Of a DNA stretch of 32,274 nt, positions 1 through 32,274 are shown in pieces. The DNA comes from a virus. Where the stretch lies: the IMG/VR virus record IMGVR_UViG_3300028790_000014, positions 1 to 32,274 of that record. One strand, 5' to 3'. The position numbers were made by a program, and so were the translations under genes. The notes beneath the pieces are model-generated. The model saw nothing but the letters and a program-made list of their open reading frames with translations. It had not been told where the DNA came from and did no database searches. The number at the start of each line of letters is the position of its first letter. Position 1 is the first letter of the stretch.

Positions 1-321
1 GACACCGGAGCCCAGCAATGGCTCTGACGTGGTGCCGCCCAGGAAGATCGGTTCTGCCGCCGTGGGGGCAAGCGATGCCGCCGCCTCCGCCGCCGTGGGC
101 ACGACCGCCGCCTCGACCGCTGGCGTAGCAAGCGCAAGGGTGGGCGCGATTGCCGCCTCGACAGCCGGGGCCGCTGCCGCCGCCGTGCCAGCCAGTGCCG
201 TGCCCGCGCCGATTACCTCCGGAGCCAGCGCCGCCGCCGCTGCTGCTGTGCCCCCTGCCGCCGCTGCACTCTCCGCCGCCGCAGCAAGCAGGGCAGCCTC
301 GCCAATGCCAGCGTCTGCCAT
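1..321 (-). CDS. Ala-rich internal virion protein, 3' end cut by window edge
   Basis: The reading frame starts at an ATG at 321-319, directly after the TAG of the upstream gene (322-324) with no gap, and stays open to base 1 (107 codons seen). The product begins MADAGIGEAALLAA and is dominated by Ala with Gly, Pro and Val, without charged clusters. Short Ala-rich proteins at this position, behind the tail and ejection genes of podoviruses, are usually internal virion or DNA-ejection proteins, so that is the inferred role. There is no catalytic motif. A plus-strand Ala-rich frame covers the same bases, but it has no gene-like junctions, whereas the minus frame fits the operon exactly. Confidence 0.65.
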   Translation of the reverse strand, partial: MADAGIGEAALLAAAAESAAAAGGTAAAAAALAPEVIGAGTALAGTAAAAAPAVEAAIAPTLALATPAVEAAVVPTAAEAAASLAPTAAEPIFLGGTTSEPLLGSGV

Positions 322-1464
322 CTATGCGTTCCCCGCGGCGTTGTTGTCGAGAAGACTGCCGACACCGCCGGCCAAACCGCCCAGCGCCGCCGTGCCGCCG
401 ATCGCCTGCCCCCACGGGTTCGAGTAGTAGGGATTCATCTCCTGCGCGAACCCAGAATTGCTGGTGCTGTAGGGGATGCCCGACACCGCACCCAACAGCG
501 TCTGCAACTGCTGATACGGGAAAGCCTGCTGCTGGGCGAACGCGCCCTGCTGCGCGTTGAGCAACTGCTGCTGATACTGCTGCTGCAACGTGCCCGCCTG
601 ATTAAGCGCGTTGCTCTGACCCAGCATCATGTTTTGCAGCGAGGTCAGGCTTTGCGGCAGGTTCTGCGCCGCCCCCAGGCCCTGGCTCAGGTTGGACGAC
701 ATGATGTCGGCGCCGAGCTTTTGATTCTGCCCGTAGCCGCCCTGCAACAGGTTGGCCAGCGCAGTATTGGACGTGAGGCCCTGCTGTCCCGCCTGCATCG
801 CCACATCGCGGCTGATGCCGGTGGCCTGGTTCCACTGGTTGTTGAGCAGGTCGCCCAGGTATTTCTCCGACCCCAGCGCCGCCTGTGATTGCGCGATGCC
901 CTCCTGCACGCCCTGCCTGCTGCCACCGAACGCACCGGCCTGATTCGCGCCCGCGCCGATCGTGTTGAGGTTGCTGCGCAGTTGCTGCTGCATCAGCTGG
1001 TTCGCCGGGTCGACGACCGACTGGGTGTAAGGCGACATCAGTTGCTGCGCGCCCGCCGCCACTCCCTGCGCGGTGGCCGGGCCCTGGCTCGTGTAGTTGC
1101 CAAGCAGGCCTTGCGACGGCCCGTAGACCTGCTGGTTGAACCCCTGCTGCAACTGGTCGGTGTTGCCCTGGATGCCGCCCGCCGTGATCGGTGCCGCCTG
1201 TCGGGCGAGAGCCGCCTGGGCTTCGATGCCATTGGACGCGAGGTCGCCCCCGAGGCCCTGCATGGCAACGGTCCGCTGGTAGGCCAACTGTTGCGCCGGA
1301 TCGATGCCGGCAACGGTCTGGCCGGTGTAGGGATTGTATCCCTGCTGGCTCAGCGCGTCGGCGCGTTGCACCGCACCCGCACTGGCCTGTTCAAGCCATG
1401 GCGGAATGTAGGCATTTGAGTTCTGCACGGTGGACGTGTTTTGGCCGCCACCACCACTGCTCAT
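322..1464 (-). CDS. DNA ejection / internal virion protein
   Basis: This 380-residue protein starts at MSSGGGGQN. The ATG at 1464-1462 overlaps the upstream stop in an ATGA junction and is preceded by AAGGA at a good distance; a longer in-frame start would run into the neighbour. The protein is rich in Gln, Ala, Asn and Gly, with long helical stretches full of QQQ and LLN and no Cys. It contains repeated Q-A-G-(A/T) segments around residues 100-300 and ends in a Gly/Ala-rich tail. This composition and location (after the nozzle gene, before an Ala-rich protein) match podovirus ejection proteins that leave the capsid with the DNA and form a channel across the envelope. No lysozyme motif is seen. 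The role is inferred from composition and synteny. Confidence 0.7.
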   Translation of the reverse strand: MSSGGGGQNTSTVQNSNAYIPPWLEQASAGAVQRADALSQQGYNPYTGQTVAGIDPAQQLAYQRTVAMQGLGGDLASNGIEAQAALARQAAPITAGGIQGNTDQLQQGFNQQVYGPSQGLLGNYTSQGPATAQGVAAGAQQLMSPYTQSVVDPANQLMQQQLRSNLNTIGAGANQAGAFGGSRQGVQEGIAQSQAALGSEKYLGDLLNNQWNQATGISRDVAMQAGQQGLTSNTALANLLQGGYGQNQKLGADIMSSNLSQGLGAAQNLPQSLTSLQNMMLGQSNALNQAGTLQQQYQQQLLNAQQGAFAQQQAFPYQQLQTLLGAVSGIPYSTSNSGFAQEMNPYYSNPWGQAIGGTAALGGLAGGVGSLLDNNAAGNA

Positions 1465-1832
1465 GGCGTCAAGTCCTTCTGAAACTTTATGCCGCGCGGT
1501 ATCCACCCGGCGCCGAGTGGCATCGTCTTGGTAACATGCAGCCACCCCATACGCCCGGTGGCTGTCGCTGTGCTGCACCCCTCACTGACCGCCCACGCAT
1601 TGATATCAGGCTGCAGTTCAGCGCTTTCCTTCAGCGTGCCTGCGACGATCCAATAGTTGCAGACGCGTCGGCGCGGGAACGCCAGAACCTCGGTGACCAC
1701 GACAGTGTCGCCGTGGGTCCAGCATACCGCCTTCTGCTGGCCGATGCGGTCCAGCACGTCGGCAACGTTGTGCGTATTTCCGGCGTAGGCCAGAGCCTTC
1801 TCGAAACGCCGTACCTTCTCTTCGTTGGTCAC
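1461..1832 (-). CDS. GNAT-like phage protein (internal virion type)
   Basis: The gene encodes 123 residues from a GTG start that overlaps the upstream TGA (GTGA). The sequence reads VADVLDRIGQQKAVCWTHGD, then TVVVTEVLAFPRRRVCNYWIVAG, then a helix and a terminal segment ending in GIKFQKDL. This pattern of a short N-terminal helix, an acidic/aromatic strand pair and a final G-x-K-x-x-K-x-L strand is typical of the small acetyltransferase-like proteins of podoviruses, found beside ejection proteins. Whether it is enzymatically active cannot be told: a clear acetyl-CoA pyrophosphate loop (Q/RxxGxG/A) is not visible. It lies between the nozzle and ejection genes and is translationally coupled to both neighbours. 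Confidence 0.6.
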   Translation of the reverse strand: MTNEEKVRRFEKALAYAGNTHNVADVLDRIGQQKAVCWTHGDTVVVTEVLAFPRRRVCNYWIVAGTLKESAELQPDINAWAVSEGCSTATATGRMGWLHVTKTMPLGAGWIPRGIKFQKDLTP

Positions 1833-2053
1833 GGAGCCGCCTCTGTGACAATCGTCCCGGCATCAGTGATCGACACGCGCCACGACGTGCCGTCAGGCGA
1901 GATCAGCCCAACGAAATGGTACGCAGGACCCGCCAATCCGGCGTTGGCCTTGCGGTTGATTTCGGCGGCGATGATGGCCAGCCGCTCGTCGATGCTGCCG
2001 GCAGTCGGTGCCTGGAATGGAGCCGGTGGACGGCTGATCGGGCGAACTGTCAT
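1829..2053 (-). CDS. Small phage tail-region protein
   Basis: This protein of 74 residues starts at an ATG 2 nt after the TAG of the nozzle gene and is preceded by GGAGG at 8 nt. The N-terminal half is helical (DERLAIIAAEINRKAN). The C-terminal part, YHFVGLISPDGTSWRVSITDAG, looks like a small beta unit also common in minor tail proteins. No function can be assigned. It overlaps the following gene by 4 nt, so it belongs to the same late transcript. Confidence 0.65.
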   Translation of the reverse strand: MTVRPISRPPAPFQAPTAGSIDERLAIIAAEINRKANAGLAGPAYHFVGLISPDGTSWRVSITDAGTIVTEAAP

Positions 2054-2055
2054 CG

Positions 2056-3594
2056 CTACCGCCTCCCGCCTTTCCTGATGCTGAGCCGCGGGCGACCAAT
2101 AGCAAACGGCTCGTCGGCGAGCGCCTCAACGCGCATGCGGATGTGTCGACCACTAAACCGGACATCCATTAACCCATCATGAACCACAGTATAGAGTCCC
2201 GTGTCGTGCTCAGGACCGTTTGGCTGCTCACGGGTCAGGAATCGAACGCCAAGGCCGCTGGGCGTCACATCATCCATAACCACTTGTCTGACGTGAAAAC
2301 GGTGATCTCCTTCTGCGAGCACGATGTTGCCAGACTCAGCGTAAACTGCACCTGTCGGGGCGCGTGGTAGACCGTCATCCAGGTAGCTGTATTCATGCAA
2401 AAACAACGCCCCAGCCGTAGGGGTTATGGGGCCGGCAAGGATCGGGTTGTCCATCACCCCGGTGCCGTCAGCCGCCGTGCGTTCCCGCACCCCGATCGTC
2501 CAGGGCCGGTTTGCGTCGGCATAGTTCACCGCGATGTAGCGGTTGCACTCGTTCGAGCCCTCGTCCGGCCAATCCCACCATAGTTCCGAGAATGCCGGGT
2601 TGGGACTACCAAAGACGCGCCCCACCATCTGCCGGTTCACGAGGCTAAAGAACCAGTCATCGACGTCACACTTCAGGGGCTGCACGGCGCCGGAATAGCC
2701 CCAGAAGGTCTGCAGGCCAGGCCATGCGACATTGGCGCCAATCCGCACCACAGAGCGCGGCGAGATCGGCCCGCAGCCAGATGCTATCTCGACAATTCCG
2801 TACGCGTAGGGCGGCCCCACGTAGGTCATCTTGTGAACGTCGTTGCCGGTGAACAGCAGGATGCTGTCGGCGATCTTAATCGCGGTCATGGCGTAGCTCT
2901 GCGTCGCGAGCAGCTTGTCGCCCGCCATGTTGACCGCGGTTGGCGCCCAGACCGTGTAGTCCTCCTGGTCGCTCCAGGCGATGCGCCTGGGGTCGCCGCC
3001 GGCCCCGTAAAGCACCACGTGGCGCTGGTCGGTGACGATCACGCCCCTGTTCTGATCCGGCGCATTAGGCACGAGCGTCGCGCGCGTGAGGGGCGTGCTG
3101 GGTGACCACTCAAATAGGTGGCCGTCCTGGGTTGGCACGACCAGCAGGCGCTCGCCGAACGTATCCATGCTCCAGCGATCGCCCATCGTGGCCGATATGT
3201 CCTGCGGGCCGACATCGTCCGGGTCGCGTGCGGTGCCGTAGGCATCCTCGCCGTAATCGCCCAACCCGTAGCCGTTCAGCGCGCCCGGCGGATCGAGCGG
3301 CCCGACACCGGCAGGGGTGAGGATGTATATCTGATCGGTATCAAACCGGAACGCATAAAGGCCGGTGTCGCCGCCGAACGCTGCCCACCTGACGCCGGCA
3401 TTGTCGTGCCACGTCAGCAGGTCGCGTATCGGCCCCTCGATGCCGGTGCCGATGATATTCACGTTGCCGCCGATCGGCTGGATCTGCCCGCCGCGAAACC
3501 GGATGTTGTTGCAGTCCCACCAGCGCCCGACAGTGGCTTCCGGCGTCGCATTCCTGACGACGCCCGGCGGCGGGGCCTGGGTGAGGCGTGGCAC
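2056..3594 (-). CDS. Tail nozzle / stabilisation protein (gp10-like)
   Basis: The gene encodes 512 residues from a GTG start that overlaps the TAG of the collar gene, with GAGAGG upstream. The opening (PRLTQAPPPGVVRNATPEATVGRWWDCNNIRFRGG) is the characteristic start of podovirus tail-hub or nozzle proteins related to P22 gp10-type stabilisation proteins. What follows is repetitive beta structure with W-x-x-x-G-D, GERLLVVPTQDGHLFEWSPS and RRIAWSDQEDYTVWAP segments, as in a beta-propeller. The role is to close the portal channel under the adaptor and anchor the fibres. Its position between the fibre genes and the ejection genes agrees. The family is well recognised from motifs; the exact Pfam family is not checked. 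Confidence 0.75.
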   Translation of the reverse strand: MPRLTQAPPPGVVRNATPEATVGRWWDCNNIRFRGGQIQPIGGNVNIIGTGIEGPIRDLLTWHDNAGVRWAAFGGDTGLYAFRFDTDQIYILTPAGVGPLDPPGALNGYGLGDYGEDAYGTARDPDDVGPQDISATMGDRWSMDTFGERLLVVPTQDGHLFEWSPSTPLTRATLVPNAPDQNRGVIVTDQRHVVLYGAGGDPRRIAWSDQEDYTVWAPTAVNMAGDKLLATQSYAMTAIKIADSILLFTGNDVHKMTYVGPPYAYGIVEIASGCGPISPRSVVRIGANVAWPGLQTFWGYSGAVQPLKCDVDDWFFSLVNRQMVGRVFGSPNPAFSELWWDWPDEGSNECNRYIAVNYADANRPWTIGVRERTAADGTGVMDNPILAGPITPTAGALFLHEYSYLDDGLPRAPTGAVYAESGNIVLAEGDHRFHVRQVVMDDVTPSGLGVRFLTREQPNGPEHDTGLYTVVHDGLMDVRFSGRHIRMRVEALADEPFAIGRPRLSIRKGGRR

Positions 3595-4592
3595 TAGTGG
3601 GTGCCTCTCATGGGTGCCGACATCAGCCGGCGCACCAGCGGCACTGCAGTGGTCGTGGCGGCTGCGGCAGCCTGGCCACCGGCATAGATGATCTTGGTGA
3701 CGACCGCGAGCGGCTGCCGGATGTCCAGCCCCTGATTGCCGCCACCCAGCGCGACAGTGTGCGTGTGGTTGCCATCGGCACCGATGGCGTGCGCGTGGTC
3801 GCCGATCGTAGTGGTGGTATGCGCGTGTCCGCCATCCGTGGCGATGCTGTGCGTGTGAGCCGACGCTATGTCGGTGATAATCGCGTGCGTGTGCGCGCCA
3901 TTGACGCTGGTGGTGTATGACGCGCCGCCGAATATGTCCGACACCACACCGATACTACCGCCCGCCGCGCCTGTGCCGAGGTTCCACAGGCCGACCGTGT
4001 GGTTGTGGTTACCCTGCAGATCAGTCCCGCCGCCGTGCTGGTGGCTGCCGCCTGCACCCGTAGCGCCGCCACCGTGCCAGTGGACGCCCTGCGTGTCGGT
4101 GATGTGGTTATGCGTGCCGCCCGCCGCGGTGGCGCCCGCATGGCTATGGCTTCCGGCGCTTGTCGCCGTCAGATTGATCGACGGCAGGTTGGCCTGCACG
4201 ACCTGGCGCAACTGCACGCCAAGGCGCGAGGAAAAGATATAATTGCCGGGCGTGCCGTTCTCGTCCGTGAGGGCCCCGGCACCGACCGACACGCGCCCGC
4301 CGAAATTGGGCAGGTTGAACGTGGTCGAGCCGTCGCCCGGCCCCCAGTAGGTGGCCAGAACCTGGAACAGCTCGCTGTACGTGGTTCTGGATACGGCGCG
4401 CCCGTCCGCGATCAGCCAGCCGGGCGGTGGGGTTGGCCCGGCATAGTCGAGCAGCGAGCCGAGCGGCATGGACATGGATACGAACTCGTCCAACACACTG
4501 AAATTGCTGGACAATTTAGCGCCCCACGAGTCGCGCGAGGCTCCCACCTCCGGCAAGACCAATTGCAGGTTCTCGGTGTAGGTATCAGGCAT
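3594..4592 (-). CDS. Tail collar domain fibre with His-rich repeats
   Basis: This 332-residue protein has an N-terminal region ([21 protein letters not shown]) typical of fibres that attach to a podovirus tail. A phage tail-collar domain follows at about residues 43-100 ([23 protein letters not shown], with [11 protein letters not shown]). Residues of roughly 145-285 are repeats built on HSHAG, HNHIT, HWHGG, HQHGG, HNHTV, HTHAI and HAHTT. In T4 gp12-like fibres such HxH ladders coordinate metal along the trimer axis, so a metal-stabilised trimeric knot is likely here too (inference). The start lies inside the 3' end of the double-HNH gene (8-nt overlap) with AAAGGG upstream. It is a probable receptor-binding or secondary fibre. 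Confidence 0.85.
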
Positions 4593-5256
4593 TGCGGCTT
4601 ACCCTTTCTGCCTGCTGACGCGCTTTGATCTTGGCATTGCTATCCAGCGTGCATTGCTTGCACGACCGACTGATCCCGCCCGCCCTATGCTGCAGATATG
4701 TGTTCTCTGGCGTGTATGCGTGACCGCGCCGACAGTGCGTCTTGTTGAGTTGTCCGTTTCGCCCCTTCCGATCGCGATCCAGATTGTTCTCAGCCTGCGT
4801 GCCGGCGAACAGATGATCAGGGTTCACACACAGCCGGTTGTCGCAGTGATGACAGACGACAAGCCCCGCCGGCACTGGGCCATTAGTTGCCTCCCACGCC
4901 ACCCGGTGGGCCTGCCGGTGCCTATCGGCCACAACATACTTGCCGTAGCCGCGACCGTCGATCATGCCTTCCCACAGCCAGCATCCGCTCATCGGCTCGG
5001 GGATGGCGTGGTCCTGCCAGTTGTCGCTGGTCGTCCTCTTCAGCCGCGAGAACAGATGATCAGCACTGACACAGAATCGATTGTCACACTGTGGGCTGAT
5101 AATCATACCGTCAGGCAGTGGCCCATTCGTCGCTTCCCACACGAGATGCCGCACCTGGGCATTGCCGAGACGGGGATAGCCACGCGTGACAGAACCCTCC
5201 CACAGCAGGCACCCGCTGTTAGGTTCTGGGATAGTGAGAGACTGCCAATCAGGCAT
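4585..5256 (-). CDS. HNH endonuclease with two tandem HNH units
   Basis: The product has 223 residues from the ATG at 5256; a TTG two codons upstream is an alternative. Two related HNH_3-type units follow each other. Unit 1 spans about residues 1-75, with [28 protein letters not shown] and [17 protein letters not shown]. Unit 2 spans about 80-150, with [28 protein letters not shown] and [16 protein letters not shown]. Unit 1 has lost the first His pair of the active site (PQ for HH), while unit 2 looks intact. A C-terminal zinc-knuckle-like part (HCRRGH and CKQC) follows. It is a free-standing homing-type endonuclease sitting as a coupled cistron between two tail genes. Nuclease activity of unit 2 is inferred. 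Confidence 0.88.
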
Positions 5257-5258
5257 GA

Positions 5259-5543
5259 TCAAGTGTCCGCTGTATCATCATTCGTCTTCACATAATTCCC
5301 ATCCCCAGCGACCGGCAGGCGGAAGCGAAAGCCATTCGGGCCGAGTCCGGTCCAGCCATACTTGGTGCCGACGCGTCGGCGCCAGTCGCGGTGATCGCCA
5401 AACCCAGGCGCGGGGGCGGCGCGCGGGAGCACGGTGACGCCGCTGACCTTGTTCTCGGCCACGTAGACCGTCCCGCCGTCGCACGCCTTCCAGTCCGGGT
5501 TGCCGGTGGATGATGCACGGATTGTCCCAGCGAGTACTGGCAT
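5259..5543 (-). CDS. Small tail-region protein
   Basis: The gene encodes 94 residues and starts at an ATG with a strong GAGGAG ribosome site 6 nt upstream. The sequence ([42 protein letters not shown], ending [17 protein letters not shown]) resembles small beta-rich proteins found among phage fibre genes, possibly a chaperone or a small decoration piece. No motif fixes the function. Its stop lies just upstream of the HNH gene start (5256), and the TGA would overlap the alternative TTG start. Confidence 0.6.
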
Positions 5544-5553
5544 GACTGTCTCC

Positions 5554-6795
5554 TCAGTGGATCATGGTGACCATAGGCCCGCCAGCCGCCGGGACCACCA
5601 CGGCGACGGACGCCCAATGCTCCAGCATCACCTGTGTGACGACGGCCTGGAGGTTGCCGGACGCGACGCTGGCCCAGTGCTCGGCCACAACCTGGGTGAC
5701 CTGGGCCTGCGGACTGGTGGTCAGCCAATGCTCGGCGACGGCCTGCGATGCGAGTGCGTTGGTGGGAACAGATGCGCCTGCGGTGAAGCCGGATGTGTAG
5801 CCGCTTGGCACTGCACCGACGAACGCGGTGTCACCGAAGTTGGCTGTGATCTGATCGGATGTCGCCTGCAATCCTGCAAACGGGAACGCCTGAAGTGCCG
5901 CGCCGAAGTTGAATATGGCGACACCGCCAACACCCGTTGCCGGATTGTATGTCGCGTTATTGTTCCAGTTTCCTGCTGCGCCAATGCGAAACCAGATCAA
6001 GCGCGCAGTGCAATCGAGCGCAATGCACACGACATTGCCATTGGCCAGGGATGTGCCGAACGTGAAGGCGTTCACGCCGTTGGCCCACACCTGTCCCGAT
6101 GTCTTATTGATCTGGCAAGCATTGAGATCAGAAAGCGCACCTGCTGATGTCATCAGGCTGGTTGCAATGCCGAGGGACGTATTCGCGCCTGCTATCACAT
6201 TGCAGGTGTATTCAAAGTAGAACTTGCCCGCGACCTGACAGTCTGCTGCGCGCACGATCCCACGCGATACTGACGTGGACGTGGCAATCAGATTGCTGCC
6301 AGTCAGCGTGATGTTGGCGGTCTTATCGCTTGGGTTCCACGTTGTGTTGGCTACCCCAGAGTCAATGCTGAACTCGATTTCATACAGATAAGGGCTGGTG
6401 CTTGCCGTGCCCGTGGTCTGCAGCATTCGATAGTAGCGATAGGCCGTGGCGTTGCCGGATAGCGTGGTGATGGTCTGCGTCGCGGCCGTGCCAAGCGTGA
6501 ACGTGCTACCGATATTTGTCCACGCCGAGTTGTCAGGCGAACCCTGCCACTGCCAGTCGCCATGAGCGGCGATGGCACTCTGATACCACTTGGCTTCAGT
6601 GATCAGACGCGGCGCGGCGAAGGTGAACTTCACCTCGACACCGGAGTTACCGCTGTTGAACCACATTGAGGTGACCGCTGCCGTCACGCCGTCGACTAGC
6701 AGCGAAACAGCGCCGGTGAAGTTACCGGTTGTGGTGACGGTGATGATGCCGGCGCGGTTACCTGATCCGCCGGGGTTTGAGTAGGACTGAGCCAT
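5554..6795 (-). CDS. Tail protein with discoidin-like and SPRY-like domains
   Basis: This is a 413-residue protein. Residues of about 55-145 (VKFTFAAPRLITEAKWYQS to YRYYRMLQTTGTASTSPYLYEIEF) look like an F5/8 type C (discoidin-like) carbohydrate-binding fold. Residues of about 150-330 (GKFYFEYTCNVIAG, GQVWANGVNAFTFG, GVGGVAIFNFG, ITANFGDTAFVGAVPSGYTSGF) have the pattern of a SPRY domain as found in phage fibres. The C-terminus carries three copies of a VTQVVAEHW(A)SVA-like repeat. The protein probably binds surface glycan or decorates a fibre. It follows a ConA-like tail protein by 1 nt and is preceded by only a weak ribosome site, so coupling to the upstream gene is likely. Confidence 0.7.
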   Translation of the reverse strand: MAQSYSNPGGSGNRAGIITVTTTGNFTGAVSLLVDGVTAAVTSMWFNSGNSGVEVKFTFAAPRLITEAKWYQSAIAAHGDWQWQGSPDNSAWTNIGSTFTLGTAATQTITTLSGNATAYRYYRMLQTTGTASTSPYLYEIEFSIDSGVANTTWNPSDKTANITLTGSNLIATSTSVSRGIVRAADCQVAGKFYFEYTCNVIAGANTSLGIATSLMTSAGALSDLNACQINKTSGQVWANGVNAFTFGTSLANGNVVCIALDCTARLIWFRIGAAGNWNNNATYNPATGVGGVAIFNFGAALQAFPFAGLQATSDQITANFGDTAFVGAVPSGYTSGFTAGASVPTNALASQAVAEHWLTTSPQAQVTQVVAEHWASVASGNLQAVVTQVMLEHWASVAVVVPAAGGPMVTMIH

Positions 6796-6796
6796 G

Positions 6797-8272
6797 CTAG
6801 GCGGTCACTGTCGGGCCAATGGAACAGACGTTGACTGCCGCAGCAGTCCATGCAGCACCAGTTGCCGGATCGGTCGTGTCATGTCGCCACGCCCACTGCC
6901 AGTTGCTCGGTGTGAGCACAACGGTCGGTGACGCCACCGTGGATGCACCGCTCTTCAGTTGCACCGCCATCGTGCGCGTGCCGGCGTCGCTCTTGATCGC
7001 GTAGGCGCGCGTGGTGACGGCGAAGGTGGTGAGCGGTGTGCTCGCGATGCTGTTGATGCCGTAGAAGTCCGCATGTCCTGGCACGCTGTCATAGACGTAT
7101 GTGGCAGTTCCGTCTTGCTGTGCTTCAGCGACCAGAGCCGCATTCGTCGGTGAGATTATCAGGGAGCAGATTGTCGCCTGGGTGCTGGTGGCAACTGGCG
7201 ACGCGAAAGGGAAACTGGCGTAAGAGGTTGTGCTCTGCATACCAGCGGCTGCGCTCGCTATGCTCCATGTGCCAGATGTCGTGTCACTGACAAAACCGAT
7301 CCAGTATTGCACGCCCATGACTACTGCTACTGGCGTGCTGAATGTCAGCGTATTGGCACCAGTGGCAGGGTTCACCACCACGGTAGCGGACCCCAACACA
7401 GCAGTTGGCGCGGTGCCGGATGATGCGAAGATGGAGCATTTCAGGTTGCCAGTGTATCCAGCAACCAGTGACACCGTGGCGGCACCGATCATGCCATCAC
7501 GGCTTGCAGTGAATGGTGTGTAGCGAGCATTCCCAGCCGTCACCGTCGCTGTGGTGAAAGACGCATATGGCGTCATCACAACTGTCGTAGGCGCTCGCGA
7601 GAACTGCACGCTCGCATCGCTCGCAGGATACCGCGTGATGCATTTCATATCGCCAAGCCACGGCACACTGGATGCGTCGCTGCGCCAGTAGAGGTCGTCC
7701 AGGTTCTGCGTTGACACTGCTATCTGCTGTGCGATCTGCAATTTGTTCGCATATGCGTTGGCAGAGGCTTGCGTATCCAACGTAAGCGATGACGTGAAAT
7801 CTTCGGTCGTGTTGCCGTTCTTGCGGACCTTCATCCATCCAGCGGTGTTGCTGATGACGACCTCAATCTCGAACGAATACCACGTATTCACCACTGGAAA
7901 CGCGCCGGTATATGTCGCCAGCACGGTCCCGTTTGCGGCACCAGCCGTCAATAAGATCGCCCCATCGGAGCGGAACACAATCGAGCATTGCGCGGTGGCT
8001 CCATCGAGTAGCTGTAAATACAAGCCGAGGCTCGAACCGCTGATAGCAAACGTCTGGCGGAACGCCACATTGATATGATGCACCGCGTCATTGACGCTGC
8101 TTGTCTTAGCCAAAGTCTGACTGGCGGTGCCGTTCCATGAAAACGCCTGACTGCCAGCGAACCGCCCCGCCACGAGATTGAGTGAGCTTGCGACAGTGGT
8201 ATCCCAATAGCCGGTTGTGGCATCGGCGCCGGTCGCGTAGCAATCGAACCCATCCGACCATACGAACGCCAT
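6797..8272 (-). CDS. Tail protein with LamG/ConA-like lectin fold
   Basis: The gene encodes 491 residues with an ATG preceded by GGAG at 7 nt. The N-terminus (MAFVWSDGFDCYATGADATTGYWDT) and the segment about residues 45-190 (HHINVAFRQTFAI, CSIVFRSDGAILLTAG, WYSFEIEVVISNTAGWMKVRKNG, LDDLYWRSD) match concanavalin-like jelly-roll modules found in phage tail proteins. A central beta region of about 230-370 is rich in Thr, Val and Ala, and a third beta region closes the protein. The likely role is glycan recognition or a structural part of the tail fibre set. There is no enzymatic motif. Confidence 0.7.
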   Translation of the reverse strand: MAFVWSDGFDCYATGADATTGYWDTTVASSLNLVAGRFAGSQAFSWNGTASQTLAKTSSVNDAVHHINVAFRQTFAISGSSLGLYLQLLDGATAQCSIVFRSDGAILLTAGAANGTVLATYTGAFPVVNTWYSFEIEVVISNTAGWMKVRKNGNTTEDFTSSLTLDTQASANAYANKLQIAQQIAVSTQNLDDLYWRSDASSVPWLGDMKCITRYPASDASVQFSRAPTTVVMTPYASFTTATVTAGNARYTPFTASRDGMIGAATVSLVAGYTGNLKCSIFASSGTAPTAVLGSATVVVNPATGANTLTFSTPVAVVMGVQYWIGFVSDTTSGTWSIASAAAGMQSTTSYASFPFASPVATSTQATICSLIISPTNAALVAEAQQDGTATYVYDSVPGHADFYGINSIASTPLTTFAVTTRAYAIKSDAGTRTMAVQLKSGASTVASPTVVLTPSNWQWAWRHDTTDPATGAAWTAAAVNVCSIGPTVTA

Positions 8273-8275
8273 CGT

Positions 8276-8767
8276 CTAACTCCACGTCACAGCAAGCGAC
8301 AGCAGCGCATCGGTCGGGCTGCCGGTGCTGCCGGTGATGACCACCGTGACCCGCGCGTGCTCGGGGAAGGTATTCGCGGCGGTCGCGTTCAGTGTCGTTG
8401 GCGTGGCGCTGTTGACGGTGACAGCACCGAGGCCAGTGACGCTGACTCCGTTGATCTGGATGTTGACGGTGAACGAACCGTTGCCGGTGAAGTGTGTCAG
8501 GCTGTTGACCGTGCCGGCGTAGGGCGTATCGAAGCACAGCCACACGGTGTCGTCGGATACCACCGCCGCATTTTGCCACTGCGCCTGAAGACGGGCCTTG
8601 TCGCGCGGCGTGGGTGCCGAGTCGGCTTTGTCCGAGACGCTCTTGATCAGCGCGTCGATTGTGCTGATGTCAAAATTTATATGGTCACCCCAGACGTCGT
8701 CATCCTCACCAGGGACTGGCAGATAGAGGTCGTAATTCGGGGTCTTAGTATAATCGCTGCCACTCAT
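8276..8767 (-). CDS. Tail fibre-associated protein
   Basis: The product has 163 residues. The first 45 (TPNYDLYLPVPGEDDDVWGDHINFDISTIDALI) are the phage motif that also starts many fibres and collar proteins: a Pro/Tyr segment, then W-G-D-x-x-N and a helix. The rest is a small beta domain (VWLCFDTPYAGTVNSLTHFTGNG and ITGSTGSPTDALLSLAVTWS). It is likely a tail-fibre attachment or small fibre protein. It overlaps the upstream HNH gene by 4 nt and sits 3 nt from the next gene. Confidence 0.7.
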   Translation of the reverse strand: MSGSDYTKTPNYDLYLPVPGEDDDVWGDHINFDISTIDALIKSVSDKADSAPTPRDKARLQAQWQNAAVVSDDTVWLCFDTPYAGTVNSLTHFTGNGSFTVNIQINGVSVTGLGAVTVNSATPTTLNATAANTFPEHARVTVVITGSTGSPTDALLSLAVTWS

Positions 8768-9216
8768 GTTGCTGCCCTCTTAACCGCGCGCCTCTCGCGT
8801 TCGCGCAGCATGGCGCAGTCCAGACATATGCGAGCACCCTTCTTGGTGACCCAGATCCGCGCGGCGATGAGGGGGTGCCCGCGCTTGCAGTGCGTCTTGC
8901 GCGCATTGAACGCGCCACCAACAAAGTGCGCGCGCCCCTTCGCCATCATGTCGCGCGTGTTGTCCTTGGCTGTGCCGAGGAACAAATGGTCCGGATTCAC
9001 GCAGCCACGAACGTCGCACCGATGAAGGACAAACATACCTCCGGGAACCGGACCATTTGCCTGTTCCCATGCCAACCGATGCGCGGCAACCCGCTCACCA
9101 CTGCGCCCGCCCCCGTAAGTCCCGTATCCCCTGTTGCCGTAGCGTCCGGTCCAGAGCCAACATCCGCTGTTGGGCTCTGGCGAGATGTTGTCAGTCCAGT
9201 GTGGCTGTCCGCTCAT
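8764..9216 (-). CDS. HNH endonuclease
   Basis: This 150-residue protein carries the HNH_3 pattern PEPNSGCWLWTG, AAHRLAWEQANGPVPGG and [20 protein letters not shown]. It continues with a C-terminal zinc-binding segment, HCKRGHP followed by CLDC. The catalytic His and Asn positions are kept. The gene has GGAG ahead of its ATG and is joined to both tail genes by ATGA overlaps at 9213-9216 and 8764-8767. It is a free-standing homing-type nuclease expected to cut related phage genomes lacking it; the target is unknown. Confidence 0.88.
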   Translation of the reverse strand: MSGQPHWTDNISPEPNSGCWLWTGRYGNRGYGTYGGGRSGERVAAHRLAWEQANGPVPGGMFVLHRCDVRGCVNPDHLFLGTAKDNTRDMMAKGRAHFVGGAFNARKTHCKRGHPLIAARIWVTKKGARICLDCAMLRERERRAVKRAAT

Positions 9217-9479
9217 ACCGGCTCCATCTCAGGCAGACGCTGCTTCATCCAGCTACCCGTTCCGCAGGCGTCCACCGGCTCCCAGACGCCTGGCGTACAG
9301 TCCTGCTGTGGCCAGGAGCCGGCGCTGCCAGGCGGCGTCCTGCGCCACGCCAGGGCCGCGGCACCGCTGGCATCGAATGACAGCAGGCTGATACCGCCCA
9401 CCTCGTAGACGACGGCCCCGTTGCGCGAGTAGGGACCGGCGCCGTAAGGACCGCGACCGAATGGGCGGGGTGCGGGCAT
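9213..9479 (-). CDS. Small tail protein with W-x-P repeats
   Basis: The gene encodes 88 residues: RPFGRGPYGAGPYSR, then VYEVGGISLLSFDASG, then Cys/Trp/Pro segments (CTPGVWEPVDACGTGSWM). Small proteins of this shape sit beside tailspikes in many phages of this type and are probably minor structural pieces. There is a 1-nt overlap with the tailspike stop (TGATG). The exact role is unknown. Confidence 0.6.
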   Translation of the reverse strand: MPAPRPFGRGPYGAGPYSRNGAVVYEVGGISLLSFDASGAAALAWRRTPPGSAGSWPQQDCTPGVWEPVDACGTGSWMKQRLPEMEPV

Positions 9480-11854
9480 CAGACCCCGGCCACCGCTGCC
9501 CAGGTGCCGCCACCCTGCGTGACATAGAGCGTGCTGCCCGCCGCGCCATCCGTGCGCAGCCAGAGTGATCCCTTCGGTTGCGTGCCGGTGGCTGCACCCG
9601 TGCCCGAGCGAATGGTAGGGCCAGCTGCATTGATCGTCAGCGGCACGGTCACCGTGGCCGCTGTGCTCGACACACTAAACCGGTCGGTGCCGGCGACCGA
9701 GAACGCGTGCGAGCCGGATGCACCAACCAGATATGCCATCTGATTGGCCAGGACATTGATGCCACGGGTAGCGCCGCCGGCCTGCATGACGGGAGCAACG
9801 TCGAGATTATTAACGCCATAGACCACCGAGGCGGTGCTGCTGTCCTGTAGCGGCGCCGCGCTGCCGGTCGATACATTGCCATCGATGACGACGCTGCCCC
9901 CGGTGCCGGTCAGCAACGCTGCGCGGGTGCAGAGGTTGAACCCGTTTCCGGTGATGACGATGTTGCCGTTGCCGTGCGCGGTTACGATGCCGATGATTGC
10001 ATTCGCCGTGGCCAGTCGGTTGCCGTAAAACGTGTTGCCGGTAAATGTCTGTTGTCCATCGCCAGCGCCAGCGCACGCATAGGCGTAATATGATCCGGCT
10101 GTGGTCGTTCGCCCCCAGTTCGAAACGCTGTTGGCAGAGAACACCAGCGTGGTCAGTGCGCCCCCGGTGTCATAGACGACATTGCCCATAGCAAAGGTGA
10201 TGTGCATTCCGGCAATTGAGATGTCGCTGCCGTAAGTCGCCCCGGCTGCAAAGTGAAATACGTTGTCGGCGTTGGCCGGGTCGTAGCTGTTGGTGCTGTA
10301 GACCTCGCCGCCAGTGAACCCCGTGCTGACGATGCGCGCCCCGCTGGCTACGTGTAGCACCGAGCCGATGAAATCGAAGTTGATATTGGCCACGCTACTG
10401 ACATCGATCAGCCCGCTCGTGAGCAGGATCGCGTGGCGATAGCTCTGCACGATGCCGCCGGTCCAGATCAGCCCATCGGCACGCGCGTAGTTGCCGGCGC
10501 CGATATCGTATCGGAACACCGCGCCGTTGGCGCGTGTGTGTTTTTGCAGGTAGGCAGCACCAGAGGTTGCCGTCGCCCCCATGGCGCCTGGGCCGAAATA
10601 GGTATTGTTGGGTTGCAACGTGTCGGCATAGCCGTTGTGGAACGAGAACACACTGCGCACGCCGTAGATCAGGCAGTCCGACATGAAGGTGCGCGCCAGC
10701 GAGCCTGCCGTCGTTGCGTGGAACACCGTGTCGGCGGCGCAGACCCGCATCCGGCTGAACCAGTTATTGACGTTGCTGCTGCTGGCATCATCTGCCTCGA
10801 ACAGCGGCGGCAGGCTGATCGGTGTGGCCTGCGATCCGTCGATTGCCGGGTAATAGAACGCCATGTCGGACACTGACGTGCCGGCCACACCGCTGAAGGC
10901 TGCTGTGGCGGTGTTGCTCAATAGCACGACACTGCCGCGCCCACCGCAGAACGGCCAGAAGCTGCGGCCTGTGCCCTCGCCGCGCAGTGCGACATTGCTC
11001 AACGGGATCGGCGCAGTCTGGCTGGCCAGCCAGTAGCAACCGTTGGGGAAATAGGCGGTCTTCTGCTGCGTCTGTGCGGCAGCGATGGCGGCAGTCACCG
11101 CCGCCGTGTCGTCGGTGCCGTAGTAGAACGAGCCGCCGATCGACACGCCGCCGATGCTCCACGGGGTAGCGACTGCGGCGCTGAAGGACAGTGTGATGCT
11201 GTGGGCACTGGTGTAGCCGGTAATGGTGCCTTGGCGCGGCGTGTTGCTGGGGCCACTGCCGGTGACGATGATCGATTTGCCGACATCAGCCGCCGTGAAC
11301 GTTGCCAGTGACGAGGTGAAGACATTGCTGCCGACGCTCATCGTGCCATCGAGTTGCCCGAGGGCGTCACCCTTCGCGCCAAAATCCTTGACGTTACACA
11401 CCTCGTCGTCCGCGGATGACCCGCCGCTGATCGCGTTCTCAGCCACTTGCACAATCAACGTCCCAGCCGAGAACCGCACGATGTCGCCCGTCGTGACATC
11501 CATCTCGATCGGCACGCCATCGGCGGGGTCGGTGAGCGGCCCCCAGTAAAGCCGCGTGCCGCCGGTCGGTACGGTCCATATCTCGAAATAGCCGATCGTG
11601 CCCCAGGCGCTGCTGGCGACCGGGAACTCTACTGAGGTGGCGTTGCTCGCAGCGTTGGATGGTGACGACATCAGCGCGAACGTGGCCAAGGCGCGGGCGT
11701 AGCCGCCGCCTGAGGCCTCAGTGCCACCGGCTGCCTCTGTGGGTGCCGACAGACACAACGCCACATAGACGCGTCCCACCGTCGGCATCGGCGCGATGGC
11801 CAGAGAATGGCCGAGTAACTGCCGCTCCAGGTCGATCGACGCGCTGCCGCTCAT
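9479..11854 (-). CDS. Tailspike with pectate-lyase-like beta-helix
   Basis: This is a 791-residue protein. The ATG at 11854 is chosen because it forms an ATGA overlap with the upstream gene; a longer in-frame ORF would overlap that gene extensively. Residues of about 1-130 form a virion-attachment/beta domain (VGRVYVALCLSAPTEAAGG, GYFEIWTVPTGGTRLYWG). At about 155 the typical entry of a right-handed beta-helix appears (CNVKDFGAKGDA, then GTDDTAAVTAAIAAAQ and TAYFPNGCYWLAS), as in Pectate_lyase_3 proteins. This is followed by about 400 residues of N-rich, G-rich helix rungs. The last 60 residues (GSLWLRTDG and YVTQGGGTWAAVAGV) are a common trimer or end cap. It probably binds and cleaves host surface polysaccharide; the substrate is unknown. 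Confidence 0.85.
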   Translation of the reverse strand: MSGSASIDLERQLLGHSLAIAPMPTVGRVYVALCLSAPTEAAGGTEASGGGYARALATFALMSSPSNAASNATSVEFPVASSAWGTIGYFEIWTVPTGGTRLYWGPLTDPADGVPIEMDVTTGDIVRFSAGTLIVQVAENAISGGSSADDEVCNVKDFGAKGDALGQLDGTMSVGSNVFTSSLATFTAADVGKSIIVTGSGPSNTPRQGTITGYTSAHSITLSFSAAVATPWSIGGVSIGGSFYYGTDDTAAVTAAIAAAQTQQKTAYFPNGCYWLASQTAPIPLSNVALRGEGTGRSFWPFCGGRGSVVLLSNTATAAFSGVAGTSVSDMAFYYPAIDGSQATPISLPPLFEADDASSSNVNNWFSRMRVCAADTVFHATTAGSLARTFMSDCLIYGVRSVFSFHNGYADTLQPNNTYFGPGAMGATATSGAAYLQKHTRANGAVFRYDIGAGNYARADGLIWTGGIVQSYRHAILLTSGLIDVSSVANINFDFIGSVLHVASGARIVSTGFTGGEVYSTNSYDPANADNVFHFAAGATYGSDISIAGMHITFAMGNVVYDTGGALTTLVFSANSVSNWGRTTTAGSYYAYACAGAGDGQQTFTGNTFYGNRLATANAIIGIVTAHGNGNIVITGNGFNLCTRAALLTGTGGSVVIDGNVSTGSAAPLQDSSTASVVYGVNNLDVAPVMQAGGATRGINVLANQMAYLVGASGSHAFSVAGTDRFSVSSTAATVTVPLTINAAGPTIRSGTGAATGTQPKGSLWLRTDGAAGSTLYVTQGGGTWAAVAGV

Positions 11855-13014
11855 AGCGTGGTCACCGTCTGCATTTCGGCGCCGGTCAGCGCCCGCGACC
11901 AGTAGGAAACCCGGCGCAGGTAGCCTGTCGCGTTGTCCGTGACACCTGGATTGGACGGGATCAGGAAGCAGACGCCTAGCGTGCTCAGGGTGCCGAACCC
12001 ACCCGGCATTGCACCGGATAGCACGGCGCCACCATTGCCACAGACCTGGCCAGTCCCTGCTGCCCAAGTGCTGGCGCCCTTGCTCACCGCGTTGACCACC
12101 AGTGCAGGGCTAGTCGTGACGAGGGCCGTGCCGCCGTCATATTGCGCAACGTGCTGGGCTGGATCGACAAACACCATACCGGCGCTACCGCCCGCCGGTT
12201 GCCCCAGAGATGCGAGAATGCGGATGTTTGGCGAGGTCGGGTTCTGAAAGACGAACTCGGCAAACCATGACCCGGTCAGCGCATTAAACCACGGCGCCAT
12301 GTTTGCCGCCGAGATGCTGCATCTGTCCTGCGCCCGCGTAACCGCCGCCGAGGTGGTGGGAACGTAGCTGGTGGCGAACGCGCCGGCCTCGATCTGCGCG
12401 TTGCTGACGGTGCCGGTGACGGTGAGTGTCAGCGTGCCGGCAGTCGGTGTGAACGTCTGCGTCACACGCTGCCCGACACCAGTTCCGACCAGCGCGCCCG
12501 TAGCAGTGCCACTCTTGGTGACGGTGCCAGTGCCGGTGAACGACAGCGTGTAGGCTTGCGCGGTGACGGTGACGGACTGCGTGGATAGCGTGGCGCTGTT
12601 CAGCAGCACGTTGGTCCTCGCTTCCTCGATCAGCAGCCCGCGCAGGGCCAGCGTGCTGGGGTCGTAGTCCCAGCGTGGCGCATTCACCGCCGCCGATCGC
12701 ATCACGCCGGCACTGTCGAAATACGTGGCGGTGCTCGCGCGGGTGAACGTAATGCGCTGATCGAGCGAGCCAGGCTGCATGAAGTCCAGACCGAGCGTAG
12801 GGCCGCCACCACCGTTGAACGATGAGGCATCGGCGACCAGTCCGCGCATCTCGCGCGAGAACAGCCTGCACCAGCCCATCGGCGAGATATCGCCCAGCAC
12901 GCGCGCGCATCGTCCGCCGCGGCGTGGGGAGAAGTGACGGCACAGGCTACAGTGTTCCCGCCCACCTGCTCCGGTGTAGCGCGCCGCCTCCTTGCTCATC
13001 ATGGGAGGCGACAT
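11851..13014 (-). CDS. Tail protein: N-terminal Cys cluster fused to lectin-like domain
   Basis: The product has 387 residues. The N-terminus of about 55 residues has Cys at 22, 25, 36 and 49 in C-x2-C-x10-C-x12-C spacing with a final SPMGWC. This resembles the GWC cluster of high-potential iron-sulfur proteins and of small phage proteins carrying such a cluster. From residue 75 it reads LDFMQPGSLDQRITFTRASTATYFD, then GVMRSAAVNAPRWDYDP and GLLIEEARTNVLLNS, a widespread phage tail/structural module. A Thr-rich beta region and a ConA/LamG-like C-terminal domain follow. It is coupled to the tailspike by ATGA. Metal or Fe-S binding is inferred from the Cys pattern only. Confidence 0.72.
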   Translation of the reverse strand: MSPPMMSKEAARYTGAGGREHCSLCRHFSPRRGGRCARVLGDISPMGWCRLFSREMRGLVADASSFNGGGGPTLGLDFMQPGSLDQRITFTRASTATYFDSAGVMRSAAVNAPRWDYDPSTLALRGLLIEEARTNVLLNSATLSTQSVTVTAQAYTLSFTGTGTVTKSGTATGALVGTGVGQRVTQTFTPTAGTLTLTVTGTVSNAQIEAGAFATSYVPTTSAAVTRAQDRCSISAANMAPWFNALTGSWFAEFVFQNPTSPNIRILASLGQPAGGSAGMVFVDPAQHVAQYDGGTALVTTSPALVVNAVSKGASTWAAGTGQVCGNGGAVLSGAMPGGFGTLSTLGVCFLIPSNPGVTDNATGYLRRVSYWSRALTGAEMQTVTTL

Positions 13015-13691
13015 CAGCCGAAGACCCCGGACATCTCCTCGGTGTAGGGGGCCCCGCTCATGGTAGATTGTTGCGTGTTCAGGTTAGCCCGCGTGACCGC
13101 CTGTTGGTATTTTGCGTCCCACTGCGGGGCCATCGGCTCGTCCTGCTCTGCCAGAGTCGCATGCGCCAGGATGCCATACAGGTAGACCGAGTAGAGTTGC
13201 TCAAGGACGGGGTTGGTATCACTCGGCAGCAGCAGAGCCTTCGGCTTGGCATACCAGTTCATGATGACGGTCTGCGGCACCCACAGCGGGTCAGGCGGGT
13301 CCGGTAGCCACGGGTGCGGCAGGAACTCGATGCAGTCGCCCACGAGCCGATACGCCCACGTCCGCCGGTTGCCGTAGTAGGTGCCGGGATACAGGTAGTC
13401 CACCGGAGGCGAACCGGAGACGTCGGTCCACGAGCCGCTCCACTCGTCCTTGAGCACGAGGTTGTTGCCCGTAGCGGCATCTCTGATGCTCGCCATGGTG
13501 CAGAAGTCAGGCGGCAGGGTGATGAAGGCCGAATCAACCGGCTGGGTCGCCGACACCTCCATGCATCTTGCCCGCAAGGTCTGCTGGATCTCCGTCTCTA
13601 CCAACTGCACCCAGGACGGAATGCGTGCTGCGGCATCCCGGCGATCGAGATACCACAGCACATCGTCCGTTAACTGTTGGAATGACGCCAA
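13014..13691 (-). CDS. Head-tail adaptor (SU10/P22 gp4-like)
   Basis: The gene encodes 225 residues from a TTG start 3 nt after the preceding stop; no ATG lies close by. The opening (MASFQQLTDDVLWYLDRRD, then RIPSWVQLVETEIQQTLRAR) is the helical start typical of podovirus adaptor and tail-tubular A-like proteins. It is followed by VDSAFITLPPDFCTMASIRD and a beta part with YYGNRRTWAYRLVGDCIEFLPHPW. Such proteins sit beneath the portal ring and connect it to the nozzle. The position between capsid and tail genes agrees. Confidence 0.75.
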   Translation of the reverse strand: MASFQQLTDDVLWYLDRRDAAARIPSWVQLVETEIQQTLRARCMEVSATQPVDSAFITLPPDFCTMASIRDAATGNNLVLKDEWSGSWTDVSGSPPVDYLYPGTYYGNRRTWAYRLVGDCIEFLPHPWLPDPPDPLWVPQTVIMNWYAKPKALLLPSDTNPVLEQLYSVYLYGILAHATLAEQDEPMAPQWDAKYQQAVTRANLNTQQSTMSGAPYTEEMSGVFG

Positions 13692-13694
13692 GGG

Positions 13695-14369
13695 TCAGTC
13701 CCGCTTCTGCTCGCGCTCCCGCCGCTCACGGTCTTCCCGCTCGCGGTTCTCGCGCTCCTGGCGTTCCCGACGCTCCCGCTCCTCGCGCTGCTCGCGCTGA
13801 TCGCGCTCCTCACGCTCGCGCCGCTCGCGGTCCTGATCCTGGTCGGGCTGCGCCGGCTGTGTCGGCTGGTTGGGCTGCGGGCGCGGCGGCGGGTTGGCCG
13901 GCATCGGCTGGCCGGGGTTGGGCTGGCCGGGCTGCTGCGTCACCGCTCGCTCGACGCTCAGGTCATGCGGATCTGGCTGGCCGGCAATCTCGGCCATTAT
14001 CCGGGTCGACTCGCGCGCCATCGCCAGCACCTCGCGCCCGTGCTCGTACGCCATCTCGCGGAGCTCACCGAAGGATTCCGCCTCGGGGTAGCAGCGCATC
14101 ACCAGCACCTTGTCGAAGTCGGGCGGCAGGTAGGGCTCATCGACGTTGGTGGTGCCCGCCCATCCCGGCGGCGGGATCATGTCCCCCTGGTGATACTGGC
14201 CAGGGTATTCCTGACGCGGCGGCACCGGGTTGCGCCCGTGCTCGTCAGAGCCGGGGAAGCGCGGCGTCTGCATGGTCTGCACGCCTTGCGCGCGCTGTGC
14301 CGCTGTCGCCGTGGGTGACGGCGCCATCCGCTCGTTGCTGTTGGGCTGGTCTGTGGTTCCCATGGGCAT
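13695..14369 (-). CDS. Virion-associated protein with Arg/Glu-rich tail
   Basis: This 224-residue protein has a very strong ribosome site (AGGAGG 7 nt before the ATG). The N-terminal 60 residues are Pro/Gln-rich and disordered. The middle (about 75-125) is folded and helical, with DFDKVLVMRCYPEAESFGELREMAYEHGREVLAMARES. Next comes a Pro/Gln linker of about 45 residues. The last 50 residues are almost pure Arg, Glu, Asp and Gln (RERREREERDQREQRE type), forming a likely charged single helix or coil. The DNA for this tail is a degenerate 6-bp repeat. The role is unknown; a head-module location suggests a connector or capsid accessory. Confidence 0.65.
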   Translation of the reverse strand: MPMGTTDQPNSNERMAPSPTATAAQRAQGVQTMQTPRFPGSDEHGRNPVPPRQEYPGQYHQGDMIPPPGWAGTTNVDEPYLPPDFDKVLVMRCYPEAESFGELREMAYEHGREVLAMARESTRIMAEIAGQPDPHDLSVERAVTQQPGQPNPGQPMPANPPPRPQPNQPTQPAQPDQDQDRERREREERDQREQREERERRERQERENREREDRERREREQKRD

Positions 14370-14380
14370 GTGATAGCCTC

Positions 14381-14695
14381 CTAGAGACGTCGTCCGTCGT
14401 CCGTACGAAACACCCGGTTGTCACGCTGGTTCAGCCACACATTCATCGCCTTCTCGTCGTACCAGATGCCGGTCTGCATCAGCCGTTGCACGACCACGTT
14501 CGGAATGCTGGCCACCCGCGTAAAGCCGGTCTTGCTGGTGCCGGTAAAGTTGCTGGCCGCACGCTTGCATGCCTCGACGATCGGCTTGACGTTCTGCGTG
14601 TAGGTGATGAGCGGCAGGCCGGTTTCCGAGTCGGTGGTGATCTCGGTGTAGCGCGTGGTGACCGGGTCGTAGCGCTCGTAGAGCGGTAGCGTCAT
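14381..14695 (-). CDS. Head-region protein downstream of capsid gene
   Basis: The product has 104 residues with GGAG 9 nt before the ATG. The sequence TLPLYERYDPVTTRYTEITTDSETGLPLITYTQNVKPIVEACKRA, then NVVVQRLMQTGIWYDEKAMNVWLNQRDNRVFRTDDG, is a compact alpha/beta protein of the sort found just behind the capsid gene in DUF5309-capsid phages. It is likely a structural or connector accessory; the function is not proven. It is separated from the capsid gene by the opposing HNH gene, which interrupts the operon. Confidence 0.65.
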   Translation of the reverse strand: MTLPLYERYDPVTTRYTEITTDSETGLPLITYTQNVKPIVEACKRAASNFTGTSKTGFTRVASIPNVVVQRLMQTGIWYDEKAMNVWLNQRDNRVFRTDDGRRL

Positions 14696-14778
14696 AGCGA
14701 GACGCTCCGTATATTCGGGTCAGAACAGCGAGTTGACGTCGCTGCTCCGACCCTGACCCCAACGTGCGGAGGCACGCC

Positions 14779-15324
14779 GTGGCTGCAAAGAAACTGCCCG
14801 ATCTCAGCTTCGTCCGCGAGTGCCTGGACTACGATCCAGACACCGGCATCTTCCTCTGGCGCGAGAGGCCAAGAGGCCATTTCCGAACTCAGAGGGCCTG
14901 CGCCACATGGAACGCCAGATACGCTGGGAAGCTCGCTGGGTGGCGTCTCGTGGTCGATCGAGGTGAGGTATATTGGGCGCTTACCTTGAACAACCGCGCT
15001 TGTTTGGCGCATCGCATTGCTTGGTTGCTGACTTACGGAGACGACCCGCGACCTCACGAAATCGACCACATCGACGGCAACCCGCTGAACAACCGAATCG
15101 GCAATCTGCGACTGGCCACCCGACAGCAACAGACCTTCAATCGTCGCGCCCGCACTCACAGTATTACCGGCAGTAGAGGCGTGACTGAATGCAGGAATGG
15201 CTACGAAGCCCGCATCACGATCAGCGGGAAAGTCCATAGACTCGGAGTTTTTCCCACAATCAGCGAAGCTTCGCAGGCCTATAGACAGGCCGCCAAACAC
15301 TTCCACGGAGACTACTTTAGGTAG
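14779..15324 (+). CDS. HNH endonuclease with AP2-like DNA-binding domain
   Basis: The gene encodes 181 residues on the strand opposite to its neighbours. The GTG at 14779 is preferred over the GTG at 14764 because GGAGG at 14768-14772 lies 6 nt upstream of it. The N-terminus has FVRECLDYDPDTGIFLWRERP. The HNH core is AHRIAWLLTYGDDPRPHEIDHIDGNPLNNRIGNLRLAT (about residues 80-117). The C-terminus (SRGVTECRNGYEARITISGKVHRLGVFPTISEASQAYRQAAKHFHG) is an AP2-type module. This is a classic phage homing endonuclease. Its stop lies 2 nt from the capsid gene stop, so it was placed exactly at the capsid 3' end. It probably carries its own expression signals; none is clear. Confidence 0.9.
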   Translation: MAAKKLPDLSFVRECLDYDPDTGIFLWRERPRGHFRTQRACATWNARYAGKLAGWRLVVDRGEVYWALTLNNRACLAHRIAWLLTYGDDPRPHEIDHIDGNPLNNRIGNLRLATRQQQTFNRRARTHSITGSRGVTECRNGYEARITISGKVHRLGVFPTISEASQAYRQAAKHFHGDYFR

Positions 15325-15326
15325 CA

Positions 15327-16313
15327 TCATTGATTGAGCGCGAAAATGGCGCTATGTGCCTTGGGAGCTGTAACCCGCAGTGTTCCCTCAAAGATTATTC
15401 CGCCTTGAGTGTTGTCGCCCGTACGGGCATACGGTTGTTCCACCATATTGCGCTCAGGCAACGGTGCCAGTTCCACGTAGTCGCGGGTGATCAGCAGTAT
15501 CATGTTGGGCGGCATGAACCGGTCTGGCGCCAGATCGAGCGTGCCGAAGTTGGTCCGGTAAACGTCCACCGCGCCCATGATGGTGACTTCCTGGGATGCA
15601 GTCGTGGACTGGATATTTTGCGACACGATCGGGTTGCCGGTGCCGCCCTGCGACAGCGTGCTGAAGTAATTTTTTATGTTGCCACTCATCAGCCCGATCG
15701 TCGGCGAACCGCCTGCGTTCCACGCCGCCTGCATGGCGTCGTTGACGAGAGTGAGCGTCAGATCGCGCGCAGTACCGGGCACCGCCGCGGTGGTGCCGTC
15801 GCCCACCGGCATGGTGCCGCCTGCGCCGACGCTGCCGTTGGAGCAGAACGTCGGCATGCCCGCCATGTGGCGCGGATCGGTCGCCGCCTTGGGGATGTTG
15901 CTCGTGCTCACGAGCTCCAGGTCGCGCTTGAGCTCGATACCGCGCATGACCAGCTGGCGGTTGTATTCGTCCTCGCCGCCGATGCTGTCGACCACGCGCA
16001 GGGTGCCGGACACGCCCACGGTGCGCGCGAATATCTGGCAGACATTCGACATGCGAACCGGTTTCACTGACGGGCTGATGACCGCGGTGAAGCCCTCGGG
16101 CTGCGGCACGTCTGCAGCGCTATTGAGCGTCTGGACGAGCCATTCAGTCAAAATCTGCTTGCTACCGACCTGCGGCAGCGCCGAGACGAACGGGGTCTCC
16201 TCGGGATCAATCCGATAAATCACGTCCGAAACGTCCTCATGGACGGTGCCGGAGGCTAGCTGTTGCGTATATGTATTAGTTGGCGCACTTGCCATCGTCG
16301 GCGGTGATGCCAT
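15327..16313 (-). CDS. Major capsid protein (DUF5309/SU10 type)
   Basis: This 328-residue protein has GGGAG 6 nt upstream of its ATG. Segments typical of the SU10-type capsid family include TYTQQLASGTVHEDVSDVIYRIDPEETPFVSAL (about residues 14-45), SAADVPQPEGF, RMSNVCQIFARTVGVSGT, GIELKRDLELVST and the C-terminal TRDYVELAPLPERNM with GTLRVTAPKAHSAIFALNQ. It forms the icosahedral head around the scaffold. The mRNA leader holds a GCAA-loop hairpin and lies in a spacer with two 14-bp direct repeats, which may be expression signals. Family assignment is from motif recognition. Confidence 0.88.
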   Translation of the reverse strand: MASPPTMASAPTNTYTQQLASGTVHEDVSDVIYRIDPEETPFVSALPQVGSKQILTEWLVQTLNSAADVPQPEGFTAVISPSVKPVRMSNVCQIFARTVGVSGTLRVVDSIGGEDEYNRQLVMRGIELKRDLELVSTSNIPKAATDPRHMAGMPTFCSNGSVGAGGTMPVGDGTTAAVPGTARDLTLTLVNDAMQAAWNAGGSPTIGLMSGNIKNYFSTLSQGGTGNPIVSQNIQSTTASQEVTIMGAVDVYRTNFGTLDLAPDRFMPPNMILLITRDYVELAPLPERNMVEQPYARTGDNTQGGIIFEGTLRVTAPKAHSAIFALNQ

Positions 16314-16338
16314 TGGTCACTCCCAAGAAACAGAGACA

Positions 16339-16352
16339 GCCCCTTGCGGGGC
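16339..16352 (-). promoter_or_regulatory. GCAA-tetraloop hairpin in capsid mRNA leader
   Basis: On the minus strand the leader reads GCCCC GCAA GGGGC, a perfect 5-bp GC stem with a GNRA loop, about 25 nt before the capsid start codon and just upstream of the ribosome site. Such very stable short hairpins in leaders often protect or mark processed mRNA 5' ends. The function here is inferred. Confidence 0.5.
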
Positions 16353-16398
16353 GGGTTTCTGCATCTGGAGCGACTGCTTGCCGGGAGGCCGTGTCAGG

Positions 16399-16484
16399 TG
16401 GGTGCAAGCACTCCTGATCGGTGGTCCCTTGGGCGCATCACACGCGATGCCTGCACGTCACTCGCGCCGCTGGGTGCAAGCACT
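16399..16484. repeat. Two 14-bp direct repeats upstream of capsid gene
   Basis: TGGGTGCAAGCACT occurs at 16399-16412 and again exactly at 16471-16484, 72 bp apart, in the 209-bp spacer before the capsid gene. Each copy contains GTGC-AA-GCAC, a near palindrome. The spacer has no other clear gene. The repeats look like binding boxes for a transcription factor or a phage-specific late promoter; no sigma70 promoter is convincing. Confidence 0.5.
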
Positions 16485-16522
16485 GCCCTCGCGAGTCGGA
16501 GTGACCTTAATGCAACAGTTGG

Positions 16523-16735
16523 TTAGCTTGCAACATGCGTGGGTTCTGGCGGCACATATGGCAGGTCGGGGTGGTCGCGCATGTCCTCGTAGGCCTCGAT
16601 CAGGCAATGTTTGGCCTGCGCCACTATCTCCCGCTTCTCATCCCTCTCGTCCTGCCGCCGTTGTCTGGCAGCGGCTAGGCGATACTGCTTCCGCCGGACC
16701 AGCCATGCCTGCCACTCGTGGTCCTCTTCAGGCAC
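16523..16735 (-). CDS. Small helical protein, overlaps the ORF before it
   Basis: The GTG at 16735 is chosen because GGGAGG lies 7 nt upstream. The product has 70 residues: EEDHEWQAWLVRRKQYRLAAARQRRQDERDEKREIVAQAKHCLIEAYEDMRDHPDLPYVPPEP, an almost fully helical, charged protein. It overlaps the 3' part of the 57-residue ORF at 16675-16848 in another frame. No family is recognised. It sits between the PEP-CTERM gene and the capsid gene. Confidence 0.6.
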   Translation of the reverse strand: MPEEDHEWQAWLVRRKQYRLAAARQRRQDERDEKREIVAQAKHCLIEAYEDMRDHPDLPYVPPEPTHVAS

Positions 16736-16848
16736 TGGAAGTCCTCCCAGTCGCGGGCGAACTGTTCCCAGGTCATGGTGGGATGCAGCCTGCGGGCCAC
16801 GTCCCACCACTCCAACTGGTCGTATTCGTCGAGGCGCGTGTCAGGCAC
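16675..16848 (-). CDS. Small ORF overlapping PEP-CTERM gene end
   Basis: This is a 57-residue ORF from a GTG at 16848 that spans the stop of the PEP-CTERM gene. The sequence PDTRLDEYDQLEWWDVARRLHPTMTWEQFARDWEDFQCLKR resembles small phage proteins with an E-W/F-W-D-x-x-R-x-L-x-P-x-x-T-x-E-x-F motif. The last 18 residues (after LKR) are low-complexity and overlap the next gene. This suggests either a real overlap or a displaced frame. Translation would depend on coupling to the upstream gene, as the ribosome site is weak. Confidence 0.5.
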   Translation of the reverse strand: MPDTRLDEYDQLEWWDVARRLHPTMTWEQFARDWEDFQCLKRTTSGRHGWSGGSSIA

Positions 16849-17485
16849 GCCGATACCGCACCATGCCCAGACCCAGCAGTCCCATGCCGAGAATCCCGAG
16901 GGTCATCGGCTCGGGCACCGTCACTGCGCCGGTCACCAGCTGGATGGTGTCAGCAGCCGCCTGTCCAGCCGCTGTGAAGGTGATCGAGTAGTCGTGCCCG
17001 GTGCTGGTCACCAAGGCCGGCAGCGGATCGGTCTCGCTGGTGGTGGCGTTGGTCGTGATCGGGAAGGTGTTGCTGGCGAACAGCGCGCCATTCACATTGG
17101 TCGACAGCGTCGCCGGCCCGAACGGACCGCCCACGAGGTGGTTAACGGTGAAGGTGGACGTGGCGTCGGCACCGCCGGTCAGGATATTGAGACCGGTCTG
17201 ATCCACCGAGATGTCCAGCACGTGGGTGCCGCCAGTCGCTGCGGTGGCGTCGATCGTCAGCGAGGCGAGCGAAGCGCCGGGCAGCGGCGGGTTGCCGGCT
17301 GCTGCGATGTCGATGCTGGCGAAGTGCGTGCTGGCACCGTCGCAGCTGATCGACGCATTAATGCCACCCGTGCAGACCAGCGCCACAGCCACGCCGTCGT
17401 CGAGCGCGCTGATGGTGATCACCCCGGCCATGGCTGGCGATACCAAGGCGAACAATGCAGCGCCTGCGAGCAGTACCTGTCTCAT
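16841..17485 (-). CDS. PEP-CTERM sorting-signal protein
   Basis: The gene encodes 214 residues with GGGGGA 6 nt before the ATG; the longer in-frame ORF upstream is rejected. Residues 1-20 (MRQVLLAGAALFALVSPAMA) are a clear signal peptide. The mature part is a Thr/Ala/Val-rich beta protein with only two Cys (CTGGINASISC), like a secreted adhesin or matrix protein. Residues 190-214 are a textbook PEP-CTERM tail: VPEP, then a Gly/Leu membrane helix (TLGILGMGLLGLGMV), then RYRRA. Such proteins are exported and sorted by host exosortase/EpsH into the exopolysaccharide envelope. Its place between scaffold-like and capsid genes is highly unusual. It may be a host-derived moron that alters the cell surface (inference). 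Confidence 0.88.
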   Translation of the reverse strand: MRQVLLAGAALFALVSPAMAGVITISALDDGVAVALVCTGGINASISCDGASTHFASIDIAAAGNPPLPGASLASLTIDATAATGGTHVLDISVDQTGLNILTGGADATSTFTVNHLVGGPFGPATLSTNVNGALFASNTFPITTNATTSETDPLPALVTSTGHDYSITFTAAGQAAADTIQLVTGAVTVPEPMTLGILGMGLLGLGMVRYRRA

Positions 17486-17522
17486 GTGCGTTCCCCCTGA
17501 ATAATGTTGCCAGTGTGACAGG

Positions 17523-17543
17523 CTACCACTGCGTGTGTCCATT
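17523..17543 (-). pseudogene. Remnant copy of scaffold-like gene 3' end
   Basis: Reading the minus strand, 17543-17523 is AAT GGA CAC ACG CAG TGG TAG, coding N-G-H-T-Q-W-stop. The scaffold-like gene ends at 17680-17660 with the same six residues (AAC GGG CAT ACG CAG TGG TGA). The sense codons differ only at three third positions; the stop codon also differs. A stop (TAA) lies four codons before this copy, so it is not expressed as a protein. It looks like the trace of a duplication flanking the hairpin/pentamer array between the two copies. Confidence 0.45.
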
Positions 17544-17571
17544 GCGGATAAAGATGCATTAGGGCAACATA

Positions 17572-17631
17572 GACGTGGCATGGCAGCGTGCGGCGCGGCG
17601 CGGTTTGGCGCGGCACGACGTGGCGGGGCAG
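17572..17631 (-). repeat. Pentanucleotide-periodic array (NNGCC), 12 units
   Basis: On the minus strand 17631-17572 divides exactly into twelve 5-base units, eight of which fit NNGCC: CTGCC CCGCC ACGTC at the start and CTGCC ATGCC ACGTC at the end. It begins 6 nt behind a hairpin at the scaffold-like gene's 3' end. A second array with the same period and orientation relative to its gene is at 28176-28254. The array lies in the 174-bp spacer between the scaffold-like and PEP-CTERM genes. No convincing promoter is seen in that spacer. Confidence 0.7.
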
Positions 17632-17637
17632 TAACGG

Positions 17638-17666
17638 GTGGTGACCGGGGAATCCTCGGTCACCAC
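17638..17666 (-). terminator. Hairpin at scaffold-like gene 3' end
   Basis: GTGGTGACCG at 17638-17647 pairs perfectly with CGGTCACCAC at 17657-17666, with a 9-nt loop. It includes the stop codon of the scaffold-like gene and is followed on the minus strand by a GC-rich pentamer array, not by a T run. It may be an attenuator, mRNA-end stabiliser or weak terminator. Confidence 0.45.
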
Positions 17667-18760
17667 TGCGTATGCCCGTTTGGTCTTCCGGCTCGGCGGG
17701 CGCCGATCAGTGCTGCGGCATTATTCACTGAAGGCCGCTGCTCAAACGCCTCGGACGCCTCCCTGACCCGCGCGGCAGGTGGCGGCGGTGGAGCGGTCCC
17801 GCGCGGCGCATGCCCGACAGCAGGCTGCGTCGCCTGGGGCTTAATGCGGGCCTGGTAGCGATCATAGAGCGAGGCCTTGAACAGCGTCTCCAGATACTTC
17901 GCGCTGGTCAGCCCGTGTAGTTCCTGATCGGTGTAGCCCTGCGTGCGGGCCCAACTGATGATGTCCTGCTGGATCTCCCGCCTTTGCTGCGGGTCTGACC
18001 AGAACGGGTATTTCTGGGCAAGCTCGTGATTCGCCTGATCGACGGCCTGGGCCACCGCCGCCTCGCGGGCCTGGGCTTGGTGCGTCTGGATCGCCAGCAC
18101 GCGCTGGTGCTCGATCTGCGCATCCTGCCAGGTCGCCAACTGGTCCCAGTACGCCGCCGGGTCGGTCTGGCGCAGCTGCGGGTCAGGGCGCGGCGCTTCA
18201 GCAAGCCGGCGTTGCAGCGCCTCAATCTCAGGCTGGATCAGCGGCAGGGCGGCTGCCAGGGCCTGCTGCTGCGCCTGTAGCTGGCGCGCCTGGGCGGACA
18301 ACTGCTGGGTCTTCTGCGTGTAGTCCTGCGCCTGACGCACTGCGGCAGCCAACTCGGCCTGTGTGTAACGCCGGCCCTCCAGTTCGATTTCTGCCGGGGT
18401 TTGGGCAGGCGTACTGCCGGGTGTTTCACGTGAAACACTGTCGCCCGCGTCAGGTGCGTCACCAGAGTCCAACCCCAACGCCCGCTCCAGCGCCGACATG
18501 CCGCCGGGTTGGGCGGATTCTGGCGGGGTTGGGCGGGGTCTGGCGGGTTCTGGCGGTGGCGCTTCTCCTGAGTTGTGCCCGTAACCCCCGGAGTTATCCC
18601 CAGGCGGCGGCGCTGCCTGGGCGCGGCGGTGGTTCCGCAGCATCCGCGCGGCATCGCTGACGCTGAGCTCGGGGCGGGTGTCGGGTGCGGGCGCGAAGTC
18701 GCTGCTGCTGGTGTCGGCGGCAGGCGCGGCTGGCGAGGCCGGGCCGGTGGTTTCGCTCAT
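17660..18760 (-). CDS. Scaffold-like head protein
   Basis: This is a 366-residue protein with AGGGGGA before the ATG. The layout is a disordered Pro/Ala-rich N-terminus (about 1-120), an AEIELEGRRYTQAELAAAVRQAQ hinge, a long Gln/Ala coiled coil (about 140-240), a folded segment (KYPFWSDPQQRREIQQDIISWARTQGYTDQELHGLTSAKYLETLFKASLYDRYQA), and a basic, Pro-rich C-terminus ending NGHTQW. This is the usual build of phage scaffolds encoded between portal and capsid. Codons 109-113 (VSRET) are written by a perfect parS sequence. Its last six codons recur in a remnant 137 bp downstream. Confidence 0.8.
   Translation of the reverse strand: MSETTGPASPAAPAADTSSSDFAPAPDTRPELSVSDAARMLRNHRRAQAAPPPGDNSGGYGHNSGEAPPPEPARPRPTPPESAQPGGMSALERALGLDSGDAPDAGDSVSRETPGSTPAQTPAEIELEGRRYTQAELAAAVRQAQDYTQKTQQLSAQARQLQAQQQALAAALPLIQPEIEALQRRLAEAPRPDPQLRQTDPAAYWDQLATWQDAQIEHQRVLAIQTHQAQAREAAVAQAVDQANHELAQKYPFWSDPQQRREIQQDIISWARTQGYTDQELHGLTSAKYLETLFKASLYDRYQARIKPQATQPAVGHAPRGTAPPPPPAARVREASEAFEQRPSVNNAAALIGARRAGRPNGHTQW
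18421..18438. promoter_or_regulatory. parS: parS-type ParB-binding site, copy 1
   Basis: GTGTTTCACGTGAAACAC is an 18-bp perfect palindrome whose central 16 bases (TGTTTCACGTGAAACA) are the universal chromosomal parS sequence bound by ParB/Spo0J. It lies inside the scaffold-like gene, coding VSRET. An identical 18-mer occurs at 25756-25773. No parB is seen in the window, so binding of the host's ParB is inferred. Confidence 0.85.
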
Positions 18761-18800
18761 TTGGTCCCCCTAAAAGGAATGCAAATGGAACAGCAACGAG

Positions 18801-18840
18801 TCTCGTTCCATCTCATTCCATCTCATTCCATCTCATTCAT
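18801..18840. repeat. Four 10-bp tandem repeats (TCTCATTCCA)
   Basis: TCTCGTTCCA, TCTCATTCCA, TCTCATTCCA and TCTCATTCAT stand head to tail with no spacer, overlapping the 3' end of the 95-residue gene and reaching into the leader of the scaffold-like gene. A short inverted repeat (AACGAG-T-CTCGTT) abuts the array. The 10-bp period is close to one DNA turn. This could be an operator or protein-binding array; the function is unknown. Confidence 0.6.
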
Positions 18841-19120
18841 GCACGGTCGCCTGCTCCTGGTCCTCGGCGTCCTGCATCGGGCGGCGTGCCGCCTCCTGAA
18901 GCCGCGCCTTGAGCTCGGCAATGGTGAGCACCTTCACCCGTGCGGCGTCCCGAACCTCCAATTTATCATCGAAAAGCGCGGTATTTGACGCTGCATGCTG
19001 CATTTGGTCGAGGAAATCGACGAAAACCGCGTCATTCAGCACTCTTTGGGCCATGGAAGCCTCCTGACGGGCCTCCATGATGCTTTTTGGCTCGGCATTG
19101 AGGTCCAAAGTCCAGTTCAT
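18833..19120 (-). CDS. Small head-module protein
   Basis: The gene encodes 95 residues starting in an ATGA overlap with the HTH ORF. The sequence is NWTLDLNAEPKSIMEARQEASMAQRVLNDAVFVDFLDQMQHAASNTALFDDKLEVRDAARVKVLTIAELKARLQEAARRPM, helical and acidic-basic mixed. Small helical proteins are common between portal and scaffold genes in such phages. No motif fixes the function. Its 3' end runs into the 10-bp repeats. Confidence 0.65.
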   Translation of the reverse strand: MNWTLDLNAEPKSIMEARQEASMAQRVLNDAVFVDFLDQMQHAASNTALFDDKLEVRDAARVKVLTIAELKARLQEAARRPMQDAEDQEQATVHE

Positions 19121-19326
19121 GGTGTTTTCCGCTTCACAGTCGGGTCCATCTCGCGCGTTCTGAGGTCTTTTCGGGTCAAAATGGCCTTGGAAATCACGCT
19201 GGAGATGGTTCCGAGGGGTCTTTTGGTCAGTTCCGCGAGCTCTGGATAGGTTTTGCCCTGGATTCGGAGGGTTATGATCAAATCCCGCTCCGTCTCGCTC
19301 ATCGGGCGCTTGGTGCGGTCACCCAT
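19117..19326 (-). CDS. Small helix-turn-helix protein
   Basis: The product has 69 residues from the ATG at 19326; the frame continues upstream through the repeat array, but that part is low-complexity. The core SETERDLIITLRIQGKTYPELAELTKRPLGTISSVISKAI is a homeodomain/sigma4-like HTH: E-L-A-E-L-T-K-R-P as the first helix and turn, then G-T-I-S-S-V-I as the recognition helix. The C-terminus is basic. It may regulate head genes, or bind the adjacent phased repeats (inference). It overlaps both neighbours slightly. Confidence 0.65.
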   Translation of the reverse strand: MGDRTKRPMSETERDLIITLRIQGKTYPELAELTKRPLGTISSVISKAILTRKDLRTREMDPTVKRKTP

Positions 19327-19507
19327 GGCGAGCGATTTCGAGCGATTTGAAGCGATTTGGCGCGATTTCCGACGATATTCCCGGAGCTCTGGCGGAATTT
19401 GGCGGAATTTGGCGGAATCTGGCGGATGGCAGATTTCCAAACCTCGGGGGGAGGTGGCCAAACCTAGGGGCGAGGTTTGGTCCTTTCGTTCCGGTCTGCT
19501 CGCTCAT
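19319..19507 (-). CDS. Small ORF over phased repeats
   Basis: This is a 62-residue ORF whose ATG overlaps the portal stop (ATGA), which supports translation. The product SEQTGTKGPNLAPRFGHLPPRFGNLPSARFRQIPPNSA is Pro/Arg/Phe-rich and partly repetitive, because the DNA beneath is made of 10-bp repeats. It may be a short leader-type peptide, or the frame may only be a by-product of the repeats. Function unknown. Confidence 0.4.
   Translation of the reverse strand: MSEQTGTKGPNLAPRFGHLPPRFGNLPSARFRQIPPNSARAPGISSEIAPNRFKSLEIARHG
19331..19430. repeat. Two 10-bp-phased repeat arrays in a 100-bp block
   Basis: 19331-19380 is five units of the pattern AGCGATTTNN (the last degenerate), and 19391-19430 is four units of GGCGGAATTT. 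A single 10-bp segment separates the arrays, so all ten decamers keep the same phase. They lie in the 5' part of the HTH-encoding frame. This looks like a helically phased binding region (operator, packaging signal or origin-type element). The function is unknown. Confidence 0.65.
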
Positions 19508-22266
19508 GCGCCCGGCCTGACCGATGGCCCACCCATGCCAGCGATGTTGCCGGCCACCGCCCGATCGGCGATCTGGCCATACGTCGTCGGTAAGTTACCG
19601 GTAGCGAGCGCCTGGCGAACCATATGAGCGGTGTCGGGCGGGGTGGAGCCTACCGGCGGCGCCACCGGCGCCTGCGGACGCTGGGCCCCCAGGCCACCGC
19701 CCTGTCCCGGCGCCATCCCCATCATCGGCGAGGCTGGCCCCGGCTTGGGCTGCTGCGGCCCCTGCACACCGGTTGCCGGCTGCTGCGGGGACGTAGGCGG
19801 CGGCAGGTCGCCGATGAGGCCAAGGTTGGGCTGGTCTGGCTGCATCGCCGCGCGTAGCTCGTCGAGGCTCGGAACAGGCGTGCCGAACTGCGCGCCGATC
19901 TTCCAAAGCTCAACCCATGCGTCCAGCGCCGCCTTGTCGCGCTCGCGATCGTCGTCCGACAGCGCCTTACTGCGATCGGTCTGCGCCTTGGCACGATCCG
20001 TCTCCAGATCTGCGGCGGTCTTCTGCTGCTGCACCATGGCCAGCACCTGCTCCGGAGTTGGCCCCTGGTTGGGCGGCGGCGGCTGCCAGCCGTCCGGTAA
20101 TTCCTTAAAATAGTTGCTGACGTCGGCGATGTTCGCGGTCTCCAACATCCTGGCCAAGGTATTGCGGTATTCCGGCACTCCCACGAGCGGGTTGTGCAGG
20201 CCGTAGTTGGTGATGATCTGCTCCTGCTTGCCGGCAATCTGGGCGAGCATGGCGAGGCGCTCCATCGGCATACCCTTGCCGCCGACCTCGACCGCGGCTT
20301 CCCACATCGTGCCCAGCGCTCTGGGATCGATCGATATCCACTCGCCCCGGATGCGGATGACGTTGGGCCGGTCCTGCTGCTTGGCGAGCATGCGCAGGAG
20401 TCCCGAATAGAGCGGCGCCAAGCCGGTTTCGGCCAAGGTGCGCGCCATCATGTCGAGCCGGTCCTGCGCGGCGGATGTCTGCTGCGACACGGCGATCGGC
20501 GCGGTGCTCTGGAGTTCGTCGACGGTGAGGCCCTGGGAGGCGCGGGTGATGCCAGTACGTGATTCACGCACGCCCTCGAGCAACTGCATGATCGGCAGCG
20601 CCGCTGCCCCGGCGAACGGCTTCACGAGCTCCTGCACGGCGCCCTGCTGTGCAACGCGGATAATGCTGCCGATCGCGGTCTGGCGCACGTCGGACATGTT
20701 CACCTGACCGAGGGTGATCACGGTCCGCGGGTACATCGCCTGCCCGAGGCTATCGAGCGTCGCGCGCATCACCCTGGACTGCAGGCGTTGCAGGTCCATC
20801 ACCATGTCGGACACAGACGACCCGATGATCCGCCCCGGCTCGCGGTAAGGCGTGAAGCACGACAAGGGGATCTCGTCGGTGCGCTCCCACTGCACCAGAC
20901 GGCAGTCGTCGCCGAGGCTGTGGGTGTGCAGCAGCTCCGCCTTGTGGTCGTTGTCGGCGTCGCACCTGATCCAGCCTTCGATATAGCGGATCATGCCCAT
21001 GCTGCGGTCGTTGGGTGGCCCGCCGTGCATGTGGTGCCCTGATGCACTGTCACGGGCGATCGCCTCGCGCCGCCACTGCGTCGTGGGCGCTGAACCACCA
21101 GCACGCAGCACCGCGTGCTCATCCAACCCCATCTCGATCAGGTCCGAGGCGGATACGTCCCTGACGTGAAAAACACCGCGCGCTTCCTTCACCGTCGAGG
21201 CGTCGGACACCACCCACACGCATTCGGACGGCACCGATTCAACGATGGGCCACGCCTGCTGCACGCTGCGTGTGATGGTGGCGCTCCAGTATTCCGCTGG
21301 CCCGCCTTGGCCCAGATACATCTGGCCTTCGGGCGTCTTGGCCATCGCCTCCTGCTCGACCCTGGTCATCGGTCGGCGTACGATGCGTTGCGCCTCGATG
21401 CCCGGCTCGGCGAGCAGCATTTGCAGTTGCGGCAGGATGAGGCCCTCGGCCACCTCGGTGCGGATCTGCTGCTTCTTGCCCCACGACCAACGCACCCAGC
21501 CGGCTTTGCGGGTGAGCGCATCGAGCAGCGCATCGTGCAGGATCGACCAGCCGGGGTTGGCCACGAACAGCGCCCAGCGGGCGTAGTCGGTAGCTTGGCG
21601 GCTTAGCATCGTCGCCAGCTTGTCGTTGCCGGATATCTCGCTGCTGATCGGCTCGAAATGCACCGGGTCCTCGACGCCGGTGAACACGCGCAGCAGGCTT
21701 GGGAGTGTCGAACGAATCGTATCCCTAACAACAGTCATCACCAACTGAGAACGACCCTTTAACGCCGGTTCGTCGCCGAAGCCCTTACCGTTGTAATATT
21801 CCGACGCCGTAACCCTCTGGTTGCTCAGTTCCTCGTCATAGTTTCGCGCGATACCAAAATAATACCTGTTGATCTCGGCAATCTCGCTGTCCTCTTTGCC
21901 GAGTCGAGCGTAAACGACCTCCTGCACCCACGGGGTCGAGGATGGCTGCACGCTAGGACGCAGGCCCAGCGCATAAGGCCGGATTTCCGGCGGCAGGTCG
22001 TCGGTCGGGTCGTCCGGGATGTCCTCGTCTTTGCGCCTGGGCAACAACGTCGCAATCACCTGATGGTCCGTGGGTCTCTGGCCCATCGGGCGCACCAGCC
22101 CCTCGATCGGTGGCAGCGGGGGGGCGCCGTAGCTCTGCGTGTTGGGCGCCAGCAGGCCCTGCTGCGGCGGGGTCATGCCCTGCTGACCCACCTGCGGCGC
22201 CATCGGGTTAACGCCCTGGCGCAGGCCGGGCGGTGGCACGAGTCCGGGAGGTAAAATGCCGCTCAT
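19504..22266 (-). CDS. Portal protein
   Basis: This large portal of 920 residues starts at the ATG in an ATGA overlap with the DUF3309 gene. A Pro/Gln-rich N-terminus (about 100 residues) precedes the folded part: EDSEIAEINRYYFGIARNYDEELSNQRVTASEYYNGKGFGDEPALKGRSQLVMTVVRDTIRSTLPSLLRVFTG. Later segments are DALTRKAGWVRWSWGKK, PSECVWVVSDASTVKEARGVFH, RDEIPLSCFTPYREPGRIIGSSVSD-like parts and GITRASQGLTVDEL. This is the P22/SU10-like portal pattern. The C-terminal 150 residues are helical, then Pro/Gln-rich. It forms the dodecameric ring at the vertex and docks the terminase. Confidence 0.85.
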   Translation of the reverse strand: MSGILPPGLVPPPGLRQGVNPMAPQVGQQGMTPPQQGLLAPNTQSYGAPPLPPIEGLVRPMGQRPTDHQVIATLLPRRKDEDIPDDPTDDLPPEIRPYALGLRPSVQPSSTPWVQEVVYARLGKEDSEIAEINRYYFGIARNYDEELSNQRVTASEYYNGKGFGDEPALKGRSQLVMTVVRDTIRSTLPSLLRVFTGVEDPVHFEPISSEISGNDKLATMLSRQATDYARWALFVANPGWSILHDALLDALTRKAGWVRWSWGKKQQIRTEVAEGLILPQLQMLLAEPGIEAQRIVRRPMTRVEQEAMAKTPEGQMYLGQGGPAEYWSATITRSVQQAWPIVESVPSECVWVVSDASTVKEARGVFHVRDVSASDLIEMGLDEHAVLRAGGSAPTTQWRREAIARDSASGHHMHGGPPNDRSMGMIRYIEGWIRCDADNDHKAELLHTHSLGDDCRLVQWERTDEIPLSCFTPYREPGRIIGSSVSDMVMDLQRLQSRVMRATLDSLGQAMYPRTVITLGQVNMSDVRQTAIGSIIRVAQQGAVQELVKPFAGAAALPIMQLLEGVRESRTGITRASQGLTVDELQSTAPIAVSQQTSAAQDRLDMMARTLAETGLAPLYSGLLRMLAKQQDRPNVIRIRGEWISIDPRALGTMWEAAVEVGGKGMPMERLAMLAQIAGKQEQIITNYGLHNPLVGVPEYRNTLARMLETANIADVSNYFKELPDGWQPPPPNQGPTPEQVLAMVQQQKTAADLETDRAKAQTDRSKALSDDDRERDKAALDAWVELWKIGAQFGTPVPSLDELRAAMQPDQPNLGLIGDLPPPTSPQQPATGVQGPQQPKPGPASPMMGMAPGQGGGLGAQRPQAPVAPPVGSTPPDTAHMVRQALATGNLPTTYGQIADRAVAGNIAGMGGPSVRPGA

Positions 22267-22442
22267 CCGATGCGTCCCATCAGTAAGAGAACCAGCAGCA
22301 CCAGGATGACCAGCCCGACGATGCCGATGCCCGGCCCGTAGTAGGGGCTGTCGGCGTAGTAGTGACCGCCGCGGTAGCCCCACCAGCCGCCGAACATCAC
22401 CATCAGCAACACCACGATCAGGATGATGGCGAGCGGGCTCAC
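22263..22442 (-). CDS. Small two-helix membrane protein (DUF3309-like)
   Basis: The gene encodes 59 residues from a GTG start overlapping the previous TGA (GTGA). The layout is a membrane helix (LAIILIVVLLMVMFGGW), a Tyr/Gly-rich loop (WGYRGGHYYADSPYYGPG), a second helix (IGIVGLVILVLLVLLLM), then GRIG. This build matches the small DUF3309 family found in proteobacteria and phages. The function is unknown; a membrane location is clear. An upstream role in lysis is possible but unsupported. Confidence 0.7.
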   Translation of the reverse strand: MSPLAIILIVVLLMVMFGGWWGYRGGHYYADSPYYGPGIGIVGLVILVLLVLLLMGRIG

Positions 22443-22591
22443 TTCTTGCGTGCCGGCAGCCGCTTGGTGCCCTTCTGCTGGTCAGCCTTGGCGAAGTCTT
22501 TGCCGACCTTCTGCGGCACCCCGGCGTAGCCGCCCTTGGTGTGCGCCGCTGCCTGCATCAGGCGTGCTTGCGACTTGGATTTGCTGGGCAT
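22439..22591 (-). CDS. Small basic head-module protein
   Basis: The product has 50 residues; the start is supported by AGAGG 6 nt before the ATG. The sequence SKSKSQARLMQAAAHTKGGYAGVPQKVGKDFAKADQQKGTKRLPARKK resembles the short K-S-K-x-Q-x-R-x-M and VPxKVxKxF phage proteins often seen near portal and terminase genes. It is strongly basic and possibly binds DNA. Function not established. Confidence 0.7.
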   Translation of the reverse strand: MPSKSKSQARLMQAAAHTKGGYAGVPQKVGKDFAKADQQKGTKRLPARKK

Positions 22592-22594
22592 GGG

Positions 22595-22930
22595 TTACCT
22601 CTGGAACTCGGGGAAGTCCGTCTGCTGGCTTATGCCTCCGGTCACCCCGGCAGGTCGGTCGGGGCGAACGGCGTCCGTGGCGGCGCGCATGATGGCGTCG
22701 GCGATGCTGGTCGGCATGCCGCTCTCCAGCAGCCTGTGGCGCAGCCTGAGCCGGTCCTCGCCGGCCTGGAGGCGGCGGGTCACGTGCTCGACCAAGTCGG
22801 TCTTGCTCGCCTGAGCGCGCACGTTGGCGGCGACCACCTGCTCGGCTGCCTTGGCCCGCGCCGTCAGCAGGAAGCCCAGGCGCTGGTCATCGCTGGTAGC
22901 GGTTATCCGCTCGATGTGGATCAGCTGCAT
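22595..22930 (-). CDS. Unidentified head/packaging-region protein
   Basis: The gene encodes 111 residues. The ATG at 22930 overlaps the HNH stop as ATGA and has GGGGG 8 nt upstream; a GTG at 22945 is an alternative. The sequence is HIERITATSDDQRLGFLLTARAKAAEQVVAANVRAQASKTDLVEHVTRRLQAGEDRLRLRHRLLES, helical with alternating basic and acidic residues. A position between packaging and portal genes suggests a packaging or head accessory role. No family is recognised. Confidence 0.6.
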   Translation of the reverse strand: MQLIHIERITATSDDQRLGFLLTARAKAAEQVVAANVRAQASKTDLVEHVTRRLQAGEDRLRLRHRLLESGMPTSIADAIMRAATDAVRPDRPAGVTGGISQQTDFPEFQR

Positions 22931-23400
22931 CAGATGTGCCCCCACGTCTTGCGTGTGCGGATGTACCAGGCCGCCGCCTGCGAAATGCCGAACCTGTCGG
23001 CTATCTCGTACGTCGTCTCGGTGGTGGATCGCCGAATCTCCAGCACTTGGTCGGCGGTCAGTTTGGCCTTGTTATTCTCCTCGCCGCGCCGCCATACGGG
23101 CAGGACAAACCTGCCTCGCCTTATCGAGTCGGCGGCATTAGTCCGGTAGTCGCCCCAGTAGAGGTGATCGGGGTTCACGCAGTTGGGCATATCGCAGTGA
23201 TGGCAAGCAAATGAGCGATCGTGTGGCCTTGGCCTACCATCCATCTCTAACGAGATGTGGGAAGCAAGTCGTCTCGGCCCGTTCATGTTCAGCATGCCGT
23301 AGCCCTGCTGGGTTGCGGCACCATCCCACAACCAACACCCGCTGTTTGGCTCGGGCGAAACGTATTTCCAGAAGCGCTGCTCTACGGTGCTCTGCATCAT
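22930..23400 (-). CDS. HNH endonuclease with C-terminal helix-turn-helix
   Basis: This protein has 156 residues. The HNH_3 part is PEPNSGCWLWDG, ASHISLEMDGRPRP and FACHHCDMPNCVNPDHLYWGD (about residues 16-87), with the active-site His pair present. The C-terminal part (LTADQVLEIRRSTTETTYEIADRFGISQAAAWYIRTRKTW) is a resolvase-like HTH that probably recognises DNA. It is joined to TerL (ATGA at 23397-23400) and to the next gene (ATGA at 22928-22932). This is a common homing-type nuclease next to the terminase. The target is not known. Confidence 0.88.
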   Translation of the reverse strand: MMQSTVEQRFWKYVSPEPNSGCWLWDGAATQQGYGMLNMNGPRRLASHISLEMDGRPRPHDRSFACHHCDMPNCVNPDHLYWGDYRTNAADSIRRGRFVLPVWRRGEENNKAKLTADQVLEIRRSTTETTYEIADRFGISQAAAWYIRTRKTWGHI

Positions 23401-24884
23401 TCCATTCCTGGTATGCTGCCCATTACGGGAGCGCTATCATATAACCAACTCTGGTTCGCCGATGTGACCATGAGTCCCTGTTGCGCCAAGGTTAACATCA
23501 GCGCGTCGGCACTGTCGCAGCTGGGCAGGCCTCTGCGCCTCATACTCTCCTTCGATTCAATTTGCAGCTTGCCCGTGGATGAGAATGTATATCTGGCGCT
23601 CACCAGATCGTCGCGCATCTGATCGTCTCTGGGCAGGCGCACGGTACGGGTGGCGAGCCACTCGCGCATCCTGGCCCAAAGTTCATCACGCAAGCGCATA
23701 TAATTATTTGCATTGGCCGGTGACTCAGAGACGTTGACGCCCAGCACCGGCAGGCCCTGCTCTTGCAGGCGGTCCACCACACCAGCGCCAATGCCGATTG
23801 AGTCAATCGCGATCAGCGATGGCCGTGAGGCCTGCGCCAAATCGAACTCGTGCTTGACCGCGCCGGCCAGGACCATCAAATCGATGTTGCGCCAACGGCG
23901 CGGCGGCTCGGTGACGCACGCGCCCTGACGCTTGATCAACACCGATGCGTCGGCGCCGAAGCGCGCGCAGTCTAACCCCCAAAGAATCGGCGCACCGGTA
24001 TCGAGCACTGTGTCCCGGTTCATTGCAGCATCTACAAGCTCGCCGGGGATGAATGTATCATCGCTACCGGCGGGGAACTGACCCAGCACGCGGACCCTGA
24101 ACGCGTTGCTCTCGGGGCCGTATCTTTGGCTCATCTCAGCCACGTAGGCCGGATCGACACGTGTGCTCTCGGCAGAGCTCACCGTCATGCAGCGCCAGCG
24201 ATCGCGCTCCAGCGTGTGAGTGCGCCAGAAGAACCCCGAGTCGCGCGTTGGGTTACCGATCAGCAGCGTGATCGCTCCGGAACTACTCATTGAGCCGCTG
24301 GCAGCCTCGTAGACCTTCTCGTCGATGCCCGATGCTTCGTCCGCGACCAAGAGTATGTTGGCACTGTGCAAGCCGGCCATCGCCTCGGGGGTCTCGGGGC
24401 GGGATGTCCTCGCCGTAACGAAGCACTCGCGGTCACTCTTGAGGGTAATGTGGTCGGCGGTCACATCCCACAGCGCCTGCCACTGCTCGGGCATACGGCT
24501 CATCCACTTGAGGAGCTCGGGCCATAGGACATCGAACAGCTGGGGCGCGGATGGTGCGGTCAGCGCACACTTAAAGGGTGCACGGGTGCAACAAAACCAC
24601 AAAACAACCCACGCAGCCAAGCAGCTCTTTCCGACACCGTGACCACTTTTGATGCTGTGCCGGGTGAAGCCCCTGGCGAAGCCACGCAGGGCCTCGATCT
24701 GCCACGCATCCGGCTCCTGCAGGAGCACTTCCCTCACAAAGGCGATGGGGGCGCGGTTGTAGCGCTGCAGCGCGAAGTCGAAGGCGGAAAAATCGGGCGG
24801 TGCGTCGTTGGGAGGAGACGCAGCGCCCGAAGTAGAATCGCTCGTATCTGGCGCCAGTATATCATGTTGCAGGTGCAGCGTCAT
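23397..24884 (-). CDS. terL: Terminase large subunit
   Basis: This is a 495-residue protein. The ATPase half has Walker A SGHGVGKS (residues 80-87) and Walker B ILLVADEA (177-184), followed by a coupling motif around LLIGNPT. The nuclease half has the acidic triad in GLDCARFGAD (Asp305), LIAIDSIGIG (Asp361) and SCDSADALML (Asp457 and Asp460). The sequence is a complete packaging motor-nuclease that translocates DNA into the head and cuts the concatemer. It overlaps the small HTH gene upstream and the HNH gene downstream by 4 nt. The packaging strategy (headful or cos) cannot be told from sequence alone. Confidence 0.95.
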   Translation of the reverse strand: MTLHLQHDILAPDTSDSTSGAASPPNDAPPDFSAFDFALQRYNRAPIAFVREVLLQEPDAWQIEALRGFARGFTRHSIKSGHGVGKSCLAAWVVLWFCCTRAPFKCALTAPSAPQLFDVLWPELLKWMSRMPEQWQALWDVTADHITLKSDRECFVTARTSRPETPEAMAGLHSANILLVADEASGIDEKVYEAASGSMSSSGAITLLIGNPTRDSGFFWRTHTLERDRWRCMTVSSAESTRVDPAYVAEMSQRYGPESNAFRVRVLGQFPAGSDDTFIPGELVDAAMNRDTVLDTGAPILWGLDCARFGADASVLIKRQGACVTEPPRRWRNIDLMVLAGAVKHEFDLAQASRPSLIAIDSIGIGAGVVDRLQEQGLPVLGVNVSESPANANNYMRLRDELWARMREWLATRTVRLPRDDQMRDDLVSARYTFSSTGKLQIESKESMRRRGLPSCDSADALMLTLAQQGLMVTSANQSWLYDSAPVMGSIPGME

Positions 24885-25102
24885 GGGGCGAGGTGGCCAT
24901 AGTCGCGTTCACGCACGTAGCGGATCAGCGACCACGGGATGCCCACCTCGGCGGCGATGCTGTGGTCAGACGCGCCCTCGGCGTACTTCCCGTCGTCCCA
25001 GTCGAACGAAGCCTCCAGCTGCTCGCGGATCGCCCGCTTCTGCGCGTAGCTGAGCTCGCGGTAACGCACCTCGTGCGTGTGCGGCATCGACATCATCGAC
25101 AT
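24881..25102 (-). CDS. Small HTH protein, terminase small subunit candidate
   Basis: The product has 73 residues from the ATG at 25102, with GGGGGAG upstream; frames extending further right run through the opposite-strand gene. The sequence HEVRYRELSYAQKRAIREQLEASFDWDDGKYAEGASDHSIAAEVGIPWSLIRYVRERDYG contains an HTH (SDHSIAAEVGIPWSLIRYVRE). It lies directly before terL with an ATGA overlap, the usual place of the small subunit. It is shorter than most small subunits, so it may bind DNA without the oligomerisation part, or may be a regulator instead. Confidence 0.6.
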   Translation of the reverse strand: MSMMSMPHTHEVRYRELSYAQKRAIREQLEASFDWDDGKYAEGASDHSIAAEVGIPWSLIRYVRERDYGHLAP

Positions 25103-25166
25103 AGCGGGTGGCTCCCCCTGTGGGTAACATGCCACTACCGGCGGATTCCCGCCAACTGGAACGCCA

Positions 25167-27149
25167 ATGCCCAAGCCCTCGGACGATCCGCAGCTGGAAC
25201 AGCGTGTCGCTGCTCTGGAGGAGCATGCCGGTGCCACTGATGCGGCAATCGCCGATCTGGACGCGCGCGTGCTGGCTCTGGAGAACGCGGTAACGACACC
25301 CACGCCAGAGCCGCCGGGCGGCATCATAGACAATACCCTGCCGGAGCCTGAGCCCCCGATCGAACCGGAGCCTGAGCCTGAGCCTGAGCCGGGTGAGGGG
25401 CTGGCGGTTGTCATCCGCGCCGCATCCGGCGAGACCGTCTACGAGGAGGCGGGGGCCGAGAACCTGGGCGACTACGTCGACCCGGAAGGCGCCTTTGTGC
25501 AGCGCTGCTACCGCGCGCCGCGGCAGGACGACGCGCTGCCGGGGCTGACCGTGTGGTTCCGGCCAGACGCTGATGGCTCGCGGCAAGAGGTCGTCGTCGA
25601 GCTAGGCGTGCCGTTGGTGGACGGCCTGACGCCCGCCAACCTGGGCGCCTACGAGGCCGAGATCTGGGACGGCGACGAACTGGTGGCGACGGTCCAAGTG
25701 CCCAGCCATCCCTGGTATGCGCGCTGGCGCTGGCAGTCCGCGCCCAGGCCGGTGCGTGTTTCACGTGAAACACTGATCGCCTCGGGCAAGGTGCCGCACT
25801 ACGACGGCACGGTGCTCGGTCAGTTCATCGGCGATCTGGCGCCGCAGACGTACACCACCATGGGCTTTTCGGGCATGGTCACCGGCATGGGGTGGACCGG
25901 CGATCGCCCCGACATCGGCATCCTGACCGGCTGGTCCGCACAGTGGTTGTGCAAAGGGAACAACACCGAGACGGTCATTGCTCAGGGCGAGGCGTCGGGC
26001 ACCATCTCGATGCATCTGCGTGACCCCGTCACGGGTGCGCCGCTCGATCTGGTCAACGACTACCCGAAGATCACCAGCTACCCGAACGGCGGCGATCCGA
26101 TCGTGCCGATGACCAAGGGCATCGTCACCTACGACAGCGGGCACTCGCCTGCGTGCTCATACTTGCCGTGGCTGCTGACCGGCGACGTGTATTACCTGGA
26201 GGCGCTCCAGTTCCAGGCGAACATCGAGATCATCGGCGAGCCGGCGTCCGGTCGCTACACCTGGGCCGGGCGGTATGGCGCATGGCCGCTCAGGAACAAG
26301 CTGTATGCGGCTGTTGCCTCGCCGACCGATCCGCCGCGCTGGCTGCTGGCTCAATCGGTGTTCCACGCGCACATGGAGGGCGTGCGCTCCGAGATGCTGA
26401 AGGACATGGCCAACGAGGACCCGATCCTGTCGGTATTCCGTGCCAGGCAGTTCGGTGGATCGCAGGGCACCCCGGCGCATCCATCCGGCACGTATGCCGT
26501 GTTCTGGCAGTGTGCCATGGAAAGCTTGGTGTATGGGCTGTGCGTCCAGCTGGGCTTCGACGAGTGGAGCGAACCGCTGGTCTGGAAGATCGATTCCGAG
26601 GTCCAGAGAACCAACGGCGAAGCCTGGCCACGCGCCACGCCAGTGCCATACAACACCGGCCTTGTATATACATGCAACCTGACGGCTGCGATCACCGCGA
26701 CCGACACGTTCATACCGGTCGATCACTATGCCGGCGGGCCATGGCCCGTGGAACCGTTCTCGGTCAAGTGCCAGAACGAGGTGATGACGGTCGTGGACAA
26801 GGGCGATGGGGCGCTGTGGCAGGTCCAGCGCACCGCTCCGGTGGCGCACGCAGCTGGTCAGGCATTGGTCGGGCCAACGTATCTGTCGTGGCTGGAGTGT
26901 GCGATGCGGACGGTCGCGATGCACCCGGACGAAGTGCCGTTTGCCCCGGACGATCCGACCGGCATGGCTGAGCTCTACAACGAAACGTCGGGCAGCGTGG
27001 GATACGCGCAGTATGCCCGTGCGGCGCTGGCTGTGGCGGTGCGCTGTGGCGTGGCGGAGGCTGCGTCGAGCTATGCGTGGATCGACGATGAGTTCACCAA
27101 GCATAACCGGAGCTCATGGCATCCTGCCTGGGGGTGGTGCATCACCTAG
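25167..27149 (+). CDS. Large coiled-coil/alpha-toroid protein on the plus strand
   Basis: The gene encodes 660 residues on the strand opposite to the head genes. Residues of about 8-42 form a coiled coil (LEQRVAALEEHAGATDAAIADLDARVLALENAV). Residues 43-76 are a Pro/Glu linker with 6-bp DNA repeats. A beta domain follows (about 80-195, ending HPWYARWRWQSAPRP). The long helical region from 210 has HSPACSYLPWLLTGDVYYLEALQFQANIE, resembling an alpha/alpha-toroid of carbohydrate-active proteins. Catalytic residues cannot be named. A tail-associated or polysaccharide-acting role is inferred. A parS sequence codes VSRET at residues 198-202. Its stop shares CTAG with the opposing microprotein. Confidence 0.75.
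   Translation: MPKPSDDPQLEQRVAALEEHAGATDAAIADLDARVLALENAVTTPTPEPPGGIIDNTLPEPEPPIEPEPEPEPEPGEGLAVVIRAASGETVYEEAGAENLGDYVDPEGAFVQRCYRAPRQDDALPGLTVWFRPDADGSRQEVVVELGVPLVDGLTPANLGAYEAEIWDGDELVATVQVPSHPWYARWRWQSAPRPVRVSRETLIASGKVPHYDGTVLGQFIGDLAPQTYTTMGFSGMVTGMGWTGDRPDIGILTGWSAQWLCKGNNTETVIAQGEASGTISMHLRDPVTGAPLDLVNDYPKITSYPNGGDPIVPMTKGIVTYDSGHSPACSYLPWLLTGDVYYLEALQFQANIEIIGEPASGRYTWAGRYGAWPLRNKLYAAVASPTDPPRWLLAQSVFHAHMEGVRSEMLKDMANEDPILSVFRARQFGGSQGTPAHPSGTYAVFWQCAMESLVYGLCVQLGFDEWSEPLVWKIDSEVQRTNGEAWPRATPVPYNTGLVYTCNLTAAITATDTFIPVDHYAGGPWPVEPFSVKCQNEVMTVVDKGDGALWQVQRTAPVAHAAGQALVGPTYLSWLECAMRTVAMHPDEVPFAPDDPTGMAELYNETSGSVGYAQYARAALAVAVRCGVAEAASSYAWIDDEFTKHNRSSWHPAWGWCIT
25756..25773. promoter_or_regulatory. 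parS: parS-type ParB-binding site, copy 2
   Basis: GTGTTTCACGTGAAACAC, the same 18-bp palindrome as at 18421-18438, contains the universal 16-bp parS. It lies inside the 660-residue gene, again coding VSRET in frame. The two copies are 7335 bp apart. No ParB homologue is seen in the window; host ParB is the expected partner. Confidence 0.85.
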
Positions 27150-27247
27150 CGGATGGCGCCTGCCAGCCAGAACACGTAGCCGCCAAACCAGAGCGCGCCC
27201 AGGTAGAGGGCCAGGAGCAGCAGCAGCCTGGCTGCCATTGCCATCAT
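27146..27247 (-). CDS. Membrane microprotein (33 aa)
   Basis: The product has 33 residues: MMAMAARLLLLLALYLGALWFGGYVFWLAGAIR, one membrane helix with little else. The ATG at 27247 forms an ATGA overlap with the upstream gene, supporting translation. The stop TAG lies in a CTAG that also holds the last bases of the plus-strand gene's TAG. The pair of membrane microproteins may belong to lysis or exclusion functions, but nothing shows this. Confidence 0.6.
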   Translation of the reverse strand: MMAMAARLLLLLALYLGALWFGGYVFWLAGAIR

Positions 27248-27363
27248 CGCACCACCAGGACCTGGAACAGGAACAGCAGCGCCAGGATGATGGCGACGCC
27301 GACGACCACGACTAGGATGGCCATCGAGGTTGACGGCAGGTCAGTGCGGTCGCTCTCATCCAT
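27244..27363 (-). CDS. Membrane microprotein (39 aa)
   Basis: The product has 39 residues: an acidic N-terminus (MDESDRTDLPSTS), then one long hydrophobic helix (MAILVVVVGVAIILALLFLFQVLVVR). The ATG overlaps the previous stop by 1 nt (TAATG). It is a small single-span membrane protein. A holin-like or sensor role is possible, but the size and the single helix alone do not prove it. Confidence 0.6.
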   Translation of the reverse strand: MDESDRTDLPSTSMAILVVVVGVAIILALLFLFQVLVVR

Positions 27364-27671
27364 TAGGCGAGCTCCTCGTCCACCGTGCAGGCGATGCCTA
27401 GACGCCCGATCCTGCCCCACGAGCAATTGCCGCCGTGATCCTCGACCAGCTGCAACAGCGCGGCGGTGGCGGGCGCGACCACCAGTTCGCTTTCGTAGAC
27501 CCAGTTGCCCCGCTCCTCGCCGCTGTCGTCCCGCTCACCGAGTAGCCTGACATTGGCGTGGCGCATGGTGTTTTTCATATCCAACCATGCTTCGGCGGCG
27601 GTCGCGCCGTAGCCGTGGATGAGGCCATCGGTGTCGTGGACGATGTAGCCGTTGATGGTGATGTCGCTCAT
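27363..27671 (-). CDS. Small phage protein, first gene of left divergent arm
   Basis: The gene encodes 102 residues from the ATG at 27671. AGGAGACAG sits just upstream in a leader that is nearly the same as that of the opposite gene at 27781. The sequence SDITINGYIVHDTDGLIHGYGATAAEAWLDMKNTM, then VVAPATAALLQLVEDHGGNCSWGRIGRLGIACTVDEEL, resembles small conserved phage proteins of unknown function. The upstream start in the long ORF lies inside the promoter and is rejected. Confidence 0.65.
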   Translation of the reverse strand: MSDITINGYIVHDTDGLIHGYGATAAEAWLDMKNTMRHANVRLLGERDDSGEERGNWVYESELVVAPATAALLQLVEDHGGNCSWGRIGRLGIACTVDEELA

Positions 27672-27675
27672 GTCT

Positions 27676-27777
27676 CTGTCTCCTGTGTTGCTCGACACCC
27701 GATACATACGATCACCCCTTGATTATGTCAAGCCCAGTGTGTATGTTCCTCCTTGTCGAGCGAAACACAGGAGACAG
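27676..27777. promoter_or_regulatory. Mirror-symmetric divergent promoter with shared leaders
   Basis: Minus arm: TTGACA (27731-27726), 17-bp spacer, TATGTA (27708-27703). Plus arm: TTGATT (27719-27724), 17-bp spacer, TATGTT (27742-27747). The -35 boxes sit next to each other around the palindrome CTTGA-TTATG-TCAAG (27718-27732). Inverted arms at 27676-27697 and 27754-27777 carry nearly the same mRNA leader, including AGGAG; they differ by a 2-base indel. Both transcripts would start at about the first base of the arms. The central palindrome is a plausible operator. Confidence 0.72.
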
Positions 27778-27780
27778 TCA

Positions 27781-27966
27781 GTGCTTAAGCCCATGCGCGT
27801 TTTTCGTTGCCACTATATCTGCGACGAGTGCCCCAACGAATTTGCCGATGAGATGCTGGTGATCGGGCCAAGCTGGTGCCCCTCATGCGACAAGGAGTGC
27901 GAACCCTACAGCACCGAGACGCTGTTCGATGTCGAGGCATACGACGACGAAGAGGAGGTCGTGTGA
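27781..27966 (+). CDS. Small zinc-ribbon protein
   Basis: The product has 61 residues from the GTG at 27781, with AGGAG 7 nt upstream; longer frames start inside the promoter. Two Cys pairs, CDEC (residues 14-17) and CPSC (33-36), sit 15 residues apart as in a rubredoxin-like zinc ribbon. The C-terminus is very acidic (FDVEAYDDEEEVV). It is probably a small regulator or protein-binding factor of the early region. The stop overlaps the next start (TGATG). Confidence 0.7.
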   Translation: MLKPMRVFRCHYICDECPNEFADEMLVIGPSWCPSCDKECEPYSTETLFDVEAYDDEEEVV

Positions 27967-28136
27967 TGAGCGATCTCCAGGCGATCGCCGCCAAGCTGGA
28001 GCAGGCAATGGCGCAGTTGCGGCTGATCCGCTTCGGCGAGATCAGCGCGGTGGGCTACGGTCAGGTGCTCGACGCCCGGTGCCTGCTGGCCGAGGCGCTG
28101 GGCCGGCTGGACAGCATGAGGAAGCAGGCGGCATGA
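27966..28136 (+). CDS. Small helical protein
   Basis: The gene encodes 56 residues: SDLQAIAAKLEQAMAQLRLIRFGEISAVGYGQVLDARCLLAEALGRLDSMRKQAA, almost all helix. The ATG at 27966 overlaps the upstream stop by 1 nt. It is coupled to the zinc-ribbon gene. The stop is followed by a strong hairpin and a pentanucleotide array. No family is recognised. Confidence 0.65.
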   Translation: MSDLQAIAAKLEQAMAQLRLIRFGEISAVGYGQVLDARCLLAEALGRLDSMRKQAA

Positions 28137-28150
28137 AGGCACTGACGGCT

Positions 28151-28174
28151 GGGGCGGCGGCAGGATGCCGCCCC
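28151..28174 (+). terminator. GC hairpin behind the plus-strand small genes
   Basis: GGGGCGGC at 28151-28158 pairs perfectly with GCCGCCCC at 28167-28174, with an 8-nt loop, 14 nt after the stop at 28136. There is no T run directly after it; the pentamer array follows after 1 nt. It is an RNA-end hairpin, probably part of a composite terminator or stabiliser. Confidence 0.5.
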
Positions 28175-28175
28175 T

Positions 28176-28254
28176 GTGCCATGTCATGCCTGCCCTGCCA
28201 CGCCCTACCATGCCCAGCCCTGCCATGACGCGACGCGCCAGGCCCGGCCGTGCC
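28176..28254 (+). repeat. Pentanucleotide-periodic array (NNGCC)
   Basis: GTGCC ATGTC ATGCC opens the array (28176-28190). From 28190 to 28254 it continues as thirteen 5-base units, ten of which fit NNGCC (for example CTGCC CTGCC ACGCC). It begins 1 nt after a hairpin behind a stop codon, as the copy at 17572-17631 does behind the scaffold-like gene. It is not an obvious coding or insertion element. Confidence 0.7.
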
Positions 28255-28257
28255 GGG
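28243..28257. terminator. Possible terminator between convergent genes
   Basis: CCCGGC at 28243-28248 pairs with GCCGGG at 28252-28257 around a 3-nt loop, followed on the plus strand by GGCGAGTTTGTTCT. It lies at the end of the pentamer array, between the plus small genes and the minus DUF5681 gene. The tail is only moderately T-rich. Confidence 0.35.
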
Positions 28258-28275
28258 GCGAGTTTGTTCTACCGA

Positions 28276-28695
28276 CTATTCCAGGGCAGGAACACTATAA
28301 TCAACCACAGGCTTGGAGGAGTCGCCCGATTCGTTCGTGCTTTGCCCCTCCGACGCGGCTTGCAACGTTTCGGCAACACGCCGCGCCGCAATCAAATGCA
28401 ACAACGTCAAGCTGGTCCCCTCGGTCTCGTCGACGATCGGCGTGATCGGTCGGCCCCAACCACGGTCCAGCAGCTGCTGGATGGCTGCCAGAGCGCGTCC
28501 GTCGTCGTCGGCACGCATGATAGCCACGAGGCGCTGCACGGCTTCCTTGGTGTGTTCACGGGCCAGCGAAGGCAGGTCATCTGTGGCCTTTGGGCGTCCC
28601 TTTGGGTTGCCGGATTGGCCGGGCTTCCACAGGCTTGCGGCCTGTCGCCTTGAGGAAGACGACCTAGCAGGTCCGACAATGAGGTCTGACGGCAT
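28276..28695 (-). CDS. DUF5681-domain protein
   Basis: The product has 139 residues from the ATG at 28695; a GTG at 28701 is an alternative. WKPGQSGNPKGRPKATDDLPSLAREHTKEAVQRLVAIM is the hallmark of DUF5681, proteins often found with phage terminases and DNA-processing genes. The remainder is a helix with ALAAIQQLLDRGWGRP and an acidic C-terminus. A DNA-binding or small-terminase-like role has been suggested by such neighbourhoods but is not established. Here it sits in the replication module, far from terL. Confidence 0.7.
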   Translation of the reverse strand: MPSDLIVGPARSSSSRRQAASLWKPGQSGNPKGRPKATDDLPSLAREHTKEAVQRLVAIMRADDDGRALAAIQQLLDRGWGRPITPIVDETEGTSLTLLHLIAARRVAETLQAASEGQSTNESGDSSKPVVDYSVPALE

Positions 28696-28710
28696 CGCCA
28701 CGCAACTTTA

Positions 28711-28989
28711 TTAGCCTCGCTCGAGCTTGGCTAGTCGCTCGTTCAGTTGGCGCACGATCTGGTGCAGGTCGGCCACCTCTTGCTGGATGTCTGGCTGAGC
28801 CGCGCCTATGGCGGCATTCAGCAACTGGCACATCCAATCGGCCATAGCGCGGTCCTTGATGCGGTCGGCAAGCTGGACGCCGCCATTCAGGGTGATGGCG
28901 AGTATGTGCCATGTGGCATCGAAGTTGGCATAGACGCTGAAGCCCTCGATCAAGGCCAGCATGTTGGTGGTATCGTCACGGTCAGCCAT
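28711..28989 (-). CDS. Small replication-module protein
   Basis: The gene encodes 92 residues from the ATG at 28989, with GGAG 7 nt upstream; the longer frame extends into the origin-like region and is rejected. The sequence ADRDDTTNMLALIEGFSVYANFDATWHILAITLNGGVQLADRIKDRAMADWMCQLLNAAIGAAQPDIQQEVADLHQIVRQLNERLAKLERG ends in a clear coiled coil. It may be an oligomeric accessory or regulator. No family is recognised. Confidence 0.65.
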   Translation of the reverse strand: MADRDDTTNMLALIEGFSVYANFDATWHILAITLNGGVQLADRIKDRAMADWMCQLLNAAIGAAQPDIQQEVADLHQIVRQLNERLAKLERG

Positions 28990-29061
28990 GGTCGCACTCC
29001 ATCTGCGGTTGTGGTCAGGGCTGCATTGGGTGTCGGAAGCACCCTTGCGGCCCGTTTGTTG

Positions 29062-29291
29062 TAGACGGCAAAAACGACGGAAAACAGCCAAAAAATCATA
29101 ACGTGACGAAGATGAAAACTGTATATACCCACGCCACTTTAAGTCACGCGCGTCACGCGTTGTCGTCACTCACTTTTCTGGTTCGTCACGCGTGACCGTG
29201 ACGATTCGTCACTCGTCACGCCCCCTATAGGGGAGCGTGACGCGCGTGACGAAGGTGACCGAAACCCCTTTTTTGCCGAATGCCGCGTCAC
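29062..29291. other. Putative replication origin with GTGAC iterons
   Basis: The 298-bp gap before the helicase gene end holds an A/T-rich part (about 29062-29130, with AAAAAC, AAAAAATCATAA and TATATA) next to a dense cluster of GTGAC/GTCAC. Thirteen copies lie between 29103 and 29291, many as GTCACGCG or GTGACG. A 12-bp palindrome CCCCTATAGGGG with flanking GTCACGC/GCGTGAC arms (29214-29242, one bulged A) stands in the middle. The layout, beside primase and RepA-like ATPase genes, resembles an iteron origin. Function is inferred; an operator is the alternative. Confidence 0.6.
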
Positions 29292-30475
29292 GAGTAGCTC
29301 TGCCGAAGGTCTTTGACGAGCGACCCGTCGCAGCTGATCCACTGGGCGGCCACGAGGTCAGCCAGGGCGGTGCGGAACCGCTGCAGTCGCTTCGATGCCT
29401 CAATCCCGGTCTCCCCGGCATAGCTTTCCGGCACCAGGCCAACCCGGATGCATTCCTCCTGCCATGCTGCCCTGGTGGTTTCGCCTGGTCTCATAGGACG
29501 AGACACCAGGGCATCGAGCAGCGACTTGTGGAACCGCTGGGCGTAGGGCTTCGGTGCTGCCTTGGCCTTTGCCTTGGCAACGGCGTCGGCCTTCGGGTCG
29601 AGCAGTTCGTGCGACCAGCCCATGCCCTTGGGCAGCAGCACCAGCTTGACCTGGGCGAAGTCCTCCCAGCGATCGGGATGGCGGTTGCGTGCCTTGCCGG
29701 CGGGCGGGTCGAAGCCCAGGGTGAACCCGGTCTCGCCGTGTCCCAGCGCGGCCTTTGCCTCGTCGTCCAGCGGCTGCTGCACCGCCACCACGTCGAACAT
29801 CCAGCCCTTGGTGCTGGTGCCGTATTGCCGGTTCGCGTTCCAGCCGGTGTGATCGAGCCACATCTGAGCGATGCCCAACTTGGTCAGATACTGCACCAGA
29901 GGCTTGGCTGGCTCCCAGGTATCCTCTTCCTTCATGCTCCCGGCCAGCAGGGACATGACGTTGTCGAACACCACCATGCCCGGCGAGCACAGCTTGATCA
30001 GCTCGATGATCCAGTCGATGCCCTCCGGGCTGTTCAGCACAGCTGGCTTGAGCAGGTGCGGGAACTGGGCGGCGATGGCGTCCTGATCCTGCAGCGAGAA
30101 GCAGAGCAGCATGTGGGGATCGATCCCCGGCTGGTGCTGCTGCATCAGCCGCAGGCGGCTCTGCAGGCCGTCCACCGACATTTCGCCGTCGATGATGAGC
30201 ACCCTTGTGGCCTGCTCGCACTGCCAGTGGCAGAAGTCCGCCCCGGCGGCGACCGCCCCGGCGATGGCGTGCGCCAGCAGTGTCTTGCCGATGCCGGTGG
30301 TACCGACCAGCCAGACGCGGGAATTGTTGGTGATCACGTCACCCAGCAGGCGAACTCTGGGCGGTAGATGCCGGTTCAGCCAGCTGTCCAGCGACAAGGC
30401 ATCGACGATCGACGTCTGGGCTGCGCCGTTGCCAGGCGGTGGCTTCGCCCAGGCGCCGGCATTGGTAGCGCTCAT
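29288..30475 (-). CDS. RepA/DnaB-like replicative ATPase
   Basis: This protein has 395 residues. Walker A is GTTGIGKT (residues 58-65), after LLGDVITNNSRVWLV. A second acidic strand, RVLIIDGEMS, follows at about 92-101, and Walker B is MVVFDN (168-173). A sensor region with WLDHTGWNANRQYGTSTKGWMFDVV lies at about 208-232. This is the RecA-fold ATPase of plasmid RepA/phage helicases, which unwinds DNA at the origin. It is coupled to the primase gene by ATGA, and a putative iteron origin lies directly behind its stop. The C-terminal part (about 290-395) is probably a winged-helix-type region. Confidence 0.85.
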   Translation of the reverse strand: MSATNAGAWAKPPPGNGAAQTSIVDALSLDSWLNRHLPPRVRLLGDVITNNSRVWLVGTTGIGKTLLAHAIAGAVAAGADFCHWQCEQATRVLIIDGEMSVDGLQSRLRLMQQHQPGIDPHMLLCFSLQDQDAIAAQFPHLLKPAVLNSPEGIDWIIELIKLCSPGMVVFDNVMSLLAGSMKEEDTWEPAKPLVQYLTKLGIAQMWLDHTGWNANRQYGTSTKGWMFDVVAVQQPLDDEAKAALGHGETGFTLGFDPPAGKARNRHPDRWEDFAQVKLVLLPKGMGWSHELLDPKADAVAKAKAKAAPKPYAQRFHKSLLDALVSRPMRPGETTRAAWQEECIRVGLVPESYAGETGIEASKRLQRFRTALADLVAAQWISCDGSLVKDLRQSYS

Positions 30476-31266
30476 GATGGTCCCCCTTTGGTGGCGCTTT
30501 CGATGGTCCTCCGTGCTTCCAGGTCAGACAGGCCGAGGCTGGCGGTGACCGGCAACAGTGCTGCCGCGACCGCCGGGGTGCCTAATCCCTTCTCCCCCAG
30601 CCGCCTCGCTGCCCAGTAGAGCAGGTTGTTGCGCTCGCCCTCAGGAGCCTCTGAGAGGCGCTTGAGGATGCCCGCTATGCCGCCCTCGCCGGAACTGCCG
30701 GACGCCTTCCAGACCGTCCTGGCGGGCGCGGGGGGCGGCATGGTTAGCAGTCTCAGCCAGTCAGGGAAGGGCGCGATGGGCGACTCATCGAGGCACTCCA
30801 GCCCGGCGGCGAACCAGAAGATCACGTAACCCCCGTCGCCGCGGGTATCGATGCCACGACAGATGCGCCCTGCGGTGTTGCCGATGCCATGCCCGTCGCG
30901 GAAGTAGAGGTGCAGGCCGCCAGACCGGGTCTGGAAGACGCGGGTAGACAGGCGAGGGTGGTGATCCTGCCACCATTGCCACGCCTCGATGTGTCGCGGC
31001 GAGTCGATATCCACCACCCAGACGCCAGACACGGCGCCCGTGGCGATGCCGATGAGCGGCGCGGGATACCGCCGCCACAGCACCTCGATCTGCGCCGGAT
31101 CACGCGACGCGTCCTTGAACCCATGCGGGCATGACGGGCGCTTGTCCAATCGGCACGGGAAGACCGCCCACCCACAGTTGCGGGCGAGGTTGACCGCCAT
31201 GGTCAACGCATCGTCAGCCGATGGGACGAAGCTTGCGTCTGTGGATGTTTCGGGGGTATCGGACAT
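30472..31266 (-). CDS. Primase-polymerase (prim-pol)
   Basis: The gene encodes 264 residues with AAAGG 7 nt before the ATG. The N-terminal 200 residues fit the bifunctional primase/polymerase fold: NCGWAVFPCRLDKRPSCPHGFKDAS, then LIGIATGAVSGVWVVDIDSPRH (metal-binding DID at residues 86-88), TRSGGLHLYFRDGHGIGN (113-130) and IDTRGDGGYVIF. The C-terminus (RLSEAPEGERNNLLYWAARRLGE) is the usual helical tail that binds the helicase. It makes primers for phage replication together with the following ATPase gene. Confidence 0.9.
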   Translation of the reverse strand: MSDTPETSTDASFVPSADDALTMAVNLARNCGWAVFPCRLDKRPSCPHGFKDASRDPAQIEVLWRRYPAPLIGIATGAVSGVWVVDIDSPRHIEAWQWWQDHHPRLSTRVFQTRSGGLHLYFRDGHGIGNTAGRICRGIDTRGDGGYVIFWFAAGLECLDESPIAPFPDWLRLLTMPPPAPARTVWKASGSSGEGGIAGILKRLSEAPEGERNNLLYWAARRLGEKGLGTPAVAAALLPVTASLGLSDLEARRTIESATKGGPS

Positions 31267-31269
31267 TCG

Positions 31270-31342
31270 TTGGCCTTTCGCTGGTTTGGACCTTTCGTCG
31301 GGTTGGACCTTCGTCGGTGGTCATCGGTGGTCCTTCATCGGG
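31270..31342. repeat. Iterated GGNCCTTTCGTCGG-type boxes before primase
   Basis: Four related boxes lie in a row upstream of the primase start: TTGGCCTTTCGCTGG (31270), TTTGGACCTTTCGTCGGG (31285), TTGGACCTTCGTCGG (31303) and TGGTCCTTCATCGGG (31328). The nearest copy supplies the ribosome site on the minus strand. They may be operator or iteron sites for the replication genes. They differ from the GTGAC iterons behind the helicase. Confidence 0.5.
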
Positions 31343-31385
31343 TCACGCACTCCAGGGACGGCTTGGCAGGCGCCTGGATCGAACA

Positions 31386-31419
31386 AAGGGCCGGTGGGGA
31401 TTGCCAGCCACCGGCCCTT
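31386..31419 (-). terminator. Rho-independent terminator behind the rightmost gene
   Basis: AAGGGCCGGTGG at 31386-31397 pairs perfectly with CCACCGGCCCTT at 31408-31419, with a 10-nt loop. On the minus strand the stem is followed by TGTTCGA after the CCCTT, giving a short T-rich end. It lies between the rightmost gene and the primase gene. Confidence 0.65.
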
Positions 31420-31457
31420 CGCTCATATAACACCAGTCTCTTGTGTGTAGGCTTTCC

Positions 31458-31491
31458 GCGGCCCCGGTTCGCTCGACACGTCCGGGGCCGC
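31458..31491 (-). terminator. Second hairpin behind the rightmost gene
   Basis: GCGGCCCCGG at 31458-31467 pairs perfectly with CCGGGGCCGC at 31482-31491, with a 14-nt loop, 8 nt after the stop of the rightmost gene. There is no T run, but with the hairpin at 31386 it makes a tandem stop signal. Confidence 0.45.
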
Positions 31492-31498
31492 AACTATG

Positions 31499-32272
31499 TC
31501 AGGCGCGTGCCCTGAACCCCGGCATCGGTCGCTTGCGACGGGCCAGCAACTCCTCCACTGTCGAGGGCAGTGTGCGCGGTTTCAGATCCTCCGGTTCAGC
31601 GCCGCCCAGCACCACCCGCAGATCACGCACGATGCCAAACGCCTCGGCCCGGCGCTTCACATCCGTCTGGTCCTCGTGCAGCGCCCACATCAGCGAGCGA
31701 TACTCGCCCTTGCTCATCACCGGCTTGCCACGCGACATCCGCTCCAGCCGCCGGTCGGCCTCGGTCAGTTTCGACTGGTAGAGCGGGTCGAGCACCTCGG
31801 CGACATGCTTGCGGACACGCCGCGTCACCTCGTCATCCACCCGCACCGCATACTCCCGCTCCTGGCGGCGTATGAGGGCACTCAGACGGTCCTTGGCCTT
31901 CTGCCCCAGGCCCAACGCCTCGGCCAGCTGCAGCACGTCCACAGGCGCCTCGGCGATGCCCTCGACACGCCCCCGCTCGGCAGCGATCGCCGCCTCCACC
32001 ACGATGCGCGACTTGCCGGTGGCCTGCACCACGTCGGCCACGCTGATCGCCTCGCCCGCCTCCACCAGAGGACGCACGTGTTCCCGCACACCCGTCGTGG
32101 CGTTGCTGGTGCCCGCCTTGGTGCTCTTGCCGGATGGCTTGTAATTGGGGTCCTGCCGGCGCTGCCACGTGCGGATGTCCACCGGGTTGGCGTAGGGACA
32201 CAGGTGCAGTGAAATCACTGCACCATCCACCTGACCGGCCAACCACATCGCAGCCGACCGCCATGTGCGGTC
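31499..32272 (-). CDS. Unidentified HTH-like protein, 5' end possibly beyond window
   Basis: An ATG at 32248 gives 249 residues, but it has no ribosome site and the frame stays open to the window edge (DRTWRSAA precedes MWLAGQ). The start therefore probably lies outside. The sequence has LHLCPYANPVDIRTWQRRQDPNYKPSG, then an HTH-like part (ISVADVVQATGKSRIVVEAAIAAERG). A long helical section with basic residues follows (RVDDEVTRRVRKHVAEVLDPLYQSKLTEADRRLERM), then STVEELLARRKRPMPGFRARA. It looks like a DNA-binding regulator or replication factor. It lacks ParB's CTP-binding motifs, so it is not a partner for the parS sites. Confidence 0.6.
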   Translation of the reverse strand, partial: DRTWRSAAMWLAGQVDGAVISLHLCPYANPVDIRTWQRRQDPNYKPSGKSTKAGTSNATTGVREHVRPLVEAGEAISVADVVQATGKSRIVVEAAIAAERGRVEGIAEAPVDVLQLAEALGLGQKAKDRLSALIRRQEREYAVRVDDEVTRRVRKHVAEVLDPLYQSKLTEADRRLERMSRGKPVMSKGEYRSLMWALHEDQTDVKRRAEAFGIVRDLRVVLGGAEPEDLKPRTLPSTVEELLARRKRPMPGFRARA

Positions 32273-32274
32273 AC

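Follow-up and report, generated by a model that had tools for sequence, protein, structure and literature searches.

Why should a virus with no recognisable ParB carry perfect copies of the parS site of bacterial chromosomes? The question is raised by the stretch of DNA analysed here (the window), a virus record of 32,274 bp. The window is a fragment of an SU10-like podovirus; the genes for its portal, major capsid and adaptor proteins find their matches in the SU10 group, and its right end carries a primase-polymerase gene and an AAA ATPase gene. Bacterial chromosome segregation depends centrally on ParB, ParA and SMC, and a coat of host ParB on phage DNA, if it forms, would bear on the placing, separation or protection of phage genomes in the cell. 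Our reading, to which we give a probability of about 70%, is that selection on the DNA maintains the palindromes as chromosomal-type parS sites, that host ParB is predicted to load on them and spread, and that the phage would use the resulting coat.

Two parS-type palindromes within genes

The parS 16-bp palindrome TGTTTCACGTGAAACA is present in two exact copies in the window, both times as part of the same exact 18-mer, GTGTTTCACGTGAAACAC (Table 1). A scan of the whole window revealed no further position within three mismatches of the 18-mer, and 100 dinucleotide shuffles gave no match to it. From base composition, 1.2e-6 copies of the 16-mer are expected in the window, and the probability of two copies is ~1e-12. 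An earlier note on this DNA had reported two perfect parS-type palindromes, and this observation is confirmed: both are exact and occur far above chance.

Table 1. The two palindromes and the genes that contain them, in window coordinates.
Feature	Position	Strand	Description	Remarks
Site A	18421-18438		Perfect 18-bp palindrome with 16-bp chromosomal-type parS core	Inside the scaffold-like gene; codes VSRET
Site B	25756-25773		Second perfect 18-bp parS palindrome	Inside the 660-aa gene; codes VSRET
Gene containing site A	17660-18760	-	366-aa scaffold-like protein	phrog_3927 head scaffolding protein, E 1.5e-22; codon usage
Gene containing site B	25167-27149	+	660 aa, unknown function	Codon usage score 0.349, GC3 0.82

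Both of the genes that carry the sites look real. Site A is positioned in the low-complexity N-terminal part of the scaffold-like protein. The gene around site B has a codon usage like that of the known genes of the window, runs on the strand opposite to the head genes and is conserved in close relatives; the minus-strand ORFs over site B were ruled out by their negative codon usage scores. The 660-aa protein matched no Pfam family above the cut-off and gave no significant match in a PDB sequence search, its only match being a weak one in EBPR siphovirus 1, and its predicted structure was discarded at a mean pLDDT of 36.

Two neighbouring genes are of separate interest. An HNH endonuclease gene (22930-23400) adjoins the terminase gene, in a segment that is missing or replaced in several relatives. 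The protein beside the capsid gene (16841-17581) has a PEP-CTERM-like C-terminal motif that is barely above the Pfam cut-off and is odd for a phage.

Codon choice and close relatives

At both sites the VSRET residues are written in identical codons, GTT TCA CGT GAA ACA, which bears out the claim of the earlier note that the two genes agree at every wobble position. These codons end in A or T within GC-rich genes and are rare for the virus; given VSRET and the codon usage of the virus, their probability is 3.8e-5 per site. Relatives were gathered by their portal protein, which yielded 43 loci; among deposited phages, no near relative of the window was found. Site A is perfect in six relatives that cover it (L139, L126, L124, L155, L123 and L127), and is altered, with a decayed look, in three others (L130, L147 and L133). 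Site B is perfect in seven relatives that cover it (L122-L125, L128, L135 and L138), appears as a one-base variant in L129 and L160, with two relatives reading VSHET, one base away, and is missing in five (L130, L132, L136, L137 and L147). Where site B is lacking, the relatives read VTREQ, VSREQ or ISREQ, encoded by different codons and aligned without a gap.

Because carriers were defined by exact codons, invariance within that set is circular. The sounder observation comes from the relatives as a whole, none of which shows a synonymous variant with VSRET in different codons, and the claim of selection on the DNA withstood this check of codon conservation in related phages. The carriers of site A are close relatives, which makes conservation at site A weak evidence. 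A tree of the site B gene, computed after excision of the site, places the carriers mainly in a single clade and shows one apparent loss. Not every member of the virus group has the sites: both are missing from several relatives, among them the near-complete G026, indicating that the site is not essential. On these comparisons, we favour the view that selection acts on the DNA itself. The interpretation given in the earlier note is therefore supported in part, for selection on the DNA and for the lack of a ParB of the virus's own; for the remainder, we infer that host ParB would bind and spread, and that the phage would benefit.

The same word at other places in the wider group

More distant relatives were collected by profile search, and most of this wider group has no site. 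Those relatives with the word at other places show 57-76% protein identity. In one of them (L187, portal 76%), the same 18-mer is found elsewhere in the scaffold linker, with a second copy between genes. In L188 the 18-mer occupies another position of the scaffold linker, where the L189 sequence differs from it by one base. L143 and L146 share a perfect 14-bp core, which also codes VSRET, in the tail of a DUF5681 gene adjoining the terminase gene; in L142 this core differs by one base. Within the proteins, these places are not equivalent, and the word thus seems to have arisen, or moved, several times in the wider group.

Near-complete relatives and the search for ParB

A relative genome of 41,891 bp (G034) has two ends that share 159 bp at 97.5% identity, in an overlap that stops 19 bases before one end, and was on this basis taken as complete or nearly so. 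It holds exactly two parS, at 5961 and 40401, which match sites A and B across the join. Neither ParB (PF02195, TIGR00180) nor ParA (PF13614) is matched in the window or in this genome, in agreement with the earlier note, which had seen no ParB in the window. A ParB hidden elsewhere in the genome was rejected on the lack of a PF02195 or TIGR00180 match in this near-complete relative. G034 encodes an ERF recombinase and a weak YdaS/Cro-like protein, and no tyrosine integrase was found in it. The ends of G026 (41,629 bp) also overlap, and this genome has no parS.

Two distant relatives, G020 and G035, do have ParB_N domains, but neither record contains parS. The G020 protein (L166, 1345-3258) is 637 aa long, with the ParB_N domain at its start followed by a long C-terminal part, which we take to be DUF5131-like; it is probably not a segregation ParB.

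The host of the virus can only be guessed to be an alphaproteobacterium. The nearest terminase kin in genomes are those of Reyranella and Vineibacter, a weak match at 43-44% identity, and in one of these two genomes (G124) the 16-mer is not matched, even with one mismatch allowed. The portal protein gave no match among GTDB genomes.

The site is enriched in viruses at large

In IMG/VR the 16-mer occurs in at least 119 stretches (93 clusters among the matches listed), compared with 3 and 11 for two control palindromes of the same letters, and in deposited phage records in 286, compared with 0 and 0 for the same two controls; the enrichment is based on these two controls, in collections that oversample some clades. 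Many small contigs deposited under Listeria phage LM 4-11-1 and LM 4-14-1 (OR846722-OR849501) look like assemblies contaminated with host DNA and inflate the parS count.

Deposited carriers include phages of Bacillus, Listeria, Gordonia, Vibrio and Roseobacter as well as filamentous phages, and the largest named carrier groups are Listeria, Microbacterium, Arthrobacter, Gordonia, Bacillus and Lactobacillus phages, microviruses and inoviruses. Phages of enteric bacteria are not in the ten largest carrier groups; such phages are very numerous in the deposited collection, and their hosts are not known to have chromosomal ParABS. A ParB_N match above the cut-off is missing in 13 of 14 named carriers and in 47 of 50 IMG/VR carriers chosen among the longest. 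Most carriers have one or two sites per genome.

Several individual carriers deserve mention. A bajarodino inovirus of 5,843 bp (L250, PQ006099.1) and related ones are filamentous viruses with five or six perfect parS in less than 6 kb, and no ParB was found in the one tested; this density is centromere-like, and viruses of this type persist in cells that stay alive. Two related IMG/VR contigs (L018 and L045) each hold five parS within about 0.8-0.9 kb, again a centromere-like cluster. The T5-like Vibrio phage phi 3 (L244, KP280063.1) has the same 18-mer at 1501-1516, in the left terminal repeat between A1 and A2; in T5, that left terminal part enters the cell first. The B. subtilis phage B103 (L242, X99260.1; 18.6 kb) has one parS (1501-1516) in gene 15 and no ParB match, and, being a cultured Bacillus phage, offers a ready laboratory test system.

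A model of parS use, and its alternatives

There is no recognisable ParB in the virus, so it is the host's ParB that would load on the phage genome at the two sites. Once loaded, ParB would form a closed, CTP-dependent clamp and spread along the phage genome; the resulting coat would present this DNA to host ParA, following the behaviour of ParB summarised in PMC12704722. Host ParA, SMC, whose recruitment at parS is described in PMC10197239, or other nucleoid machinery would then most likely position, separate or compact the copies of the phage genome, as at the chromosome origin. Taken by itself, a role in positioning or segregation falls slightly short of even odds in our estimate.

The main rival accepts that host ParB binds the sites and differs in purpose, which would be removal rather than use. 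Replicating phage genomes would act as decoys, titrating host ParB off the chromosome origin and disturbing segregation or the cell cycle to the benefit of the phage. This explanation draws on the same sequence evidence as the preferred one; replication would multiply the sites, and some small phages carry many of them, such as bajarodino virus 69 with five in 5.8 kb. With one or two sites per genome, however, most carriers would have few for titration early in infection, a count that speaks mildly for use over titration, and we regard the decoy as unlikely. A different binder is also conceivable, namely a phage-encoded DNA-binding protein, either an unrecognised ParB-like protein or a repressor, that shares its target with ParB by coincidence. 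The weak YdaS/Cro-like protein of the near-complete relative and the many genes without a known family leave room for one, but there is no PF02195 or TIGR00180 match, and the same 16-mer in unrelated phages, down to genomes of 4-6 kb, is hard to obtain through separate phage proteins; we consider this improbable.

Two further explanations dispense with any role for the phage. A small mobile palindrome, like the palindromic elements of bacteria, could insert in frame, as might be suggested by the recurrence of the word in several genes of the group that are unrelated to one another and by the location of site A in an indel-rich linker. At site B, however, the alignment with relatives lacking the site shows no gap (VSRETL versus VTREQL), which indicates that the site arose there by substitutions; an insertion relative to empty sites is thus not seen at site B and is less clear in the linker of site A, making this explanation very improbable. 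The word could also have arisen by chance, without function, and been shared by descent, and close relatives do share the sites by descent while some are without them. Against this stand an expectation of about 1e-6 per window, the several separate positions in the wider group and the enrichment over control palindromes in two collections, and we give this explanation hardly any weight.

The preferred reading remains that chromosomal-type parS sites are kept so that the phage can use host ParB. Extended to viruses at large, we lean somewhat towards the view that possession of the host's centromere site without a ParB is a strategy common among phages, which has arisen repeatedly in tailed, filamentous and microviral phages of ParABS hosts and by which host segregation machinery would handle phage DNA during infection. 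If host ParB does coat phage DNA, such phages would be natural parS reporters, and the site could serve as a host signal, since it would be expected mainly in phages of ParB-carrying hosts.

Comparison with known systems

In the open-access literature, whose coverage is incomplete, we found no paper on chromosomal parS in ParB-less phages and no description of phages using ParB, ParA or SMC through chromosomal parS; this is not proof of novelty. Chromosomal ParABS shares with the phage the identical 16-bp word, the consensus used in PMC10197239. Chromosomal parS, however, are concentrated near the origin of replication, and the genome they belong to encodes ParA and ParB, whereas the phage sites are inside genes and neither parA nor parB is matched in the window or in the near-complete relative. 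P1, N15 and extrachromosomal mycobacterial prophages (see also PMC7157519) likewise have a centromere site on a phage genome, but these phages encode their own ParA and ParB with their own site, and neither gene was found here.

The closest precedent is SGI1, which carries two mimics of the parS of the IncC plasmid, shown to bind the ParB of that plasmid and to stabilise SGI1 (PMC10954446). Both SGI1 and the phage are mobile elements without a cognate ParB that hold two parS copies. In SGI1, unlike the phage, the ParB comes from the IncC plasmid rather than the chromosome, and the site is a different one; SGI1 is moreover an integrative mobilisable element and not a phage, and ParB binding is proven for SGI1 whereas for the phage it is inferred. 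Mimicry of parS by an element without ParB is therefore known already, and the phage would be a further case that differs in the site, in the ParB and in the kind of element.
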